The notes beneath the pieces were generated by a model. It did not search any database. It saw only the letters and a program-made list of their open reading frames with translations, and was not told the origin of the DNA. Positions 1 through 64,000 of a DNA stretch of 64,000 nt are shown here, in pieces. Position 1 is the first letter of the stretch. Each line of letters starts with the position of its first letter. Source of the stretch: Variovorax ginsengisoli. Lineage in GTDB: Bacteria; Pseudomonadota; Gammaproteobacteria; Burkholderiales; Burkholderiaceae_C. Made by a program: the position numbers and the translations under genes. The stretch is from positions 62,001 through 126,000 of the forward strand of contig NZ_JAUJZH010000001.1 in assembly GCF_030486595.1 (NCBI RefSeq). The letters run 5' to 3'.

Positions 1-352
1 TGTAGTGCAGCCGCATCCGCGGCCAGGTGATGTCGCGCAGGATGCGGATGTAGGTGCCGGTCTGGAGGCGGAAGCGCCAAGGCTCGAACCAGCCGGCCAG
101 GTCGATGTTCAGCACCTCGATGCGCAGGCTGTCGCCGGGCGGCAGGCCGCGCTCGGCCAACTGCACCAGGTGGCGCTGGACGTCGCGCATGACTTCGAGC
201 CGCTCGGGCTCGCTGCCGTTGGGATGCGAGTAGGCGGCATCGGTGAAGCGCTCCGGATGCACGAAGACGACCGACAACGCGGGCGCGGTGGCCTGCGCGG
301 AGGCGCCGGCCACGAGCAGCGCGGCGAGCGTGGGAACGAGCAGTCGAGGCAT
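1..352 (-). CDS. DUF3016-like secreted protein (C-terminus cut by window edge)
   Basis: The reading frame runs from an ATG at 352 down to the window edge, giving about 117 residues with no stop. Residues 1-20 form a signal peptide (MPRLLVPTLAALLVAG, then ASAQA). The mature part contains 'VVFVHPERFTD' followed by 'GDSLRIEVLNIDLAGWFEP', the pattern of the DUF3016 family, small periplasmic proteins of unknown function. I chose the ATG at 352 over a GTG at 357, which is in another frame. Family assignment is from memory of the motif pattern; function is unknown. Confidence 0.7.
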   Translation of the reverse strand, partial: MPRLLVPTLAALLVAGASAQATAPALSVVFVHPERFTDAAYSHPNGSEPERLEVMRDVQRHLVQLAERGLPPGDSLRIEVLNIDLAGWFEPWRFRLQTGTYIRILRDITWPRMRLHY

Positions 353-420
353 GGCACCTCCTGCGAGGGGTTCGGCCCCTTTGGACAAGACGGCGCCGCC
401 CCCGGTTCCCGGCCGCTGCG

Positions 421-936
421 TCAGCGGTTGGCCCAGAACGCGCGCTGCATCGCGATCGTCTCCTGCGCGATCTCGGTGACCGGGCCGATCAGCTCCACCG
501 GCTTCTGGCCGTGGTCGAAGACATGGCGCGACGACACCCTCATCGTCGGGTTCTCGGCGTGGCTGCCGGTCTCCGCCAGCAACTCGGCCTCGGTCATCGC
601 GAACACCACGCGCCCGATGTTGGCCCAGTAGGCCGTTCCGGCACACATGCAGCAGGGTTCGACCGCCGTGTAGAGCGTGCAGCCCCACAGGAATTCGGGC
701 GTGTAGTTGGTCGCCGCCACCCGCGCCAGTGTGGACTCGGCGTGGTTGACGGTGTCGATGTTGCATTGCTCCAGCAGCACGGTCTCCTGGTCGGGGCCGA
801 CCAGCACGGCACCGAAGGGATGGTGCCCCAGCGCGACGGCGCGTAGCGCCACCTCGTTGGAGCGACGCAGGTGACGCAGCATCTGCGCGTGCGTCGGGCG
901 CAGGCCCTGGGGCGGCAGCGGGGTTGTTCCGGACAT
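421..936 (-). CDS. Nucleoside deaminase of the cytidine deaminase-like fold (guanine deaminase/TadA-like)
   Basis: 171 residues. The zinc site of the cytidine deaminase superfamily is visible: an HAE motif ('NHAES') and a PCxxC motif ('EPCCMC') about 30 residues later. The family hydrolyses the exocyclic amine of a base or nucleoside (guanine, adenosine in tRNA, or related compounds). The leading 25 residues and the 'AYWANIGRVVFAM' stretch look more like free-base/nucleoside deaminases than tRNA-specific TadA. It ends 68 bp upstream of the DUF3016-like gene and starts back-to-back with the protease gene on the other strand. Substrate cannot be fixed from sequence alone. Confidence 0.85.
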   Translation of the reverse strand: MSGTTPLPPQGLRPTHAQMLRHLRRSNEVALRAVALGHHPFGAVLVGPDQETVLLEQCNIDTVNHAESTLARVAATNYTPEFLWGCTLYTAVEPCCMCAGTAYWANIGRVVFAMTEAELLAETGSHAENPTMRVSSRHVFDHGQKPVELIGPVTEIAQETIAMQRAFWANR

Positions 937-1088
937 GGTTTCGAATACTCCTGGATGACGACAGGCAGAGGCTATTACTTTTGCACGGGCAGCGCCGTTG
1001 CGGCGCGGCGACTCGCTCGACCATTTGGCAGAGGGGCGCAGCGCCCGCCAGGGAGTACAACCATCGCTCCATTCCAGCGGGAAGACCG

Positions 1089-4000
1089 ATGGCCCAGCCG
1101 CAGCGATTTCTCGTCAAGATGCGAGCCCCCGCAGGCCAGGCCTCGGTGCAGCTGTTCGGCGCCGCCGTGCCGCTGCGCATCCGGCCGCTGTTCCAGAGTA
1201 TCGGCGCCCCGACCGGGCTGGGACTGGCGGCCGGCGCCAGCTGGCACATCGTCGAGCCGGCGCTGGCGCTCGAAGCCGGCAACCCCTGGGACGTCTGCCA
1301 CGCGATGGTCACCCAGGGCCTCGGCCTGGCGGGCGCCGCCCTGCCCGAGTTCGCCGAACCGGACTTCGCCCAATCCTGGATCACCGGCTCGCCCGAGGCC
1401 GAAGCCCTGGCGCTGACCGCGTCTTGCGAGCCCGTCGCCCAGAAGACCGGGAGCAGCGGCTATCCCGGCGCGGACGACCCCCTCTGGCACCAGGACGACG
1501 GCCATTCGGAGTTCGCCCGCGCGCTCGCGGACCTGACGCTGCCGCCCGCCGACCAGCGCGTACGCATCGCCCACCTGGACACCGGCTTCGATCCCGCGCA
1601 CCAGAGCCGTCCGGCCCTGCTCGAGACCGCGCTGCAGCGCAACTTCGTCGACGACCAGGCGCCCGGGGACGCCACCGACACGGCCTCGGGCGTGTTCAAC
1701 AACCTCGGCCACGGCACCGGCACGCTGAGCCTGCTGGCCGGGTCACCAGCCGGCGGCCTGCCCCGCCTCGGGGCGGCTCCGTTCGCCCGGGTGGTGCCGC
1801 TGCGCGTCGCCGACCGCGTGGTGCTGTTCCGCAACAGCGCGATCGCGCAGGCGCTCGACCATGTGCACGCGCTGTGCGCGACACCGGCGACCGCCGTCGA
1901 TGTCGTGACGCTGAGCATGGGCGGCCTCGCGAGCAGCGCCTGGGCCGATGCGGTCAACGCGCTCTACGAGGCCGGGGTGGTGGTGGTGGCCGCGGCCGGC
2001 AACAACTTCGGCAACCTGCCGACGCACCATGTCGTCTACCCGGCGCGGTTCAACCGCGTCATCGCGGCCTGCGGCGTGATGGCCGACCACCAGCCCTACG
2101 CCGACCTGCCGGCCTCGAAGATGGCCGGCAACTACGGGCCGGCGAGCAAGATGCGCACCGCCATGGCGGCCTACACGCCGAACGTGCCGTGGGCCAAGCT
2201 CGGCTGCGGCACGGTGGTCGACCTCGACGGGGCCGGCACCTCCGCGGCCACGCCGCAGATCGCAGCCGCCGCCGCGACCTGGCTGCAAAAGAACAAGGCC
2301 GCGTGCGGCCGCTACACGCAGCCCTGGATGCGGGTCGAGGCCGTGCGCCGGGCGCTGTTCGACAGCGCCGGCGACGGCGACCCGGTCAGGTTCGGGCGCG
2401 GCTGCCTGCAGGTCGTGAAGGCGCTCGCCGTCGAGCCCGAGGCCGAAGCCGCACTGAAGGCGGAGGCGCCCGACAACGCCTCCTTCCCGCTGTTCAAGGT
2501 GCTCACCGGGCTCGGCCTGCAGGCCCAGGCCACACCGGCGCAGGCGATGCTGGAGCTGGAGGCCCTGCAGCTGTCCCAGTGCTCGGCGATCGAGCGCATC
2601 CTGCCCGAGCCCGCGGTCGACCCGCTGTCGCTCACCGGGCCCGAACGGATGGCCGTGCTGGAAGCCCTGCGCAACCATCCGCGGGCCTCGCAGGCGCTGC
2701 GGGCGGCCCTGCAGTCGCATCCCGCGCCCGACCCGGGCCTGCCGATCCCGCCGCAGCGGCTGAGCCGCATCGAGGCCCTGCACCTGCAGCACGCCCTGGC
2801 GCCGCAGCCGCCGACACCGGCCGCGCGGCGGCTGCGCATCTACGCCTACGACCCCTCGCTGGGCCGCGACCTCGACACGGTCGGCCTCAACGAGACCGTG
2901 GCCGAGGTGCGCTGGGAGGCGAAGCTGCAGCCCGGCCCGGTCGGCGAATACCTCGAGGTGGTCGACGTCGATCCGGCCAGCGGCTGCTGCTACGCCCCGG
3001 TCGATCTCGACGATCCGCGCCTCCTGGCGACCGACGGCCTGCGCCCCTCGGAGGCCAACCCGCAGTTCCACCAGCAGATGGTCTACGCGGTCGCCATGCG
3101 CACCATCGACCATTTCGAGAAAGCGCTGGGCCGGGTGGCGCTGTGGGCACCGCGGGCCGGCCCGCAGTCCGAGCGCTTCGTGCGCCGGTTGCGCATCCAT
3201 CCGCATGCCCTGCGGGCCGAGAACGCCTACTACAGCCCCGAGCGCAAGGCCTTGTTGCTCGGCTACTTCGCGTCGAGCGCGGCGACCAGCGGGGCGCCGT
3301 CGGAATACGTCTTCACCGCCCTGTCGCACGACATCGTGGCCCACGAGACCACCCATGCGCTGCTCGACGGCCTGCACCGGCGCTTCCGGGAGGCGACCAA
3401 CCCCGACGTGCTGGCCTTCCACGAAGCCTTCGCCGACATCGTCGCGCTGTTCCAGCATTTCTCGATGGGCGACTCGCTGCGCGAAGCGGTCGCCCGGGCC
3501 CGTGGCGACCTGTTCCAGCCGACGCTGCTGGCCAAGCTGGCGGTGCAGTTCGGCAATGCCACCGGCCACTATGGCGCGCTGCGCCAGGCGATCGGCAAGG
3601 AGGTCCGGGACGAGGCCACCGGCCAGAACGTCTGGCAGCCCGCGGCCCCGCCCGACAAGGGCGACTACCAGCGCTCGACCGAGGCCCACGCGCGCGGCGC
3701 GGTGCTGGTGTCGGCGGTCTTCGACGCCTTTCTGAAGATCTACACGCGGCGTGCGCAGGTGCCGATCCGGCTCGCCACCCATGGCTCGGAAGTGCTGCCC
3801 GAGGGCGCCCTGCCGGCTCAGCTGGTGGATGCGCTGACCGAGGTCGCGAGCAAGGTGGCGAGCCAGATCCTCGGCATGTGCATCCGTGCGCTCGACTACT
3901 GCCCGCCGGTCGACATCACTTTCGGCGACTACCTGCGGGCGCTGGTCACGGCCGACCGCGACCTGGTGCATCACGATCCGCTCGGCTACCGGGTCGCCTT

Positions 4001-4646
4001 CGTCTCGGCCTTCGCGGCGCGCGGCATCTACCCCGAGAACGTGCGCACGCTGTCGGTCGACACCATCGCCTGGGAGCCGCCGCCGGCACCCTTCCCGCGC
4101 CTGGAACGCAAGCTCGCCGCGTTGCAGCTGAACTGGGACCTGCAGGTCGACCGCGAAGCGGCCTGGACGGACGCGCGCGCCAACGCCGAGCTGCTGCACG
4201 GATGGCTGGTCGATCCGGAGGTGGTCGACGACGAGGAGCTCGCGGTGCTCGGCCTGCGCCGCGGCGCGCCGGCACTCGTCTCGCTCGCCGGCACGGACGG
4301 CACCGCCGTGCCCTGCACGCTGCACGGCATCGAGGTGCACTCGATCCGCCCGCTGCACCGCGTCGGCCCCGACGCCCAGCTGCTGTCGCAGCTGGTGATC
4401 GAGCTGACCCAGTCGCTGCATGCCGACGACGGCTCCGGCATGGTGTTCCGCGCCGGCGCCACCCTGCTGTTCGACATCGGCAAGGGCGCCATCGCCTACC
4501 TGGTGCGCAAGCGGGTCGACCAGCCGGCGCGGGTCTCGGCACAGCAGGCGCTGTGGGCCGACCGCCGGGCGACCCAGCCCAACAGCTATTCGGGCCTGGC
4601 GACCCACGACGCCGAGCCTTTCGCGCTGCTGCATCGCGCCCACTGA
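1089..4646 (+). CDS. Dual-protease protein: subtilisin-like S8 domain fused to an HExxH zinc-protease domain
   Basis: 1185 residues from the ATG at 1089 (preceded by GGGAAG); the frame is open further upstream but without conserved content. Residues about 155-420 are a subtilase: Asp164 in 'HLDTGF', His208 in 'GHGTGT', oxyanion Asn in 'AAGNN', Ser385 in 'GTSAATP'. Residues about 640-960 carry 'VAHETTHALLDG' (His752, Glu753, His756) with Glu779 in 'HEAFADI' as candidate third ligand, the layout of a gluzincin (M4-like). The last roughly 200 residues are unassigned. No signal peptide or membrane segment is visible, so it probably acts in the cytoplasm. It is followed after 13 bp by an MBL-fold hydrolase gene, which implies co-translation. 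The S8 call is firm; the zincin call rests on motif spacing. Its target is unknown. Confidence 0.85.
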   Translation: MAQPQRFLVKMRAPAGQASVQLFGAAVPLRIRPLFQSIGAPTGLGLAAGASWHIVEPALALEAGNPWDVCHAMVTQGLGLAGAALPEFAEPDFAQSWITGSPEAEALALTASCEPVAQKTGSSGYPGADDPLWHQDDGHSEFARALADLTLPPADQRVRIAHLDTGFDPAHQSRPALLETALQRNFVDDQAPGDATDTASGVFNNLGHGTGTLSLLAGSPAGGLPRLGAAPFARVVPLRVADRVVLFRNSAIAQALDHVHALCATPATAVDVVTLSMGGLASSAWADAVNALYEAGVVVVAAAGNNFGNLPTHHVVYPARFNRVIAACGVMADHQPYADLPASKMAGNYGPASKMRTAMAAYTPNVPWAKLGCGTVVDLDGAGTSAATPQIAAAAATWLQKNKAACGRYTQPWMRVEAVRRALFDSAGDGDPVRFGRGCLQVVKALAVEPEAEAALKAEAPDNASFPLFKVLTGLGLQAQATPAQAMLELEALQLSQCSAIERILPEPAVDPLSLTGPERMAVLEALRNHPRASQALRAALQSHPAPDPGLPIPPQRLSRIEALHLQHALAPQPPTPAARRLRIYAYDPSLGRDLDTVGLNETVAEVRWEAKLQPGPVGEYLEVVDVDPASGCCYAPVDLDDPRLLATDGLRPSEANPQFHQQMVYAVAMRTIDHFEKALGRVALWAPRAGPQSERFVRRLRIHPHALRAENAYYSPERKALLLGYFASSAATSGAPSEYVFTALSHDIVAHETTHALLDGLHRRFREATNPDVLAFHEAFADIVALFQHFSMGDSLREAVARARGDLFQPTLLAKLAVQFGNATGHYGALRQAIGKEVRDEATGQNVWQPAAPPDKGDYQRSTEAHARGAVLVSAVFDAFLKIYTRRAQVPIRLATHGSEVLPEGALPAQLVDALTEVASKVASQILGMCIRALDYCPPVDITFGDYLRALVTADRDLVHHDPLGYRVAFVSAFAARGIYPENVRTLSVDTIAWEPPPAPFPRLERKLAALQLNWDLQVDREAAWTDARANAELLHGWLVDPEVVDDEELAVLGLRRGAPALVSLAGTDGTAVPCTLHGIEVHSIRPLHRVGPDAQLLSQLVIELTQSLHADDGSGMVFRAGATLLFDIGKGAIAYLVRKRVDQPARVSAQQALWADRRATQPNSYSGLATHDAEPFALLHRAH

Positions 4647-4659
4647 GACGGGACACACC

Positions 4660-5994
4660 ATGGCCGCCGCCAAGAAGACCCCGACGCCGAGCAAGAAGCC
4701 GCCGCGCGCCACGGTGCGGACCTACCGCCACGGCCTCGGCGACTGCCACCTGGTGACGCTCTACGGTGCGCGGAAGGCCAAGTACCAGATCATGATCGAC
4801 TGCGGCGTGATCCTCGGCACGGCGAACGCCGGCGCGGTGATGACCGAGGTGATGGACGACATCCTGGCCGCCACCGGCGGCAGCATCGACCTGCTGGTCG
4901 CGACTCACGAACACTGGGACCATGTCTCGGGTTTCGCGCAGGCCGCCGAGTCGTTCGCCAAACTCAAGGTCGGAGCGGTCTGGCTGGGCTGGACCGAGGA
5001 CCCGAAGGACGCCGACGCGAAGCAGTTGCGCGGCGAGCGCGACAACGCCCTCGCGCTGCTGCGGGCCGCGGCCGTCCGGATGCAGCTCGATGGCGGCGGC
5101 GATGGCGAGCCGAACCTGCTGACGTCACTGCTGGATTTCTTCGGCGCCGCCGCACGGACCACGACCGCATCGGCGCTGGAACTGGTGCGCGCCAAGGTGG
5201 CCCGGCCGCGCTATTGCGACCCCAAGGACCTGCCGGTCGAGCTCGACGGTTTCCGCGGTCGCATCTACACGCTGGGTCCGCCGCGCGACATGAAGATGCT
5301 CAAGAAGACGCTGCCGAGCGCCAAGGCGCCCGAGACCTACGGCATGGCGCTCGCGGCGGCCGAGCGGAGCATAGGCCAGGCGCTGGCGAATCCCGAGCAA
5401 CAACCGTTCTCGAATGCCTTCCGGATCCCGAGCCGGGTGGCGCAGAGCACGCCTTTCTTCCAGCAGCGCTACTGGAACGACGAGGCCTGGCGCCGCATCG
5501 ATGTCGCCTGGATGGACGACGCTTCCGAACTCGCGCTGGCACTGGACAGCATGACCAACAACACCAGCCTCGTGCTGGCGATCGATCTCGACGATGTCGG
5601 CGTGCTGCTGTTCGCCGCCGACGCCCAGGTCGGCAACTGGCTCACGTGGAGCGACTGCAAATGGCGTGTCGGCGGCAAGCCGGTGACCGGCCCGGACCTG
5701 CTCGCGCGCACCGTCTACTACAAGGTCGGCCACCACGGCAGCCACAACGCGACCCTGAAGGCCGGCGGGCTCGAGCGCATGACGGCCCTCGACGTCGCGG
5801 TGATCCCGGTCGACCACGCCATGGCGCTGAAGAAGAAATGGGGCGACATCCCGCTCGACGCGCTGGTCACCGCGCTCGGCAAGGCGACCACCGAGCGGGG
5901 CTACGTGGTGCGCACGGACGAAGAGCTTTCAGCGACTGCGAAACGGCGCGGGGCGCGGATGACGCGGTTGTATGTGGAGGTGGATGTTTTTTGA
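4660..5994 (+). CDS. ComEC-like metallo-beta-lactamase-fold hydrolase, partner of the dual protease
   Basis: 444 residues, ATG at 4660, 13 bp after the protease stop. The N-terminus is Lys/Pro-rich (residues 1-18), then 'TYRHGLGDCHLVTL', typical of the MBL domains related to ComEC/Rec2. The metal motif is 'THEHWDH' (His83, His85, Asp87, His88), with a later Asp in 'FAADAQVGNW' and a His in 'VGHHGSHN'. There are no membrane segments, so this is the stand-alone soluble form rather than a DNA uptake channel. Soluble ComEC-like MBL proteins next to proteases recur in bacterial conflict loci (for example the MBL and protease subunits of some AVAST systems); a role here is inference. Substrate could be nucleic acid or a nucleotide. 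Confidence 0.85.
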   Translation: MAAAKKTPTPSKKPPRATVRTYRHGLGDCHLVTLYGARKAKYQIMIDCGVILGTANAGAVMTEVMDDILAATGGSIDLLVATHEHWDHVSGFAQAAESFAKLKVGAVWLGWTEDPKDADAKQLRGERDNALALLRAAAVRMQLDGGGDGEPNLLTSLLDFFGAAARTTTASALELVRAKVARPRYCDPKDLPVELDGFRGRIYTLGPPRDMKMLKKTLPSAKAPETYGMALAAAERSIGQALANPEQQPFSNAFRIPSRVAQSTPFFQQRYWNDEAWRRIDVAWMDDASELALALDSMTNNTSLVLAIDLDDVGVLLFAADAQVGNWLTWSDCKWRVGGKPVTGPDLLARTVYYKVGHHGSHNATLKAGGLERMTALDVAVIPVDHAMALKKKWGDIPLDALVTALGKATTERGYVVRTDEELSATAKRRGARMTRLYVEVDVF

Positions 5995-6304
5995 GATGGC
6001 TCGGCGCTTCGAAGGGCGCCCGGCAAGCGGTGCGGGTGTGCAAGCGATCTCGGCGTCTCCAACGCCGATGCAACCCCAGCGTGTCAGCGGTGGTGGGCGG
6101 TATGCCCTGGGCCGGCCGTTGAGGCACCGCCGAGCAGCGCAGCGGTGCGCGGAAAAAGGGCCGCGCGTGTTTGAGCGAAGCGAGTTTGCGCGGACCCCGC
6201 GTACCGCGAGCAGCGCAGGGCAGCCGCGAAGCGGCCGGTGACGTCGGCCGGCCCAGGGCATACCGCCCACCGCCGACGCGCACGCCTCAGCCCCGCAGCC
6301 GACC
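5995..6304. other. Gene-free interval between convergent units, occupied mostly by an inverted-repeat element
   Basis: No convincing coding sequence is seen. Most of the interval is the bounded repeat element at 6092-6271. It separates the end of the MBL gene from the end of the ABC transporter operon, so it may also serve as a bidirectional terminator. Confidence 0.6.
6092..6271. repeat. About 180-bp element with perfect 27-bp terminal inverted repeats
   Basis: The left arm 6092-6118 begins GGTGGGCGGTATGCCCTGGG; the right arm 6245-6271 is its exact reverse complement over 27 bases. The interior is GC-rich with internal short repeats: 'CGAGCAGCGCAG' occurs at about 6131 and a near copy 'CGAGCAGCGCAG' at about 6207, and 'GAGCGAAGCGAG' lies in the middle. 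No open frame of note lies inside. It may be a non-autonomous mobile or extragenic repeat element, or a very strong bidirectional terminator. Copy number elsewhere in the genome is unknown to me. Confidence 0.7.
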
Positions 6305-7180
6305 TCACTCCTTGACCGACCCGGTCAACCCCGATACGTAGTACTCCACGAAGAACGAGTAGATGAAGGCCACCGGCAGCGAGCCCAGCAGCGCGCCGGC
6401 CATCAGCGGCCCCCACTGGTAGACGTCGCCCTGCACCAGTTCCGTGACGACACCCACCGGCAACGTCTTGATCTCCGACGACGAGACGAAGGTCAGCGCG
6501 TAGATGAACTCGTTCCACGACAGCGTGAAGGCGAAGATGCCGGCCGAGATCAGCCCCGGCACCGCGAGCGGCAGCACGATCTTGACCAGGATCTGCCAAC
6601 GATTGGCGCCGTCGATCAGCGCGCACTCCTCGAGCTCGGCCGGGATCGACCGGAAGTAGCCCATCAGGAGCCAGGTGCAGAAGGGGATCAGGAAAGTCGG
6701 GTAGGTCAGGACCAGCGCCCAGCGGGTGTCGAACAGCCCGAGGTTGAAGACCACGTTGGCCAGCGGAATGAACAGGATCGACGGCGGCACCAGGTAGGCC
6801 AGGAAGATCGCCAGCCCGGTCTGGCGCGCGCCCTTGAAGCGCAGCCGCTCGATCGCGTAGGCCGCCAGCACCGAAACCACCAGCGAGCCGAAAGTCGACA
6901 CCACCGACACCAGCACCGTGTTCCACAGCCATTGCGGATAGGCGGTCTCGAACAGCAGCTTGTGGAAGTGCGCGAGCGTCGGCGCGATGACCCAGAACGG
7001 ATTGCCCTCGCGCGACAGCAGCTCGACCTCGGGCTTCACTGCCGTGATCGCCATCCAGTAGAACGGAAACAGCAGCACGATCAGGAACACCACCAGCGGC
7101 AGGTACACCGTGACCGCCTTGCGCGGCAAGGTATCGAGGTAGCTCATGCCGACGACGTCGATCTGGCCGGATTTGCTCAT
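6305..7180 (-). CDS. Sugar ABC transporter permease (MalG/UgpE type)
   Basis: 291 residues with six predicted membrane segments, first at about residues 24-43 ('VYLPLVVFLIVLLFPFYWMA'). The cytoplasmic EAA loop is present as 'ELEECALIDGANRWQILVKIVLPLAVPG'. This is the second inner-membrane subunit of a CUT1-type carbohydrate importer. Its ATG overlaps the stop of the upstream permease gene in an ATGA junction, showing translational coupling. It is the last gene of the minus-strand transporter operon. The substrate is not shown by the permease itself; the divergent sugar-acid genes suggest a sugar, polyol or aldonate. Confidence 0.93.
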   Translation of the reverse strand: MSKSGQIDVVGMSYLDTLPRKAVTVYLPLVVFLIVLLFPFYWMAITAVKPEVELLSREGNPFWVIAPTLAHFHKLLFETAYPQWLWNTVLVSVVSTFGSLVVSVLAAYAIERLRFKGARQTGLAIFLAYLVPPSILFIPLANVVFNLGLFDTRWALVLTYPTFLIPFCTWLLMGYFRSIPAELEECALIDGANRWQILVKIVLPLAVPGLISAGIFAFTLSWNEFIYALTFVSSSEIKTLPVGVVTELVQGDVYQWGPLMAGALLGSLPVAFIYSFFVEYYVSGLTGSVKE

Positions 7181-8073
7181 TTTTGCCAGGCCCGTCTTTG
7201 AAGGCCGAAGTAGCTGAACATGATGCAGCCCAGCAGGAAGGGCACCATCGCGATCGCGATCGCCGCGCCCTCGCCCAGCGCGCCGCCCGAGATCGCGCGC
7301 TGGAACGACAGCGTCGCCATCAGGTGCGTGGCGTTCAAGGGGCCGCCGCGCGTGATCACGTAGATCAGCTGGAAGTCGGTGAAGGTGAACAGCACCGAGA
7401 AGGTCATCACCACCGCGATGATCGGCGTCAGCAGCGGCAGCGTGACGTGACGGAACTGCTGCCACGGTGTTGCGCCGTCGATCGCCGAGGCCTCGTAGTA
7501 CGAAGGCGAAATGGTCTGCAGCCCGGCCAGCAGCGTGATCGCCACGAAGGGCACGCCGCGCCACACGTTGGCCGCGATCACCGCGAGCCGTGCATTCCAC
7601 GGATCGCCGAGAAAGTCGATGTAATGATCGATCAACCCCAGCTTCATGAGCCCCCAGCTGATGATCGAGAACTGCGAGTCGTAGATCCACCAGAAGGCGA
7701 TCGCCGACAGCGCGGTCGGCACGATGTAGGGCAGCAGGATCACGGCCCGGAAAAAGGTCTTGAAGCGGATGTTCTTGTTCAGCAGCACCGCCAGCCACAG
7801 GCCCAGCAGGAACTTGAACACGCTCGCCACCACCGTGTAGAAGAGCGTGTTGAAGAGCGCCAGCCGGGTGACCGCATCGCCCCACAGGAAGATGTAGTTC
7901 TCGAGCCCGATCCACTCGCCCGGCCGGCCCACCTTGGCGTCGGTGAAGCCGAGCCAGGTGCCCAGGCCGAGCGGATAGGTCAGGAACAGCAGCAGCAGCA
8001 CCGCCGCCGGCAACATGAACATGAAGCCGAGGGCGTTGCGGCTGTTCTGGAACCTGGCCAGTCGCGTGGTCAT
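7177..8073 (-). CDS. Sugar ABC transporter permease (MalF/UgpA type)
   Basis: 298 residues, ATG at 8073. A first membrane helix occupies about residues 14-33 and further helices follow; the EAA loop reads 'YYEASAIDGATPWQQFRHVTLPLLTP'. It pairs with the downstream MalG-type permease, with which it shares an ATGA overlap, to form the channel of a CUT1 importer. It begins 11 bp after the stop of the substrate-binding protein gene. No unusual features. Confidence 0.93.
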   Translation of the reverse strand: MTTRLARFQNSRNALGFMFMLPAAVLLLLFLTYPLGLGTWLGFTDAKVGRPGEWIGLENYIFLWGDAVTRLALFNTLFYTVVASVFKFLLGLWLAVLLNKNIRFKTFFRAVILLPYIVPTALSAIAFWWIYDSQFSIISWGLMKLGLIDHYIDFLGDPWNARLAVIAANVWRGVPFVAITLLAGLQTISPSYYEASAIDGATPWQQFRHVTLPLLTPIIAVVMTFSVLFTFTDFQLIYVITRGGPLNATHLMATLSFQRAISGGALGEGAAIAIAMVPFLLGCIMFSYFGLQRRAWQK

Positions 8074-8084
8074 GGGCAGCGTCT

Positions 8085-9413
8085 TCAGACCTTGTAGTAG
8101 CGCTCGGCGCGTTTCTGGGCACGCTCTGCCGCTTCCTTCGGCGACTTCGACCCGCTGGCCGCCTCGGCCACCATGTTCGGGATGATGAAGTCGGCCGCCG
8201 CGCCGGCCGATGCGTAGCCCAGCTTGCCCTCGTAGCCGGCGGGCCGCAGGTTCTTGACCGAATCGCGGTAGGGTGTGTTCTTCGGATCGGAGGTCCAGAT
8301 CGGATTGGCCTCGTAGGCCTTCAGCGGCTGCGCCACGTAGCCGCCTGCGCCCTGCAGCCAGTCGTCGAACTGCGGCCGCTCCATCATGAAGCGCAGGAAC
8401 TCCTTCGAGGCCTGCGGGTACTTGGTGTACTTCATGATCATCTGGTTGAAGAACAGGTGCGACTCGGTCGGCACCCCCACCGGCCCGACCGGGAACACCG
8501 CGTGGTTGATGTCCGACGCCATCTCCTTGACCTTCGGATCGGGTGAGTTCTTGGCCGCGTAGTAGATCGAGATGCCGTTGTTCGTGACGCTGATCTGGCC
8601 GTCGAGAAAGGCCTTGTTGTTGTTCGGATCGAGCCACGACAGGGTGCCCGGGATGAAGTTGGCGTAGAGCTCCTTGGCATACTCCAGCGCCTTCAGCGTC
8701 TCGGGGCTGTCGAGGACCACCTTGTTGTTCTTGTCGACCAGCTTGCCGCCGAAAGACCAGATCAGCCAGTTGGTCCAGGTGCTGTCGCCGGTCGCGTTGC
8801 CCAGCGCCATGCCGCCCGGCGTGCCCTTCTCCTTCAGCGCCTTGTAGAGCTTGAGGAAGTCCTCGTTGTTGGTCGGGAACTTGTCGAAGCCGGCCGCCTT
8901 GACCATGCTCTCGCGGTAGACGATGAGCGAGCCCGAGGCCCCGAGCGGCAGCCCGATCCACTTCTTGCCGTCGGGCCGCATGAAGAGCTCGCCCGCGGGG
9001 TACCAGCCGCCGTATTTCTTGCCCAGGTATTCCGCCAGGTCGGTGACGTCGAGCAGCTTGTCCGGATAGAGGTTGGCGTCGTCGTTGGTCGACAGGATGA
9101 TGTCCGGCCCGGCGCCGGTGTTGGCCGCCACCGCAGCCTTGGGCCGCACGTCTTCCCAGCCCTCGTTGTCGACCCGCACCTCGATGCCGGTGGCCTCGCT
9201 GAAGCGCTTGACGTTGGCCATGTAGGCGTCGATGTCTCCCTGCACGAAGCGGCTCCAGCGCAGCACCCGCAGCTTGGCGCCCTTCTCGGGCTTGAAGGCC
9301 AGGGTCTGCGCATTCGCGAGCGACGAGAAGATCGCGGTGCCGACGCCGAGCGAGGCTGCGGCCGCGAGGCCGGCCGAACTCTTCAGAATCTTGCGGCGAT
9401 TGAAATCACTCAT
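8085..9413 (-). CDS. Sugar ABC transporter substrate-binding protein
   Basis: 442 residues. The N-terminus 'MSDFNRRKILKSSAGLAAAASLG' has a twin-arginine-like (RRKIL) export signal ending near 'ANAQT', so the protein is periplasmic. The mature part is a family 1 solute-binding protein: 'LRVLRWSRFVQGDIDAYMAN', 'FSEATGIEVRVDNEGWEDV', 'GAGPDIILSTNDDANLYPDK'. It delivers the sugar to the two permeases encoded immediately downstream. The Tat-type leader is less common than a Sec leader for this family. The bound sugar cannot be named from sequence. Confidence 0.92.
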   Translation of the reverse strand: MSDFNRRKILKSSAGLAAAASLGVGTAIFSSLANAQTLAFKPEKGAKLRVLRWSRFVQGDIDAYMANVKRFSEATGIEVRVDNEGWEDVRPKAAVAANTGAGPDIILSTNDDANLYPDKLLDVTDLAEYLGKKYGGWYPAGELFMRPDGKKWIGLPLGASGSLIVYRESMVKAAGFDKFPTNNEDFLKLYKALKEKGTPGGMALGNATGDSTWTNWLIWSFGGKLVDKNNKVVLDSPETLKALEYAKELYANFIPGTLSWLDPNNNKAFLDGQISVTNNGISIYYAAKNSPDPKVKEMASDINHAVFPVGPVGVPTESHLFFNQMIMKYTKYPQASKEFLRFMMERPQFDDWLQGAGGYVAQPLKAYEANPIWTSDPKNTPYRDSVKNLRPAGYEGKLGYASAGAAADFIIPNMVAEAASGSKSPKEAAERAQKRAERYYKV

Positions 9414-9450
9414 TCATGTCTCCTGTTGTTGAACGGCCGAAAAGGGAAGC

Positions 9451-10524
<1,074 letters not shown>

Positions 10525-10645
10525 GCACTGAAGTCCTGAAAGGTCGCGAGTCGACATCGGGCCATGGAGGACTCCACGCCGCAAGCGCGCAGTATTGACA
10601 TCGCGGACCGGCCGCGCATCAGGGCAAACCGTTAGGCATTAACCC

Positions 10646-11503
10646 GTGCAATATTTGTATGATGACCTGATAACCGCCTTTTCCTCATCCTCCGCCGTGC
10701 GGGTTTCCGCCACTCCCCAACCCCAGCCGCTGGTCGTCGACCGGCTGTCGGACCGGTTGGCGGCGCTGCTGGGCGCGCAGATCGACAGCGGCGCGCTGAA
10801 GGCCGGCGACCGGCTGCCGACCGAGCAGCAGCTGGCCACCGCCCACGGCGTCTCTCGCACCGTGGTGCGCGAGGCGGTCCACCAGCTCAAGTCCAGGGCG
10901 CTGGTGCAGTCGCGCCAGGGCTCCGGCGTGTTCGTCGCGCCGCCGCCGGTGAACCAGGCGCTGGCCTTCGACCCGGCCGTGCTGACCTCGGTGCAGGCCG
11001 TGGTGCACGTGGTCGAGGTGCGCCGCGTGCTCGAAGGCGAGATCGCCGCGCTGGCCGCCGAGCGCGCCACGCGCAGCCAGATCGCGGCACTGCGCCGCGC
11101 CCTCGCGGCCATCGACACCGCGGTGGCCGAGGGCCGCGACGGCGTGGCCGAAGACCTGGCCTTCCACCGCGTGATCGGCGAATCGACCGGCAATCCGCAG
11201 TTCCGGCTGCTGCTCGGCTTCCTCGAACAGTACCTGCGCGAAGGCATGCGCATCACGCGCGGCAACGAGGCCCGGCGGGCCGATTTCATGACCGCGGTCC
11301 AGAGCGAGCACCGCGCCATCTTCGAAGCCATCGCGGCCCACGATCCGGTGGCCGCCCGGCTGCATGCCAACGAACACCTGATCCGTGGCGAGCAGCGGCT
11401 GGTCGAAGGCGGCATCATCGATGGCCGGCGCCGCCAGGCCGCCGCCCGGGTCGCACGCGCCGCGCGCCCGGCGCCCGCACCCGATCGACAAGCAAAGCAC
11501 TGA
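10646..11503 (+). CDS. FadR-type GntR transcriptional regulator of the sugar-acid locus
   Basis: 285 residues if translation begins at GTG 10646; a GTG at 10697 gives a more usual N-terminus and no clear Shine-Dalgarno decides between them. The winged helix is at about residues 30-95 ('[21 protein letters not shown]'), followed by an FCD ligand domain with the metal-ligand pattern Asp...His ('[11 protein letters not shown]', '[13 protein letters not shown]', 'HANEH'). It is divergent from the ABC transporter and 11 bp upstream of the dehydrogenase gene. The sequence ATTTGTATGATGACC at about 10652-10666 could be an operator; if it is, the downstream start is the real one. It likely represses both units until a sugar acid binds. 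Confidence 0.88.
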
Positions 11504-11514
11504 AGGAGACCGAA

Positions 11515-12531
11515 ATGAAACTGATGATCACCGGCGGCGGGGGCTTCGTGGGGGCCCGGCTCGCCCGCGCCCTGCTCGCCCGCGGCACCCTGGACGGCCA
11601 GCGCATCGAGCGCATGGTCCTGACCGACATCGCGCCCCCGCCTGCCGACCTGCTCGCCGACGCCCGGGTCGAGGCCCGCACCGGCCCGCTGCTGACCCAC
11701 ACCGAGGCGCTGCGCGAGGAGCCCTTCGACGGCATCTTCCACCTGGCCTCGGCCGTGTCGGGCGAATGCGAGCTCGACTTCGACCTCGGCCTGCGCTCCA
11801 ATCTGGACAGCACCCGGGCCCTGCTCGATGCGCTGCGGGCCCACGTCAACGGCGGGGGCAAGGTCGCGCGGCTGGTGTTCTCGAGTTCGGTGGCGGTGTT
11901 CGGGCCCGACCCGGCGGTGCCCCTGCCCAAGCTCGTGGCCGACGACACGCTGCCGGCGCCGCAGACCTCCTACGGCACCCAGAAGCTGATCTGCGAGCAC
12001 CTCGTGGCCGACTACACCCGCAAGGGCTACGTCGACGGCCGCGCGGCGCGCCTCATGACCGTCACCGTGCGGCCCGGCCGGCCCAACGGCGCCGCCTCCT
12101 CGTTCTTCAGCGGCATCATCCGCGAGCCGCTGGCGGGGGTCGAAGCCATCTGCCCGGTCTCGCCCGAGGTGTCGCATCCCATGTCCTCGCCGACCCGCAC
12201 CGTCGACGGCCTGATCGCGGTCTACGAAGCCACGCGCGAGGCTTTCTGCGGCCGTACGGCGCTCAACCTGCCGGCACTCAACGTGCGCGTGGCCGACATG
12301 CTCGACGCCCTCGAGGCGGTGGCCGGCCCGAAGGTCCGCGCGCTGGTGCGCTTCGAGCGCGACGAGCGCATCGCCGGCATCGTGGCCAACTGGCCGGGCG
12401 GCGCCAGCGCCGCACGGGCCGCGCGCCTGGGCCTGCTGCCGCACGAGAACTTTGCCGATATCGTCCGGCAATACATCGACGACTGCGCGGCGCTGCCGAA
12501 CGCAGACCAGACCTTGAAGGGAATGTCCTGA
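11515..12531 (+). CDS. denD: NAD-dependent epimerase/dehydrogenase, D-erythronate dehydrogenase (DenD) like
   Basis: 338 residues. Extended SDR: the nucleotide motif 'TGGGGFVG' is at residues 6-13, and the catalytic pair is Tyr153/Lys157 in 'SYGTQK'. The motifs '[18 protein letters not shown]' and '[22 protein letters not shown]' are characteristic of the DenD group, which oxidises D-erythronate (and related aldonates) with NAD. The start has a good ribosome site (AAGGAG). Its stop overlaps the next ATG by one base (TGATG), so it is co-translated with the dehydratase. Paired here with an IlvD/Edd dehydratase rather than OtnK-type kinase genes, its substrate may differ from erythronate. Confidence 0.82.
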
Positions 12532-14354
12532 TGAAAAGCCCCACGAAGAAAAAGACCCCGGCCACCAAGCCGAAGCCCCTCGCGCTGCGCTCGCAGGCTT
12601 GGTTCGACAACCCGGCCAACGCCGACATGACGGCGCTCTATCTCGAGCGCACCATGAACTTCGGGCTCGGCTTCGACGAGCTGCAGTCGGGCCGGCCGAT
12701 CATCGGCATCGCCCAGACCGGCTCCGACATCGCGCCCTGCAACCGCCACCACCTCGTGCTGGCCGAACGCACGCGCGAAGGCATCCGCGACGCCGGCGGC
12801 ATCGCCTTCGAGTTCCCGATCCACCCGATCCAGGAGACCTGCAAACGGCCGACCGCGGCGCTCGACCGCAACCTGCAATACCTGTCGCTGGTCGAGGTGC
12901 TCTACGGCTATCCGATCGACGGCGTGGTGCTCACCACCGGCTGCGACAAGACCACCCCGGCCCAGCTGATGGCGGCCGCCACGGTCGACATCCCTGCGAT
13001 CGCGCTCAACTCGGGGCCGATGCTCAACGGCTGGTACAAGGGCGACCGCACCGGTTCGGGCACCATCGTCTGGCGCGCGCGCGAGATGATGGCGGCCGGC
13101 GAGATCGGCTACCAGGAGTTCCTCAAGCTGGTCGCGTCATCGGCGCCCTCGACCGGGCACTGCAACACGATGGGCACGGCGTCGACCATGAACTCGCTGG
13201 CCGAGGCGCTCGGCATGACGCTGCCCGGCAGCGCCGCGATTCCCGCGCCCTACCGCGACCGCCAGGAGATGGCCTACATGACCGGCAAGCGCATCGTCGA
13301 GATGGTGCGCGAGAACCTGAAGCCCTCCGACATCATGACCCGCGAGGCCTTCGAGAACGCGATCGTGGTCAACTCCGCGCTCGGCGGCTCGACCAACGCG
13401 CCGGTGCACCTGGTCGCGATCGCGCGCCACATCGGCGTTGAACTCACGCCCGACGACTGGGAGAAGATCGGCTACAAGATCCCGCTGATCGTCAACCTGC
13501 AGCCCGCCGGCGAGTACCTCGGCGAGGACTACTACCGCGCCGGCGGCGTGCCCGCGGTGGTCGCCGAGCTGATCGCCAAGGGCAAGATCAAGCCGGCCCT
13601 CACGGCCAACGGCAAGACGCTGATCGAGAACTGCGAGGGCAAGTTCACCAGCGACCGCGCCGTGATCTGGCCCTATGCCAAGCCGATGAAGAAGAACGCC
13701 GGCTTCCTGAACCTCAAGGGCAACCTGTTCGACTCGGCGATCATGAAGACCAGCGTGATCACGCCCGAATTCCACGACCGCTACCTCGAGGACCCGAAGG
13801 ACCCGATGGCCTTCGAGGGCACGGCCGTGGTCTTCGACGGCCCGGAGGACTACCACCACCGCATCGACGATCCGAAAATGAAGATCGGCCCGCACAGCGT
13901 GCTGTTCATGCGCGGCGTCGGCCCGGTCGGCTATCCCGGCGCGGCCGAGGTGGTCAACATGCGGGCACCGTCCTACCTGATCAAGAAGGGCATCACCGCC
14001 CTGCCCTGCATCGGCGACGGCCGGCAGTCCGGCACCTCCGGCTCGCCGTCGATCCTCAACGCCTCGCCCGAGGCCGCGACCGGCGGCGGACTGGCGCTGG
14101 TGCGCACCGGCGACCGCGTGCGCATCGACCTCAAGAAGCGCACCGCCAACATGCTGGTGTCCGACGAGGAACTCGACCGTAGGCGCGCCGAACTGGCCGC
14201 TGCCGGCGGCTACCCCTTCCCGCCGAGCCAGACGCCCTGGCAGGAGATCCAGCGCGGCATCGTCGACGAGCTGTCGCAGGGCATGGTGCTGAAGCCGGCC
14301 GTGAAGTATCAGAAGATCCACGCCACGTTCGGCATCCCTAGAGATAATCATTGA
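12531..14354 (+). CDS. IlvD/Edd family sugar-acid dehydratase (pentonate dehydratase-like)
   Basis: 607 residues. The three iron-sulphur ligand cysteines of the family are in place: Cys70 ('DIAPCNRHH'), Cys138 ('[10 protein letters not shown]') and Cys211 ('[13 protein letters not shown]'), the last being diagnostic. The C-terminal '[22 protein letters not shown]' is the substrate-binding end. The 'IAPCNRHH' and 'TGHCNTMG' versions place it with L-arabinonate/D-xylonate dehydratases rather than with IlvD of valine synthesis. It would remove water from an aldonate to give a 2-keto-3-deoxy acid. It is co-translated with the DenD-like gene. A Lys-rich 15-residue leader ([14 protein letters not shown]) is unusual. 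Confidence 0.9.
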
Positions 14355-14408
14355 CCTCCCCCAGGTTGCCCGCACTTCGTGTCGGGCGCCCACCCCCTCG
14401 CCGGGGGC

Positions 14409-14445
14409 AATACCAGCGGCCCGGCAAAGCCGGTTCCGCGGTATT
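14409..14445. terminator. Bulged hairpin between convergent genes
   Basis: AATACC...GCGG...CCGGC pairs with GCCGG...CCGC...GGTATT around an AAA loop, with small bulges. It sits between the dehydratase stop (14354, plus) and the DUF4136 gene stop (14466, minus), where a bidirectional terminator is expected. There is no clear run of T on either side, so termination is inferred from position. Confidence 0.4.
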
Positions 14446-14465
14446 CCTGGAAGGGAACCCGCCGC

Positions 14466-15005
14466 TTACTTCGAGGCGGACGGGAATCCGGTGAACATCT
14501 TGTCTAGGGCAGCCTGCAAGAGCGCATTCATCTTCGCCGGGTCGTCGTGCAAGGTGCCGCTCGCGGTGCCGCGCCACGCCGAGCGCTTGCTCTGCGCATT
14601 GACCATCTCGACCACCAGCGTGCCGACTTCGTAGGTGTCGGTGGGTGCTGCCGTGTTGGGTGCCGGCGGCCCGAAGCCGCCCCAGCCCACGTAGCCCACG
14701 CGGTTGTAGTAGGCGCCCTGGCTTTCCTTCTCGGACGACGACACGTGCGCCGACACATGGATGTAGCCATTCGGCGCCAGCTTCCAGCCCTTGGCCTGCA
14801 GCCTCGAATCGATGCCGTCGACGATGCGCTGCTGCATCAGCGGCGTTCCGCCGTCGGGCCGGGCCACCCAGCTGTAGGTGCGCACGCGCGAGAAATCGGC
14901 GCCCGGATCGACGTCGATCCTGACCGTCGGCCCGCCGACGCTCGCGCAGGCCGAGATCAGCAGCGGAAGGGCCAGTGCGGCCAGGGCAGCGAAGCGTCTG
15001 TTCAT
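14466..15005 (-). CDS. DUF4136 lipoprotein
   Basis: 179 residues from the ATG at 15005. The leader ends in a lipobox-like 'LLISACAS', so Cys of 'SAC' is the probable lipidated residue. The mature protein shows the DUF4136 pattern: 'RIDVDPGADFSRVRTYSWV', 'IVDGIDSRLQAKGW', and 'VGTLVVEMVNAQSKRSAWRGTASG' near the end. Members are outer-membrane or periplasmic lipoproteins of unknown function. It ends convergently with the dehydratase gene and begins 40 bp from the stop of the ketoacyl synthase gene, so it could be the tail of that operon. Confidence 0.85.
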   Translation of the reverse strand: MNRRFAALAALALPLLISACASVGGPTVRIDVDPGADFSRVRTYSWVARPDGGTPLMQQRIVDGIDSRLQAKGWKLAPNGYIHVSAHVSSSEKESQGAYYNRVGYVGWGGFGPPAPNTAAPTDTYEVGTLVVEMVNAQSKRSAWRGTASGTLHDDPAKMNALLQAALDKMFTGFPSASK

Positions 15006-15045
15006 GTCGTCCAATCCCAAGCGATGTGAAAAAGCAGTTTAGCCA

Positions 15046-16248
15046 TCAGCCGCGGCAGAACAGGAGCACCGAATTCGTGCCGCCGAAGGCGAATGAATTG
15101 CTGATGGCGGCGTGCAGGTCGGGCGCCTCGGTGTCGCCGGGCGCCACCAGGTTCAAAGCGCAGGCCGGATCGCCTGCGGCGCCGTGCATGTTCGGCGGCA
15201 GCGCGCGCCGATGCAGCGCCAGCACCGTGGCCACGGCCTCCAGCGCGCCGGCGGCACCGAGCAGGTGCCCATGCAGCGCCTTGGTGGAACTCACGCGCAG
15301 GCGGTCGAGGTCGTCGCCCCAGACTTCGGCCAGGGCTTCGCGCTCCACCACGTCGCCGATGCGGGTGGCGGTTCCATGGGCATTGCAGTAGCCGACGTCG
15401 CGGGGCTGCAGGCCGGCCAGGCGCAGTGCCTGGCGCAGCGCGCGCGCCTGGCCGGGGGCGTCCGGCTTGGTCAGGTGCGTGGCGTCGCAGCTGAGGCCCC
15501 AGCCCGCCAGCCGGGCATAGGTCCGTGCGCCGCGCCGCCGCGCCCGCTCGGCCGATTCGAGCACCAGGAAGGCGGCGCCCTCGCCGAGCGCGAAGCCGCT
15601 GCGATCGCTGGCGAAGGGCCGCACCGCGCGCGCCTCTTCGCCGGGCTTGACGCTGGCCAGGGTCTGCATCGCCTGCCAGGCGAGCACGACGCCGGGCACG
15701 ATCAGCGCCTCGCTGCCGCCGGCGATCGCGACGTCGACATCGCCGCGCTGCACCGCCTTGGCCGCCTCGGCGATCGCCACCGAGGACGAGGCGCAGGCCA
15801 CCGAGTAGGTCAGCACCGGGCCCTGCACGCCCTGGCGCATCGCCACGTGCGAGGCCGGCGCGTTGGGCATGAAGGCCGGGATGGTCAAGGGCGGCACGCG
15901 CCCGCCACCACGGTAGGCGGCCTCGAGCGCCGCGGCACCGCCCATGCCGCAGCCGGCGAACACGCCGATGCGCTCGGGATCGAGCGCGCCGACCGCGCCG
16001 GCATCCCGCACGGCCAGGTCGGCCGCGGCCACGGCGAGCTGGCTCACGCGGTCGACGCCTGCGAGCTGCAGCTTGGTGAACCAGCGCGATTCGTCGAAGG
16101 CGGCCCGGGCCGCGACCGCCGGCTTGGGCAGTTCCGAAAAGACCGGTTCGAGCGCCGAATCGCCGCGCAGCAGGGCATCGAACAGGTTGCCGGGATCGTC
16201 GCCGTGGGGAGCCACGACCCCCAGGCCGGTGACGGCGACTGCGTTCAC
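15046..16248 (-). CDS. Beta-ketoacyl-ACP synthase (KAS II-like)
   Basis: 400 residues, full thiolase fold. The catalytic triad is Cys152 ('VACASSSVA'), His292 ('NAHGTAT') and His327 ('TKALHGHLLGAAGALE'). It condenses an acyl group with a malonyl-ACP unit. The gene starts inside the stop of a dedicated acyl carrier protein gene (ATGA overlap), and a PAP2 membrane phosphatase lies just upstream. That context differs from housekeeping fabF, which sits with acpP/fabG, so this is a specialised synthase for a side chain, storage or envelope lipid. The product is unknown. Confidence 0.92.
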   Translation of the reverse strand: MNAVAVTGLGVVAPHGDDPGNLFDALLRGDSALEPVFSELPKPAVAARAAFDESRWFTKLQLAGVDRVSQLAVAAADLAVRDAGAVGALDPERIGVFAGCGMGGAAALEAAYRGGGRVPPLTIPAFMPNAPASHVAMRQGVQGPVLTYSVACASSSVAIAEAAKAVQRGDVDVAIAGGSEALIVPGVVLAWQAMQTLASVKPGEEARAVRPFASDRSGFALGEGAAFLVLESAERARRRGARTYARLAGWGLSCDATHLTKPDAPGQARALRQALRLAGLQPRDVGYCNAHGTATRIGDVVEREALAEVWGDDLDRLRVSSTKALHGHLLGAAGALEAVATVLALHRRALPPNMHGAAGDPACALNLVAPGDTEAPDLHAAISNSFAFGGTNSVLLFCRG

Positions 16249-16484
16249 GCGGTCTGCTTCGCCCTGACCTTGTCGACCACCGCGGCCAGTTGGGCCAGCG
16301 TGTCGATGTTCGGGTCGTCGTCGGGCATCGAGATGCCGAAATGGTCCTCGATCGCGAACACGAACTCAACCAGCGCCAGCGAATCGAAACCCTTCTCTCG
16401 CATCGAGGCCTCCGGGTCCAGCGCGGACGCCTCGATGCCGTACTTCTCGTGGATCAGGTCCTGCAATTCCTTCAGCGAACTCAT
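16245..16484 (-). CDS. Acyl carrier protein
   Basis: 79 residues. The phosphopantetheine attachment site is Ser35 in 'GFDSLALVEFVFAIEDHFGI', with the usual four-helix length. It carries the growing acyl chain for the KAS encoded directly downstream, whose ATG overlaps its stop by 4 bp. It is more divergent than housekeeping AcpP (which has GADSLD), consistent with a dedicated pathway. Confidence 0.93.
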   Translation of the reverse strand: MSSLKELQDLIHEKYGIEASALDPEASMREKGFDSLALVEFVFAIEDHFGISMPDDDPNIDTLAQLAAVVDKVRAKQTA

Positions 16485-16557
16485 CGTGCGGTGTCCGTCG
16501 TCATTTCTGGCCGTCTCCCTGGCAAACGGCGATGTTGTTCAAGTCGGCCCACGAGTC

Positions 16558-17319
16558 TCAGCTCCTCCTGGCTCGTCCGCCGAACCGGCCCGCGGGCAGT
16601 GTCGCCTCATGATATCCGCTCCAAATGGCCGGAATCGCGGCCGGGCGCGGCCGCCAGCGCAGTGACGGCAGCACGAACACGATGCCGAGCACCGCCCCCG
16701 CGACCACGTCGAGCACCACATGCTGCTTGATCGCCACGGTCGACCAGGCGATGGCGGCGAACCACAATCCGTTGACCAACCGCAGGAGCATCGGCGCACC
16801 CGCCTGGCGCAGGATGTGCTCGATCCAGATGGCGGTGTAGATCGCGATGGCCACGTGCATCGACGGGCAGGCATTGCCGGCGGCGTCGACCCCCTGCAAG
16901 ATCGCGAAGCCTGGGAAATCGGTCGGCGGCATCGTGATCGGCGGGATCTGCGTCGGCCAGAAGAAGAAGGCCGCGAGGCCGGTCAGGCACAGTGCTCCAA
17001 CCCAGAGCCCATACACCGCCAGCTCCCTGAACGTGAGCTGCAGGCCGGGCGCGACGCCGACGTACAGCCAGAGCGAGAAATAGGCGACCAGCGCCTGCGG
17101 CTGGAACGGGATCAGGTGGTCGAGTGCGGTCAGCGGCATCACCGCGACCGGACTCGCGGGCTGGCGCAGCAGATGGAAGTAGCCGATGAAGAACAGCCAG
17201 GTGAAGGCCGTGGTGCCGATCACCTTCAGGGCGAAGTGGCGGCGGATACGCAACCAGATCTCGACTTTCCAGCTCTCGAAGGGGCGGGGCGCCGGGCGCA
17301 GGTCGTGGGGTGGATTCAT
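16558..17319 (-). CDS. PAP2 superfamily membrane phosphatase
   Basis: 253 residues from ATG 17319. There are about six membrane segments. The PAP2 catalytic motifs are 'CPSMHVA' (PSxH) and 'KQHVVLDVVAG' (HxxxD), while the first motif KxxxxxxRP is not clear. This is the pattern of the PAP2_3/Aur1-like branch. It would hydrolyse or transfer a phosphate ester of a lipid at the inner membrane. It is 73 bp upstream of the ACP gene on the same strand, which suggests that acyl chains made by KAS/ACP end up in a lipid. A strong hairpin lies directly upstream of the start codon. Confidence 0.85.
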   Translation of the reverse strand: MNPPHDLRPAPRPFESWKVEIWLRIRRHFALKVIGTTAFTWLFFIGYFHLLRQPASPVAVMPLTALDHLIPFQPQALVAYFSLWLYVGVAPGLQLTFRELAVYGLWVGALCLTGLAAFFFWPTQIPPITMPPTDFPGFAILQGVDAAGNACPSMHVAIAIYTAIWIEHILRQAGAPMLLRLVNGLWFAAIAWSTVAIKQHVVLDVVAGAVLGIVFVLPSLRWRPRPAAIPAIWSGYHEATLPAGRFGGRARRS

Positions 17320-17325
17320 GAGGCT

Positions 17326-17363
17326 CGGCGTTGTCGCTGATTCTCGCATCAGCGACAACGCCG
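17326..17363. promoter_or_regulatory. Perfect 16-bp hairpin in the PAP2 leader
   Basis: Arms 17326-17341 and 17348-17363 are exact reverse complements (CGGCGTTGTCGCTGAT / ATCAGCGACAACGCCG) around a 6-base loop. It sits 7 bp upstream of the PAP2 start codon and 36 bp beyond the glycerate kinase stop. No T-run follows on either strand. It could be a terminator for the kinase transcript, a translation-blocking leader hairpin, or a protein-binding site. Confidence 0.65.
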
Positions 17364-17398
17364 GGCGTGTCAGTCGCAACCTAAGGCATGAACACGCC

Positions 17399-18733
17399 CT
17401 ACAGGATCAGCAGGGCCCGGAAATCGTTGACGTTGGTATGGGTCGGCCCGGTCACCAGCAGGTCCCCGATGGCGTCGAAGTAGCCGTAGGCGTCGTTGCG
17501 GTCGAGGTGGTCGGCCAGCTTGACGCCCGCCGCCTCGGCCCGGCGCAGCGTGTCGGGCGTGACGATGGCGCCGGCGTTGTCCTCGACGCCGTCGATGCCG
17601 TCGGTGTCGGCGGCCAGCGCCCAGATGCCCTCGCGGCCGGCCAGCGCGCCCGCCAGACCCATGCAGAATTCGCCCGCCCGGCCTCCGCGGCCCTTGGCCT
17701 TCCCGGGTTGCCGCGGCCGGATCGTGACCGTGGTCTCGCCGCCCGACAGGATCACGCAGGGCTTGGCGAAGGGCGCGCCACGCAGCGACACCGACCGCGC
17801 CAGCGCGCCGTGCACCTTGCCGACCTCGCGCGATTCGCCTTCGATCTCGTCGCTCAGGACATGGGCCTCGATGCCGGCCGCGCGCGCTGCCGCCGCGGCC
17901 GCCTCGAGCGATTGCTGCGGGGCCGCGATCACGTGGGTCAGGTGGCCGTTGAACACGGCATCGCCCGGCTTCGGGGTCTCGAGCGCACCGCTTTCGAGCC
18001 GGGCCCGCACCGCCGCGGGCACCTCGATCCGGTAGCGGTCGAGGATCGCCAGCGCATCGGCGCAGCGGCTCGCATCGGGCACGGTGGGGCCGCTGGCGAT
18101 CACGGCCGGGTCGTCGCCCGGGACGTCGCTGATGGTCAGGGTCACGACCCTCGCCGGTGCGCAGGCGGCGGCGAGCCGGCCGCCCTTGATGCGCGAGAGG
18201 TGCTTGCGCACGCAGTTCATCTCGCCGATGTGGGCGCCCGACTCGAGCAGCTGGGTGTTGATGCGCTGCTTGTCGGCCAGCGTGAGTCCTTCGGCCGGCA
18301 GGGTCAGCAGCGAGGAGCCGCCGCCCGAGATCAGGCACAGCACCAGGTCATCGGCCGTCAGCCCCTGGGTCAGCGCGAGGATGCGCTGGGCGGCGTCGAG
18401 CCCCGCCTGGTCGGGCACCGGGTGCGCGGCTTCGACCAGTTCGATGCGCGATGCCAGCCCCGCGGGACGCGGTGGAATGTGGCCATAGCGCGTGACCACC
18501 AGCCCGGAGAGCGGAGCGTCCGCCGGCCAGAGCGCCTCGAGCGCCTGGGCCATCGAGCCGCCGGCCTTGCCAGCGCCGAGCACCAGCGTGCGCCCCTTGG
18601 GCGGTGCGGGCAGGCAGGCGCCCATGCTGGCCAGCGGCAGCGCCCGCTCGACCGACACCCGGTAGAGATGTTCGAGAAATTCACGCGGGGCCGAATGCGC
18701 GTCGGGGATCGGCCGGGGGATCGTCGGGGTCAT
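17399..18733 (-). CDS. Glycerate 2-kinase (GckA/TtuD, MOFRL family)
   Basis: 444 residues. N-terminal 'LVLGAGKAGGSMAQALE' and 'LCLISGGGSSLLTLPAEG', central 'TISDVPGDDPAVIASGPT', and C-terminal 'LAADTDGIDG' are hallmark stretches of the type II glycerate kinases. The enzyme phosphorylates D-glycerate to 2-phosphoglycerate. Next to urate and allantoin genes it fits the disposal of glyoxylate released from allantoin through tartronate semialdehyde and glycerate. It is 27 bp downstream of puuD on the same strand, so probably in its operon. Confidence 0.92.
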   Translation of the reverse strand: MTPTIPRPIPDAHSAPREFLEHLYRVSVERALPLASMGACLPAPPKGRTLVLGAGKAGGSMAQALEALWPADAPLSGLVVTRYGHIPPRPAGLASRIELVEAAHPVPDQAGLDAAQRILALTQGLTADDLVLCLISGGGSSLLTLPAEGLTLADKQRINTQLLESGAHIGEMNCVRKHLSRIKGGRLAAACAPARVVTLTISDVPGDDPAVIASGPTVPDASRCADALAILDRYRIEVPAAVRARLESGALETPKPGDAVFNGHLTHVIAAPQQSLEAAAAAARAAGIEAHVLSDEIEGESREVGKVHGALARSVSLRGAPFAKPCVILSGGETTVTIRPRQPGKAKGRGGRAGEFCMGLAGALAGREGIWALAADTDGIDGVEDNAGAIVTPDTLRRAEAAGVKLADHLDRNDAYGYFDAIGDLLVTGPTHTNVNDFRALLIL

Positions 18734-18760
18734 GGTCTTGCTTGTCTCCTGCGCAAGATG

Positions 18761-19966
18761 CTACTTCGTGTTCGCACCGCCTTCGAACCACTTGCCTATC
18801 AGGGCCCGCTCGGCGTCGGTGATGCCGGTCGCGTTGTTCATCGGCATGATCTTGGTGACCACCACCTGCTGGTACACCGCCTGCGCATGCGCCGCGACCT
18901 GGTCGGCCGTGTCGAGGCGCACGTTCTTCATCTGCACCTGCGCGCCGTGGCACATGTAGCAGCGTTGCTCGAGCACCTTCTGCACATCGCCGAAGCTGAC
19001 CTTCTGCACCGCCGCGCCGGACGCCGGTGCCGCCGCCGGCTCGGGCTTCATCCAGATGATGGTCAGGCCCAGGACCGCGATGCCGAAGAGCGCGTAAGGG
19101 ATCGGGTTGCGCGCGTTGCCGAGCTTGAAGCGGTGGCGCACCACGAAGAACTGCCGGATCGCCGCGCCCCCGAGCATGATCAGCAGCAGCACGATCCAGT
19201 TGTATTTGTGGGTGTAGGTGAAGCTGTAGTGATTGCTCAGCATGGCGAACAGCACCGGCAGCGTGAAGTAGGTGTTGTGCACGCTGCGCTGCTTGCCGCG
19301 CTGGCCGTGCACCGGATCCACCGGCTTGCCTTCGCGCAGTGCCTGCACGTTCTTGCGCTGGCCGGGGATGATCCAGAAGAACACGTTGCCGCTCATTGTG
19401 GTGGCCATCATCGCGCCGACCAGCAGGAAGGCCGCCCGGCCGGCGAACCACTGGCAGGCCAGCCAGGCCGCGAAGGCGATGAAGACCGCGACCAGCACGC
19501 CGACGATGGTGTCGCCGTTCTTGCGCCGGCCGAACAGCTGGCAGATGCTGTCGTAGACCATCCAGAAGACCACGAAGAAGGCCAGCGCGACGCCGATCGC
19601 GGCGCCGGGCTGCCAGTCCATCTTGGACTTGTCGATCAGGTAGGTGCTCGCGTTCCACAGATAGGACATCGTGAACAGCGCAAAGCCCGTGAGCCAGGTC
19701 GAATAGCTCTCCCAGTACGACCAGTGCAGATGGTCGGGCAGGCGCTTGGGCGCCAGCGCGTACTTCTGCATGTTGTAGAAGCCGCCGCCGTGCACCGCCC
19801 ACTGCTCGCCACCGACGCCCTTGTCGAGCGATTCCTGGTCTTCGGGCTTCTCGAGGCTGTTGTCCAGCATCACGAAGTAGAAGGACGCGCCGATCCAGGC
19901 GACGGCCGTGATGACATGGACCCAGCGCAGGAGCAGGTTGGCCCAGTCGAGGTAGTAGCTTTCCAT
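18761..19966 (-). CDS. puuD: Membrane urate hydroxylase PuuD with cytochrome c domain
   Basis: 401 residues. About eight membrane segments cover residues 8-325, including the family stretch 'ANLLLRWVHVITAVAWIGASFYF'. The periplasmic C-terminus is a cytochrome c domain with the haem motif CYMCH at residues 336-340. PuuD oxidises urate to 5-hydroxyisourate and passes electrons to the respiratory chain, replacing soluble uricase. The gene is read towards the glycerate kinase gene. A TGTATACA site lies about 145 bp upstream of the start. Confidence 0.95.
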   Translation of the reverse strand: MESYYLDWANLLLRWVHVITAVAWIGASFYFVMLDNSLEKPEDQESLDKGVGGEQWAVHGGGFYNMQKYALAPKRLPDHLHWSYWESYSTWLTGFALFTMSYLWNASTYLIDKSKMDWQPGAAIGVALAFFVVFWMVYDSICQLFGRRKNGDTIVGVLVAVFIAFAAWLACQWFAGRAAFLLVGAMMATTMSGNVFFWIIPGQRKNVQALREGKPVDPVHGQRGKQRSVHNTYFTLPVLFAMLSNHYSFTYTHKYNWIVLLLIMLGGAAIRQFFVVRHRFKLGNARNPIPYALFGIAVLGLTIIWMKPEPAAAPASGAAVQKVSFGDVQKVLEQRCYMCHGAQVQMKNVRLDTADQVAAHAQAVYQQVVVTKIMPMNNATGITDAERALIGKWFEGGANTK

Positions 19967-20107
19967 TTGCTCTCAACCTTGTCGGCGCATGGGGGCACCG
20001 AGGTGTTCCGACCTGCTCACCACTGCGGGCGCTGTAAGCAGAGAAAGTGCCGCGAACGCAGACCCGGGGTGGAATCTCGCTCCGCTGCGGCTTGTTGTGG
20101 ACCGAAG

Positions 20108-20115
20108 TGTATACA
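20108..20115. promoter_or_regulatory. TGTATACA palindrome upstream of puuD (putative purine GntR operator)
   Basis: Sequence AAGTGTATACAATTTT. The same core occurs at 21954 and 32989, each upstream of a purine catabolism or transport gene or of the GntR gene. Palindromes with a GTATAC core are common GntR (FadR subfamily) operators; the assignment to the GntR encoded at 21992 is inference. Confidence 0.6.
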
Positions 20116-20177
20116 ATTTTAGGGGCTGGCTCGTGGATTTTGCATCGCTTGGCGTGCTGGAAAACCCTGAGCGCCCC

Positions 20178-20990
20178 TCATGCAGCCGGGAGCGATTGCA
20201 ACAATTGTGCCGCCACCGCCACCGCGATCACCTCGGGCTCCTTCCCGGTGATGCCGGGCACGCCGATCGGGCAGGTCACGCGGTCCATCTCGCCGGCGGT
20301 GAAGCCGCGCGCCTCGAGCCGGTGCCTGAAGGTCGCCCACTTGGTCTTGCTGCCGATCAGGCCGATGTAGGGCAGGTCGTCGCGCTCGCGCAGCCGCTTG
20401 AGGCAGGCGATCACGATGTCCAGGTCTTCGGCATGGCTGAAGCTCATGATCAGCACGCGCGAGCCCGGCGCCAGCTGCGCCACCGCCTGCTGCACCGGAT
20501 CGGAATGCTCGGTCTCGATCTGCGCCGGCAGTTCGGCCGGGAAGACACCGTCCCGGCTGTCGATCCAGCGCACCGCGAACGGCAACGTCGCCAGCAGCCG
20601 CGCCAGCGCCGCGCCCACGTGGCCGCCACCGAACAGCGCGACCGGCGCCAGCTGCGCCAGCAGTTCGGACTGCAGCGAAGCCGCGTCGTCGGCATCGATC
20701 AGCTGGTAGGACAGGAACACCACGCCGCCGCAGCACTGGCCCAGGCTCGGGCCCAGCGGATAGCGCCGCACACCCTCGATCGGCGGGCCGCCGGCCAGCC
20801 AGGCGCGGGCCTCGTCGGTGGCCTGGAATTCGAGCTGGCCGCCGCCGATGGTGGCCGTCAGCCCGTCGGGCCAGACCGCCATCCAGGTGCCGGCCTCGCG
20901 GGGGGCTGAGCCCTGGGTCGAGGCGACGCGCACCAGCACGCCGCGCTGACGCTGCAGGCGAAGCAGCAATTCGTCGACGGCGCCGGTCAT
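20178..20990 (-). CDS. xdhC: Xanthine dehydrogenase accessory protein XdhC
   Basis: 270 residues, ATG at 20990. The N-terminal XdhC domain has 'LVRVASTQGSAPREAGTWMAV' and 'SLGQCCGGVVFL' (the conserved CCGG), and the C-terminal Rossmann domain begins at 'VALFGGGHVGAALA'. XdhC binds and sulphurates molybdenum cofactor and inserts it into xanthine dehydrogenase, which makes urate from xanthine. The structural genes xdhA and xdhB are not in this window. It is transcribed towards puuD. Confidence 0.93.
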   Translation of the reverse strand: MTGAVDELLLRLQRQRGVLVRVASTQGSAPREAGTWMAVWPDGLTATIGGGQLEFQATDEARAWLAGGPPIEGVRRYPLGPSLGQCCGGVVFLSYQLIDADDAASLQSELLAQLAPVALFGGGHVGAALARLLATLPFAVRWIDSRDGVFPAELPAQIETEHSDPVQQAVAQLAPGSRVLIMSFSHAEDLDIVIACLKRLRERDDLPYIGLIGSKTKWATFRHRLEARGFTAGEMDRVTCPIGVPGITGKEPEVIAVAVAAQLLQSLPAA

Positions 20991-21043
20991 GTGGGATACC
21001 TCCGGTTGCGCGGCGCCCGGCCGGGCACGGTATAAACCCGCCG

Positions 21044-21544
21044 ATGCAATTTCAGACCATTTCGCGCCGTCTCGCCCTGGCGGCCGCCCTCCTCGCCAGC
21101 CTCTGGCTGGCCGGCTGCAGCACCGCACCGACCGGCGCCGTGCCGGGCCAACTCAGCAGCGCCCGTCCCGAGCCCGCCGACCACAGCCGTGGCAAGCCGC
21201 GGGCATCGAACGCCGCCACGGCGCGCGACTATCGCAAGGACGCCGCCCGCCACGTCTACGAGATCAACAAGGACCGGATCTACGGCGGCAAGCTGCCGCC
21301 CTTGCTCTACGCGGTGGGCACGCTGCAGGTCAACCTCGATGCCGACGGCAGGGTGCTCTCGATGCACTGGATGCGGGCGCCGACGCACGCGCCCGAGGTG
21401 ATCGCCGAGATCGAGCGCACGGTGCTCATGGACGCGCCCTACCCGGCAGCGACGCGGCTCGGCAAGGTGACCTGGACCGACACCTGGTTGTGGGACGAAG
21501 GCGGTCATTTCCAACTCGATACCCTGAGCGAAGGCCAGCAGTAG
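21044..21544 (+). CDS. Small lipoprotein with a TonB C-terminal-like domain
   Basis: 166 residues. The leader 'LALAAALLASLWLAGCSTAP' ends in the lipobox LAGC. The C-terminal half ('LPPLLYAVGTLQVNLDADGRVLSMHWMR', then 'IERTVLMDAPYPAATRLGKV') resembles the periplasmic domain of TonB/energy-transducer proteins, without an N-terminal TonB anchor. It may be an outer-membrane or periplasmic lipoprotein of unknown function. It is divergent from xdhC and convergent with hiuH; nothing links it directly to purines except position. Confidence 0.7.
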   Translation: MQFQTISRRLALAAALLASLWLAGCSTAPTGAVPGQLSSARPEPADHSRGKPRASNAATARDYRKDAARHVYEINKDRIYGGKLPPLLYAVGTLQVNLDADGRVLSMHWMRAPTHAPEVIAEIERTVLMDAPYPAATRLGKVTWTDTWLWDEGGHFQLDTLSEGQQ

Positions 21545-21545
21545 G

Positions 21546-21908
21546 TCACGAGCCCCGGTAGGTGGAGTAGCTCCACGGGCTCACCAAAAGCGGCACGTGG
21601 TAGTGCTGGTCGGTGTGCGCCACGCCGAAATCGAGCGCCACGCGATTGAGAAAATTCGGCTCGGGCAAGGTCACGCCGCGGGCCTTGAAATAGCCCGCGA
21701 CATCGAACACCAGCCGGTAGGTCCCGACCTTCAGCGTGCTGTTGTCGTACAGCGGGCCGTCGCTGCGGCCGTCGGCGTTCAGCGTGAATCGCCGCACCAG
21801 CGTGGCGCGGGCGTCCTCGCCGGTGCCGTCGGTCGTGAACAGCGCCACCTCCATGCCGGCGGCGGGACTGCCGTGCATGGTGTCCAGTACGTGAGTGCTC
21901 AGGCCCAT
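21546..21908 (-). CDS. hiuH: 5-hydroxyisourate hydrolase (transthyretin-like)
   Basis: 120 residues. The start 'MGLSTHVLDTMHGSPAAGM' holds the catalytic His of the family, 'HYHVPLLVSPWSYSTYRGS' ends with the diagnostic YRGS tetrapeptide. It hydrolyses 5-hydroxyisourate, the product of PuuD, to OHCU, the substrate of the UraD domain encoded further on. No periplasmic leader is present. It is divergent from the GntR gene, with a TGTATACA site 46 bp upstream of its start codon. Confidence 0.96.
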   Translation of the reverse strand: MGLSTHVLDTMHGSPAAGMEVALFTTDGTGEDARATLVRRFTLNADGRSDGPLYDNSTLKVGTYRLVFDVAGYFKARGVTLPEPNFLNRVALDFGVAHTDQHYHVPLLVSPWSYSTYRGS

Positions 21909-21953
21909 CGATCTGCTCCTTCAATGCATTGGGGAAATTACGGTCGACAAAAG

Positions 21954-21961
21954 TGTATACA
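21954..21961. promoter_or_regulatory. TGTATACA palindrome between hiuH and the GntR gene
   Basis: Sequence AAAAGTGTATACAGTTCTGG. It lies 46 bp before hiuH and 31 bp before the GntR start at 21992, a position that allows control of both and autoregulation. Matches the site at 20108 over AAGTGTATACARTT. Confidence 0.65.
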
Positions 21962-21991
21962 GTTCTGGGCTTTGGGTCTATCATCAAAAAC

Positions 21992-22657
21992 ATGGACTCG
22001 ACCACCACCCGCGCGATCGTCGACGCACTCACCAAAGCCATTGTGGAGCACCGGCTGCAGCCCGGCAGCAAGCTGGCCGAACAGAAGCTGGCCGACCACT
22101 TCGGCGTCTCGCGCACGCTGGTGCGGCAGGCGCTGTTCCAGCTGTCGCAGAACAAGCTGATCCGCCTCGAACCCGCGCGCGGGGCCTTCGTGGCGGCGCC
22201 TGCGGTCGACGAGGCCAGGCAGGTCTTCGCGGTGCGCCGCATGCTCGAGGCCGAGATGACGCGCGCCTTCGTGCGCAGCGTCACGCCGGCCAAGATCAAG
22301 GCGCTCAAGGAACACGTCGCGCTCGAGAAGGCGGCGGTCTCGGGCGAGGACATCTCGGGCCGCACCGAGTTGCTCGGCGACTTCCACGTGCGCATGGCCG
22401 AGCTGATGGGCAACACGGTGCTGGCCCAGATCCTCGGCGAGCTGATCTCGCGCTGCGCGCTGATCACGCTGATGTACCAGAGCGCCACCGCGGCCGAGCA
22501 CTCGAACGACGAGCACGCCGACATCGTCAAGGCCCTGGCCGCCAAGGACGAGGAGCGCGCCGTGCGCCTCATGACCGAGCACCTCGAGCACGTCGAGGCC
22601 AACCTCACCTTCGACCGCAAGGTTCCCACCCACGACATCACATTGGCGCTGGCCTGA
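21992..22657 (+). CDS. FadR-type GntR regulator of purine/urate catabolism
   Basis: 221 residues, ATG at 21992. The winged helix is at about residues 10-75 ('LAEQKLADHFGVSRTLVRQALFQL'), then an FCD domain with the three expected histidine ligand positions ('GDFHVRM', 'DEHADIV', 'TEHLEHVE'). It is the first gene of the rightward operon with puuE, uraD-allC and an M20 hydrolase; puuE follows after 5 bp. It probably binds TGTATACA and responds to urate, allantoin or allantoate; this effector range is inference from context. Confidence 0.9.
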   Translation: MDSTTTRAIVDALTKAIVEHRLQPGSKLAEQKLADHFGVSRTLVRQALFQLSQNKLIRLEPARGAFVAAPAVDEARQVFAVRRMLEAEMTRAFVRSVTPAKIKALKEHVALEKAAVSGEDISGRTELLGDFHVRMAELMGNTVLAQILGELISRCALITLMYQSATAAEHSNDEHADIVKALAAKDEERAVRLMTEHLEHVEANLTFDRKVPTHDITLALA

Positions 22658-22662
22658 CACCC

Positions 22663-23613
22663 ATGAGCATCTACGACAGCACTCTGCCCTACCCGCGCGA
22701 CCTCATCGGCTACGGCCGCAATCCGCCGCACGCCCAATGGCCCGGCCGGGCCCGCATCGCGGTCCAGTTCGTCCTCAACTACGAGGAAGGCGGCGAGAAC
22801 TGCGTGCTGCACGGCGACGCCGGCAGCGAGCAGTTCCTCTCCGAGATGTTCAATCCCGCGAGCTATCCCGAGCGCCACATCAGCATGGAAGGGATCTACG
22901 AATACGGCTCGCGCGCCGGCGTCTGGCGCATCCTGCGCGAGTTCGAGAAGCGCGGCCTGCCGCTGACCGTGTTCGGCGTCGGCATGGCGCTCGCGCGCTA
23001 TCCCGAGCTGGCCTCGGCCTTCAAGGAACTGGGCCACGAGATCGCCTGCCACGGCTGGCGCTGGATCCACTACCAGAACCTCGACGAAGCCACCGAGCGC
23101 GAACACATGCGCCTCGGCATGGAAGCCATCGAGAAGCTCACCGGCGAACGCGCGCTCGGCTGGTACACCGGCCGCGACAGCCCGCGCACGCGCCGCCTGG
23201 TGGCCGACTACGGCGGCTTCGAATACGACAGCGACTACTACGGCGACGACCTGCCCTTCTGGATGAAAGTGCAGAAGACCGACGGCGCGGTGGTGCCGCA
23301 GCTCATCGTGCCCTACACGCTCGACTGCAACGACATGCGCTTCGCGCTGCCGCAGGGCTACTCGCACGCCGACCCCTTCTTCCAGTACATGAAGGACAGC
23401 TTCGACGCCCTCTACGCCGAAGGCGACGAGGCGCCGAAGATGATGAGCATCGGCATGCACTGCCGGCTGCTCGGCCGACCTGGGCGCATCACCGCGCTGC
23501 AGCGCTTCCTCGATCACATCGCCACCCACGACCGGGTCTGGGTCTGTAGTCGGCTCGACATCGCGCGGCACTGGAAGGCGACGCATCCCTACGCCACTCG
23601 CCAAGGAGACTGA
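22663..23613 (+). CDS. puuE: Allantoinase PuuE (polysaccharide deacetylase family)
   Basis: 316 residues. The N-terminus 'YPRDLIGYGRNPPHAQWPGRARIAVQFVLNYEEGGE' is diagnostic for the PuuE branch of NodB-fold hydrolases, unrelated to the amidohydrolase AllB. 'EIACHGWRWIHYQ' carries the conserved His, and 'WYTGRDSPRTRRLV' is also typical. It hydrolyses allantoin to allantoate without a metal cofactor. It starts 5 bp after the GntR gene and ends 1 bp before the next ATG, in one operon. Confidence 0.95.
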   Translation: MSIYDSTLPYPRDLIGYGRNPPHAQWPGRARIAVQFVLNYEEGGENCVLHGDAGSEQFLSEMFNPASYPERHISMEGIYEYGSRAGVWRILREFEKRGLPLTVFGVGMALARYPELASAFKELGHEIACHGWRWIHYQNLDEATEREHMRLGMEAIEKLTGERALGWYTGRDSPRTRRLVADYGGFEYDSDYYGDDLPFWMKVQKTDGAVVPQLIVPYTLDCNDMRFALPQGYSHADPFFQYMKDSFDALYAEGDEAPKMMSIGMHCRLLGRPGRITALQRFLDHIATHDRVWVCSRLDIARHWKATHPYATRQGD

Positions 23614-23614
23614 C

Positions 23615-25393
23615 ATGGCGCTCACCATCGACCAACTCAACACGGCATCGGCCGACGAAGCCGTCGCGCTGCTCGAAGGCGTCTACGAGCATTCGCCATG
23701 GATCGCGGCGCGATCGCTGGTGTCGCGGCCGTTCCGGTCGCTGCCGCACCTGAAGCACGCGCTGGTGCAGGCCGTGACCCATGCCTCGCGCGCAGAGCAG
23801 CTCGGCCTGATCCGTGCCCACCCTGAACTCGCCGGCAAGGCGATGGTCAGCAAGAGCCTCACGGCGGAATCGACCAACGAGCAGAACAAGGCCGGCCTGA
23901 CCGATTGCACGCCGGAAGAGTTTGCGAAGATCCAGCAGCTCAACGCCGACTACAACGCCAAGTTCGGCTTTCCGTTCATCCTCGCGGTGCGCGGCCCGCG
24001 CGGCACCGGTCTTGCCAAGCGCGAGATCATCGACACCTTCGAGCGCCGGCTGCATCACCATCCCGACTTCGAACTCGGCGAGGCGCTGCGCAACATCCAC
24101 CGCATCGCCGAGATCCGGCTGGACGACAAGTTCGACGCCGCGCCCTCGCTCGGCAACGAGGTCTGGGATTGGCACGAGAAGCTCTCGGTCCACACCGACC
24201 CGGGCTATGCCGAGAAAGGCCAGCTCACCGTCACCTACCTCACCGACGCGCACCGCGCCTGCGCTGCGCAGATCGCGGCCGACATGCGCGAGGCCGGCTT
24301 CGACAGCGTGCAGATCGATGCGGTCGGCAACGTGGTCGGCCGCTACGAGGGCGCCACGCCCGGCGCCCGCGCACTGCTCACGGGCTCGCACTACGACACG
24401 GTGCGCAATGGCGGCAAGTACGACGGCCGGCTCGGCATCTTCGTGCCGATGGCCTGCGTGCGCGAGCTCAAGCGGCAGAACCGCCGCCTGCCTTTTGCCT
24501 TCGAGGTGGTGGGCTTCGCCGAAGAGGAAGGCCAGCGCTACAAGGCCACCTTCCTGGGCTCCGGCGCGCTGATCGGCCACTTCGACGACCGCTGGCTCGA
24601 CCAGAAGGACGCCGACGGCATCACGATGCGCGAGGCCCGCCGCCATGCGGGCCTGAAGGACGAAGACATCCCCGCGCTGCAGCGCGATCCTTCGAAGTAC
24701 CTGGGCTTCGTCGAAGTCCACATCGAGCAGGGGCCGGTGCTGACCGAGCTCGATCTTCCGCTCGGGATCGTGACCTCGATCAACGGCAGCGTGCGCTATG
24801 TCGGCGAAGTCATCGGCATGGCCAGCCACGCCGGCACCACGCCGATGGACCGTCGCCGCGACGCCGCGGCCGCCGTGGCCGAGCTGATCCTGTTCGCAGA
24901 GCAGCGCGCCGCCAAGGACGGCGACTCGGTCGCCACGGTCGGCATGCTCGAAGTGCCGAACGGCTCGATCAACGTGGTGCCCGGGCGCTGCAAGTTCAGC
25001 CTCGACCTGCGGGCGCCTAACAACGAACAGCGCGATGCACTGGCCAACGACGTGGTGGCGGCACTGAAGGACATCTGCGAGCGCCGCAGCGTGCGCCACA
25101 CGCTCGAGGAAACCATGCGCGCCGCGGCCGCGCCCAGCGCACCCGAATGGCAGCGGCGCTGGGAGCAGGCGGTCGACACGCTCGGCGTGCCGCTCTTTCG
25201 CATGCCCAGCGGCGCCGGCCACGACGCGATGAAGCTGCACGAGGTGATGCCGCAGGCCATGCTCTTCGTGCGTGGCATCAACTCCGGCATCAGCCACAAC
25301 CCGCTCGAATCGAGCACCAACGACGACATGCAGCTGGCGGTGCAGGCTTTCCAGCTGCTGCTCGACAACCTCGCCACCGAACCGGCCCTCTGA
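23615..25393 (+). CDS. Bifunctional OHCU decarboxylase (UraD) - allantoate amidohydrolase (AllC-like) fusion
   Basis: 592 residues. Residues 1 to about 168 are OHCU decarboxylase: 'RAHPELAGKAMVSKSLTAESTNEQ' (catalytic HPEL) and 'FGFPFILAVRG', giving S-allantoin. Residues about 175-592 are an M20-type Zn hydrolase of the AllC/hydantoinase group: 'GSHYDTVRNGGKYDGRLG', 'EEEGQR', 'VEVHIEQGPVL', 'SHAGTTPMDRRRDA', 'MPSGAGHDAM'. That half would release ammonia and carbon dioxide from allantoate. The two activities flank PuuE in the pathway. A good ribosome site (AAGGAGA) precedes the start. The next gene begins 1 bp after the stop. Confidence 0.93.
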   Translation: MALTIDQLNTASADEAVALLEGVYEHSPWIAARSLVSRPFRSLPHLKHALVQAVTHASRAEQLGLIRAHPELAGKAMVSKSLTAESTNEQNKAGLTDCTPEEFAKIQQLNADYNAKFGFPFILAVRGPRGTGLAKREIIDTFERRLHHHPDFELGEALRNIHRIAEIRLDDKFDAAPSLGNEVWDWHEKLSVHTDPGYAEKGQLTVTYLTDAHRACAAQIAADMREAGFDSVQIDAVGNVVGRYEGATPGARALLTGSHYDTVRNGGKYDGRLGIFVPMACVRELKRQNRRLPFAFEVVGFAEEEGQRYKATFLGSGALIGHFDDRWLDQKDADGITMREARRHAGLKDEDIPALQRDPSKYLGFVEVHIEQGPVLTELDLPLGIVTSINGSVRYVGEVIGMASHAGTTPMDRRRDAAAAVAELILFAEQRAAKDGDSVATVGMLEVPNGSINVVPGRCKFSLDLRAPNNEQRDALANDVVAALKDICERRSVRHTLEETMRAAAAPSAPEWQRRWEQAVDTLGVPLFRMPSGAGHDAMKLHEVMPQAMLFVRGINSGISHNPLESSTNDDMQLAVQAFQLLLDNLATEPAL

Positions 25394-25394
25394 C

Positions 25395-26621
25395 ATGACC
25401 GACTACACCAAACTCGACGCCTGGATCGATGCCCATTTCGACGAGGAAGTGCGCTTCCTGCAGGAGCTGGTGCGCGTGCCGACCGACACCCCGCCCGGCA
25501 ACAACGCGCCGCATGCCGAGCGCACCGCCGAGCTGATCCAGGCCTTCGGCTTCGAGGCCGAGAAACACGCCGTGCCCGCCCAGGAAGTGAAGGACTACGG
25601 CCTCGAATCGATCACCAACCTGATCGTGCGGCGCAAGTACGGCAACGGGGGCCGGACGGTGGCCCTCAACGCCCACGGCGACGTCGTGCCGCCCGGCGAA
25701 GGCTGGACCCACGACCCCTACGGCGGCGAGATCGACGGCGGCAGCCTCTACGGCCGCGCCGCGGCGGTGAGCAAGAGCGACTTCGCGAGCTTCACCTTCG
25801 CCGTGCGTGCGCTCGAAGCCGTCGCCAAGCCAGCCAAGGGCAGCGTCGAGCTGCACTTCACCTACGACGAGGAATTCGGCGGAATCCTGGGCCCGGGCTG
25901 GCTGCTCGCACAAGGCCTCACCAAGCCGGACCTGATGATCGCGGCCGGCTTCAGCTACGAAGTGGTCACGGCCCACAACGGCTGCCTGCAGATGGAAGTC
26001 ACGGTGCACGGCAAGATGGCGCATGCGGCGATCCCGACCACCGGTGTCGATGCGCTGCAGGGCGCGGTCCACATCCTCAACGCGCTCTATGCGCAGAACA
26101 CGCTCTACCAGCAGGTGACGTCGAAGGTCGAGGGCATCACGCACCCCTATCTCAACGTCGGCCGCATCGAGGGCGGCACCAACACCAACGTCGTGCCCGG
26201 CAAGGTGGTCTTCAAGCTCGACCGCCGGATGATCCCCGAGGAGAACCCGGTCGAGGTCGAGGCCACGATCCGCAAGGTCATCGCCGATGCCGCCGCGCAG
26301 ATGCCCGGCATCACGGTCGACATCAAGCGCATGCTGCTCGCCAATTCGATGAAGCCGCTGGCCGGCAACAAGCCGCTGGTCGACGCGATCCAGAAGCACG
26401 GCCAGGAACTCTTCGGCGAGCCGATCAAGGCGATGGGCACCCCGCTCTACACCGACGTCCGGCTGTACGGCGAAGCCGGCATCCCGGGCGTGATCTACGG
26501 CGCCGGTCCGCGCACCGTGCTCGAGTCGCATGCCAAGCGCAACGACGAACGCGTGGTGCTCGAAGACCTGCGGCGCGCCACCAAGGTCATCGCACGCACG
26601 CTGAGCGATCTGCTCTGCTGA
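25395..26621 (+). CDS. M20 family metallohydrolase at the end of the purine operon
   Basis: 408 residues, ATG at 25395. ArgE/DapE-type fold: 'ALNAHGDVVPP' (metal His/Asp), 'YDEEFGGILGPG' (catalytic Glu pair), dimerisation-domain 'GKMAHAAIPTTGVDA'. The usual GRGxxDxKG segment reads 'GRAAAVSKSD', a departure at the bridging Asp. The family cleaves amide or peptide bonds. As the last gene of the allantoin operon it might act on ureidoglycolate/ureidoglycine or another N-carbamoyl compound, but an unrelated N-acyl hydrolase is equally possible. Confidence 0.85.
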   Translation: MTDYTKLDAWIDAHFDEEVRFLQELVRVPTDTPPGNNAPHAERTAELIQAFGFEAEKHAVPAQEVKDYGLESITNLIVRRKYGNGGRTVALNAHGDVVPPGEGWTHDPYGGEIDGGSLYGRAAAVSKSDFASFTFAVRALEAVAKPAKGSVELHFTYDEEFGGILGPGWLLAQGLTKPDLMIAAGFSYEVVTAHNGCLQMEVTVHGKMAHAAIPTTGVDALQGAVHILNALYAQNTLYQQVTSKVEGITHPYLNVGRIEGGTNTNVVPGKVVFKLDRRMIPEENPVEVEATIRKVIADAAAQMPGITVDIKRMLLANSMKPLAGNKPLVDAIQKHGQELFGEPIKAMGTPLYTDVRLYGEAGIPGVIYGAGPRTVLESHAKRNDERVVLEDLRRATKVIARTLSDLLC

Positions 26622-26624
26622 GAG

Positions 26625-26749
26625 CTTGCGGGACAGACCAACAAACTGCGCAGCAGTTTTTGCTCTGTCCTCAACTGATCAGAACGCCTTGCGGGACAGA
26701 CCAAGAAAACCGCGTCAGCGGTTTTTTGCTCTGTCCTCAACTGATCAGA
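26625..26749. terminator. Tandem pair of similar terminator hairpins with different stems
   Basis: Unit 1 (26625-26683) and unit 2 (26688-26749) share CTTGCGGGACAGACCAA at the left and TTGCTCTGTCCTCAACTGAT at the right, but their inner stems differ: AAACTG/CAGTTTTT in unit 1 and AAAACCG/CGGTTTTTT in unit 2. Each stem stays base-paired. GGACAGA pairs with TCTGTCC as an outer stem in both. Placed directly after the purine operon stop, they fit Rho-independent terminators; the conserved flanks suggest a repeat family. Confidence 0.75.
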
Positions 26750-27038
26750 TGTCCCCTATCTGGCAAGGACCGTGAGGCCATTGGTTGAGCCTCGCGTCCC
26801 TGCCCGATACACTTGACCCATGCACGCCCCCGCCCGCTTCCAGAACCACGCCGCTCTCGCGCGGCCGTCGTTTTCTGCGCGCGCGGCAGGTCTGCAGCAG
26901 ACGCCCGCACATTCCTAAGCCCGGCGGCCGCTTCCCTCCCCCATTTAGCGCAACCATCGACCGCCGGGCACCCCCCTCGCGCGTCGCGGTGCCTGCCCGT
27001 TGCTTCGGGCGGCCCGCATTCGACTGGAGTGCGTCCCC
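26750..27038. other. Gene-free interval upstream of the rnk-like gene
   Basis: No convincing gene. Both strands are open over stretches but with composition and no motif that I recognise. The last bases hold a Shine-Dalgarno-like GGAG before the start at 27039. A promoter for the rnk-like gene is expected here but I cannot place it. Confidence 0.4.
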
Positions 27039-27440
27039 ATGCATGCAACCATCCTCGGCGAGCGCACGCTCACCGAACATGACTTCTCGCGCCTGAGCAA
27101 GCTGCTCGACGGGCATCTGCCGCCCGCACTCGCCAACGTCCTCGGCGCGGCCGAGGTGACGCGCTCGCGCGAAGTTCCCGCGGACATCGTCACGATGTAT
27201 TCGCAGGTCGAACTGGTCGACCTCCACACGCGGCGCAGGCAGACGCTGACCGTCTGCTTTCCCGGCGACGCGGAGCCCAGTGCCGGCTTCATCTCGGTGC
27301 TGTCGCCCGTCGGCAGCGGTCTGCTCGGACTGAAGGTCGGCGCGATCGCGCGCTGGCAGATGCCCGGCGGCGAAGAAGGCGCGGCCGAGATCGTCGCCAT
27401 CGCATTCCAGCCCGAAGCCAGCGGCGACTACGCGCGCTAG
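27039..27440 (+). CDS. rnk: Nucleoside diphosphate kinase regulator (Rnk), GreA/GreB family
   Basis: 133 residues, ATG at 27039. The N-terminal coiled-coil region is short ('LTEHDFSRLSKLLD'), as in Rnk rather than GreA, and the C-terminal FKBP-like domain shows 'VELVDLHTRRRQTLTVCFPGDAEPSAGFISVLSPVGSGLLGLKVG'. Rnk binds RNA polymerase and influences nucleotide pools. It lies upstream of a tandem Usp gene, a common neighbourhood for stress genes in Burkholderiales. Confidence 0.85.
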   Translation: MHATILGERTLTEHDFSRLSKLLDGHLPPALANVLGAAEVTRSREVPADIVTMYSQVELVDLHTRRRQTLTVCFPGDAEPSAGFISVLSPVGSGLLGLKVGAIARWQMPGGEEGAAEIVAIAFQPEASGDYAR

Positions 27441-27529
27441 CCAGCGCGCCGCCCTTTCCAGCCCACGCAGCGCGCGGTCGCCCCTTGACCGCGGCGCCAG
27501 CGCGCGCCAAGCGCAAAGAGGAGACCTCC

Positions 27530-28435
27530 ATGACCATCCGATCCATCCTGGCCGTGACCGACTTCTCGCAGCCAGCCAGCCTCGCCATCGAACGCGCGGC
27601 CCGCCTCGCGGCCGAGCACAGCGCCGTCCTCAAGCTCATGGTGCTGCCGACGAGCGGCAATGCGCCGCCCGCGAACGGCGCCAGCCGGCTCGCGACTGCC
27701 GCCAGGAAACTGGGCCATCGTTTCGCCATCACGGTGCGGCCCGTCGCCCAGACCGCGAACACGCTGGCACACGTCGCCGAGGAAGCCAGCTGCGCGGACC
27801 TGCTGGTGCTCGGTCACTGGCGCGAGCGCACGATGGCCTCGCTGCTGCAGGGGCAGCCCGCGGAGCGGCTGGCGCGCCTGTGCCGCTGCCCGGTGCTCGT
27901 GACCAAGACCACGCCGCACCGCGACTACGAGCGAATCCTGGTCGCCGTCGACTTCACGCCCGCATCGAAGCGGCTGGTCCAGTTGGCCTGGACGCTGGAC
28001 AGCAACGCCGAGGTCGAGCTGTTCCATGCCATCAGCACCTTGAACGAGGCCAAGCTCCGCTCGGCCGAGGCGTCCCGGCGCGCGATCCAGGCCTACCGGC
28101 ACGAATGCATGCGCCACGCCCGCGACCGCATCTTCTGGCTGACCGATTCGTTCGACACCCGCCGCAATCGCGTCCTGAGCGCCATCGGCTACGGAGATCC
28201 CGCCCGTCAGACGGTGGTCCAGCAGGACCACGTGGGTGCCGATCTGCTGGTGGTCGGAAAGCGGCGCAACTCGCCGATCGCGGACTTCGTGTTCGGCAGC
28301 GTGGCCCAACGGGTGCTGTGCTGGGCCACCAGTGACGTGCTGGTCGTGCCGGACGATTTCCAGGCCTCGACCCGCGCAGCGGCCCGGCAACGGATCGAGG
28401 CCGAACGCGGTCTCAAGGGCGCCTTGAACGGCTGA
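27530..28435 (+). CDS. Tandem universal stress protein
   Basis: 301 residues, ATG at 27530 behind AGAGGAG. Two Usp folds in series: residues 1-128 ('RSILAVTDFSQPASLAIERAA' to 'RCPVLVTKT') and 132-285 ('RILVAVDFTPASKRLVQLA' to 'VLVVPDD'). The first half ends 'LGHWRERTMASLL', the second 'VGKRRNSPIADFVFGSVAQRVL', versions of the G2xG9xGS nucleotide loop. It is cytoplasmic and probably binds ATP. It ends convergently with the sensor kinase gene. Confidence 0.9.
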   Translation: MTIRSILAVTDFSQPASLAIERAARLAAEHSAVLKLMVLPTSGNAPPANGASRLATAARKLGHRFAITVRPVAQTANTLAHVAEEASCADLLVLGHWRERTMASLLQGQPAERLARLCRCPVLVTKTTPHRDYERILVAVDFTPASKRLVQLAWTLDSNAEVELFHAISTLNEAKLRSAEASRRAIQAYRHECMRHARDRIFWLTDSFDTRRNRVLSAIGYGDPARQTVVQQDHVGADLLVVGKRRNSPIADFVFGSVAQRVLCWATSDVLVVPDDFQASTRAAARQRIEAERGLKGALNG

Positions 28436-28469
28436 TCCACACCCGGGGCCTGGCCGCTCCGCGACCGGT

Positions 28470-30590
28470 TCAGTCCGAGGCTGCTGGCTGCGCCAGGCTG
28501 TGCAGCTGCGCTTCGATCGCCCGGTCGAGTTCGTCGACGGCCGCATCGAGCTGGGCGAAGGCCGCGTCGGGGGTCAGCGCCGCCTCGCCCTGGCAGGCCC
28601 GTTGGAGCATCTCGCACGCCCGCACCACGCGCTGGGCCCGGACCATCCGGGCCGGGCCCAGGATCTTGTGCGCCATCGACGACGCTTCGGACAACGCACC
28701 CGACGCGACGTGGGCGGCGAGCTCCCGGACGTCGCTGCGGTTGGTCCGCCACAACGCCTCGAGAAAGCGCGATTCGACCCGTGCGTCGTCGTCGGACAGC
28801 CGGCGCAGCGCGAGTGGGTCGAAGGCGGCCTCGAACGGCTCGTGCGGCGGCGCTTCGACCGGCGTCGCAGGCAACGGCTCGGCCGCATCCGCGGGCAGAT
28901 GGCGATGGAGCGCCGCCGACAAGGCATCGAGGCTGAAGGGCTTCATGAGGCACTCGTCCATCCCGGCCTCGAGGGCGTGGCGCCGTTCCGCCTCCTGGAC
29001 ATGGGCCGTGCAGCCGAGCACCGGGCAGCGCGGCAGGCCGCGCTCGCGTTCCAGCTTTCTGATGGCCACCGCCAGGGCGTAGCCGTCCATGACCGGCATC
29101 GAACAGTCGGTGATGACCAGGTCGAAGCCGCCGTCGCGCCAGAGCGCCAGGGCCGTCTCGCCGTCCTCCGCCAGTTCGCACTCGAGGCCCAGGTGCTCCA
29201 GCTGGCGCTGCAGCAACAGACGATTGGCCGGATGGTCGTCGACCGCCAGGATCCTGCGGCCACGCTGCGGCAGAAAGGCGCCAGGCTCCGGCGCTGCGGC
29301 CGTGGCCGGGGCGGCGACTGGCGGCGAGGCGGCCCGCAGTGCGAGTTCGACCCGGACACAGGTGCCCTGGCCGCGCTGGCTTCGGACTTCGATGGTCCCG
29401 CCCAGCATTCGGCACAGGCGCTCGACGATCGGCAGACCCAGGCCGGTGCCGCCGATGGCGCGCGGGCCGGCCGCCTCGGCCTGGAAGAACGGCCGGAACA
29501 GGTTCTCCAGGTCCTTGGGGGCAATCCCGATGCCCGTGTCCTCGACCTCGAGGGCGATCGTCTCGACGTCGGCCTCGCGCCCCGCATGGCGCAGCCGGAC
29601 GGTGACGCTGCCGACATCGGTGTACTTGATGGCGTTGCTCACCAGGTTGTTGGCAATCTGCCTGAAACGCACCGCATCGACGCTGTGCCATTCGCCGACC
29701 GCGGGGTCGATGTCGAGCACCATCGACAGGCCGTGCTGGCGGGCCAGGCCGCCGAACATCCGGGCCACTTCGTCGACGATCGCCTGCAGCCGCGCCGGCG
29801 CCAGGGCGATCTCGAGGCCGCCGGCTTCGATCTTGGACATGTCGAGGATGTCGTCGATGAGCCCGAGCAGGGCAACCGCCGAAGTCCGGGCCAGGTCCAC
29901 CGATTCGCGGTCCTTGGCCGACAGTCGGCCTTCGCGCGTCAGCAGTTCGAGCATGCCCAGCACGGCGTTCATGGGCGTGCGGATCTCGTGACTCATGGTG
30001 GCGAGGAAATTGGACTTGGCGCGGCTGGCCTCCTCGGCCTTGGCCCGGGCCACCTGGCTCAGGTCGATCAGATGGTGGCGCTCCGTGACATCGATCGCGC
30101 CAGCGACCAGCGCGCGCGCCGGCCCTCCCTGCGACAGTGCGATCGGGACCGCCCAGTGCACCATCCGGCGCAACTCGCCATCGAGGACCACGTCGACATC
30201 CTCGTTCAGCGACTGGCCGCTCGCCAGCATGTCGAGGTAGCGGGCGTGAAGGAGGGCCGCCTTTTCCGGCTCGATGTACTGCAGTCCGCTTTCTCCGAGA
30301 GTCTTGCCCTCCATGGCGGCGCGGTGGGTGCCGCACATCTTTTCGAATGCGGCATTGCAGAAGACCAGCCTGGCCTCGTTGTCGCGCACGCAGATGGCCT
30401 GCGGAATGGCCTCGAGCATGGCGCGCTGGAAGGCGAGTTGATCGCGCAATTCGGCTTTGACGGCAAGTCGCCGCCGCATCTCTTTTCGCAGTTTTCGGTT
30501 CCAGACCACGCTGATGACGAAGCACAGCGCAAATCCGCCGGCGATTTCATAGCCCCAGGGCGTCAGCCCCGACATTTCCCCCCACATCAT
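28470..30590 (-). CDS. Hybrid sensor histidine kinase (BvgS/EvgS-like, PAS-HK-REC-Hpt)
   Basis: 706 residues. One membrane helix at about 12-30; a PAS domain at about 50-170; HisKA with phosphoacceptor His201 ('SHEIRTPMNAV'); HATPase with N-box 'NNLVSNAIKYT' and 'DTGIGI'; REC domain at about 446-565 with Asp495 ('VITDCSMPVMDGY'); Hpt domain at about 595-700 with His641 ('MAHKILGPARM'). The phosphorelay His-Asp-His would end on the response regulator encoded just upstream. Without a large periplasmic sensor it resembles the cytoplasmic part of BvgS. Either of two adjacent ATG codons (30590, 30587) may be used; AGGGGCT precedes them. Confidence 0.93.
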   Translation of the reverse strand: MMWGEMSGLTPWGYEIAGGFALCFVISVVWNRKLRKEMRRRLAVKAELRDQLAFQRAMLEAIPQAICVRDNEARLVFCNAAFEKMCGTHRAAMEGKTLGESGLQYIEPEKAALLHARYLDMLASGQSLNEDVDVVLDGELRRMVHWAVPIALSQGGPARALVAGAIDVTERHHLIDLSQVARAKAEEASRAKSNFLATMSHEIRTPMNAVLGMLELLTREGRLSAKDRESVDLARTSAVALLGLIDDILDMSKIEAGGLEIALAPARLQAIVDEVARMFGGLARQHGLSMVLDIDPAVGEWHSVDAVRFRQIANNLVSNAIKYTDVGSVTVRLRHAGREADVETIALEVEDTGIGIAPKDLENLFRPFFQAEAAGPRAIGGTGLGLPIVERLCRMLGGTIEVRSQRGQGTCVRVELALRAASPPVAAPATAAAPEPGAFLPQRGRRILAVDDHPANRLLLQRQLEHLGLECELAEDGETALALWRDGGFDLVITDCSMPVMDGYALAVAIRKLERERGLPRCPVLGCTAHVQEAERRHALEAGMDECLMKPFSLDALSAALHRHLPADAAEPLPATPVEAPPHEPFEAAFDPLALRRLSDDDARVESRFLEALWRTNRSDVRELAAHVASGALSEASSMAHKILGPARMVRAQRVVRACEMLQRACQGEAALTPDAAFAQLDAAVDELDRAIEAQLHSLAQPAASD

Positions 30591-30600
30591 TAGCCCCTGT

Positions 30601-31233
30601 TCAGGAGACGAGGTGATGGGCGCGGGTGAAATCGACCAGTTCGACCAGGGTGGAAATCCCGAGCTTCTCGAATATCCGCGTTTTGTAGCTGCTGATCGTC
30701 TTGTTGCTGATCAACAGGGTTTCCGCAATTTCCTTGTTGCTCATCCCGCGGGCCAAGTATTGCAGCACCGTCAGTTCGCGGTCGGAGAGCGACTTCATCA
30801 GGACATCGGGCGGCGCACCGGAATGGATGTGCCCGTGCGAAGAGAGCGCCGACGATGGAAACATGCTGTAGCCGGCGAGCACCGTCCTGGCAGCCTGCGC
30901 GACGGCGGACATGTCTTCGCTCTTGCTCATGAAGCCATTGGCGCCAGCCTGCACCGTGCGGGCGGCAAAGATGGATTCCGGCTGGGCCGACAGCACCAGC
31001 AGCTTGGTCGAAGGCAGGGATTTTCTCAGCCTCTCGATCAGGTCGAGTCCGCTGAGCCGCGGCAGGTCGAGGTCGATGATGACCAGGTCGGGACGCTGGT
31101 CGCGAATCGCAGCCAGGGCGGTGGGGCCATCGCCCGCCTCGCCCACGACCTGGAACTCGCCTCCGGATTCGAGGGCAGAACGGACCGCCAGACGAATGGC
31201 GGGATGATCGTCGACGACGATGACTGTATGCAT
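30601..31233 (-). CDS. LuxR/NarL-type response regulator (BvgA/EvgA-like)
   Basis: 210 residues, ATG at 31233. Receiver domain residues 1-120 with Asp54 ('LVIIDLDLPRLSG') and Lys in 'GFMSKSED'; NarL-type helix-turn-helix at about 145-205 ('LSDRELTVLQYLARGMSNKEIAETLLISNKTISSYKTRI'). It is 10 bp upstream of the hybrid kinase and surely its partner. It is preceded by a long AT-rich non-coding region that probably contains its promoter. Target genes are unknown. Confidence 0.95.
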   Translation of the reverse strand: MHTVIVVDDHPAIRLAVRSALESGGEFQVVGEAGDGPTALAAIRDQRPDLVIIDLDLPRLSGLDLIERLRKSLPSTKLLVLSAQPESIFAARTVQAGANGFMSKSEDMSAVAQAARTVLAGYSMFPSSALSSHGHIHSGAPPDVLMKSLSDRELTVLQYLARGMSNKEIAETLLISNKTISSYKTRIFEKLGISTLVELVDFTRAHHLVS

Positions 31234-31579
31234 ATTGATTCCCTTGCGTTGAGTTCGGTGGCCTGTGGCCGCTGGCAAGGGCGACTGATGTTTTCCAGTG
31301 TCATCGCCCTCACAATTCAACGTGATTTTAGGGCGATTCTCAATTGACGATGGAATTCATCAGCCATTCAAATATCAACAATGCAGGCAGATTGAGCAAA
31401 AGATCACATAATATTTGCCGATATGAAATTTAAAATTTCAGAATTTTCTTATTGCTTCTTTCGAATCTTCCGAAGGTCAAAAGAAGAAATTCAGATTAAT
31501 CTAATATAAATTTATTAATTGTATTTGTTACTGATATTTTCTGCAGCTTCGCCCGGCCTGCTTTTGGGCTTTTGGGATA
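31234..31579. other. AT-rich gene-free interval upstream of the response regulator
   Basis: About 350 bp, with roughly 31370-31550 strikingly AT-rich in a GC-rich window. It contains the perfect interrupted palindrome TGAAATTTAAAATTTCA (31424-31440) and a CTTCTTT...AAAGAAG stem around 31460-31490. No gene is seen. It may hold the promoter of the response regulator operon on its left side and a site for an H-NS-like or other AT-preferring protein. Confidence 0.6.
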
Positions 31580-31774
31580 TCAGGCGCGCTGGGCGCTCTG
31601 CAGCTTGTACCCGTTCTGGTAGACGCCGATCACCAGCCCGCTGACCGCGTCGGACGGTCGAGCGGTGACGAACCGGTTGTCGGCTGCCTGATAGACCAGG
31701 ATGGTGCAGCCGGCGCTCCGGCTCAATGTGCGCGCCACGCCGGTCGCCTGGCTCGCCGTCTTGTAGCTGTTCAT
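31580..31774 (-). CDS. Small protein of unknown function
   Basis: 64 residues, ATG at 31774. No signal peptide or membrane helix. The pattern 'GCTILVYQAADNRFVTARP...GLVIGVYQNGYKLQ' suggests two beta-rich segments. It lies 34 bp downstream of another small unknown gene on the same strand and beside the AT-rich interval. Coding status is supported by a plausible start and the third-position GC bias of the window, but I do not recognise the family. Confidence 0.5.
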   Translation of the reverse strand: MNSYKTASQATGVARTLSRSAGCTILVYQAADNRFVTARPSDAVSGLVIGVYQNGYKLQSAQRA

Positions 31775-31808
31775 GTCCTGTTTCCTTGAGCGTTGGGTCG
31801 GCAAATGG

Positions 31809-32057
31809 TCACGAGCGCGCGGCGGCCAGCAGCCCGTCGATGGCGAGCACCACGCCCTCCCGCGCGTCTTTCGACGGCACGCCTTCGAGCAGCAACTGGC
31901 GCACCAGGCCCAGCGTGTTGATGAGCTCGGCCTCCATTTCCGTGAGCAGGGGGATCACGTCGAAGTCCGGGTACTTGCCCTTGGCGCCCATCGGTCGTCC
32001 GGGGCCCGACAGATCGACGTCGTAGCCCTCGCTGATTGCCTGTTTCTGAGTCTTCAT
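31809..32057 (-). CDS. Small protein of unknown function
   Basis: 82 residues, ATG at 32057 with GAGG upstream. Sequence features are 'GYDVDLSGPGRPMGAKGKYPDFDVIPLL' followed by an amphipathic helical half ('EMEAELINTLGLVRQLLLEGV'). No signal or membrane segment. It probably forms an operon with the 64-residue protein downstream. I do not recognise it. Confidence 0.6.
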   Translation of the reverse strand: MKTQKQAISEGYDVDLSGPGRPMGAKGKYPDFDVIPLLTEMEAELINTLGLVRQLLLEGVPSKDAREGVVLAIDGLLAAARS

Positions 32058-32133
32058 CGGGACCTCGCAAAGAGATGGTTGATCTTTGGCAGCACCTGCG
32101 TTGGCACTGAATCGATGTAATACATTGTGCCTA

Positions 32134-32150
32134 GTTACTTCTTAAGTAAC
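32134..32150. promoter_or_regulatory. Interrupted palindrome upstream of the small genes and the GntR-like gene
   Basis: GTTACTT-CTT-AAGTAAC, arms of 7 bp. It lies 77 bp upstream of the 82-residue protein's start and just upstream of the GntR-like reading frame, in a divergent promoter region. Protein-binding role is inferred. Confidence 0.35.
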
Positions 32151-32161
32151 AAGATGATTCA

Positions 32162-32917
32162 TTGAATCTTGAGTACTTTCTTCGTTCTTTTTCCGACTCC
32201 CTGCGGGTCCTTCGCCGTCCAATCAGGGTAATCACGGGGTCTTCCGTCTCACTTACGAACTCAACGACAGAGGCTGCGGTCGACAAGACCGCCACCATCG
32301 AAGGCATCGCGCAGGACGTCGCCACCGCGATCGTCGAGAAGCGGCTGCCGCCCGGCACCTGGCTGCGCGAGGAAGCACTGGGGCGGCTCCATTCGGTCAG
32401 CCACACCAAGATCCGGGCGGCGCTGCTGACGCTGTCGAAGGAAAAGCTGATCGAGATGATCCCGGACAAGGGTGCTTTCGTCAGCAAGCCCAGCGTGCAG
32501 GAAGCGCGCGAAGTCTTCGGGGTCCGGCGCCTGCTCGAAAGCGAGGTGGTGCGGCTGTTCGTCGTCAAGGCGCGTCCCGCCGACTACCAGGCGCTCGAGC
32601 AGCACATCCACTTCGAGCGCACCGCCTTGCGCGCCACCACGACCACCGGCACGGTGAGGGAACTGCTCGGCGACTTCCACGTCGCGCTGGCGGAGGCGGC
32701 CGGCAACCAGACCCTGGCCGAACTGATCCGCGAACTGGTGGCGCGCAGCTCGCTGATCGCCATGCTGTGCCACTCGTCGAACGATCCGCATTGCTCGTCC
32801 GACGAGCACGCCGAATTCCTGCGCGTCTGCCGCAGCGGCGATTCCGAGGCCAACCTTCAGCTTTCGGCCGGCGTGCCGGATCGCCAGCTCGACCTGGTCA
32901 AGGCCCTGCTGGCCTGA
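32162..32917 (+). CDS. GntR-family regulator, paralogue of the purine GntR; start and C-terminus look degraded
   Basis: The frame is open from TTG 32162 (no ATG or GTG is available), 251 residues, with regulator homology beginning near residue 40. The winged helix ('WLREEALGRLHSVSHTKIRAALLTL') and FCD domain ('GDFHVALAEAAGNQTLAELIRELVARSSLIAM', 'DEHAEFL') closely follow the regulator at 21992. The region that should hold the last histidine ligand ('TEHLEHVE' there) reads 'AGVPDRQLDLVK', so one ligand is lost. It lies 167 bp upstream of the purine permease. It may be a decaying copy, or a regulator no longer needing a metal-bound ligand. Confidence 0.65.
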   Translation: MNLEYFLRSFSDSLRVLRRPIRVITGSSVSLTNSTTEAAVDKTATIEGIAQDVATAIVEKRLPPGTWLREEALGRLHSVSHTKIRAALLTLSKEKLIEMIPDKGAFVSKPSVQEAREVFGVRRLLESEVVRLFVVKARPADYQALEQHIHFERTALRATTTTGTVRELLGDFHVALAEAAGNQTLAELIRELVARSSLIAMLCHSSNDPHCSSDEHAEFLRVCRSGDSEANLQLSAGVPDRQLDLVKALLA

Positions 32918-32987
32918 CAAGCGCGGGCCCGTGACTTGCTTGGGCGCGCAGGGCGCGGGTTTTCCGCCATACAGCCGACCGCCTAAT

Positions 32988-32997
32988 CTGTATACAG
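32988..32997. promoter_or_regulatory. CTGTATACAG palindrome upstream of the purine permease
   Basis: A perfect 10-bp palindrome containing the TGTATACA core seen at 20108 and 21954, followed by TTTA. It is 87 bp upstream of the NCS2 permease start, in the promoter region. Confidence 0.6.
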
Positions 32998-33083
32998 TTT
33001 AGCGTACAGAATGGTGGACGATCCAAGGCGCCGCGCCGTTCGCTCGTCCCTTTTCCTCCACGTTGCCCAGGAGAAACACGCAA

Positions 33084-34568
33084 ATGACGGCTGCCTCGCC
33101 TTCCATCCACCCGGTCGACCAGCGCCTGCCGGCCGGCAAGCTCACCGCCCTCGGCCTGCAGCACGTGCTCGTGATGTATGCCGGCGCCGTGGCGGTGCCG
33201 CTGATCGTCGGCCGCGCGCTCAAGCTCACGCCGCAGGAGGTCGCGCTGCTGATCTCGGCCGACCTGTTCTGCTGCGGCATCGCGACCCTGATCCAGGCGC
33301 TCGGCGCCACCCAGTGGTTCGGCATCAAGCTGCCGGTGATGATGGGCGTGACCTTCGCGTCGGTCGCACCGATGGTCGCGATCGCCAATGCCAACCCGGG
33401 CCAGGCCGGCGCGCAGCTGCTGTTCGGCGCGATCATCGGCGCCGGCGTCATCTCGATACTGATCGCGCCGATGGTCTCGCGCATGCTGCGCTTCTTTCCG
33501 CCGGTGGTCACCGGCACCATCATCGCGGTGATCGGCATAAGCCTGATGCGGGTCGGCATCAACTGGATCTTCGGCAACCCGGTGGGCCCGACCGCGCCGG
33601 CGCTGGTCGACCCGGTGTACGCCAAGTGGCTGGCCGACGTCACCTCGCCCGGCTCGGCCGTGCCGCCGGTTCCGAAGGGCCTGTCGATCGTGCCGTCGGT
33701 GCCGAACCCCAAGTACGCCGACCTCGGCGGACTGGCCATTGCGGCCCTGGTGCTGGTGTCGATCCTGCTGATCGTGAAGTACGCCCGCGGCTTCATCGCC
33801 AACATCTCGGTGCTGCTGGGCATCGTGATCGGCGCCGTGGTGGCGACCATCTTCGGCTTCATGACCTTCGAGAAGGTCGGCAGCGCGGCCTGGTTCGACA
33901 TCGTGCTGCCCTTCCACTTCGGCATGCCGAAGTTCGACCCGGTGCTGATCCTCACGATGTCGCTGATCATGGTCGTGGTGATGATCGAGTCGACCGGCAT
34001 GTTCCTCGCGCTCGGCGAGATGACCGACCGCAAGATCAGCCAGCAGGACCTGGCGCGCGGCCTGCGCACCGACGGCCTGGGCACCTTGATCGGCGGCATC
34101 TTCAACACCTTCCCGTACACCAGCTTCTCGCAGAACGTCGGGCTGGTGGCGGTGACAGGCATCAAGAGCCGCTACGTCTGCGTGGCCGGCGGCGTGATCC
34201 TTGTCGTGCTGGGCCTGCTGCCGAAGATGGCGGCACTCGTCGAGTCGCTGCCCACCGTGGTGCTCGGTGGCGCCGGCCTGGTGATGTTCGGCATGGTCGC
34301 GGCGACCGGCATCCGCATCCTCTCGGGCGTGGACTTCAAGACCAACCGCCACAACGCGATGATCGTCGCAGTGTCGATCGGCGTCGGCATGATCCCGCTG
34401 CTGGCGCCCAACTTCAAGCAGTGGATGCCGCATGCGATCCATTCGCTGGTGGAGTCGGGCATTCTGCTGGCCTCGGTCTGCGCCGTGCTGCTGAACCTGT
34501 TCCTGAATGGCGCCAAGCACGATGAGGCGGCGATCGTGGCCGCGGCCAAGCAGGCCGAGGCGCACTGA
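33084..34568 (+). CDS. NCS2 family purine permease (uracil-xanthine/urate type)
   Basis: 494 residues, ATG at 33084 after AGGAGAAAC. About 12-14 membrane helices. Family motifs: 'GLQHVLVMYAGAVAVPLIVG' at the start, 'ATQWFGIKLPVMMGVTFASVAPM', and the signature 'FNTFPYTSFSQNVGLVAVTGIKSR', where the Asn-x-Gly of the NCS2 motif is followed by a run typical of xanthine/urate rather than uracil carriers. It imports xanthine or urate with protons, feeding the catabolic genes to the left. The TGTATACA site links it to the same regulon. Confidence 0.93.
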   Translation: MTAASPSIHPVDQRLPAGKLTALGLQHVLVMYAGAVAVPLIVGRALKLTPQEVALLISADLFCCGIATLIQALGATQWFGIKLPVMMGVTFASVAPMVAIANANPGQAGAQLLFGAIIGAGVISILIAPMVSRMLRFFPPVVTGTIIAVIGISLMRVGINWIFGNPVGPTAPALVDPVYAKWLADVTSPGSAVPPVPKGLSIVPSVPNPKYADLGGLAIAALVLVSILLIVKYARGFIANISVLLGIVIGAVVATIFGFMTFEKVGSAAWFDIVLPFHFGMPKFDPVLILTMSLIMVVVMIESTGMFLALGEMTDRKISQQDLARGLRTDGLGTLIGGIFNTFPYTSFSQNVGLVAVTGIKSRYVCVAGGVILVVLGLLPKMAALVESLPTVVLGGAGLVMFGMVAATGIRILSGVDFKTNRHNAMIVAVSIGVGMIPLLAPNFKQWMPHAIHSLVESGILLASVCAVLLNLFLNGAKHDEAAIVAAAKQAEAH

Positions 34569-34575
34569 CCCCGGC

Positions 34576-35424
34576 TCAGATCATCGCCAGCGGCCGCTTG
34601 CGCCGCGGCGCCGGGTGCAGGCGATCGATCTCGGCCAGCACCTCCGGACCCAGCGTCAGCTCGGCCGCCGCGAGGTTTTCGCGCAGGTGGCTCTCGCGCG
34701 CCGCCTTGGGGATCGCGGCCACGCCGGGCTGCGCCAGCACCCACGCCAGCGCCAGCTGCGCCGCGCTGATGCCGAGCCGCTCGGCGATCGTCTGCAGGGC
34801 GGCGTCGGCGGCAAGCGCGCCCTGGTCGATCGGGCTGTAGGCCATCAGCGGAATGGCGCGTTCGCGATGCCATGGCAGCAGGCTGAACTCGGGGCCGCGC
34901 TCGGCGACCGAGTAGTAGACCTGGTTGACGGCGCAGTCGCCGGCCAGAGCGGCGAGCTCCTCCATGTCGTCGGTGTCGAAGTTGCTGACGCCCCAATGGC
35001 GTACCTTGCCTTCGGCGACCAGCGTCTGCATCGCTTCACAGGTGTCGCCGAGCGGATGCTCGCCGCGCCAGTGCAGCAGGTAGAGATCGACGTGGTCGAG
35101 CCCCAGACGGGCAAGGCTGCGGGCGCAGGCTTTGGCCGTCCCGTGCAGGCTGGCGTTGTGCGGATAGACCTTGCTGACGATGAACAACTCCTCGCGCCGC
35201 ACGTCGCCCGCGCGCAAGGCCTCGGCGATGGCTTGGCCGACCACCTCCTCGGCGCCGCCTTCGCCGTACATCTCGGCGGTGTCGATGAGCCGGTAGCCCA
35301 TCGCGATGGCGGCGCGCAGCGCAGCGACTTCGGCGCCGCGGCGACCCGCGGATTCGCCGATCTTCCAGGTGCCGAGTCCCAACGCGGGGATCGTTCCGCC
35401 GCCAGGCAGTTCCAGGGTTTGCAT
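34576..35424 (-). CDS. Aldo/keto reductase
   Basis: 282 residues. Catalytic tetrad of the AKR fold: Asp and Tyr in 'LIDTAEMYGEGGAE', Lys in 'FIVSKVYPHNAS', His in 'LYLLHWRGEHPL'; cofactor site 'AIPKAARESHLRENL'. NADPH-dependent carbonyl reduction; the substrate is unknown. It ends 7 bp from the convergent permease and is divergent from the Xre-cupin regulator, which may control it. Confidence 0.92.
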   Translation of the reverse strand: MQTLELPGGGTIPALGLGTWKIGESAGRRGAEVAALRAAIAMGYRLIDTAEMYGEGGAEEVVGQAIAEALRAGDVRREELFIVSKVYPHNASLHGTAKACARSLARLGLDHVDLYLLHWRGEHPLGDTCEAMQTLVAEGKVRHWGVSNFDTDDMEELAALAGDCAVNQVYYSVAERGPEFSLLPWHRERAIPLMAYSPIDQGALAADAALQTIAERLGISAAQLALAWVLAQPGVAAIPKAARESHLRENLAAAELTLGPEVLAEIDRLHPAPRRKRPLAMI

Positions 35425-35527
35425 GGGTATTCCTTGTCGACAACGGCGTCGCGTGTTGCATCAGCCAACGATCCTAACCAAGCCGCGGCTGGACGTCGTG
35501 TCCAAGATATCGGATACTTATTCCAGC

Positions 35528-36115
35528 ATGACGGATGAAGCAAGCCACCTGAACGAGCGCATCGCCCAACGGGTGCGCGAGCTGCGCGCCGCGCGCGGCC
35601 TGTCGCTCGATGCGCTGGCGGCCCACTGCGGCGTCAGTCGTTCGATGATCTCGCTGATCGAGCGCGGCGAGAGCAGCCCGACCGCTGTCGTGCTGGAGAA
35701 GCTCGCCACCGGGCTCGGCGTCGCGCTGGCCTCGCTGTTCGAGCCGCCGCGGGCCGGCGACGACCCGGTGGCGCGGCTGGCCGACCAGCCCCTGTGGCGC
35801 GATCCGCATTCGGGCTATGTGCGGCGCAACGTCTCGCCAGCGGGCGGGGCCTCGCCGATCCAGATCGTCGAGGTGGCCTTTCCGCCGAAGGCGCGCGTGG
35901 CCTACGAGACCGGCGCCCGCGAGCCGCGCATCCACCAGCAGGTATGGGTGCTCGAGAACACCATCGAAGTCACGGTCGGCGATGCTTGCCATCGGCTCGA
36001 CGCCGGCGACTGCCTGGCCCACGCGCTGGACCGCCCGGTGAGCTACCACAACCCCACGCGACACCTCACGCGCTATGCGGTCGTGATCGCCACCCTGCCC
36101 TCGCCCTGGAGGTGA
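35528..36115 (+). CDS. Xre-cupin transcriptional regulator
   Basis: 195 residues, ATG at 35528. N-terminal Xre helix-turn-helix ('RVRELRAARGLSLDALAAHCGVSRSMISLIERGESSPTAVVLEKLA', residues 13-57) and a C-terminal cupin (about 110-190) that normally senses a small molecule. It is the first of four genes; the GNAT gene starts 1 bp after its stop. It probably autoregulates and controls the GNAT/GST genes or the divergent aldo/keto reductase. Confidence 0.92.
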   Translation: MTDEASHLNERIAQRVRELRAARGLSLDALAAHCGVSRSMISLIERGESSPTAVVLEKLATGLGVALASLFEPPRAGDDPVARLADQPLWRDPHSGYVRRNVSPAGGASPIQIVEVAFPPKARVAYETGAREPRIHQQVWVLENTIEVTVGDACHRLDAGDCLAHALDRPVSYHNPTRHLTRYAVVIATLPSPWR

Positions 36116-36116
36116 C

Positions 36117-36668
36117 ATGCAGACCCGAACACCTTCCGCCCGGCGCATCCGGCGGCTCCAGACGGTCTCCGAAGCACAACTGCGTGCGCTGTCCGAACTG
36201 CTGGTCGATTGCGTGGAAGGCGGCGCCTCGGTGAGCTTCATGGACCCCTTGCCGCCCGCCCGTGCCATGGCGTTCTGGCGCGAGGTGGCCGAAGGGGTCG
36301 CGCGGGGCGAGCGCGCCCTGCTGATTGCCGAGGATGACGCCGGCATCGTGGGCACCGTTCAACTGGTGCTGGCCCAGCCCGACAACCAGCCGCACCGCGC
36401 CGACCTGTCGAAGATGCTCGTGCTCCGGCGTGCGCGCTGCCAGGGCTGGGGCGAGGCCCTGATGCAGGCGGCCGAGCAGGCGGCGCGCGACTGCGGCAAA
36501 TCGCTGCTGGTGCTCGACACCGCCAGCGAAAGCGCCGAACGGCTCTACGCCCGGCTGGGCTGGCAGCGGGTCGGCGTGATCCCCGGCTATGCGCTGCTGC
36601 CGCAAGGCGGGCTCTGCCCCACGACCATCTTCTACCGCGAGCTGGAGCCGCTCCAGGGCGCCCAGTAG
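36117..36668 (+). CDS. GNAT family N-acetyltransferase
   Basis: 183 residues. The acetyl-CoA loop reads 'LSKMLVLRRARCQGWGEALMQAAEQAA' (Q/RxxGxG/A), followed by 'LLVLDTASESAERLYARLGWQRVGVIPGYAL', the typical C-terminal end. Substrate unknown. It begins 1 bp after the Xre-cupin stop, so the two are co-translated, as in many Xre-cupin/GNAT pairs that deal with a toxic amine or antibiotic. Confidence 0.9.
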   Translation: MQTRTPSARRIRRLQTVSEAQLRALSELLVDCVEGGASVSFMDPLPPARAMAFWREVAEGVARGERALLIAEDDAGIVGTVQLVLAQPDNQPHRADLSKMLVLRRARCQGWGEALMQAAEQAARDCGKSLLVLDTASESAERLYARLGWQRVGVIPGYALLPQGGLCPTTIFYRELEPLQGAQ

Positions 36669-36705
36669 GCGACACTGGCGTCATGCCACTCACCGGAGCA
36701 TGCCG

Positions 36706-37374
36706 ATGATCCCCACCATCACCGCCTTTGAGCAATCTCCCGATCGCGGCCGAGGGCTGGCACGCGACATGCGCGTTCGCTGGGCGCTCGAAGAAGCGGG
36801 CCAGACCTATGCCGTGCGTCTGGTTTCGTTCAAGGAGATGAAGGAGCCCGCGCATCGCGCGCTGCATCCCTTTGGGCAGATTCCGACCTATGAAGAAGGC
36901 GATCTCGCCCTGTTCGAGTCGGGGGCCATCGTGCTCCATATCGCCGAGGGTCATCCTGGCCTGCTGCCGGACGATGCCAACGCGCGGGCGCGCGCGATCA
37001 CCTGGATGTTCGCCGCGCTCAACACGGTGGAGCCGCCGATCCTCGATCGCGGCATCGCCATGATGCTGGAGCACGACAAGGCCTGGTTCCAAGAGCGCCT
37101 GCCCCTTCTCGAAGGGCGCGTCCGGGTCCGCCTGGGCGAGCTGTCGCGGCGGCTGGGCGCCGCCGATTGGCTCGACGATGCGTTCAGCGCCGGCGACCTG
37201 CTGATGGTGACGGTGCTGCGCAGACTGAGCGGGTCGACCCTGCTGGACGAATACCCGAACCTCGCGGCCTATGTCGCCCGCGGTGAAGCGCGGCCGGCTT
37301 ACCAGCGCGCGTTCGCCGACCACTTGTCGGTGTTCAGGGGCAGCCAGCCACCGCGCGAAACGAACTCGACATGA
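36706..37374 (+). CDS. Glutathione S-transferase
   Basis: 222 residues. Thioredoxin-like N-domain with 'HPFGQIPTYEEGDLALFESGAIVLHIAE' (cis-Pro and glutathione-binding ES) and a helical C-domain with 'ADWLDDAFSAGDLLMVTVLRRL', containing the conserved Asp cap. ATG 36706 is preferred to 36700 because GGAG lies 8 bp before it. Conjugates or reduces electrophiles. It shares a 4-bp ATGA overlap with the next small gene. Confidence 0.9.
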   Translation: MIPTITAFEQSPDRGRGLARDMRVRWALEEAGQTYAVRLVSFKEMKEPAHRALHPFGQIPTYEEGDLALFESGAIVLHIAEGHPGLLPDDANARARAITWMFAALNTVEPPILDRGIAMMLEHDKAWFQERLPLLEGRVRVRLGELSRRLGAADWLDDAFSAGDLLMVTVLRRLSGSTLLDEYPNLAAYVARGEARPAYQRAFADHLSVFRGSQPPRETNST

Positions 37375-37592
37375 GATACCGCTTCAACGTCTTCGGACGA
37401 ATCATTTCCATCGAACGCGTCGGCGGCGATTGGGTCGCCCACCTGACGGGAAACGACGGCAAGCGTCGTCCGGCAGAACTCGCGATTCCTTCCGACATGC
37501 GGCACGCCGAGCTGGCACAGTATCTCTACGACGTCTACCACGAGGAAGCGACGCCAACGAATGGCGACGTTTTCGAGATCGTGCCCCGATAG
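37371..37592 (+). CDS. Small DUF7661-like protein
   Basis: 73 residues. 'YRFNVFGRIISIERVGGDWVAHLTGNDGKRRPAELAIPSDMRHAELAQYLYDVYHE' resembles the short DUF7661 family; function unknown. The ATG overlaps the GST stop, so it is translated with it. The family call is from recollection and moderate in certainty; the coding call is firm because of the overlap. Confidence 0.75.
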   Translation: MRYRFNVFGRIISIERVGGDWVAHLTGNDGKRRPAELAIPSDMRHAELAQYLYDVYHEEATPTNGDVFEIVPR

Positions 37593-37630
37593 GGCACCCG
37601 AGCGCCCGGCAGGCTAGATCGCGACGAGCC

Positions 37631-38704
37631 TCAGCGCTCGATGGTCTTGTTCCAGCGCGCATTCCACGCCGGCCGGTTCGCGTTGATGCTCTCCCAGTCC
37701 ACCGTGACTGCCGTCTTCATGTAGCCGTTGATCGCCGCCACCTGGGCAACGCCTTCGCCCACGGCCGGCGCCTTCGGGTTGGTCGGGATCTGGCTGCCGT
37801 ACTGCAGTACGTTCGCCTGGGCTAGCGGACTCAGCAGGAACTCGGCGAGCTTCTGCGCGAGTTCCGGCTCGCTGTTGTTGGCGATCACGCACTGCCCCAC
37901 CATCAGCACCACCGCGCCCTCCTTGGGGTTCGCGTATTCGACCGGGATGCCCTTGACCTTCAGCGCCGCCACCGCGGTCGGCGTCAGCGGAAAGATCGCC
38001 GCTTCGCCGGTCTGCACCATCTCGGAGATCTTGGCCGAACTCGGGATGTACTCCAGGACGTTCGGGCCGATCGTCGTCGGCCAGGCCTTGAAGCCGGGCT
38101 CGACGTTCTGGTCGGTGCCGCCCTGGATGCGGTTGAACATCAGGAAACCATGCAGGCCGAAGGACGAAGCCGAGACCGACTGGAACACCACCTTGCCCTT
38201 GAACTTGGCGTCGGCCAGATCCATCCACGAGGTCGGCGCCGCCCAGCCCTTCTCCTTGAACATCTTCGCGTTGTAGGCCAGGCCGGTCATGCCCAGGCTG
38301 ACGCCGCTGGCCATGTCGCCCTTGAAGCGCGCCGCCGGGTAGATCTCGTTGAGCGCCGCGCTCGGGCGCTGCTTCTCGCACAGCCCCATGCCGATCGCGC
38401 GGACCATCACGCCATCGTCGAGGAACATGACGTGCATCTGCGGGCGCTCCTTGTTGGCCTGCGCCTTGGCAAGAATGTCCGACGACGTCCCGGGCACCAC
38501 CACGACCTTGACGTTGTTCAGCTTCTCGAAGGCCGGGAAGACGTACTGCGTGTACGCCTTCTCCATCGTGCCGCCGTTCATGCCGATGTAGAGCGTCTTG
38601 GTCTGGGCGCCAGCCACGCCGCTGGCCATCAGGGCAGCGGCAGCAGCCACGGTGAAGAGCGAGCGGCGCACGGTGAGCCGGAGGGCAATGCGGGCAGAGG
38701 ACAT
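37631..38704 (-). CDS. PotD-type ABC transporter substrate-binding protein
   Basis: 357 residues, ATG at 38704. A Sec signal peptide ends at 'GVAGAQT' (about residue 34). The mature protein is an extracellular solute-binding protein of the polyamine/iron/2-aminoethylphosphonate class: 'LYIGMNGGTMEKAYTQYVFPAFEKLNNVKVVVVPGTSSDILAKAQANK', 'GAVVLMVGQCVIANNSEPELAQKLAEFLL'. It is the last gene of a minus-strand operon that holds its own ATPase and permeases. The ligand is likely a cationic or amino-acid-like molecule judging from the oxidoreductases in the operon. Confidence 0.9.
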   Translation of the reverse strand: MSSARIALRLTVRRSLFTVAAAAALMASGVAGAQTKTLYIGMNGGTMEKAYTQYVFPAFEKLNNVKVVVVPGTSSDILAKAQANKERPQMHVMFLDDGVMVRAIGMGLCEKQRPSAALNEIYPAARFKGDMASGVSLGMTGLAYNAKMFKEKGWAAPTSWMDLADAKFKGKVVFQSVSASSFGLHGFLMFNRIQGGTDQNVEPGFKAWPTTIGPNVLEYIPSSAKISEMVQTGEAAIFPLTPTAVAALKVKGIPVEYANPKEGAVVLMVGQCVIANNSEPELAQKLAEFLLSPLAQANVLQYGSQIPTNPKAPAVGEGVAQVAAINGYMKTAVTVDWESINANRPAWNARWNKTIER

Positions 38705-38753
38705 GACTTTCCTTTCGGGACGGTTGAAGGAGGGATGCAGGAAACGAATGCGT

Positions 38754-39896
38754 TCAGTGGGCCGATGCCGGCGCGGCTGCCGCGACGTCGACGAAGCGAT
38801 CGATGGCAAAGGCGCCGATCGGCGTGCGGCTGCGCCCGTCGCGCACCAGTTCGGCCAGGACCTCGCCAACGGCTGGCCCGGTCTGGAAGCCGGCGCCGGC
38901 AAAGCCGAAGCCGTGGAACAGGCCCGGCGTGGTGCGGCTGGGACCGATCACCGGCTGGTGGTCGGGCAGATAGCCTTCGGTGCCGCCCCAGGTGCGGATG
39001 AAGTGCGCATGGCGCAGCATCGGCAGCAGCTCGATCGCCTGCGTCGAGAGACTCGCGATCGTGTCGCGCTCGGAACGTGCGCGGTCGGCATCGAGCAGGC
39101 GCCCAGGACCGCCGCCGAGCACCAGATTGCCGCGCGCCACCTGACGGCAGTACACGCCGCCGCCCTCGACGCCGAGGCTCCATTGCATGAAGAACGGCAG
39201 CGGCTCGGTGACGGCCATCGCGGGACTGCGTGAATACATCGGCACCGTATCGCCGAACTGGGTGGCGACCGCATTGGCCCAGGCGCCGGCGCAATTGAGC
39301 AGCACGGGTGCCTTCACTTCCAGCGCGTTGGCGGTGCGCAGATGAAACAGCTGGCCGTCGTGCGCGATCTCGTCGACCCGCGTGCGCTCGTGGATCTCGG
39401 CACCCGCGCGCTGCGCCGCCAGCGCGAAGGCCGGCGACACGAGACGCGGATTGGCCTGCCCGTCTTCCGGACAGAGCGAGCCGCCGACCGCCTTGCCGCC
39501 GAGCCAGGGGCATCGTTCGCGCAGCCGCGGGCCCGACAGGATGTCGATGCCGAGCCCGAAGTCGCGCGCGCGATCCCGGTAGGCCTCCAGCGCGGCCAGA
39601 TCGGCTTCGCTGCGCGCGATCTTGAAGTGGCCCGAGCGCAGGTACTCGCCGTCGGTGCCGATCAATTCCGGCAGGCGGCCCCAGATCGCATGCGCGCGCT
39701 GCGCCAACGGCAGCTGGCCGAGGGGTCGCCCCTGGCGACGGACGCCGCCGTAGTTCACTCCGCTCGAGCGCGAGCCGCAGAAGTCCCGCTCCAGCAGCAC
39801 CACCCGCAGCCCCATGCCGCGCAACGCCAGCGCCGCCGAACTGCCCACGATGCCGCCGCCCACGATGGCGACGTCGGTGCTGATGCGCTGCGTCAT
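38754..39896 (-). CDS. FAD-dependent amine/amino-acid oxidoreductase, OoxB-like
   Basis: 380 residues, ATG at 39896. DAO fold with dinucleotide motif 'VAIVGGGIVGSSAALALRG' at residues 9-27 and the C-terminal 'GFGFAGAGFQTGPAVGEVLAELV'. The family (opine oxidase B, hydrogen cyanide synthase C, D-hydroxyproline dehydrogenase beta) oxidises a secondary or primary amine. Its ATG overlaps the stop of the OoxA-like gene upstream (ATGA), and the small 2Fe-2S subunit gene precedes that; together they form a three-subunit dehydrogenase. Substrate is unknown. Confidence 0.9.
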   Translation of the reverse strand: MTQRISTDVAIVGGGIVGSSAALALRGMGLRVVLLERDFCGSRSSGVNYGGVRRQGRPLGQLPLAQRAHAIWGRLPELIGTDGEYLRSGHFKIARSEADLAALEAYRDRARDFGLGIDILSGPRLRERCPWLGGKAVGGSLCPEDGQANPRLVSPAFALAAQRAGAEIHERTRVDEIAHDGQLFHLRTANALEVKAPVLLNCAGAWANAVATQFGDTVPMYSRSPAMAVTEPLPFFMQWSLGVEGGGVYCRQVARGNLVLGGGPGRLLDADRARSERDTIASLSTQAIELLPMLRHAHFIRTWGGTEGYLPDHQPVIGPSRTTPGLFHGFGFAGAGFQTGPAVGEVLAELVRDGRSRTPIGAFAIDRFVDVAAAAPASAH

Positions 39897-41293
39897 GCGG
39901 CTGCTCCTGCCTGCGACGCACTCGATGCACGCTCCAGCTGGATCGGGATCGGCTTGATCGGCGCCTGCCCGCGGAAACGGCCCACCTGCTGCACCGGCTG
40001 TCCGGTGGCGTGGGCGAGGATCTCGGCGGCGGCCACGCCGCACATCCGGCCCTGGCAACGGCCCATGCCGACGCGCGTCAGCGCCTTGAGGCGGTTCAGC
40101 TCGTTGGTGCCGCTGTCCGCGGCGCTGCGCCGCAACTCGCCCGCCGTGACGTTCTCGCAACGGCAGACCACGAGTTCGTCGGGCGCCTGCGCGGCCCAGT
40201 CGGAAGGGAAGGGAAAGGCGCGCTCGAGGCCGGCGCGAAATCCGGTGAGGCGGGCCAGCCGGTGCTGGAGCACGCTTGCGCGCTGCGTGTCGATGGCCAT
40301 GCCGTGGTCGGCCAGCAGCGTGAGCGCGGCCAGCTCGCCCGCCCATTCGGCCGCGTCGGCTCCCATGATGCCGGCGCCATCTCCCGCGAGGTACACACCG
40401 GGGACGCTGGAGCGGCCGGCGGCATCGCGCTCGGGCAGATGCGCGCGATGCAGCGGCGCAAAGGCGAAACGGCATCCCAGCAGATCCGCCAGCTGGGTCT
40501 CGGACCGCAGCGCATAGCCGAAGCCGACGGCGTCGCAGTCGAGCCTGTGCTTGCGTCCGGCTTCGCTCCACACGACCGCGCGCACCCGCTCGTCGCCCTC
40601 CATGCGCAGCAACCGCACGCCGCGCCGCAACGGCACGCCGTGCGCGCGCAGCCAGGCGACGTAGTGCACCCCCTTGAGGAATACCGCGGGCTGCCTGAGC
40701 ATCGCCGGCACGGCGGCCAGCTGATCGCCGAAGCGCGCGGTATCGAGCACCGCCGCGACATCGACGCCGGCCTTCGCATACTGCCAGGCCACCAGGTAGA
40801 GCAAGGGCCCGGTGCCCGCGAGCACCACGCGCGAGCCGATGGCGCAGCCCTGGAACTTGAGCGCCACCTGTGCGCCGCCGAGCGTGTACACGCCGGGCAA
40901 GGTCCAGCCGGGCACCGGCAGCACGCGATCGGTGGCGCCGGTGGCGACGATGAGCTGCCCGAAGGGCACGGTGCGCGTGGTCTGCGTCGGGCCGTGCAGC
41001 ACGTCGAGCTTGGCGTCCTGCACGTTCCACACCAGGCTGTCGGGCCGATAGTCGATGCGGTCCTGCAGCGCGTCGATGGCCGCATGCACGGCGGTGGCAC
41101 GGGCCGCCTCGCTGCCGTAGAGCGCCTCGGGCGGCCGGTCGAAATGCGCGGGTGGCCGACGGTAGATCTGGCCGCCGGCGCGCGCGGCTTCGTCGATCAG
41201 CACCGGCCGCAGGCCGTGCTTCGCGAGCGTCTGCGCGGCACGGATGCCGGCCGGGCCGGCGCCGACGATCGCCGGCTGGAGCGGTGCAGGCAT
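39893..41293 (-). CDS. FAD/NAD(P)-binding oxidoreductase with BFD-like 2Fe-2S domain, OoxA-like
   Basis: 466 residues, ATG at 41293. N-terminal 'AIVGAGPAGIRAAQTLAKHG' nucleotide motif, a second one near 'IGSRVVLAGTGPLLYLVAW', and a C-terminal BFD-like [2Fe-2S] domain with 'CRCENVT' and 'GRCQGRMCG'. This is the alpha subunit of opine-oxidase-like dehydrogenases, passing electrons from the FAD oxidase subunit. Both ends overlap neighbouring genes by ATGA, showing tight stoichiometric coupling. Confidence 0.92.
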   Translation of the reverse strand: MPAPLQPAIVGAGPAGIRAAQTLAKHGLRPVLIDEAARAGGQIYRRPPAHFDRPPEALYGSEAARATAVHAAIDALQDRIDYRPDSLVWNVQDAKLDVLHGPTQTTRTVPFGQLIVATGATDRVLPVPGWTLPGVYTLGGAQVALKFQGCAIGSRVVLAGTGPLLYLVAWQYAKAGVDVAAVLDTARFGDQLAAVPAMLRQPAVFLKGVHYVAWLRAHGVPLRRGVRLLRMEGDERVRAVVWSEAGRKHRLDCDAVGFGYALRSETQLADLLGCRFAFAPLHRAHLPERDAAGRSSVPGVYLAGDGAGIMGADAAEWAGELAALTLLADHGMAIDTQRASVLQHRLARLTGFRAGLERAFPFPSDWAAQAPDELVVCRCENVTAGELRRSAADSGTNELNRLKALTRVGMGRCQGRMCGVAAAEILAHATGQPVQQVGRFRGQAPIKPIPIQLERASSASQAGAAA

Positions 41294-41595
41294 CAATGCC
41301 CTCCGCCGCTCAGCAAGGCCATGCCGGGCGCGATGAAGGTCGAACAGGCGCGAAGTCGCGCACCCTCGGCGGTGGCGATCCAGCAATCCTGGCAGGCGCC
41401 CATCAGGCAGAAGCCGGCACGCGGCTCGTGGCTGAATTCGTTGCGGCGCAGTTGCGCGCCCTGCGTCAGCACGGCGGTCAGGACCGTGTCGCCTTCGAGC
41501 GCCTGCGCCGGACGGCCGTCGAGGGTGAACTCGACTGCGGCCCGCTGAGTCTCTGCGACCCGGCGCAGCAGCGGCTGAAGGGTGCCGGCGCTCAT
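41293..41595 (-). CDS. Small 2Fe-2S subunit of the opine-oxidase-like complex
   Basis: 100 residues, ATG at 41595. Ferredoxin-like (2Fe-2S)-binding fold with ligand cysteines in 'GFCLMGACQDCWIAT' and 'ARLRACSTF'. In opine oxidase, HcnABC and D-hydroxyproline dehydrogenase, a protein of this size is the gamma subunit. Its stop overlaps the next start (ATGA), and its start overlaps the permease stop. Confidence 0.92.
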   Translation of the reverse strand: MSAGTLQPLLRRVAETQRAAVEFTLDGRPAQALEGDTVLTAVLTQGAQLRRNEFSHEPRAGFCLMGACQDCWIATAEGARLRACSTFIAPGMALLSGGGH

Positions 41596-42389
41596 CGGTG
41601 GCCCCCTACCAGCACGCGATCGAGGCCATAGAGCCTGTCGAGGACGATCATCGCGACCGCGGTGATCGCCACCATCAGCGCCGACACCGCGGCCATCAGC
41701 GGGTCGATCGACTCGGTCGCGTACATGTACATGCGCACCGGCAGCGTCACCGTGCTCGGCGAGGTGACGAAGATCGACATCGTCACTTCGTCGAAACTGT
41801 TGATGAAGGCCAGCAGCCAACCGCCGGTGACGCCCGGCAGGATCATCGGCAGCGTGATGCGCTTGAACACCGTGGCCTGGCTCGCGCCCAGCGACAGCGC
41901 CGCCTGCTCGGCGCTGCGGTCGAAGCCGACCAGCGCCGCCACCACGAGCCGCAGCGTGTACGGCGTGACGATCAAGGCATGCGCGAAGATCAGGAAGCCG
42001 AAGCTGCCGGTGCCGCCAACCAGCGCGAACAGGCGAAGCAGGGCGACGCCCAGCACCAGGTGCGGAATGATCAGGGGCGACAGGAACAGCCCGTTGAGGA
42101 AGTCGCGGCCGGGAAAGTCGTAGCGCGTGATCGCCAGGCCGGCCGGCACCGCGACCAGCGTGGCGAGGGTGGCCGACGCCAGCCCGAGCTGCAGGCTGTT
42201 CCAGAACGACTGCATGAAGTCCGGATGCGCGAACACCGCCTGGAACCAGCGCAGCGAGAACTCGGTGGTCGGCAGCGTGAGCGTGTTCTCGGGCGTGAAG
42301 GCCACCACGCAGACGACCACCAGGGGCGCCAGCATGAAGGCGATGACGAGCGCGTTGAACGCGAGGGCAAAAGGTCCGTTCTTGCTCAT
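41592..42389 (-). CDS. ABC transporter permease (PotC type)
   Basis: 265 residues with six membrane segments; first at about 10-30. EAA loop 'EQAALSLGASQATVFKRITLPMILPG'. Inner-membrane subunit of the importer whose binding protein is encoded at 37631. Its stop overlaps the 2Fe-2S gene start, so transporter and dehydrogenase are co-expressed. It starts 2 bp after the PotB-type permease. Confidence 0.93.
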   Translation of the reverse strand: MSKNGPFALAFNALVIAFMLAPLVVVCVVAFTPENTLTLPTTEFSLRWFQAVFAHPDFMQSFWNSLQLGLASATLATLVAVPAGLAITRYDFPGRDFLNGLFLSPLIIPHLVLGVALLRLFALVGGTGSFGFLIFAHALIVTPYTLRLVVAALVGFDRSAEQAALSLGASQATVFKRITLPMILPGVTGGWLLAFINSFDEVTMSIFVTSPSTVTLPVRMYMYATESIDPLMAAVSALMVAITAVAMIVLDRLYGLDRVLVGGHR

Positions 42390-42391
42390 GG

Positions 42392-43252
42392 TCAACCCAG
42401 CGCCTTCTTGTAGCGGCCTTCGACGAGGCGGTTGTAGCTCAGCATCACCACCAGATTGGCGAGCAGCAGCACCAGCGCAATGGCAGCGCCTAGCGGCCAG
42501 TTGAGCTCGTGCAGGTATTCGTCGTAGACGACCGTCGCGACCATCTTCAGCCGGCGCCCGCCGAGCAGGCCCGGGATGGCGAAGGAACTGGCCGAGAGAC
42601 CGAACACGATCAGGCTGCCCGAGAGGATGCCGGGCATCACCTGCGGCAGCACGACGCGCCTGAGCGTGGTGAAGGGGGAAGCGCCCAGCGACAGCGCCGC
42701 GTTCTCGACGCCGGCGTCGAGCTTCTGCAGCGAGGTCCATACCGGGATCACCATGAAGGGCAGCATCACGTGCACGAGGGCGATGACGATGGCCGTCTCG
42801 GTGTAGAGCAGCTTGACCGGGCCGATGCCGATGATGCCGAGCATCCCGTTGACCAGGCCCTCGGGCCCGAGCAGCATGCTCCAGCCGAAGGCACGCACCA
42901 CGACCGAGACCATCAGCGGCGCCAGCACCACCAGCAGCAGGATCGAGCGCCACGGGTTGCGCATGCGGCTCAGCACGTAGGCCTCGGGCGTGCCGATGAG
43001 AACGCAGATTACGGCGACCAGCGCCGAGATCCAGAAGGTCCGCCAGAAGATGCCGTAGTAGTACGAGTCGGTGAACAGATGAATGTAGTGATCGAGCGTG
43101 AACTCGCCGGCCTTCGGACCGGTCGTGGCATCGTAGACGTTGAAGGACAGCACGGCTGTCAGCAGCAACGGCACCAGCAGCAGCGCAGTGAAGAGCAGCA
43201 GCGCGGGCGTGGACAGCCACCAGGGCGTGGTCTTCCTTGCGAGGCCGGTCAT
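42392..43252 (-). CDS. ABC transporter permease (PotB type)
   Basis: 286 residues with six membrane segments; 'TPALLLFTALLLVPLLLTAVLSFNVYD' is the first. EAA loop 'ENAALSLGASPFTTLRRVVLPQVMPG'. Pairs with the PotC-type permease. Its ATG overlaps the ATPase gene stop by 4 bp. Confidence 0.93.
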   Translation of the reverse strand: MTGLARKTTPWWLSTPALLLFTALLLVPLLLTAVLSFNVYDATTGPKAGEFTLDHYIHLFTDSYYYGIFWRTFWISALVAVICVLIGTPEAYVLSRMRNPWRSILLLVVLAPLMVSVVVRAFGWSMLLGPEGLVNGMLGIIGIGPVKLLYTETAIVIALVHVMLPFMVIPVWTSLQKLDAGVENAALSLGASPFTTLRRVVLPQVMPGILSGSLIVFGLSASSFAIPGLLGGRRLKMVATVVYDEYLHELNWPLGAAIALVLLLANLVVMLSYNRLVEGRYKKALG

Positions 43253-44331
43253 GCAGCCGCCCTCTGCGCCCCGGCCGCCTCGTCGGCAGGCAGCAGGCGC
43301 GTGCAGTGCGGCGGCCAGTCCACGCCGACCGTCGTGCCTTCGTCAAGCGCGTCGCGGCCGTCGTTGGGACTGAGCACCATCAGGTCGCCGACCAGGGTCG
43401 CAACGCGATAAAGCCACTGGCTGCCCAGGAAGAAGCGCTCGCCGACCGTGCCGTCGAGCCGGCCGGCGCCACTGGCGGTGAACTGGATCTTTTCGGGCCG
43501 CACGCTCAGCAGCACCGACGCGCCGGGACGGAAGCCGGCGTCGTCGACATCGACCCCCAGCGGACCGATCTCGACGCGCGTGCGCGTCCCGGCCGAGGCC
43601 ACGCGGCCTTCCAGCAGGTTCGCCTTGCCGACGAAGGTCGAGATGAAACGGGTGCGCGGATGTTCGTAGCAGCGATGCGGATGGTCGATCTGGGTCGCGC
43701 GGCCCCCCTCCATGACAACGACACGGTCGCTGATGGACATCGCCTCGCTCTGGTCGTGGGTGACCATGATCGTGGTGGTGCCGACCTTGCGCTGGATCTG
43801 GCGCAACTCGAATTGCATCTCTTCGCGCAGCTTGGCGTCGAGGTTGGACAGCGGCTCGTCCAGCAGCAGCACCGGCGGCTCGATCACCAGCGCACGGGCG
43901 AGCGCGATGCGCTGCCGCTGGCCGCCGGAGAGCTGGCGCGGAAAGCGGTCGGCGTGCGCCTCGAGGTGCACCAGCGCGAGCGCCTGCGCCACGCGCTCGC
44001 GGCGCTCGGCCTTGGGCATCTTGCGCATCTCGAGGCCGAAGCTCACGTTGTCGGCCACCGTCATGTGCGGGAAGAGCGCGTAGGTCTGGAACACGATGCC
44101 GAGGCCACGGGTGTTGGCCTTGGCATGGGTGATGTCCTTGCCGTCGAGCGCGATGCGGCCGCTGCTGACGGCCTCGAATCCCGCGACCATCTGCAGCGTG
44201 GTCGTCTTGCCGCAGCCCGAGGGGCCGAGCAGCGACACGAACTCGCCTTTCTCGACGGACAGGTCGATCGCCGACACGGCGCAGGTCGCGCCATAGAACT
44301 TGGTCACGCCGGAAAGTTGAAGAAACGACAT
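43249..44331 (-). CDS. ABC transporter ATP-binding protein (PotA type)
   Basis: 360 residues, ATG at 44331. Walker A 'GPSGCGKTT', signature 'LSGGQRQR', Walker B '[12 protein letters not shown]', H-loop 'MVTHDQSEA', and a TOBE domain at about 270-345. First gene of the minus-strand operon, divergent from the IclR gene. It energises import of the substrate for the downstream oxidoreductase. Confidence 0.95.
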   Translation of the reverse strand: MSFLQLSGVTKFYGATCAVSAIDLSVEKGEFVSLLGPSGCGKTTTLQMVAGFEAVSSGRIALDGKDITHAKANTRGLGIVFQTYALFPHMTVADNVSFGLEMRKMPKAERRERVAQALALVHLEAHADRFPRQLSGGQRQRIALARALVIEPPVLLLDEPLSNLDAKLREEMQFELRQIQRKVGTTTIMVTHDQSEAMSISDRVVVMEGGRATQIDHPHRCYEHPRTRFISTFVGKANLLEGRVASAGTRTRVEIGPLGVDVDDAGFRPGASVLLSVRPEKIQFTASGAGRLDGTVGERFFLGSQWLYRVATLVGDLMVLSPNDGRDALDEGTTVGVDWPPHCTRLLPADEAAGAQRAAA

Positions 44332-44467
44332 CCATGGGCCTTTCGTTGCAGTCGAGGCGGCGGCGGGCTCCACCGGCAACGCGCACTGCTTCGGCGCGCT
44401 GCGAGAACTGAATGCCCGTCGCTTTCGCATTGAATCTATTGCAATAACCGAACCATGCCTCCACGGG

Positions 44468-44515
44468 TATTCCATTAATCGGAACTTTTCTTCGTTTTAT
44501 TCCATTGAATGAAAG
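44468..44515. promoter_or_regulatory. Two TATTCCATT half-site repeats in the IclR/ABC divergent promoter
   Basis: TATTCCATTAATCGGAAC at 44468-44485 and TATTCCATTGAATGAAAG at 44498-44515, spaced exactly 30 bp (three helical turns). The first contains TTCC-N7-GGAA symmetry, an arrangement common for IclR-family operators. They lie between the divergent potA-like and IclR genes. Binding by that IclR protein is inferred. Confidence 0.5.
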
Positions 44516-44558
44516 TCTTGCGCTAAACTGCCAGCAAAATATTCCGCAGGAACAAGGT

Positions 44559-45416
44559 ATGACGACGTCCCCGGCCGCCACTGGCGGCGTGCCCCGCGTG
44601 TTTTCGGTGATCCGGGCGCTGGCCGAAGCGCAGGCAGACGGTGCACGCGTGACGCAGGTCGCACGACATGTGGGCCTGACCCAGGCCACCACGCACCGTT
44701 TGCTGCAGTCGCTGATCGGCGAAGGCATGGTCGAACAGGACGAGCGCACCAAGCTCTACCGGTTGAGCATCGATTTCTTCGCGCTGGCCGCGAAGGCCGG
44801 CAATCCCGGCAATTTGCGCGAGTTGTGCCGCCCGGTCCTGCTGCGCCTGTGCGCGAGCCTGGGCGACAGCATCTTCCTGCTGGTGCGCAGCGGCTTCGAA
44901 GCGGTCTGCCTGGACCGGAGCGAAGGCCCCTTTCCGATCCGCTCCTTCACGGGCGATGTCGGTGGCCGCGTGGCCTTGGGCGTGGGCCAGGGGGCGCTGG
45001 CGATCCTCGCGTTCCTGCCGCAGGAAGAACGCGAAGAGGTCATCCGCTTCAATCTGGCACGGGTGCGCGAGTACGGGGTCTACGACGAGGTCTATCTGCG
45101 CACCGAGATCGAACGCGTCCGCCAGGCAGGCTTCGCGGCACGCAACAGCGGGCTGCTGGAAGGCATGGCCGGGGTCGCGGTGCCGATTCTCGATCGCGAA
45201 GGCCGCGCGGTGGCGGCGCTGTCCGTCGGCACCATCGCCGACCGTCTCAACCCAGAGCGCCTGCCGACCGTCGTCGAATTGCTCAAGCGCGAAGCGGCGA
45301 CTATCGGTCCGAAGATCAATCCCTTCGATGCCACGCTGCGGCGGCCCGCACAGAGCCTGGCGAGTTCGCCCGCGCCGCAACGCATCGACGGCACGCAGCC
45401 CGGGGCGACGCCATGA
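44559..45416 (+). CDS. IclR-family transcriptional regulator
   Basis: 285 residues, ATG at 44559 (AGGAAC precedes); an ATG at 44505 would overlap the putative operators. N-terminal winged helix at about 12-75 ('VTQVARHVGLTQATTHRLLQSL'), C-terminal effector domain to about 260. Divergent from the transporter/dehydrogenase operon, and co-translated with the dehydrogenase gene after it (ATGA overlap). It likely controls both in response to the imported compound. Confidence 0.93.
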   Translation: MTTSPAATGGVPRVFSVIRALAEAQADGARVTQVARHVGLTQATTHRLLQSLIGEGMVEQDERTKLYRLSIDFFALAAKAGNPGNLRELCRPVLLRLCASLGDSIFLLVRSGFEAVCLDRSEGPFPIRSFTGDVGGRVALGVGQGALAILAFLPQEEREEVIRFNLARVREYGVYDEVYLRTEIERVRQAGFAARNSGLLEGMAGVAVPILDREGRAVAALSVGTIADRLNPERLPTVVELLKREAATIGPKINPFDATLRRPAQSLASSPAPQRIDGTQPGATP

Positions 45417-46369
45417 CGCCAGTCGTTCCGCGTGTGCTGCTGGTCAAGTCAGGCGGAGAAGCCGCCGTCGCGGAATGGCGGGCGCATCTGCAAGGGTTCG
45501 CGCCGCACATCGCCGTGCACGGGTGGGACGATCCGTCGGTCGCACCGGACAGCGTCGACTACGCACTGGTCTGGCAGCCGGAGCTCGGCCGCCTGGCCGC
45601 CCTGCCGAACCTGCGACTGGTGCTCAGCGCGGGCGCCGGCGTCGACCACATCACCGCCGATCCCGGGTGGCCCCGGCAGGTGCCGCTGATCCGCTCGATA
45701 CCGCCCGAGACGGCGCAGCGAATGGGCGAATACGTCGCCATGGCGGCACTCGCGCTGCTGCGCAACCTGAAGCGCCTGGTGCGGCAACAGGATGCCCGCG
45801 AGTGGACCGCGTTCGAGGTCGAGCGCAGCGCGCCCGACACCTGCGTCGGCATCCTGGGGCTGGGGACCCTGGGCCTGCGATCCGCGCAGATGGTGAGCGC
45901 CCTCGGCTTCCGGACCATCGGCTGGTCGCGCACCGCCAAGGCCCTCGAAGGCGTCCATTGCTACGCCGGCCCCGGCGAACTGGATGCCTTCCTGTCCCGC
46001 TGCGACATCCTGGTTTGCCTGCTTCCCGCCACGGCGCAAACCGAGGGCATCCTGAACGCCGACCTGCTGGCCCGGCTGCCGAAGGGTGCCGGGCTGGTTC
46101 ACGCGGGGCGTGGGTCGCAGCTCGACCTGGACGCGCTGCTCGCGGCACTCGATTCGGCGCAACTGAGCGGGGCCTTCGTCGACGTGTTCGCCGAGGAACC
46201 TCTGCCGAGGGACCATCCGGCCTGGTCGCACCCCGGGATCTTCGTCACTCCGCACGTGGCCGCCACGGTCACGCGGCGCATGCGCGCCAGGTTCTTCGCC
46301 CAGCAGATCGCCGCCTTCGAAAAAGGCGAGCCGGTCCAGGGGCGCTTCGATCCGGTGCGCGGGTATTGA
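45413..46369 (+). CDS. 2-hydroxyacid dehydrogenase, GhrA-like
   Basis: 318 residues. NAD-binding motif 'VGILGLGTLG' at about 145-154, Arg in 'LPKGAGLVHAGRGSQLD', and 'DVFAEEPLPRDHPAWSHPGIFVTPHVAA' with catalytic Glu and His. The layout and lengths match glyoxylate/hydroxypyruvate reductase A. Overlaps the IclR gene by ATGA. It could reduce the 2-oxoacid or glyoxylate released by the amine dehydrogenase. Confidence 0.9.
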   Translation: MTPVVPRVLLVKSGGEAAVAEWRAHLQGFAPHIAVHGWDDPSVAPDSVDYALVWQPELGRLAALPNLRLVLSAGAGVDHITADPGWPRQVPLIRSIPPETAQRMGEYVAMAALALLRNLKRLVRQQDAREWTAFEVERSAPDTCVGILGLGTLGLRSAQMVSALGFRTIGWSRTAKALEGVHCYAGPGELDAFLSRCDILVCLLPATAQTEGILNADLLARLPKGAGLVHAGRGSQLDLDALLAALDSAQLSGAFVDVFAEEPLPRDHPAWSHPGIFVTPHVAATVTRRMRARFFAQQIAAFEKGEPVQGRFDPVRGY

Positions 46370-46377
46370 GCAGGACT

Positions 46378-47289
46378 TCATCCGCCCGCGGGCGCCGTGT
46401 GCGCCTGTGCGACGATCCAGTCGCGGAAGGCCCGCAGCAACGGTGCTTCGGCACGCGACTCCGGATAGACGAGGTAGTACGCGTCGGAGCTCGTCAGGGC
46501 TTCCGGAAACAGCACCACCAGTTCGCCCGCGCCGATCTCCGCCTCGACCAGGAAGCTCGGCAGCAGCGCGGCGCCGAGGCCCGATACGGCGGCCTGCGCG
46601 ATCATCGCGAACTGCTCGAAGCGTGGCCCCCGCAGCGCCGGCACGCCCGCCGTGCCGACCTGCGCGAACCATTCGGCCCACTGGGTGGGTCGCGTGCTCT
46701 GCTGCAGCAGCACGACCGCGCCGAGGTCCGACACCGAACGGATCCCGTGCGCGCGCTGAAAGGCCGGGCTGCAGACCGGGACCGTGCGCTCGTGCATCAG
46801 GTATTCGCAACGAGCCCCGGCCCAATGCGGGGCGCCGAAGTGGATGGCCGCGTCGAAGGGCTGCTGCGAAAAATCGAAGGGCTCGGAGCGGGCGGCGAAA
46901 TTGACCGTCACCTGCGGATGCCGGCCCGTGAAGTCGCCCAGCCGCGGAATCAGCCAACGCGTGCCGAGGGTCGGCAGCACCGCGAGGTTGAGCAGGCCAC
47001 CGCCACCGGACAGCGCCATGGCCTTTTGCGTGGCGCCCGAGAACTGTTGAAGCGCGGCGCGCACGTCCGCCGCGTAGACCCGCCCGACGTCCGTCAGGAC
47101 GACCCGCTGCCGCACCCGATGGAACAGGGCGAGCCCGAGTTGCTGCTCGAGCTGGCGAATCTGCCGCGAGACCGCGCTCTGGGTGAGGTGCAGTTCCTCG
47201 GCCGCGCGCGAGATGCTCGCGTGGCGCGAGGCGGCCTCGAAAGCGAGCAGGTCGGCCATGGGGGGCAGGAAGGTCTTGTGGAACATCAT
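46378..47289 (-). CDS. LysR-family regulator (GcvA-like)
   Basis: 303 residues (two adjacent ATG codons at 47289/47286). Helix-turn-helix 'HASISRAAEELHLTQSAVSRQIRQLEQQLG', with the 'PPMADLLAFEAASRH' opening and '...GRHPQVTVNFAAR' of the GcvA subgroup. Divergent from the ALDH/aminotransferase/ThDP operon, which it probably activates; the 186-bp gap between them should hold the operator. Confidence 0.93.
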   Translation of the reverse strand: MMFHKTFLPPMADLLAFEAASRHASISRAAEELHLTQSAVSRQIRQLEQQLGLALFHRVRQRVVLTDVGRVYAADVRAALQQFSGATQKAMALSGGGGLLNLAVLPTLGTRWLIPRLGDFTGRHPQVTVNFAARSEPFDFSQQPFDAAIHFGAPHWAGARCEYLMHERTVPVCSPAFQRAHGIRSVSDLGAVVLLQQSTRPTQWAEWFAQVGTAGVPALRGPRFEQFAMIAQAAVSGLGAALLPSFLVEAEIGAGELVVLFPEALTSSDAYYLVYPESRAEAPLLRAFRDWIVAQAHTAPAGG

Positions 47290-47475
47290 GAAGTACGGGA
47301 ATGATCATCCCGCCGGCCAACGGGCCTCCGCACTTGGACTACCCGACTGGCCCGGCGAGGAGACGGAAGCCTACTTCATTCTCAACGTTCATCAAGTTCT
47401 TCCGAATTTTTGCTATGCAAACGTTGCGGATTCGCCGACATTGCATCCACCAACCCATTGCCCCGAGAACCCCTC

Positions 47476-49020
47476 ATGCCAGACGCACCTGCCTCCACTG
47501 CCGCCCCCATCGCCGCCCAGGTCGATCAACTGCTGCAACGCCTGGGCGTGCCGAAGTCGGCGTACGCCGATGGCGAACTCGCCGTGCGCTCGCCGATCAG
47601 CGGCGAGACGATCGCCCTGGTGCGACAGACCTCGAGCGAAGAAGCCAAGGCCGCGATCGGCCGCGCCCATGCCGCGCACCTGGCGTGGCGCCTGGTGCCC
47701 GGACCGCGTCGCGGAGAACTGGTGCGACTGCTGGGCGAAGAGCTGCGCGCGGCCAAGGCCGACCTCGGCCTGCTCGTGACCCTCGAGGTCGGCAAGGTGC
47801 CGTCGGAAGGCGCGGGCGAAGTGCAGGAGATGATCGACATCTGCGACTTCGCGGTCGGCCTGTCGCGCCAGCTCTACGGGCTGACGATCGCGACCGAGCG
47901 CCCCGAGCACCGGATGATGGAAACCTGGCATCCGCTGGGCGTGGTCGGCGTGATCTCCGCCTTCAACTTCCCCGTGGCGGTCTGGTCGTGGAATGCGGCG
48001 CTGGCGTTGGTGTGCGGCGATTCGGTGGTCTGGAAGCCCTCCGAAAAGACGCCCCTGACCGCGCTCGCCACGCACGCCATCGCACAGCGCGCGCTCGCCC
48101 GCTTCGGCGATGCGCCCGAGGGCCTGCTCGAGCTGCTGGTCGGGCAGCGCGATATCGGCGAAGTGCTGGTCGACGACCCGCGCGTGCCGGTGCTGTCGGC
48201 CACCGGCTCGACGGCGATGGGACGCCAGGTCGGCCCCCGGCTGGCCGCCCGCTTCGCGCGCGCCATCCTCGAACTCGGCGGCAACAACGCGGCCATCGTC
48301 ACGCCCTCGGCGGACCTCGACCTCGCCTTGCGCGGCATCGCCTTCGCCGCCATGGGCACGGCCGGCCAGCGCTGCACCACGCTGCGCCGGCTCTTCGTGC
48401 ATGACGGCATCTACGACACGCTGGTGCCCAGGCTCGCGAAGGTCTATGGCCAGGTGAAGGTCGGCGACCCGCGCGCCCCCGGAACGCTGGTCGGGCCGCT
48501 GATCGATGGCGCCGCATTCGACGGCATGCAGAAGGCGCTGGCGGAAAGCCGCGCGGCCGGCGCGACCGTCCATGGAGGCGAACGCGTGGCCGGCATCGGC
48601 GGCGATGGCGCGTACTACGTCCGCCCCGCGCTGGTCGAGCTGCCGGCCCACGCCGGCCCGGCCTTGCGCGAGACCTTCGCGCCGATCCTCTACGTCGTGC
48701 GCTACAGCAGCTTCGACCAGGCCATCGAGTGGCACAACGCGGTCGGCGCCGGCCTGTCGTCCTCGATCTTCACGCTCGACATGCGCGAAGCCGAGCGCTT
48801 CATGTCGTGCGCCGGATCCGACTGCGGCATCGCCAACGTCAACATCGGCCCGAGCGGCGCGGAGATCGGTGGCGCCTTCGGAGGCGAGAAGGAAACCGGC
48901 GGCGGCCGCGAAGCCGGCTCCGACGCATGGAAGGCCTACATGCGCCGCGCGACCAACACCATCAACTACTCGACCGCGCTGCCGCTGGCCCAGGGCGTGA
49001 CTTTCGACATCGGGGACTGA
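47476..49020 (+). CDS. Aldehyde dehydrogenase, ALDH7/AmaB (aminoadipate semialdehyde) type
   Basis: 514 residues, ATG at 47476. Catalytic Cys in 'GTAGQRCTTLRR', general base Glu in 'LELGGNNAAIV', 'AFNFPVAVWSWNAALALVCGDSVVWKPSEKTPL', and the C-terminal 'GGEKETGGGREAGSDAWKAYMRRATNTINYS', which is the ALDH7 signature. In bacteria this group includes AmaB, which oxidises alpha-aminoadipate semialdehyde from pipecolate or lysine. The aminotransferase gene starts 2 bp after its stop. Confidence 0.9.
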   Translation: MPDAPASTAAPIAAQVDQLLQRLGVPKSAYADGELAVRSPISGETIALVRQTSSEEAKAAIGRAHAAHLAWRLVPGPRRGELVRLLGEELRAAKADLGLLVTLEVGKVPSEGAGEVQEMIDICDFAVGLSRQLYGLTIATERPEHRMMETWHPLGVVGVISAFNFPVAVWSWNAALALVCGDSVVWKPSEKTPLTALATHAIAQRALARFGDAPEGLLELLVGQRDIGEVLVDDPRVPVLSATGSTAMGRQVGPRLAARFARAILELGGNNAAIVTPSADLDLALRGIAFAAMGTAGQRCTTLRRLFVHDGIYDTLVPRLAKVYGQVKVGDPRAPGTLVGPLIDGAAFDGMQKALAESRAAGATVHGGERVAGIGGDGAYYVRPALVELPAHAGPALRETFAPILYVVRYSSFDQAIEWHNAVGAGLSSSIFTLDMREAERFMSCAGSDCGIANVNIGPSGAEIGGAFGGEKETGGGREAGSDAWKAYMRRATNTINYSTALPLAQGVTFDIGD

Positions 49021-49022
49021 GC

Positions 49023-50270
49023 GTGAGCGCCACCGCCACCCTGGCGCACGAAGCGGCGCCAGCGCCAGCGTTCGCGCCGTCGCAGCGCATTCGCGCCATC
49101 GGCGTCTCCGAGATCCTGCGCATCACCGACCATGCGAATGCGCTGCGCCGCGCCGGCCGTCCGGTGATCGTGCTGGGTGCGGGCGAACCCGACTTCGAGA
49201 CGCCGGAGCACATCCGTGCGGCGGCCACGCGAGCCATCGCGCGCGGCGAGACGCGCTACACCGTGCTCGACGGCAGCAACGAGATGAAGACTGCCGTGCG
49301 CCACAAGTTCCAGCGCGACAACGCGCTGGACTACGCCCTCGACGAGATCAGCGTCAGCGCCGGCGCCAAGCAGGTGATCTTCAATGCGCTGATGGCCAGC
49401 CTGGAACCGGGCGACGAGGTGATCCTCCCGGCGCCCTACTGGACCTCCTATGCCGACATCGTCCGGATTTGCGGCGGTGTGCCGGTGGTGCTGCCCTGCA
49501 GCGAGGCGCGCGGCTTCCGCCTCGATGCCGGACAGCTCGACGCGGCGATCACGCCGCGCACGCGCTGGGTCTTCCTGAATTCGCCCTCCAACCCGAGCGG
49601 CACGGCCTACAGCGCGGCGCAGCTGCGACCTCTCACCGAGGTGCTGCTGCGTCATCCGCAGGTCTGGCTGCTGGCCGACGACATCTACGAACACATCCTC
49701 TATGACGGCCTGGCCTTCGCGACGCCGGCTGCCGTGGAACCCGGGCTGCGCGAGCGCACGCTGACCGTCAATGGCGTCTCCAAGGCCTATGCAATGACCG
49801 GTTGGCGCATCGGCTACGGCGCCGGCCCGCGCGACCTGATCGCGGCCATGGCCGTCGTGCAGAGCCAGTCGACGTCCTGCCCGTCTTCGGTCAGCCAGGC
49901 CGCCGCGATCGAGGCACTGACCGGGTCGCAGGCGCTCATCGGCGCGCGCCGCGCCGATTTCGAGGCCCGCCGCGATGTAGTCGTGGAAGCGCTCAACGCA
50001 ATCCGCGGCCTGCACTGCCGCAGGCCCGAGGGCGCGTTCTACACCTACGCCAGCTGCGCCGGCGTGCTCGGTCGCTCCACCCGTCGCGGCATGCGACTGC
50101 AGACCGACGCCGACTTCTGCCGCTATCTGCTGGAGGACTTCGAGGTCGCGGTCGTGCCGGGCAGCGTGTTCGGGCTGGCGCCGTATTTCCGCATCTCCTA
50201 TGCCACTTCGATGGCGCAGCTGCAGGAGGCCTGCGCGCGCATATCTGCGGCCTGCGCGGCGCTCGAATAA
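49023..50270 (+). CDS. Class I/II aminotransferase
   Basis: 415 residues, GTG start at 49023, 2 bp after the ALDH stop. AspC/AAT subgroup Ibeta features: 'LGAGEPDFETPEHIRAAA', 'ILPAPYWTSYADIV', 'NSPSNPSGTAYS', and the PLP lysine in 'NGVSKAYAMTGWRIGY'. PLP-dependent transamination between an amino acid and a 2-oxoacid. With the ALDH7 enzyme it could process aminoadipate or a related product. Confidence 0.93.
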   Translation: MSATATLAHEAAPAPAFAPSQRIRAIGVSEILRITDHANALRRAGRPVIVLGAGEPDFETPEHIRAAATRAIARGETRYTVLDGSNEMKTAVRHKFQRDNALDYALDEISVSAGAKQVIFNALMASLEPGDEVILPAPYWTSYADIVRICGGVPVVLPCSEARGFRLDAGQLDAAITPRTRWVFLNSPSNPSGTAYSAAQLRPLTEVLLRHPQVWLLADDIYEHILYDGLAFATPAAVEPGLRERTLTVNGVSKAYAMTGWRIGYGAGPRDLIAAMAVVQSQSTSCPSSVSQAAAIEALTGSQALIGARRADFEARRDVVVEALNAIRGLHCRRPEGAFYTYASCAGVLGRSTRRGMRLQTDADFCRYLLEDFEVAVVPGSVFGLAPYFRISYATSMAQLQEACARISAACAALE

Positions 50271-50296
50271 CGGCCTCTCCCCGCTTGGAAACTCCC

Positions 50297-51985
50297 ATGA
50301 CAACCCTCCGCACCGGCGGCCAGATCCTGGTCGACCAACTCGTCGCGCATGGCGTGCAGCAGCTCTTCTGCGTCCCCGGCGAGAGCTTTCTCGCCGTGCT
50401 CGACGCCCTCCACGATGCTTCCATCGCCGTCACCGTCTGCCGCCAGGAGGGTGGCGCGGCGATGATGGCCGAGGCCCAGGGAAAGCTCACCGGCCGCCCC
50501 GGCATCTGCTTCGTCACGCGCGGGCCCGGCGCCACCAACGCCGCCGCCGGGGTGCACATCGCGCACCAGGACTCGACACCGATGCTGCTCTTCGTGGGCC
50601 AGGTGGCGCGCGACGCACTGGGGCGCGAAGCCTTCCAGGAACTCGACTACGGCGCCGTCTTCGGCACCCTGGCCAAGTGGGTCGTCGAGGTCGACGATCC
50701 TGAGCGGCTGCCCGAACTGGTGTCGCGCGCCTTCCACGTCGCCACGTCCGGCCGCCCCGGCCCGGTGGTCATCGCCTTGCCCGAAGACATGCTGACCGAA
50801 GCCACGGATGTCGCCGACGCCCAGCCGTATGCGGTGACCGAAACCCATCCGGGCGCGGGCCAGATGGGCGAGCTGATGCGGCGCCTGGCCGCGGCGGAGC
50901 GTCCCGTCATGGTGCTGGGAGGAAGCCGCTGGTCGGAAGCCGCGACGAAGCAGATCGCGGCCTTCGCCGAGGCCTTTTCGCTTCCGGTGTACTGCTCGTT
51001 CCGCCGCCAGATGCTGTTCAGCGCCGAGCACCCCTGCTATGCCGGCGATCTCGGCCTGGGCGTCAATCCCGCGGTGCTGGCGCGCATCCGCGCGGCCGAC
51101 CTGGTCCTGCTGGTCGGCGGACGCCTGTCCGAAGTGCCGTCGCAGGGCTATGAACTGCTCGATATCCCGACGCCCCGGCAGGCGCTGGTGCACGTGCATG
51201 CCGACGCCGACGAGCTTGGCAAGCTGTACCGTGCGACGCAGGCCATCCACGCCACGCCGCAGGGCTTCGCCGAGGCAGCCGCCACGCTGCACCCCGCTTC
51301 GGCGCCGAGCTGGCAGGCCGCGACCGCCCAGGCGCGCGCGGCATTCCTGGCCTGGAGTGATCCGGCGCCGATCCGCATCCCGGGCCCCTTGCAGATGGGC
51401 GAGGTGATGACCCATCTGCGCGAGGTGCTGCCGGCCGACACGATCTTCTGCAACGGCGCCGGAAACTTCGCCACCTGGGTCCATCGCTTCTGGCCGTTTC
51501 GCACCTTCGCCAGCCAGCTGGCGCCGACCAGCGGCTCGATGGGCTACGGCCTGCCGGCCGGGGTCGGCGCCAAGCGGCTGTGGCCCGAACGCGAGGTGGT
51601 GGTGTTCGCCGGCGACGGCGACTTCCTGATGCATGGCCAGGAGTTCGCGACCGCCGTGCAGTACGGCCTGCCGATCATCGTGGTGCTGCTGGACAACGCC
51701 ATGTACGGCACCATCCGCATGCACCAGGAGAAGCACTACCCGGGCCGCGTCAGCGCCACGCAGTTGAAGAACCCGGACTTCCGGGGCTATGCGCAGGTGT
51801 TCGGCGGCCACGGCGAACGCGTGACGTCCACGGCGGAGTTCGCACCGGCACTCGCGCGCGCACGGGCCAGCGGCAAGCCGGCGATCCTGCATTGCCTGCT
51901 CGACCCGGAAGCGATCACCCCGACCAGCACCTTGGAGGGCATTCGCGCCGCGGCGGCGAGAAACCTCGTGCGAATGGGTGCTTGA
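50297..51985 (+). CDS. Thiamine-diphosphate enzyme of the acetolactate synthase family
   Basis: 562 residues. Three domains: Pyr domain with the catalytic Glu in 'CRQEGGAAMMAEAQGKLTG', central FAD-like domain, and C-terminal ThDP domain with 'GDGDFLMHGQEFATAVQYGLPIIVVLLDNAMYGT' (GDGx~25-NN-type motif, here DN). No regulatory subunit gene follows, so it is a catabolic decarboxylase/lyase rather than IlvB of valine synthesis. It would act on a 2-oxoacid made by the aminotransferase encoded 26 bp upstream. Confidence 0.88.
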   Translation: MTTLRTGGQILVDQLVAHGVQQLFCVPGESFLAVLDALHDASIAVTVCRQEGGAAMMAEAQGKLTGRPGICFVTRGPGATNAAAGVHIAHQDSTPMLLFVGQVARDALGREAFQELDYGAVFGTLAKWVVEVDDPERLPELVSRAFHVATSGRPGPVVIALPEDMLTEATDVADAQPYAVTETHPGAGQMGELMRRLAAAERPVMVLGGSRWSEAATKQIAAFAEAFSLPVYCSFRRQMLFSAEHPCYAGDLGLGVNPAVLARIRAADLVLLVGGRLSEVPSQGYELLDIPTPRQALVHVHADADELGKLYRATQAIHATPQGFAEAAATLHPASAPSWQAATAQARAAFLAWSDPAPIRIPGPLQMGEVMTHLREVLPADTIFCNGAGNFATWVHRFWPFRTFASQLAPTSGSMGYGLPAGVGAKRLWPEREVVVFAGDGDFLMHGQEFATAVQYGLPIIVVLLDNAMYGTIRMHQEKHYPGRVSATQLKNPDFRGYAQVFGGHGERVTSTAEFAPALARARASGKPAILHCLLDPEAITPTSTLEGIRAAAARNLVRMGA

Positions 51986-52031
51986 GTTCAGAGTCTGGAG
52001 TCGCGTATCGATGGCGCCCTCGTTCGCGGCG

Positions 52032-52544
52032 TCATTTGCCGGCCAGGGCGACCACAGAAGCGCTGGCGCGCAGCAAGTCGGCGGCGGCGTCCTTCTCGTC
52101 CGGCGGACGGACCAGCAGGACCGGGACGGGCGCGAGGCGCAGGATGCGTTCCGCCCCGCTGCCCAGCAACAGCCGCTTTGCGCCACGCCGTCCATGCGTT
52201 CCCAGGACGATGAGGTCGGCGCCCCAGTCGCGCGCCTCGGCCGCCACCTGGTCCTGCAGGGAAGAGGGGAAAGTGTCGCGAAAGCGCGTGTCCGCCTCCA
52301 CGCCCGCAGACTTTGCCGTGGCCAGCGCCGCATCGAGAATCCGCTTGGCTTCCGAGCGCATGGTGTTCACCGCATCGCTGGCGTAGGCGGACTCGCTGCC
52401 CATTGCGAGCGCGAACGAAAGCTCGTCGATCACATAGAGGAGCCGAACCTGCCCGTCGGTCAACTTGGCAACGCGGATGGCTTCATCGAGGCCGCACATC
52501 GATGTGGCGCTGCCGTCGACGGGAACGAGGATTCGCTGGTACAT
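52032..52544 (-). CDS. Universal stress protein
   Basis: 170 residues, ATG at 52544. Single Usp fold: 'RILVPVDGSATSMCGLDEAIRVA', ATP loop 'IVLGTHGRRGAKRLLLGSGAERILRLAPVPVLLVR'. Cytoplasmic ATP-binding stress protein. It ends convergently with the ThDP enzyme gene and heads a run of minus-strand genes that includes lipid modification enzymes and a B12-dependent reductase. Confidence 0.93.
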   Translation of the reverse strand: MYQRILVPVDGSATSMCGLDEAIRVAKLTDGQVRLLYVIDELSFALAMGSESAYASDAVNTMRSEAKRILDAALATAKSAGVEADTRFRDTFPSSLQDQVAAEARDWGADLIVLGTHGRRGAKRLLLGSGAERILRLAPVPVLLVRPPDEKDAAADLLRASASVVALAGK

Positions 52545-52635
52545 GGCATCTTCCTTTGCACAGATCAAGGTGCCTTCCAGTATTGCCACCGCGCGCGCGC
52601 CCACCTTGACGCGGCGCAAACAGTCGTGCGCGGGC

Positions 52636-54009
52636 TCAGCGATTCAGTACGCACTTGTCGAACAGGTGCGGGGCGTGGCCCTCGGGGTCGTAGCGCTGCT
52701 TGAGCCGGGCGTACGCGTCCATGTCGTAGGCGCGGTCGAACTCCTCGCGCGTAAAGAAGCTGTCCGAGTAGAGCGACTTGATGCCGCCCAGGCGCAGCAC
52801 TTCCTGCTCGACCAGCCGATTGAAATGGCCGGGCTCGTGGGCTTCGCGGCGCTCGACGACATCCCAGAAGCCGAAGTTGACATACAGCGTGCCTGCCCCG
52901 AGCGGAAACAGAGGAAACACCACGCCTGGGTCGGGGGCACGCATCGGGCAGATCCAGACAGGCAGGATGCCGATCTCGCGCTGCAGGAACTCCAGGAAGT
53001 CGGGCGCCGCGCGCAACGGAATGTCGACGTCCTGGATGACCGATTCGGTGTGCAGCCCGCGCCACCTGGCCAGGCGCCTGGTGATGCCCCAGCGGGCATT
53101 CAGGCGCATGAGCCGCGTGTAGGTCCGAGAGTTCAGGTGCCGGCGGCCAAACAGCTGGCGCATCACCGGGTTCTGCGCGCCAACGTTGCGCGAGCACCAG
53201 AACCAGTCGGTATCCCAGCGCCAGAGATAGTCATGCACGCTCAGGTGGTCCACCGGCATTTCCAGCAGCGACCGGTAGTAGATGCGCCTGAACTCGTAGT
53301 TGCTCAGCCAAGGCGCGGAAGTCTCGAAGCGCGCGACGTTCAGCACCAGCGAACGGGCGCCGAACACCACGCCGTCGACGAAATCGGCGTCGCCCATGCA
53401 GGCCTCGGCCAAGGCCGCGAAGAAGCCCTGGGGGTGGTCGAAGGCGACGTGCTCAACGCGTACGCAGGGCTGCACGGGCAAGGTGCGCAACACCAGCCGC
53501 AACGCGTAGCCGAGCGAGCCGTAGGAGTTGGGAAAGCCGAAGAACAGGTCGCGGCATGCGTTGTCAGGCGTGCAATTCACGATGCGCCCATCCGGCAGCA
53601 GGACGTCGAGTTCCAGCATCGAATGATGCACCAGTCCCTGGCGCATCGAAGTCGCCTCGATGCCCACGCCCGCCACCGCGCCACCCACCGTGATGGTCTT
53701 GAGCTGCGGCACCACGGCCGGCATCATCCCGTGCCGCAGCGTGGCCGCGACCAGGCTCTCATAGGTTGCCATGCCCTCGACCTCGACGGTGTTGCGCGCA
53801 ATGTCGAGGCCGATGACGTGGTCGAAGTCTCGGAGGTCGATCCGGCGGCGCGGGCCCGCTTCGCGGTCGCGGAAGAGGTTGGACGTGCGCTTGGCAAGCG
53901 CAACCTGCGCCGCAGGTCCCGGCTCTCCTGCATTCAGCGCGGCCAGCAGGCGGGTTCTTCGCGCCGCATGGGCCAAGCCCTCAGCGCTCGGGACCATACA
54001 GATGTCCAC
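52636..54009 (-). CDS. FAD-binding oxidoreductase, TmsA/DWF1-like partner of the methyltransferase
   Basis: 457 residues (ATG 54009; ATG 53997 is also possible). A PCMH-type FAD domain at about 57-200 ('ATYESLVAATLRHGMMPAVVPQLKTITVGGAVAGVG'), resembling 24-dehydrocholesterol reductase-like and actinobacterial TmsA/BfaA proteins. The start lies inside the end of the CFA-type methyltransferase gene (29-bp overlap), so they are translated together. In actinobacteria the same pair makes 10-methyl fatty acids: the methyltransferase adds a methylene group to an unsaturated acyl chain and this enzyme reduces it. Function here is by analogy. Confidence 0.82.
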   Translation of the reverse strand: MDICMVPSAEGLAHAARRTRLLAALNAGEPGPAAQVALAKRTSNLFRDREAGPRRRIDLRDFDHVIGLDIARNTVEVEGMATYESLVAATLRHGMMPAVVPQLKTITVGGAVAGVGIEATSMRQGLVHHSMLELDVLLPDGRIVNCTPDNACRDLFFGFPNSYGSLGYALRLVLRTLPVQPCVRVEHVAFDHPQGFFAALAEACMGDADFVDGVVFGARSLVLNVARFETSAPWLSNYEFRRIYYRSLLEMPVDHLSVHDYLWRWDTDWFWCSRNVGAQNPVMRQLFGRRHLNSRTYTRLMRLNARWGITRRLARWRGLHTESVIQDVDIPLRAAPDFLEFLQREIGILPVWICPMRAPDPGVVFPLFPLGAGTLYVNFGFWDVVERREAHEPGHFNRLVEQEVLRLGGIKSLYSDSFFTREEFDRAYDMDAYARLKQRYDPEGHAPHLFDKCVLNR

Positions 54010-55258
54010 GGCTCATCGGGTAGCCGCTGCTTGCATTGCCCTTGCTGAAGACGATCTGAAAAAGGTGCGTATAGCCTGCCGGCGAGCGGAACATCTCGGC
54101 GCAGCCCATCAGGTAAGTGCGCCAGAGGCGTCGAAAGCGCTCGTCGAAGCGCTGCGGATCCAGCGCCTGTATGGCGGGCCACTGCTGCTCGAACCGCTCG
54201 GCCCAGGCATCGAGCGTGGGGGCGTAGTGCCGCCGCAGGTTCTCGATGTCCAGCACTTCCAGTCCCCTGCGCTCCATTTCCACGATCACGTCGGCCAGGC
54301 TGGGGATCCAGCCGCCGGGGAACACGTGCTTCCGGATGAAGAGCTCGGTCTCGAATCGCCCCACATGGCCGATGAAGTGCAGGATGCCGAGGCCGCCCGG
54401 CTTCAGGAACTGCGCGTGCGCCTGGATCACTTCGGGGAGCTGGTCGCGCCCCGCGTGTTCGAGCGTGCCGATCGAGACGACCTTGTCGTACTGCGCGTCG
54501 ACATCCCGGAAATCGGCCTCGCGCACCTGCAGCGATCCCTCCAGCCCGCGCCGCGCAATCTCGTCGCGCAGCCACTCGACCTGTTCGGTGGTGGTATTGA
54601 GGCCGACGCCCGTTGCGCCGATGGTTTCCTGGGCACGAAACATGAAGCCGCCGAAGCCGCAGCCGATGTCGATGAAGCGGTCTTCGGGCTTCAGCAGTAT
54701 CTTGCGGGCCACATGATCGATCTTGTGGCGCTGCGCTTCTTCCAGGCTGCGCGTTCCCTCGGGCCAGTAGCCGCAGGTGTACATCATCAGCGGGTCGTCC
54801 AGCCACAGCCGATAGAAGCCGGTGCCCAGGCCGTAGTGCGCTCGCGCGTTCGCCTTGGCCTGGGCCGGGTTGCGGTTGGAGTGGCGGAATTCGTGCAGAT
54901 TGTTCTCGATCCCGTTGAGCGCGCCGGCCTGCCGGTCGAATCCCGAGGCCATGCCGGCTGCCAGGCCGGCGCCGAAGTCGCCCTCGACATCCACTTCCTG
55001 GCCGAAGTAGGCCTCCATCAAACCAATGTGGCCCCGCGTTGCAGTGGCGAACAGGGCGGCCTCGGTATGGAATGTGATGGTGAAGACCGGGGCGCCCTCG
55101 CCAACCGGAAAACGGCTGCCATCGGGCATGACGACCGCGAAGCAGGTTGCCGCTCGCTCGCCGATGCCGTCCAGCATGTTGCGCAAGGGCGCTGACAACA
55201 TCGTGGTGTCGCCGGCACGCTGGGCGTGCCGGTGTCGTTGAGAGGCGTCGTCGGGCAT
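53981..55258 (-). CDS. Cyclopropane-fatty-acid-synthase-type SAM methyltransferase (TmsB-like)
   Basis: 425 residues from ATG 55258 (an internal ATG at 55201 is possible; neither has a clear ribosome site). SAM motif I 'FIDIGCGFGG' at residues 196-204, preceded by the family block 'HYGLGTGFYRLWLDDPLMMYTCGYW' (141-165). It transfers a methyl or methylene group to an unsaturated acyl chain in phospholipid. The N-terminal 130 residues match the lipid-binding extension of CFA synthases. Overlap with the FAD oxidoreductase gene supports a joint product such as a methyl-branched fatty acid. Confidence 0.88.
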   Translation of the reverse strand: MPDDASQRHRHAQRAGDTTMLSAPLRNMLDGIGERAATCFAVVMPDGSRFPVGEGAPVFTITFHTEAALFATATRGHIGLMEAYFGQEVDVEGDFGAGLAAGMASGFDRQAGALNGIENNLHEFRHSNRNPAQAKANARAHYGLGTGFYRLWLDDPLMMYTCGYWPEGTRSLEEAQRHKIDHVARKILLKPEDRFIDIGCGFGGFMFRAQETIGATGVGLNTTTEQVEWLRDEIARRGLEGSLQVREADFRDVDAQYDKVVSIGTLEHAGRDQLPEVIQAHAQFLKPGGLGILHFIGHVGRFETELFIRKHVFPGGWIPSLADVIVEMERRGLEVLDIENLRRHYAPTLDAWAERFEQQWPAIQALDPQRFDERFRRLWRTYLMGCAEMFRSPAGYTHLFQIVFSKGNASSGYPMSRGHLYGPER

Positions 55259-55285
55259 GGGCGTGTCGGCAGCGAGGATTCGATC

Positions 55286-57229
55286 CTAGGGTGGCATCGC
55301 GGGAGGCGCTTGACGCACATCAAGCAACGACGCGTCTCGTTCCCCGGCCCGGGCAGGTGCCTGGCGGCACCGCGCCCCGGCCGTTGCCGGGAAAGGAGTC
55401 AGTACCGCACCGAGCCCCGCGCCGGGCCGGAACGTCGCCAGGCCCTTGAGCCCGCAGCGCCAGGCGTGCAAGTACAAGTCCTTGAATTCCTCGTAGGAGC
55501 AGTCGGCGGGCACATTGACCGTCTTTGAAATGGCCGCGTCGATGTAGGGCGCCACCGCCGCCACCATCTCCACATGCGCCAGCGCGCTCATCTGATGCGC
55601 CGTGACGAAGGCCGGGCCGAGCGCGGCCTGCGCGCCCTTGCGCTGGCGAAAGAGCCTTAGCGCATGGTCCTCGACCGCATAGTCCTCGATGCCGCCCTCG
55701 GCCAGGCGCTTGCGCCGCACGAAGGTCCAGGCGTACGCCGGCTCGATGCCGTTGCTCGCGTTGTCCGCGAAGGCCAGGCTGATGGTGCCGGCGGGTGCGA
55801 TCGACAGCAGGTGGGAATTGCGCATGCCGTGGGCGCGAATTCGCGCCTTCAGCGGCGGCGGAAGGCGGGACGCGAAAGTGTCCCGGCCCAGGTAGGCGTC
55901 GGCATCGAAAAGTGCAAACGCGCCTCGCTCCCGGGAGAGTTCGCACGATGCGACATAGGCCGCATCCCGAAGAGTCCGCGCAATTCGCCGCGCCGCTTCG
56001 CGGCCTTCGGGGTCGTCGTACCGCAGGTTGAGCATGACCAGCGCATCGCCCAGCCCGGTAAAACCCAGTCCGATGCGCCGCTTGCCGAGCGCCTCCTGGC
56101 GCTGTCGCTCCAGGGGCCAGGCGGTGATGTCCAGCACGTTGTCCAGCATGCGCACGGCCACGCCGGCCAGGCGGGCGAAGCCCACGTCATCGAATCGTGC
56201 GGAAGGCTCGAACGGATCCTCCACGAAGCGCGTGAGGTCGATCGATCCGAGGCAGCAGGCGCCATAGGGCGGCAAGGGCTGCTCGCCACAGGGATTGCAG
56301 GCCGCGAGTGTTTCGCACGCCGACAGGTTGTTATCGGCGTTGATGCGGCCCAGGAACAGCGCACCGGGCTCCGCATGCGCGTAGGCCGACCGCATGATCT
56401 GGTCCCACAGTGCTCGCGCGTGCCGCACCCCATACACCCAAAGCCCGTCGCCGCGCCGATGGTGGGCGCCGGTGCGGATGCGGGGGCCTGGCTCGGCCCG
56501 ATGCACCAACTCGATGGACCGGTCACCGCAAACCGCCTCCATGAACGCATCGGTCAGCCCCACCGACAGGTTGAAGTTCGACAGTTCGCCGTGGTCCTTC
56601 GCGCGGACGAAGTCCTCGATGTCGGGATGGTCGCAGCGCAGCACGCCCATCTGGGCGCCGCGCCGGGCCCCGGAAGATTCGAGGGTCTGGCAGGAGCAGT
56701 CGAATACCCGCATGAACGGCACGGGCCCGGACGCGCTCGACTGCGTACCGGCCACCCAGGCGCCCCGCGGCCGGATGCGCGAGAAGTCGTAGCCCACGCC
56801 ACCGCCACGGCGCATCGTCTCGGCCGCCTCGGCCAGGGCGACATAGATGCCTGGGTATCCCTCGTCATCCCCCGTGATCGAATCTCCTATGGGTTGCACG
56901 AAGCAATTGATGAGGGTGGTCAACAGCGTGGTGCCGGCTGCCGATTGAATGCGTCCCGCGGGCAGGAAGCCACTTCGCAGCGCCTGGAGAAACCGCGATG
57001 CCCAGGCCTCGCGATGCTCCGGCTTTTCGGCCTGCGCCAGGGCGCGCGCCACGCGGCGATGAATGTCGTCGATGTCGCGCTCGCCCTCTCGGGCGTATTT
57101 TTCGATCAGCACGTCGCGGCTGATGGGCTGTGCGGGCAACGCGGGAAATGACGGGCCGCCGGGGGCATCGATTGCCATGGGCATCACCAGGAGTGAGCAC
57201 TTTGGAAACCCCATGATCGCCGCGGCCAC
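55286..57229 (-). CDS. nrdJ: Adenosylcobalamin-dependent ribonucleotide reductase (class II, NrdJ)
   Basis: Up to 647 residues; ATG codons at 57184 and 57178 are also possible starts. Class II features: 'NCFVQPIGDS' (one redox Cys), radical-site 'NPCGEQPLPPYGACCLGSIDLT' (Asn, Cys, Glu), 'GLGFTGLGDALVMLNL', and 'SIAPAGTISLAFADNASNGIEP'. It makes deoxynucleotides without oxygen using vitamin B12. I see only one Cys near the C-terminus, where thioredoxin-reducible pairs usually sit, so the tail may be altered. The gene ends 27 bp before the methyltransferase gene. Its promoter region carries two TTGCGC/GCGCAA palindromes. Confidence 0.9.
   Translation of the reverse strand: MAAAIMGFPKCSLLVMPMAIDAPGGPSFPALPAQPISRDVLIEKYAREGERDIDDIHRRVARALAQAEKPEHREAWASRFLQALRSGFLPAGRIQSAAGTTLLTTLINCFVQPIGDSITGDDEGYPGIYVALAEAAETMRRGGGVGYDFSRIRPRGAWVAGTQSSASGPVPFMRVFDCSCQTLESSGARRGAQMGVLRCDHPDIEDFVRAKDHGELSNFNLSVGLTDAFMEAVCGDRSIELVHRAEPGPRIRTGAHHRRGDGLWVYGVRHARALWDQIMRSAYAHAEPGALFLGRINADNNLSACETLAACNPCGEQPLPPYGACCLGSIDLTRFVEDPFEPSARFDDVGFARLAGVAVRMLDNVLDITAWPLERQRQEALGKRRIGLGFTGLGDALVMLNLRYDDPEGREAARRIARTLRDAAYVASCELSRERGAFALFDADAYLGRDTFASRLPPPLKARIRAHGMRNSHLLSIAPAGTISLAFADNASNGIEPAYAWTFVRRKRLAEGGIEDYAVEDHALRLFRQRKGAQAALGPAFVTAHQMSALAHVEMVAAVAPYIDAAISKTVNVPADCSYEEFKDLYLHAWRCGLKGLATFRPGAGLGAVLTPFPATAGARCRQAPARAGERDASLLDVRQAPPAMPP
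55310..55323. promoter_or_regulatory. FNR/Anr-like box upstream of the CFA-type methyltransferase
   Basis: TTGACGCACATCAA within the longer dyad GCTTGACGCACATCAAGC; it matches TTGAT-N4-ATCAA at 9 of 10 positions. It is 52-65 bp upstream of the methyltransferase start, inside the 3' end of nrdJ, a position suitable for oxygen-responsive activation. Confidence 0.45.
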
Positions 57230-57579
57230 CCCTTCGGACTTGCGCTAGCGCAACCGCGGGCGCTGCGTCGTGCCGCACAGATCCCGAGCTTGCGCAAGGC
57301 GACCCCTCATTCAGTCGACGGCACCGCCGATGGGTGGTCGCACAGCGTCATCAGGTCACCGAGCACCATGCGTGAGGGAACGAGTTGGCTGTCACAGATT
57401 CGAGCATCAAGCGCGGCGCCGAATTCGAACTTGATCTGGCGAAAGGACCGCCGCTTTGAAACGCGAACTGGACGCGCTATTGTTGATAGTTTCATTGGGA
57501 GAGATAGAATTTCTATCCCCCACGAAACGCCCCCCAACCTCGCCCTCCGGGCCTGGGTCGCGCAGGCGGGAGTTGATCT
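57230..57579. other. Gene-free divergent promoter region with palindromes
   Basis: About 350 bp between nrdJ (minus) and the HATPase gene (plus). It contains the perfect 14-bp palindrome TTGCGCTAGCGCAA (57240-57253), the related 10-bp CTTGCGCAAG (57289-57298), and the interrupted palindrome GATAGAATTTCTATC (57503-57517) close to the HATPase start. A frame open across 57290-57583 has no recognisable content and is probably not a gene. Confidence 0.55.
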
Positions 57580-58320
57580 ATGAACGCATGCGCTCAGGAG
57601 ATTGGCAGTGATCATGATCGAGCGCTGTTGATCGCCGCTGCCAGAGCCGTCCAGGCCTTGGCAGCCGGGATGCGCGAGACCTTCACGGCGGCGCAGAAGG
57701 CGGCGGACGGATTCCCGAAGGACGATCGGATCATCGCGCCGCAGCTGTGGCCTTCTGTCCATCGGGCCGAGTTGTTCGCCAGCCAGATGCTCGCCTACGC
57801 CGGCGCGCAGTCCCTGGCGCCTGCCCGGCTCGAGTTGCTTCCCTTCCTGTCCGACCTGGGCAACAGCCTGTTTCAGACGCTGGACATGCGCGTGCGCGTG
57901 TTCGTCGACGTTGGCCACGACTGTCCACTGTGCTTCGCGGACGGTGAAGCCCTTCGGGATGCGCTCTTGAATCTGGTCATCAACGCGCGCGACGCCATGC
58001 GTGATGGGGGACGAATTCAGCTCTCGGCAAATGCCGCCACTGCCGACGACGGCAGCCCTGCGGTGGCCATCTCGGTGGCCGACGATGGTGTCGGCATGGC
58101 AGCCGATCTTGCGGGTCGCGCGATGCTCCCGTTCGTCACCACCAAGACCAACGACCCGAAGGCCGGCATGGGCCTCGCGGCCACCGATGGCTTCGCCCGT
58201 CAGTCGGGAGGACGCCTCGAACTGTCCTGTCGGCAGGGTGGCGTGACCGCGACCCTGATCCTGCCGCAGTCTGCCTCCGAGGGTCTCCGACAAGGTCCGG
58301 GTGACATGGCGAACGCGTGA
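57580..58320 (+). CDS. Orphan HATPase protein lacking an obvious phosphoacceptor histidine
   Basis: 246 residues, ATG at 57580. The C-terminal half is a GHKL/HATPase domain: N-box 'DALLNLVINARDAM', 'ISVADDGVGM', 'PFVTTKTNDPKAGMGLAATDGFARQSGG'. The N-terminal half keeps the second dimerisation helix of NtrB-type kinases ('RAELFASQMLAYAGAQSLAP') but the place of the HDFNN box reads 'GMRETFTAAQ', so the usual His is missing. No sensor domain or regulator gene adjoins. It may act as an ATP-binding modulator of another kinase, or use a different residue. Confidence 0.75.
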   Translation: MNACAQEIGSDHDRALLIAAARAVQALAAGMRETFTAAQKAADGFPKDDRIIAPQLWPSVHRAELFASQMLAYAGAQSLAPARLELLPFLSDLGNSLFQTLDMRVRVFVDVGHDCPLCFADGEALRDALLNLVINARDAMRDGGRIQLSANAATADDGSPAVAISVADDGVGMAADLAGRAMLPFVTTKTNDPKAGMGLAATDGFARQSGGRLELSCRQGGVTATLILPQSASEGLRQGPGDMANA

Positions 58321-58361
58321 CGATCGAGTTGGGTCGGCAGACGCCGTCAGCCTCACGCGCT

Positions 58362-58601
58362 TCATCCATGCATCGCCCACTCCTTGCCGATGCCCGCTTT
58401 TCCGGCGGCCGCGTCCTTGCCCGTGGCGATGGCGCTGATCCCGGATGACTTCGCTTCGTCGCCGACCGGCTTCTTCGCCTTCCCTTGCGGGCGCGCGTCC
58501 ACCTTGGCCTGTGCCCGGCTCTGCTGCTTGCTGTTGGTGATTGTCTGCTGCTCGGACGATGCACCTGGCGGATTCTGTGCATAGGCACTGGCCGCCAGCA
58601 T
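58362..58601 (-). CDS. Small, probably exported, Lys/Ala-rich protein
   Basis: 79 residues from ATG 58601. 'MLAASAYAQ' looks like the end of a signal peptide, but the preceding hydrophobic part is absent in frame, so the true start may be elsewhere or the 5' end damaged. The rest is polar and low in complexity ('KQQSRAQAKVDARPQGKAKKPV'). No family recognised; coding status is uncertain. Confidence 0.4.
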   Translation of the reverse strand: MLAASAYAQNPPGASSEQQTITNSKQQSRAQAKVDARPQGKAKKPVGDEAKSSGISAIATGKDAAAGKAGIGKEWAMHG

Positions 58602-58629
58602 CGCGCTCGGGCTGGATCGTCTTTGCCGC

Positions 58630-59232
58630 CTACCCGCGCCATGGGGTGATGCGCGGTAGCCATCGCCTCACGTTCGCCCGGTAGCGCTTGTACTCGTCGC
58701 CGAACTGCTCGCCCAGCACAGGCTCTTCGTAGGCGACAACGAACAAGAAGAATCCGGCCCACACGATCGCGCCGTACCCCAGCACCATGACGCTCCCGAA
58801 CAGGAGGCCCTGGCCGGCGATCAACGCCGTGACTGCGACGTACATCGGATTGCGGACGTAGCGATAGAGCCCGGTGACGACGAGGCGCTTGGGAGGCATG
58901 ACGGGTGCCGGCGTGCCGAGGCCCTGCAACGCGAAGCGAGCGAATGAATCGAGCAAGATGGGCAACCCGGCCACGATCAGGGCGGCGCCGAGCACGCGCG
59001 CGGTCGGGAACAGCGCAGGCGCGAAGTGCCAGAGAGTGAGGTACCAAGGGAGGTACACGGCGAGCGTGCCCGGAGCGATGACCAGGAAGATCGCGGAACC
59101 GATGATCGCGGGGGCGCGCTGCACGACAGGATCGTACTCAACGCCTCCGAGAATCGTGCGGATTGGGCGAGCGCTGGCGTCGCGTGATGTCCTGTGCGAG
59201 GTCGTCGTCGCCGCGAGTTCTACACCGCGCAC
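58630..59232 (-). CDS. Isoprenylcysteine carboxyl methyltransferase family membrane protein
   Basis: Up to 200 residues (start uncertain; no ATG with a clear ribosome site). Four to five membrane helices and the family block 'VVTGLYRYVRNPMYVAV' with 'EPVLGEQFGDEYKRYRANVRRWLP' at the C-terminus, the SAM-binding end of ICMT/phospholipid methyltransferase-like (PEMT) proteins. Bacterial members methylate small or lipid substrates of mostly unknown identity. Divergent from dctA. Confidence 0.85.
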   Translation of the reverse strand: MRGVELAATTTSHRTSRDASARPIRTILGGVEYDPVVQRAPAIIGSAIFLVIAPGTLAVYLPWYLTLWHFAPALFPTARVLGAALIVAGLPILLDSFARFALQGLGTPAPVMPPKRLVVTGLYRYVRNPMYVAVTALIAGQGLLFGSVMVLGYGAIVWAGFFLFVVAYEEPVLGEQFGDEYKRYRANVRRWLPRITPWRG

Positions 59233-59278
59233 CCGGGAATACCCTCAAACACCCCCTTTCGAATCTTGCCTACATTTC

Positions 59279-59311
59279 TTGTATGCAAGACAACGTGCAG
59301 CTTGCATGCAA
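59279..59311. promoter_or_regulatory. Twin TTGYATGCAA palindromes upstream of dctA
   Basis: TTGTATGCAA at 59279-59288 and the perfect palindrome TTGCATGCAA at 59302-59311, 23 bp apart (about two helical turns) and 20 bp before the dctA start. Such paired palindromes suit a dimeric GntR repressor; the gene at 60661 is the obvious candidate. Confidence 0.6.
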
Positions 59312-59330
59312 ACCTTCATGAGGAATCTTC

Positions 59331-60653
59331 ATGCCACGTTTCGCCAAATCGCTTTTCGGTCAGGTGGTCATCGCGCTGGTGCTCGGCGTCGTGGCGGGCC
59401 TGTTCTTCCCGGACTTCGCCGTCAAGCTCAAGCCTCTCGGCGACGGCTTCATCAAGCTGATCAAGATGATCATCCCGGTGCTGGTGTTCTGCGTCGTGGT
59501 GCACGGCATCTCGGGCGCCGGCGACCTCCGGCGGGTCGGCCGGGTCGGGGTCAAGGCGCTGGTCTACTTCGAGGTGCTGACCACCGTCGCCCTGGCGCTC
59601 GGGCTGGTGCTGGCCTTCGTCTTCAAGCCCGGCGTCGGCATGAACGTCGACCCGTCCAAGCTCGACCCGGCGGCCATGAGCGCCTATGCCTCGACCGCCG
59701 ACAAGCTCACCAGCGGCGGCACGGTCGAGTTCCTGATGAAGCTGATCCCGACCACGGTGGTCAACGCCTTCGCGACCGGCGACGTGCTGCAGGTGCTGCT
59801 GTTCGCGGTGCTGTTCGGCTGCGCGCTGACCTTGCTCGGCGAACGCGGCCGCCCGGTGGCGCAGGTGGTCGATGCGCTCTCGCTGGTGCTGTTCAAGATC
59901 ATGGGCATCATCATCAAGCTGGCGCCGCTGGGCGTGCTGGGCGCCATCGCGTTCACCGTCGGGCAGTACGGCGTCGGCTCGCTCAAGCAGCTGGGCATGC
60001 TGGTGGCGCTGTTCTATGTCGCGGTGCTGTTCTTCGTCTTCGTGGTGCTCGGGCTGGTGATGCGCCTGTCGGGCTTCAGCCTTGTCAAGCTGCTGCGCTA
60101 CCTGCGCGAAGAGCTCACCATCGTCTTCGCCACCACCTCCTCCGACAGCGTGCTGCCGCAGATCATGGCCAAGCTGCGCCACATGGGCATCCGCGACTCG
60201 ACCGTGGGCCTGGTGATTCCGACCGGCTACTCGTTCAACCTCGACGCCTTCTCGATCTACATCACGCTGGCCGCGGTGTTCATCGCCCAGGCCACCAACA
60301 CGCCGATCTCGATGGCCGACCTGCTGACCATCCTCGCGATCGCGCTGGTCACCTCCAAGGGTGCGCACGGCGTGCCGGGCTCGGCCATCGTGGTGCTGGC
60401 CGCCACTTTGCACGCCATCCCCGCGATCCCCGCCATCGGGCTGGTGCTGGTGCTGTCAGTCGACTGGTTCATGGGCATTGCCCGCGCGCTCGGCAACTTG
60501 ATCGGCAACTGCGTGGCCACCGTGGCGATCGCCGCCTGGGAGGGCGACATCGACCGCGAACGGGCCCATGCGGTGCTCAACGGCACGCACTCGCCCGAAG
60601 ACGAGCCCTTGGCCGAACCGGGCTCGCCGGCCGCCATCCCGGCCACCCATTGA
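59331..60653 (+). CDS. dctA: C4-dicarboxylate/cation symporter DctA
   Basis: 440 residues, ATG at 59331 behind GAGGAA. DAACS fold: 'SLFGQVVIALVLGVVAGLFFP', the serine-rich reentrant loop 'EELTIVFATTSSDSVLPQIMAKL', and 'VIPTGYSFNLDAFSIYITLAAVFIAQATN'. It imports succinate, fumarate, malate and possibly orotate with protons or sodium. The GntR gene follows after 7 bp; no DctB/DctD pair is present here, so control by that GntR is likely. Confidence 0.95.
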   Translation: MPRFAKSLFGQVVIALVLGVVAGLFFPDFAVKLKPLGDGFIKLIKMIIPVLVFCVVVHGISGAGDLRRVGRVGVKALVYFEVLTTVALALGLVLAFVFKPGVGMNVDPSKLDPAAMSAYASTADKLTSGGTVEFLMKLIPTTVVNAFATGDVLQVLLFAVLFGCALTLLGERGRPVAQVVDALSLVLFKIMGIIIKLAPLGVLGAIAFTVGQYGVGSLKQLGMLVALFYVAVLFFVFVVLGLVMRLSGFSLVKLLRYLREELTIVFATTSSDSVLPQIMAKLRHMGIRDSTVGLVIPTGYSFNLDAFSIYITLAAVFIAQATNTPISMADLLTILAIALVTSKGAHGVPGSAIVVLAATLHAIPAIPAIGLVLVLSVDWFMGIARALGNLIGNCVATVAIAAWEGDIDRERAHAVLNGTHSPEDEPLAEPGSPAAIPATH

Positions 60654-60660
60654 CCCGCCG

Positions 60661-61359
60661 ATGACCGACGTCACGCCCACCCACATCGCCGAGCGCGTGG
60701 TCGAAGCCATCCTGGCGCAGAAGCTGGCGCCCGGGGAGCGGCTCGGCGAGCAGGCCCTGGCCGAGAACTTCGGCGTCAGCCGGACCATGGTGCGCGAGGC
60801 GCTGATGCAATTGCAGGCACGCGGCTTTGTAGAGGTCCAGTCGCGGCGCGGCTGGTACGTGGTCGAACCCTCGGCCGACGAGGCACGCGACGCCTTCGCC
60901 GCCCGCCGCATCGTCGAAGCCGGCATCCTGGCCGAAGCCGGCCGGCCGCTCGCCAAGGTGATCCGCAAGCTGCGCGAGCACATCGCCGACGAGCAGCGCG
61001 CAATCGCCGGCGCCGACGCCGCCACCCGCGCCTTTCTGCTGGCTGACTTCCACGTCTGCCTGGCCGACCAGATGGGCCACCGCCTGCTGTGCGACGTGCT
61101 GCGCGACCTGACCGCACGCACCACCCTGGCGGCCACCCTCTTCCAGTCGCGGCACGAAGCGGTCGAGTCGTGCGCCGAGCACGCCGCGATCGTGGCCGCG
61201 CTGGAAGCCGGCGACACGCCCCACGCCCGGCAACTGATGCTCGACCACATCGGCAACGTCGAGCAGGCGCTGCAGGTCGAGGCCCCGCCGCAGCCCGACG
61301 CCGACGAACGCCTGCGCAGCACGCTGGCGCCGGTCGCACTGCCTCGCGGCATCCGCTGA
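60661..61359 (+). CDS. FadR-type GntR regulator, probable regulator of dctA
   Basis: 232 residues, ATG at 60661. Winged helix at about 8-72 ('LGEQALAENFGVSRTMVREALMQL'), FCD domain with 'LADFHVCLADQMGHRLLCDVL', 'AEHAAIVAALEAGD' and 'LDHIGNVEQAL' carrying the His ligands. It starts 7 bp after dctA and probably binds the TTGYATGCAA palindromes upstream of it. Inducer is likely a C4-dicarboxylate or related acid (inference). Confidence 0.92.
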   Translation: MTDVTPTHIAERVVEAILAQKLAPGERLGEQALAENFGVSRTMVREALMQLQARGFVEVQSRRGWYVVEPSADEARDAFAARRIVEAGILAEAGRPLAKVIRKLREHIADEQRAIAGADAATRAFLLADFHVCLADQMGHRLLCDVLRDLTARTTLAATLFQSRHEAVESCAEHAAIVAALEAGDTPHARQLMLDHIGNVEQALQVEAPPQPDADERLRSTLAPVALPRGIR

Positions 61360-61409
61360 CACGCGTCGACCCTGAAACGAAGGCGGTTTCGGCTAAAGTC
61401 GATCCGGCT

Positions 61410-62486
61410 ATGAATTCACCAGCGCTGCAGCGCGGCACCTTTCTCTTCCTGCTGGCGGTCGTCACGATCGCCTTCGGATGGATCCTCTTCCCCTTCTTCG
61501 GTGCCGTGATGTGGGGCCTCGCCCTCGCGATCCTGTTCACTCCGATCTACCGGCGGCTGCTCAAGAAGATGGGCGGCCGGCGCAACCTGGCCGCCATCAC
61601 GACGCTGCTGATGGCGATGGTGGTGGTGATCATCCCACTGGTCGCGGTCAGCCTGTCGCTGGTCGAGGAAGTGTCGCTGCTGTCGCAGAAGATCCGCTCC
61701 GGCGACATCAGCTTCTCCAGCTACTTCCAGCAGGTGGTCAACGCGATCCCGAAATGGGCGCTGAGCCTGCTCGACCGCTTCGGCCTCGGCAACGTCGAAG
61801 GCCTGATCAAGCAGGTCTCGCAGGCGGCCGCCCGGGGCAGCCAGGCGATCGCCACCCACGCCGTGGCGATCGGCCAGAACACTTTCGAATTCCTCATCAG
61901 CTTCGGCATCATGCTGTACCTGCTGTTCTTCCTGCTGCGCGACGGCGCCGAGCTGTCGAAGACGATCCGCGCCTCGCTGCCGCTGGCCAAGCCGCACACC
62001 CACTACCTGCTGAACAAGTTCACCACCGTGATCCGCGCCACCATCAAGGGCAACGTCGCGGTGGCGGCGGCGCAGGGCCTCATCGGCGGCGTTACCTTCT
62101 CGCTGATGGGCTTGCAGGGCTCGCTGCTCTGGGGGGCGCTGATGGCCTTCCTGTCGCTGCTGCCGGCGGTCGGCGCGGCGCTGATCTGGGGTCCGGTGGC
62201 GATCTACTTCCTGGCCGTCGGCGCCACGGCCAAGGCCCTCGGCCTGATCTTCGTCGGCGTCTTCGTGATCGGCCTGGTCGACAACATCCTGCGGCCCCTG
62301 CTGGTCGGCAAGGACACCCAGATGCCCGACTACGTGGTGCTGATGTCGACCATCGGCGGGATCGCGCTGTTCGGCATCAACGGCTTCGTGATCGGCCCGG
62401 TGATCGCGGCGCTCTTCATGGCGGCCTGGGATCTGTTCGCCTCCTCGAACGAAGCCGACGACAACGCGCCGCCCCCATTGTCCTGA
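61410..62486 (+). CDS. AI-2E family transporter (PerM-like membrane protein)
   Basis: 358 residues, ATG at 61410. Seven to eight membrane helices; family blocks 'LFFLLRDGAELSKTIRASLPL', 'IKGNVAVAAAQGLIGGVTFSLMGLQGSLLWGALMAFLSLLPAVGAALIW', and 'GLVDNILRPLLVGKDTQMPDYVVLMSTIGGI'. Members export varied small molecules or sodium ions; a link to autoinducer 2 is not established for most. The penicillin-binding protein gene starts 15 bp after its stop. Confidence 0.92.
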   Translation: MNSPALQRGTFLFLLAVVTIAFGWILFPFFGAVMWGLALAILFTPIYRRLLKKMGGRRNLAAITTLLMAMVVVIIPLVAVSLSLVEEVSLLSQKIRSGDISFSSYFQQVVNAIPKWALSLLDRFGLGNVEGLIKQVSQAAARGSQAIATHAVAIGQNTFEFLISFGIMLYLLFFLLRDGAELSKTIRASLPLAKPHTHYLLNKFTTVIRATIKGNVAVAAAQGLIGGVTFSLMGLQGSLLWGALMAFLSLLPAVGAALIWGPVAIYFLAVGATAKALGLIFVGVFVIGLVDNILRPLLVGKDTQMPDYVVLMSTIGGIALFGINGFVIGPVIAALFMAAWDLFASSNEADDNAPPPLS

Positions 62487-62501
62487 CAGGGAACCCGAAC
62501 C

Positions 62502-64000
62502 ATGAATCGCAGCGGGCCCAGCCTGCGCTACGCCACCAGCCCCTTGCTGGCGAGCAAGACGCCGGCCTGGCGCAGCAAGTTCATCGTCGCCGGCATCGCG
62601 CTGGGCTTCGCCGTGCTGGCCGGCCGCGCGATCGACGTGCAGGTGATCGACAACGACTTCTTCCAGCACCAGGGCGAGGCGCGCTACGCCCGCACGCTCG
62701 AGCTGCCGGCCAGCCGCGGCCACATCCTCGACCGCAACGGGCTGATCCTGGCCTCCGACGTGCCGGCGCCCAGCATCTGGGCGATTCCGGAAGACGTCGA
62801 CCAGGACGACCCGGCGCTGGCCCCCCGCCTGCGCAAGCTCGCCGAACTGCTCGGCATGCCGGTGGCCGAGGTCTCGCGCAAGCTCGGAGAGGACAAGAGC
62901 TTCGTCTGGCTCAAGCGCCAGGTCGACGACGGCGTCGCCAAGCAGATCGCGGCGCTCGACATCAAGGGCATCTACCAGCGCCGCGAGTACAAGCGCCAGT
63001 ACCCCGAGGGCGAGGCGGCGGCGCACGTGGCCGGCTTCACCAACGTCGAGGACGTCGGCCAGGAGGGCATCGAGCTGGCCTTCGACAAGGAACTGTCGGG
63101 CAAGGCCGGCTCGCGCCGGGTGATCAAGAACCGGCTCGGCGCGGTCGTCGAGGACCTGGGCGAGCAGGTGCCGCCGGTCGACGGCCACGATGTCCAGCTG
63201 AGCCTGGACGACCGGGTGCAGGCGGTCGCCTACGAGACGCTGCGCGACGCCGTGGTCGCCAACAAGGCCAGGGCCGGCAGCGCGGTGGTGGTCGATGCGG
63301 CCACCGGCGAACTGCTGGCGATGGCCAACTACCCGAGCTTCGACCCCAACGACCGCCGCAAGATGACCGGCGAGCAGCTGCGCAACCGGGCCATGACCGA
63401 CGTCTTCGAACCCGGCTCGACGATGAAGCCGATCACCGTGGCGACCGCGCTGCAGCTGGGCCGGATCACGCCGCAGACCGTGATCGACACCAATCCGGGC
63501 CGCATCACGGTGGCCGGCGCCACCATCCACGACGACGAGAACTTCGGCGTCCTGACGACCGAGACGGTGATCCAGAAGTCGAGCAACGTGGGCGCCACCA
63601 AGATCTCGCAGCGCATGACGCCCAAGGAGATGTGGGACTCCTACACCTCGCTCGGCTTCGGGCAGAAGCCTCAGACCCAGTTCCCGGGCGCCGTGACCGG
63701 CCGGCTGCGGCCCTGGAAGTCCTGGCGCCCGATCGAGCAGGCCACGATGTCGTACGGCTACGGCCTGTCGGCCTCGCTGTTCCAGATCGCCCATGCCTAC
63801 ACCGCGTTCGCCAACGGCGGCAAGGTGATCCCGATCACCATGCTCAAGACCCATGAGCCACCGGTCGGCGTCCCGGTGTTCTCGGAGCTGGTCGCGGCCC
63901 AGGTCCGCAAGATGATGCACATGGCGGCCGCGCCCGGCGGCACCGCGCCGCTGGCGCAGACCGAAGGCTATTCGGTCGGCGGCAAGACCGGCACCGCCCA
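62502..64000 (+). CDS. Penicillin-binding protein 2/FtsI-class transpeptidase (C-terminus cut by window edge)
   Basis: About 499 residues are inside the window. A single membrane helix at about 25-45 ('FIVAGIALGFAVLAGRAIDVQV'), PBP dimerisation domain ('ASRGHILDRNGLILASDVPAP'), and transpeptidase motifs SxxK ('GSTMKP'), SxN ('SSNVG') and KTG ('GGKTGTA', at the window end). It cross-links septal peptidoglycan. It is not preceded by mraZ, rsmH and ftsL as in the division cluster but by an AI-2E permease, so it may be a second FtsI. Confidence 0.93.
   Translation, partial: MNRSGPSLRYATSPLLASKTPAWRSKFIVAGIALGFAVLAGRAIDVQVIDNDFFQHQGEARYARTLELPASRGHILDRNGLILASDVPAPSIWAIPEDVDQDDPALAPRLRKLAELLGMPVAEVSRKLGEDKSFVWLKRQVDDGVAKQIAALDIKGIYQRREYKRQYPEGEAAAHVAGFTNVEDVGQEGIELAFDKELSGKAGSRRVIKNRLGAVVEDLGEQVPPVDGHDVQLSLDDRVQAVAYETLRDAVVANKARAGSAVVVDAATGELLAMANYPSFDPNDRRKMTGEQLRNRAMTDVFEPGSTMKPITVATALQLGRITPQTVIDTNPGRITVAGATIHDDENFGVLTTETVIQKSSNVGATKISQRMTPKEMWDSYTSLGFGQKPQTQFPGAVTGRLRPWKSWRPIEQATMSYGYGLSASLFQIAHAYTAFANGGKVIPITMLKTHEPPVGVPVFSELVAAQVRKMMHMAAAPGGTAPLAQTEGYSVGGKTGTA

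Follow-up and report, generated by a model that had tools for sequence, protein, structure and literature searches.

A two-gene cassette of Variovorax that couples a subtilase-zincin fusion protein to a ComEC-type MBL protein and is predicted to be a protease-gated nuclease module

Introduction

HamM of the Hachiman system HamMAB and Avs1a of AVAST type 1 are ComEC-like MBL proteins that become active once their insertion loops are cut by a partner protease, and activated HamM is a DNase (PMC12799240). The partner proteases of these two nucleases are trypsin-like and are fused to defense enzymes such as HamA, and the nuclease gene typically lies upstream (PMC12799240). In Canu (CanABC), it is a caspase complex that activates the nuclease, and the main text of the same paper states that further MBL homologues accompany "other diverse" protease families, which it leaves unnamed (PMC12799240).

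Here we describe a two-gene cassette carried by the 7.8-Mb genome of a soil Variovorax. The window, i.e., the whole stretch of 64,000 nucleotides that was analyzed, is contig C1:62001-126000. The downstream protein, P0002, has in common with HamM and Avs1a (PMC12799240) a ComEC-like MBL fold, two insertions, and an adjacent protease gene, whereas the protease chain, P0001, is a subtilase plus a zincin unit in a single polypeptide, and the MBL gene lies downstream, with no sensor gene seen. In having the protease gene upstream of the MBL gene and no tie to a known sensor system, the pair resembles Canu, in which, however, the upstream protein is a caspase with an Ig-like domain and has CanB as a partner (PMC12799240). 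No caspase model matched P0001, and membership in Canu is not supported. The initial annotation of this DNA knew of no described system with both protease types in one chain beside an MBL gene. Our literature searches likewise found no description of the S8-zincin-MBL arrangement, although the mention of MBL nucleases with "other diverse" proteases in the main text of PMC12799240 tempers that claim. Because of this mention, we rank the cassette as probably a variant of the protease-gated nuclease module with different proteases, its function being predicted, and not as a new principle.

Results

Layout of the cassette

The genes of the cassette and their nearest divergent neighbor are as follows.

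1089..4646, plus strand: pro-subtilisin and zincin fusion protein P0001, 1185 aa (ORF translation, motifs, profiles, model)
4660..5994, plus strand: ComEC-type MBL-fold protein P0002, 444 aa, a predicted gated pro-nuclease (ORF translation, model)
421..936, minus strand: deaminase-like ORF, divergent neighbor, inside the variable stretch (named by eye)

The two cassette genes share a strand, are separated by 13 bp (4647-4659), and are each present in one copy in the host genome. Relatives such as P0005 support the start at 1089; longer in-frame ORFs are also present (TTG at 924). Compared with the copy in Variovorax sp. J22P271, dN/dS was 0.143 for the protease chain and 0.101 for the MBL gene. 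Inspected by eye, the surroundings of the pair are metabolic genes and two transporter sets, besides the deaminase-like ORF. We saw no sensor gene next to the pair, no LmuB near it by eye, and no STAND NTPase by eye among the ORFs of window positions 1-12000 and the 10 kb upstream.

A subtilase and a predicted zincin in one chain

The protease chain is divided as follows.

1089..1367, plus strand: predicted subtilisin propeptide-like region, about residues 1-93 (end estimated)
1557..2384, plus strand: Peptidase_S8 catalytic domain (PF00082), residues 157-432, with Asp164, His208, and Ser385
2817..4643, plus strand: zincin unit, residues 577-1185, common to single- and double-zincin relatives
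3342..3425, plus strand: HETTH (residues 752-756) to the third-ligand Glu779, then Asp783; invariant in 84/84 chains

The N-terminal part of P0001 is a member of peptidase family S8, matching PF00082 with 76.4 bits against a cut-off of 21.8 and carrying the Asp-His-Ser triad in the motifs HLDTG (Asp164), NNLGHGTG (His208), and GTSAATP (Ser385). The predicted model of the chain matched the pro-subtilisin fold over residues 3-451. The HETTH motif starts at residue 752, 367 residues past Ser385, and EAFAD contributes Glu779. The initial annotation had described a 1185-residue chain with this triad, HETTH some 370 residues later, and a downstream Glu, and all of these residues were found where it had placed them. 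It had also reported the lack of a signal peptide, and by eye we saw no hydrophobic signal segment at the N terminus. In this respect, and in its fusion to a 600-residue zincin unit, P0001 differs from family S8.

We aligned 84 chains, including the window's own (77 clusters at 90% identity). D164, H208, H752, E753, H756, E779, and D783 were identical in all 84 chains (77/77 clusters), S385 and H867 were each identical in 83 (76/77 clusters), and the complete S8 triad was present in 83/84. Because the active residues are near-invariant across the 84 chains, the dual-protease motifs are not a product of chance. One chain, L081, has an Asp aligned at the catalytic Ser385, the sole case among the 84 and possibly an alignment slip.

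The HExxH motif and the third-ligand Glu lie in predicted successive helices (residues 747-762 and 772-791), the arrangement of the gluzincin motif. Like members of families M4 and M36, P0001 has HExxH, a Glu 27 residues on in ExxxD, and a later conserved His867. The window's zincin unit had no Pfam match at E≤0.01, and at the same threshold M4 matched 2 and M36 matched 1 of the 60 members of the zincin alignment. An hhalign comparison with three M4 proteins gave a weak profile match (Prob 32.6, E 4.7e-4). The fold matches listed for the P0001 model were all taken up by the S8 domain, and the sole match in an M4 search of the host genome was a gene on contig C65. On the basis of the motifs, the predicted helices, and the weak profile matches, the unit is a predicted thermolysin-like zincin with a putative gluzincin fold.

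A ComEC-type MBL protein with two insertions

The downstream protein has the following features.

4906..4923, plus strand: MBL metal motif HEHWDH, residues 83-88 (motif search)
4990..5235, plus strand: insertion 1, about residues 111-192 (bounds estimated from strands; pLDDT, conservation)
5284..5553, plus strand: insertion 2, about residues 209-298 (bounds estimated; pLDDT, conservation)

An MBL gene 13 bp beyond the protease gene, encoding THEHWDH, had been noted before, and we located the motif at residues 82-88 of P0002, with VGHHGS at residue 356. T82, H83, H85, D87, and H88 were invariant in the 62 members of the MBL alignment (44 of 60 loci, P0002, and 17 of 120 listed matches). The solved fold nearest to the predicted model was the ComEC nuclease domain, so that P0002 combines a ComEC-type fold with an intact metal motif. 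Relative to that domain, it is longer by ~180 residues, which fall into two regions of lower pLDDT that we infer to be flexible. In insertion 1 (pLDDT blocks 65/75/79), the lower-confidence stretch 141-170 holds a conserved FFG (160-162); in insertion 2, the lower-confidence stretch is 221-290 and the conserved residues are Y227, P249, F250, W277, and R278.

At E≤1e-3, members of the MBL alignment matched two defense models, PADLOC LmuA (62/62 members) and NCBIfam Avs1a (61/62 members). P0002 itself scored 20.6 bits against the 420-bit cut-off of the Avs1a model, and it scored 37.5 bits against the LmuA model, over residues 18-109 and 89 of 345 model positions. The link to defense MBL proteins drawn in the initial annotation is thus upheld as kinship, whereas membership in AVAST type 1 itself is not supported, the Avs1a score lying far below the cut-off; no STAND gene was seen among the ORFs inspected by eye. 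Lamassu consists of LmuB, an SMC-like ATPase, with LmuA effectors. P0002 matches the LmuA model, and in one relative locus the zincin and MBL genes stand directly behind an LmuB-like gene; membership of the window pair in Lamassu is not supported, the LmuA match being partial and no LmuB having been seen by eye.

Zincin and MBL genes form a core with changing partners

A scan of genome contigs found 416 relatives, of which the best 80, all S8-zincin chains, were kept. These 80 came from Alpha-, Beta-, Gamma-, and Deltaproteobacteria, Acidobacteria, Planctomycetes, Trueperaceae, Verrucomicrobia, and others. A search for co-occurrence of the two genes had been proposed earlier, and in 60 of these best 80 loci, the protease gene was followed directly by a same-strand MBL gene. 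The other 20 comprised 5 loci with <400 nt left and 15 with at least 800 nt and no MBL gene. Counted by 90% clusters, the MBL gene was present in 56/75, 4 not being checkable. No conserved third gene was found in the 80 loci (no other family in more than 13/80, with ORFs of at least 90 aa called), and no family held a fixed place beyond close relatives.

We then considered 20 loci with a zincin but no S8 domain in the chain (6 chosen plasmid regions and 14 from genomes). The MBL gene was adjacent in 17, and in 10 a same-strand patatin gene stood at most about one gene away. Beside the S8-zincin loci, patatin matches were strong in 3/80 (L010, L013, and L038) and weak in 2/80. On a Hymenobacter plasmid, the gene upstream of the zincin-MBL pair matched LmuB (E 3.9e-24). 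A Deinococcus plasmid carries a further annotated patatin gene on the opposite strand.

Searching a whole order with the zincin alignment gave matches in 33 of 347 genomes, and 16 places were taken from these (all strong new ones and one weak). Among the 15 strong loci, the MBL gene was present in 12, namely, with all 5 S8 chains and in 7 of the 10 loci without an S8 chain; patatin was present in 4 of these 10. Two of the five S8 loci are the same DNA as L050 and L078, which leaves an MBL gene in 10 of 13 new loci. In 15 control regions from carrier genomes, we found no zincin, no such MBL gene, and one weak patatin match. Furthermore, zincin and MBL distances were correlated, with an r of 0.905 (n = 80), or 0.872 for S8 loci only (n = 64); with near-copies thinned to 69 rows, the value was 0.885, compared with ≤0.315 in shuffles, shared vertical descent being included in these values. 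Taken together, these results identify the zincin-MBL pair as the wider core, which also occurs where the subtilase is missing, frequently beside a patatin phospholipase and once behind an LmuB-type ATPase, and in which the zincin is sometimes doubled.

Single loci showed further arrangements. At L186 (13487-16848; same-genus genome G719), a single zincin-MBL pair lies directly behind a double-zincin-MBL pair. At L168 (8734-13488), a zincin gene adjoins a gene for a 967-aa Amidase_2 and caspase protein, and no MBL of the P0002 family was matched there. L166 has a patatin-zincin-MBL set, upstream of which lies a gene for another, shorter MBL protein (6676-7668; PDC-M48B model, E 6.4e-34), and L121 has a PLD-like neighbor. 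A candidate separate subtilase near the zincin-MBL pair of L222 (weak match, 6.4e-15) was without the searched motifs and had another ORF in between, and it was not used.

The cassette is accessory

Of 101 same-genus genomes, 2 had the full chain and 4 had double zincins; in a family sample of 299 genomes, 2 had the full chain (host counted throughout). Comparison with one same-genus genome, G719, delimited an empty site.

416..6067, no strand: stretch missing from G719 between matching flanks (flank matches)

In G719, the matches that end at window position 415 and start at 6068 stand 14 bp apart (L159). At 5 of 7 related sites, both flanks were close and the pair was missing (gaps of 14, 122, 1145, 154, and 204 bp); of the other two, one had the deaminase gene but no pair and one was uninformative. 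The cassette is therefore accessory, as its patchy presence and empty sites attest. Just before ABC transporter genes, L015 (14901-17061) and L159 (1687-3848) have ~2.2 kb that is unmatched to the window, and the insertion site seems to vary repeatedly. The patchy pattern with its empty sites supports the reading of the initial annotation in part. In the host genome, deaminase and transporter genes surround the pair, the neighbors are metabolic by eye, and no defense island is obvious.

Among 72,556 plasmid records, 60 had relatives of the chain, 5 of them over 80% of its length, and 27 had relatives of the MBL protein. In eight plasmid regions, SIR2 proteins flanked one S8-zincin-MBL copy, a CBASS cyclase gene lay near one single-zincin copy, and a DEAD helicase with DUF1837 and a restriction endonuclease lay near another. 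We also compared samples of neighboring genes with PADLOC models at E≤1e-10, counting families and not genes and taking the 25 families shown per zincin set. Near S8-zincin-MBL loci, 134 of 461 genes were sampled (123 families), and the matches included RdrB (2 members), MTase_II, PD-T4-6, mad6, BrxHI, and LmuA. Near other zincin loci (150 of 168 genes; 33 families), they included PtuA, PtuB, LmuA, and REase models. Among control genes (140 of 227; 21 families), RtcR was the top match (8.9e-91), with BrxHI, DpdF, Csa3, and ABC-type models. These small samples of families lean toward defense neighborhoods.

Discussion

A predicted switch and its alternatives

We propose that the cassette is an anti-phage suicide switch, a reading to which we give an even chance. 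P0002 would be a nuclease kept inactive by its two insertions, the zincin would cut the insertion loops and so unlock the predicted DNase, and phage infection would be the likely trigger of self-destruction. A protease of the chain is the presumed cutter of the loops because P0002 shares the plan of HamM and Avs1a (PMC12799240), and we favor the zincin because in single- and double-zincin loci the MBL gene is found with it and not with the subtilase. The subtilase may take the slot that is held elsewhere by patatin or a second zincin, acting either as an added effector or as a step that triggers the zincin. An earlier proposal had one protease processing the other; in the light of PMC12799240, we replace it with the MBL protein as the likely substrate.

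It is improbable that the roles are reversed, with the subtilase cutting the MBL protein in a defense module and the zincin serving as a scaffold or second effector. The S8 triad is retained in 83/84 chains, and in HamMAB and AVAST the nuclease is cut by trypsin-like serine proteases (PMC12799240), but the MBL gene accompanies zincins without S8 in the chain in 17/20 and 7/10 loci (in the second set, a separate nearby S8 gene was also sought), and the zincin ligands are kept in 84/84 chains. The membrane could also be the target, the MBL protein hydrolyzing lipid phosphodiesters and not DNA, working in relatives with lipid enzymes (patatin, PLD, and lipase), and having the proteases as its maturation enzymes; to such an attack we assign a slim chance.

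Readings with no phage link were weighed as well. The chain might degrade or mature host proteins in intracellular proteolysis or stress, with the MBL protein as an accessory hydrolase. The 15 S8-zincin loci that have at least 800 nt downstream and no MBL gene, the finding that, by sequence, an intracellular serine protease is the PDB entry closest to the S8 part, and the metabolic neighbors in the host genome all suit this explanation, yet we consider it unlikely in view of the very patchy distribution, the empty sites and plasmid copies, the kinship of the MBL protein to defense MBL proteins, the LmuB match beside one relative, and the AAA-type domains fused to another. Far less credible is a peptide-maturation cassette that processes a small product in the manner of PatA/PatG. 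The S8 part matched the PatA/PatG model weakly (34.9 bits; cut-off, 421), and the maturation protease PagA ranked 49 among its fold matches, whereas no companion family exceeded 13/80 loci or kept a fixed place outside close relatives, among called ORFs of at least 90 aa, a length that a short precursor would not reach.

If the suicide switch is real, proteolytic release of a locked nuclease is also built on a partner-swapping metalloprotease core that is scattered over many phyla; so far, such release has been shown with trypsin-like proteases and a caspase (PMC12799240). Two conserved MBL loops, two separable active sites, and the natural variants with patatin, a second zincin, or LmuB would then give clear tests. 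A bolder reading, which we regard as possible and rather doubtful, is that of a widespread undescribed immunity class, in which one chain would combine a serine protease with a metalloprotease in a two-step proteolytic cascade freeing a locked DNase and the zincin-MBL core would swap subtilase, patatin, second zincin, LmuB, and STAND-like ATPase.

Relatives of the zincin unit

When residues 560-1185 served as the query of a protein search, 6393 of 7994 scored candidates matched; the search was length-limited, such that fusions longer than P0028 would fall outside it. PF00082 was present in 17 among the 120 matches listed. In 8 listed proteins without PF00082, the zincin unit is doubled, and 7 of these were aligned and confirmed by profile. 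The eighth, P0028, of 2069 aa, joins a double zincin to a region with precomputed Pfam AAA-type domains, which we take to be STAND-like from the domain names; no PADLOC match was found for P0028. The LmuB match and the AAA-type domains in relatives suggest that sensing may be supplied in different ways.

In the zincin tree, which omits 5 of 122 units, 11 double zincins (two of them identical) have their N copies on one side of a branch and their C copies on the other, the pattern expected from one duplication. Subsets were used for alignments A2 (53 of 80 loci and 13 proteins) and A4 (60 units). The Glu of HExxH is missing in 4 of the 11 N copies. The fusion of S8 to the zincin, with three label changes in the tree, may have had a single origin. 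Two S8-zincin chains, L036 and L077 (1502 and 1510 aa), have ~300 extra C-terminal residues and no MBL gene.

A viral origin was also considered and rejected, none of 65 pattern-matching viral stretches encoding a relative by tblastn. Two of 50,697 phage records matched, each over less than half of the query. Positions 4318-5880 of phage record MT836994.1 (a fecal "Bacteriophage sp." of 9.5 kb, unannotated) encode a stretch with 39.5% identity to the window's zincin unit.
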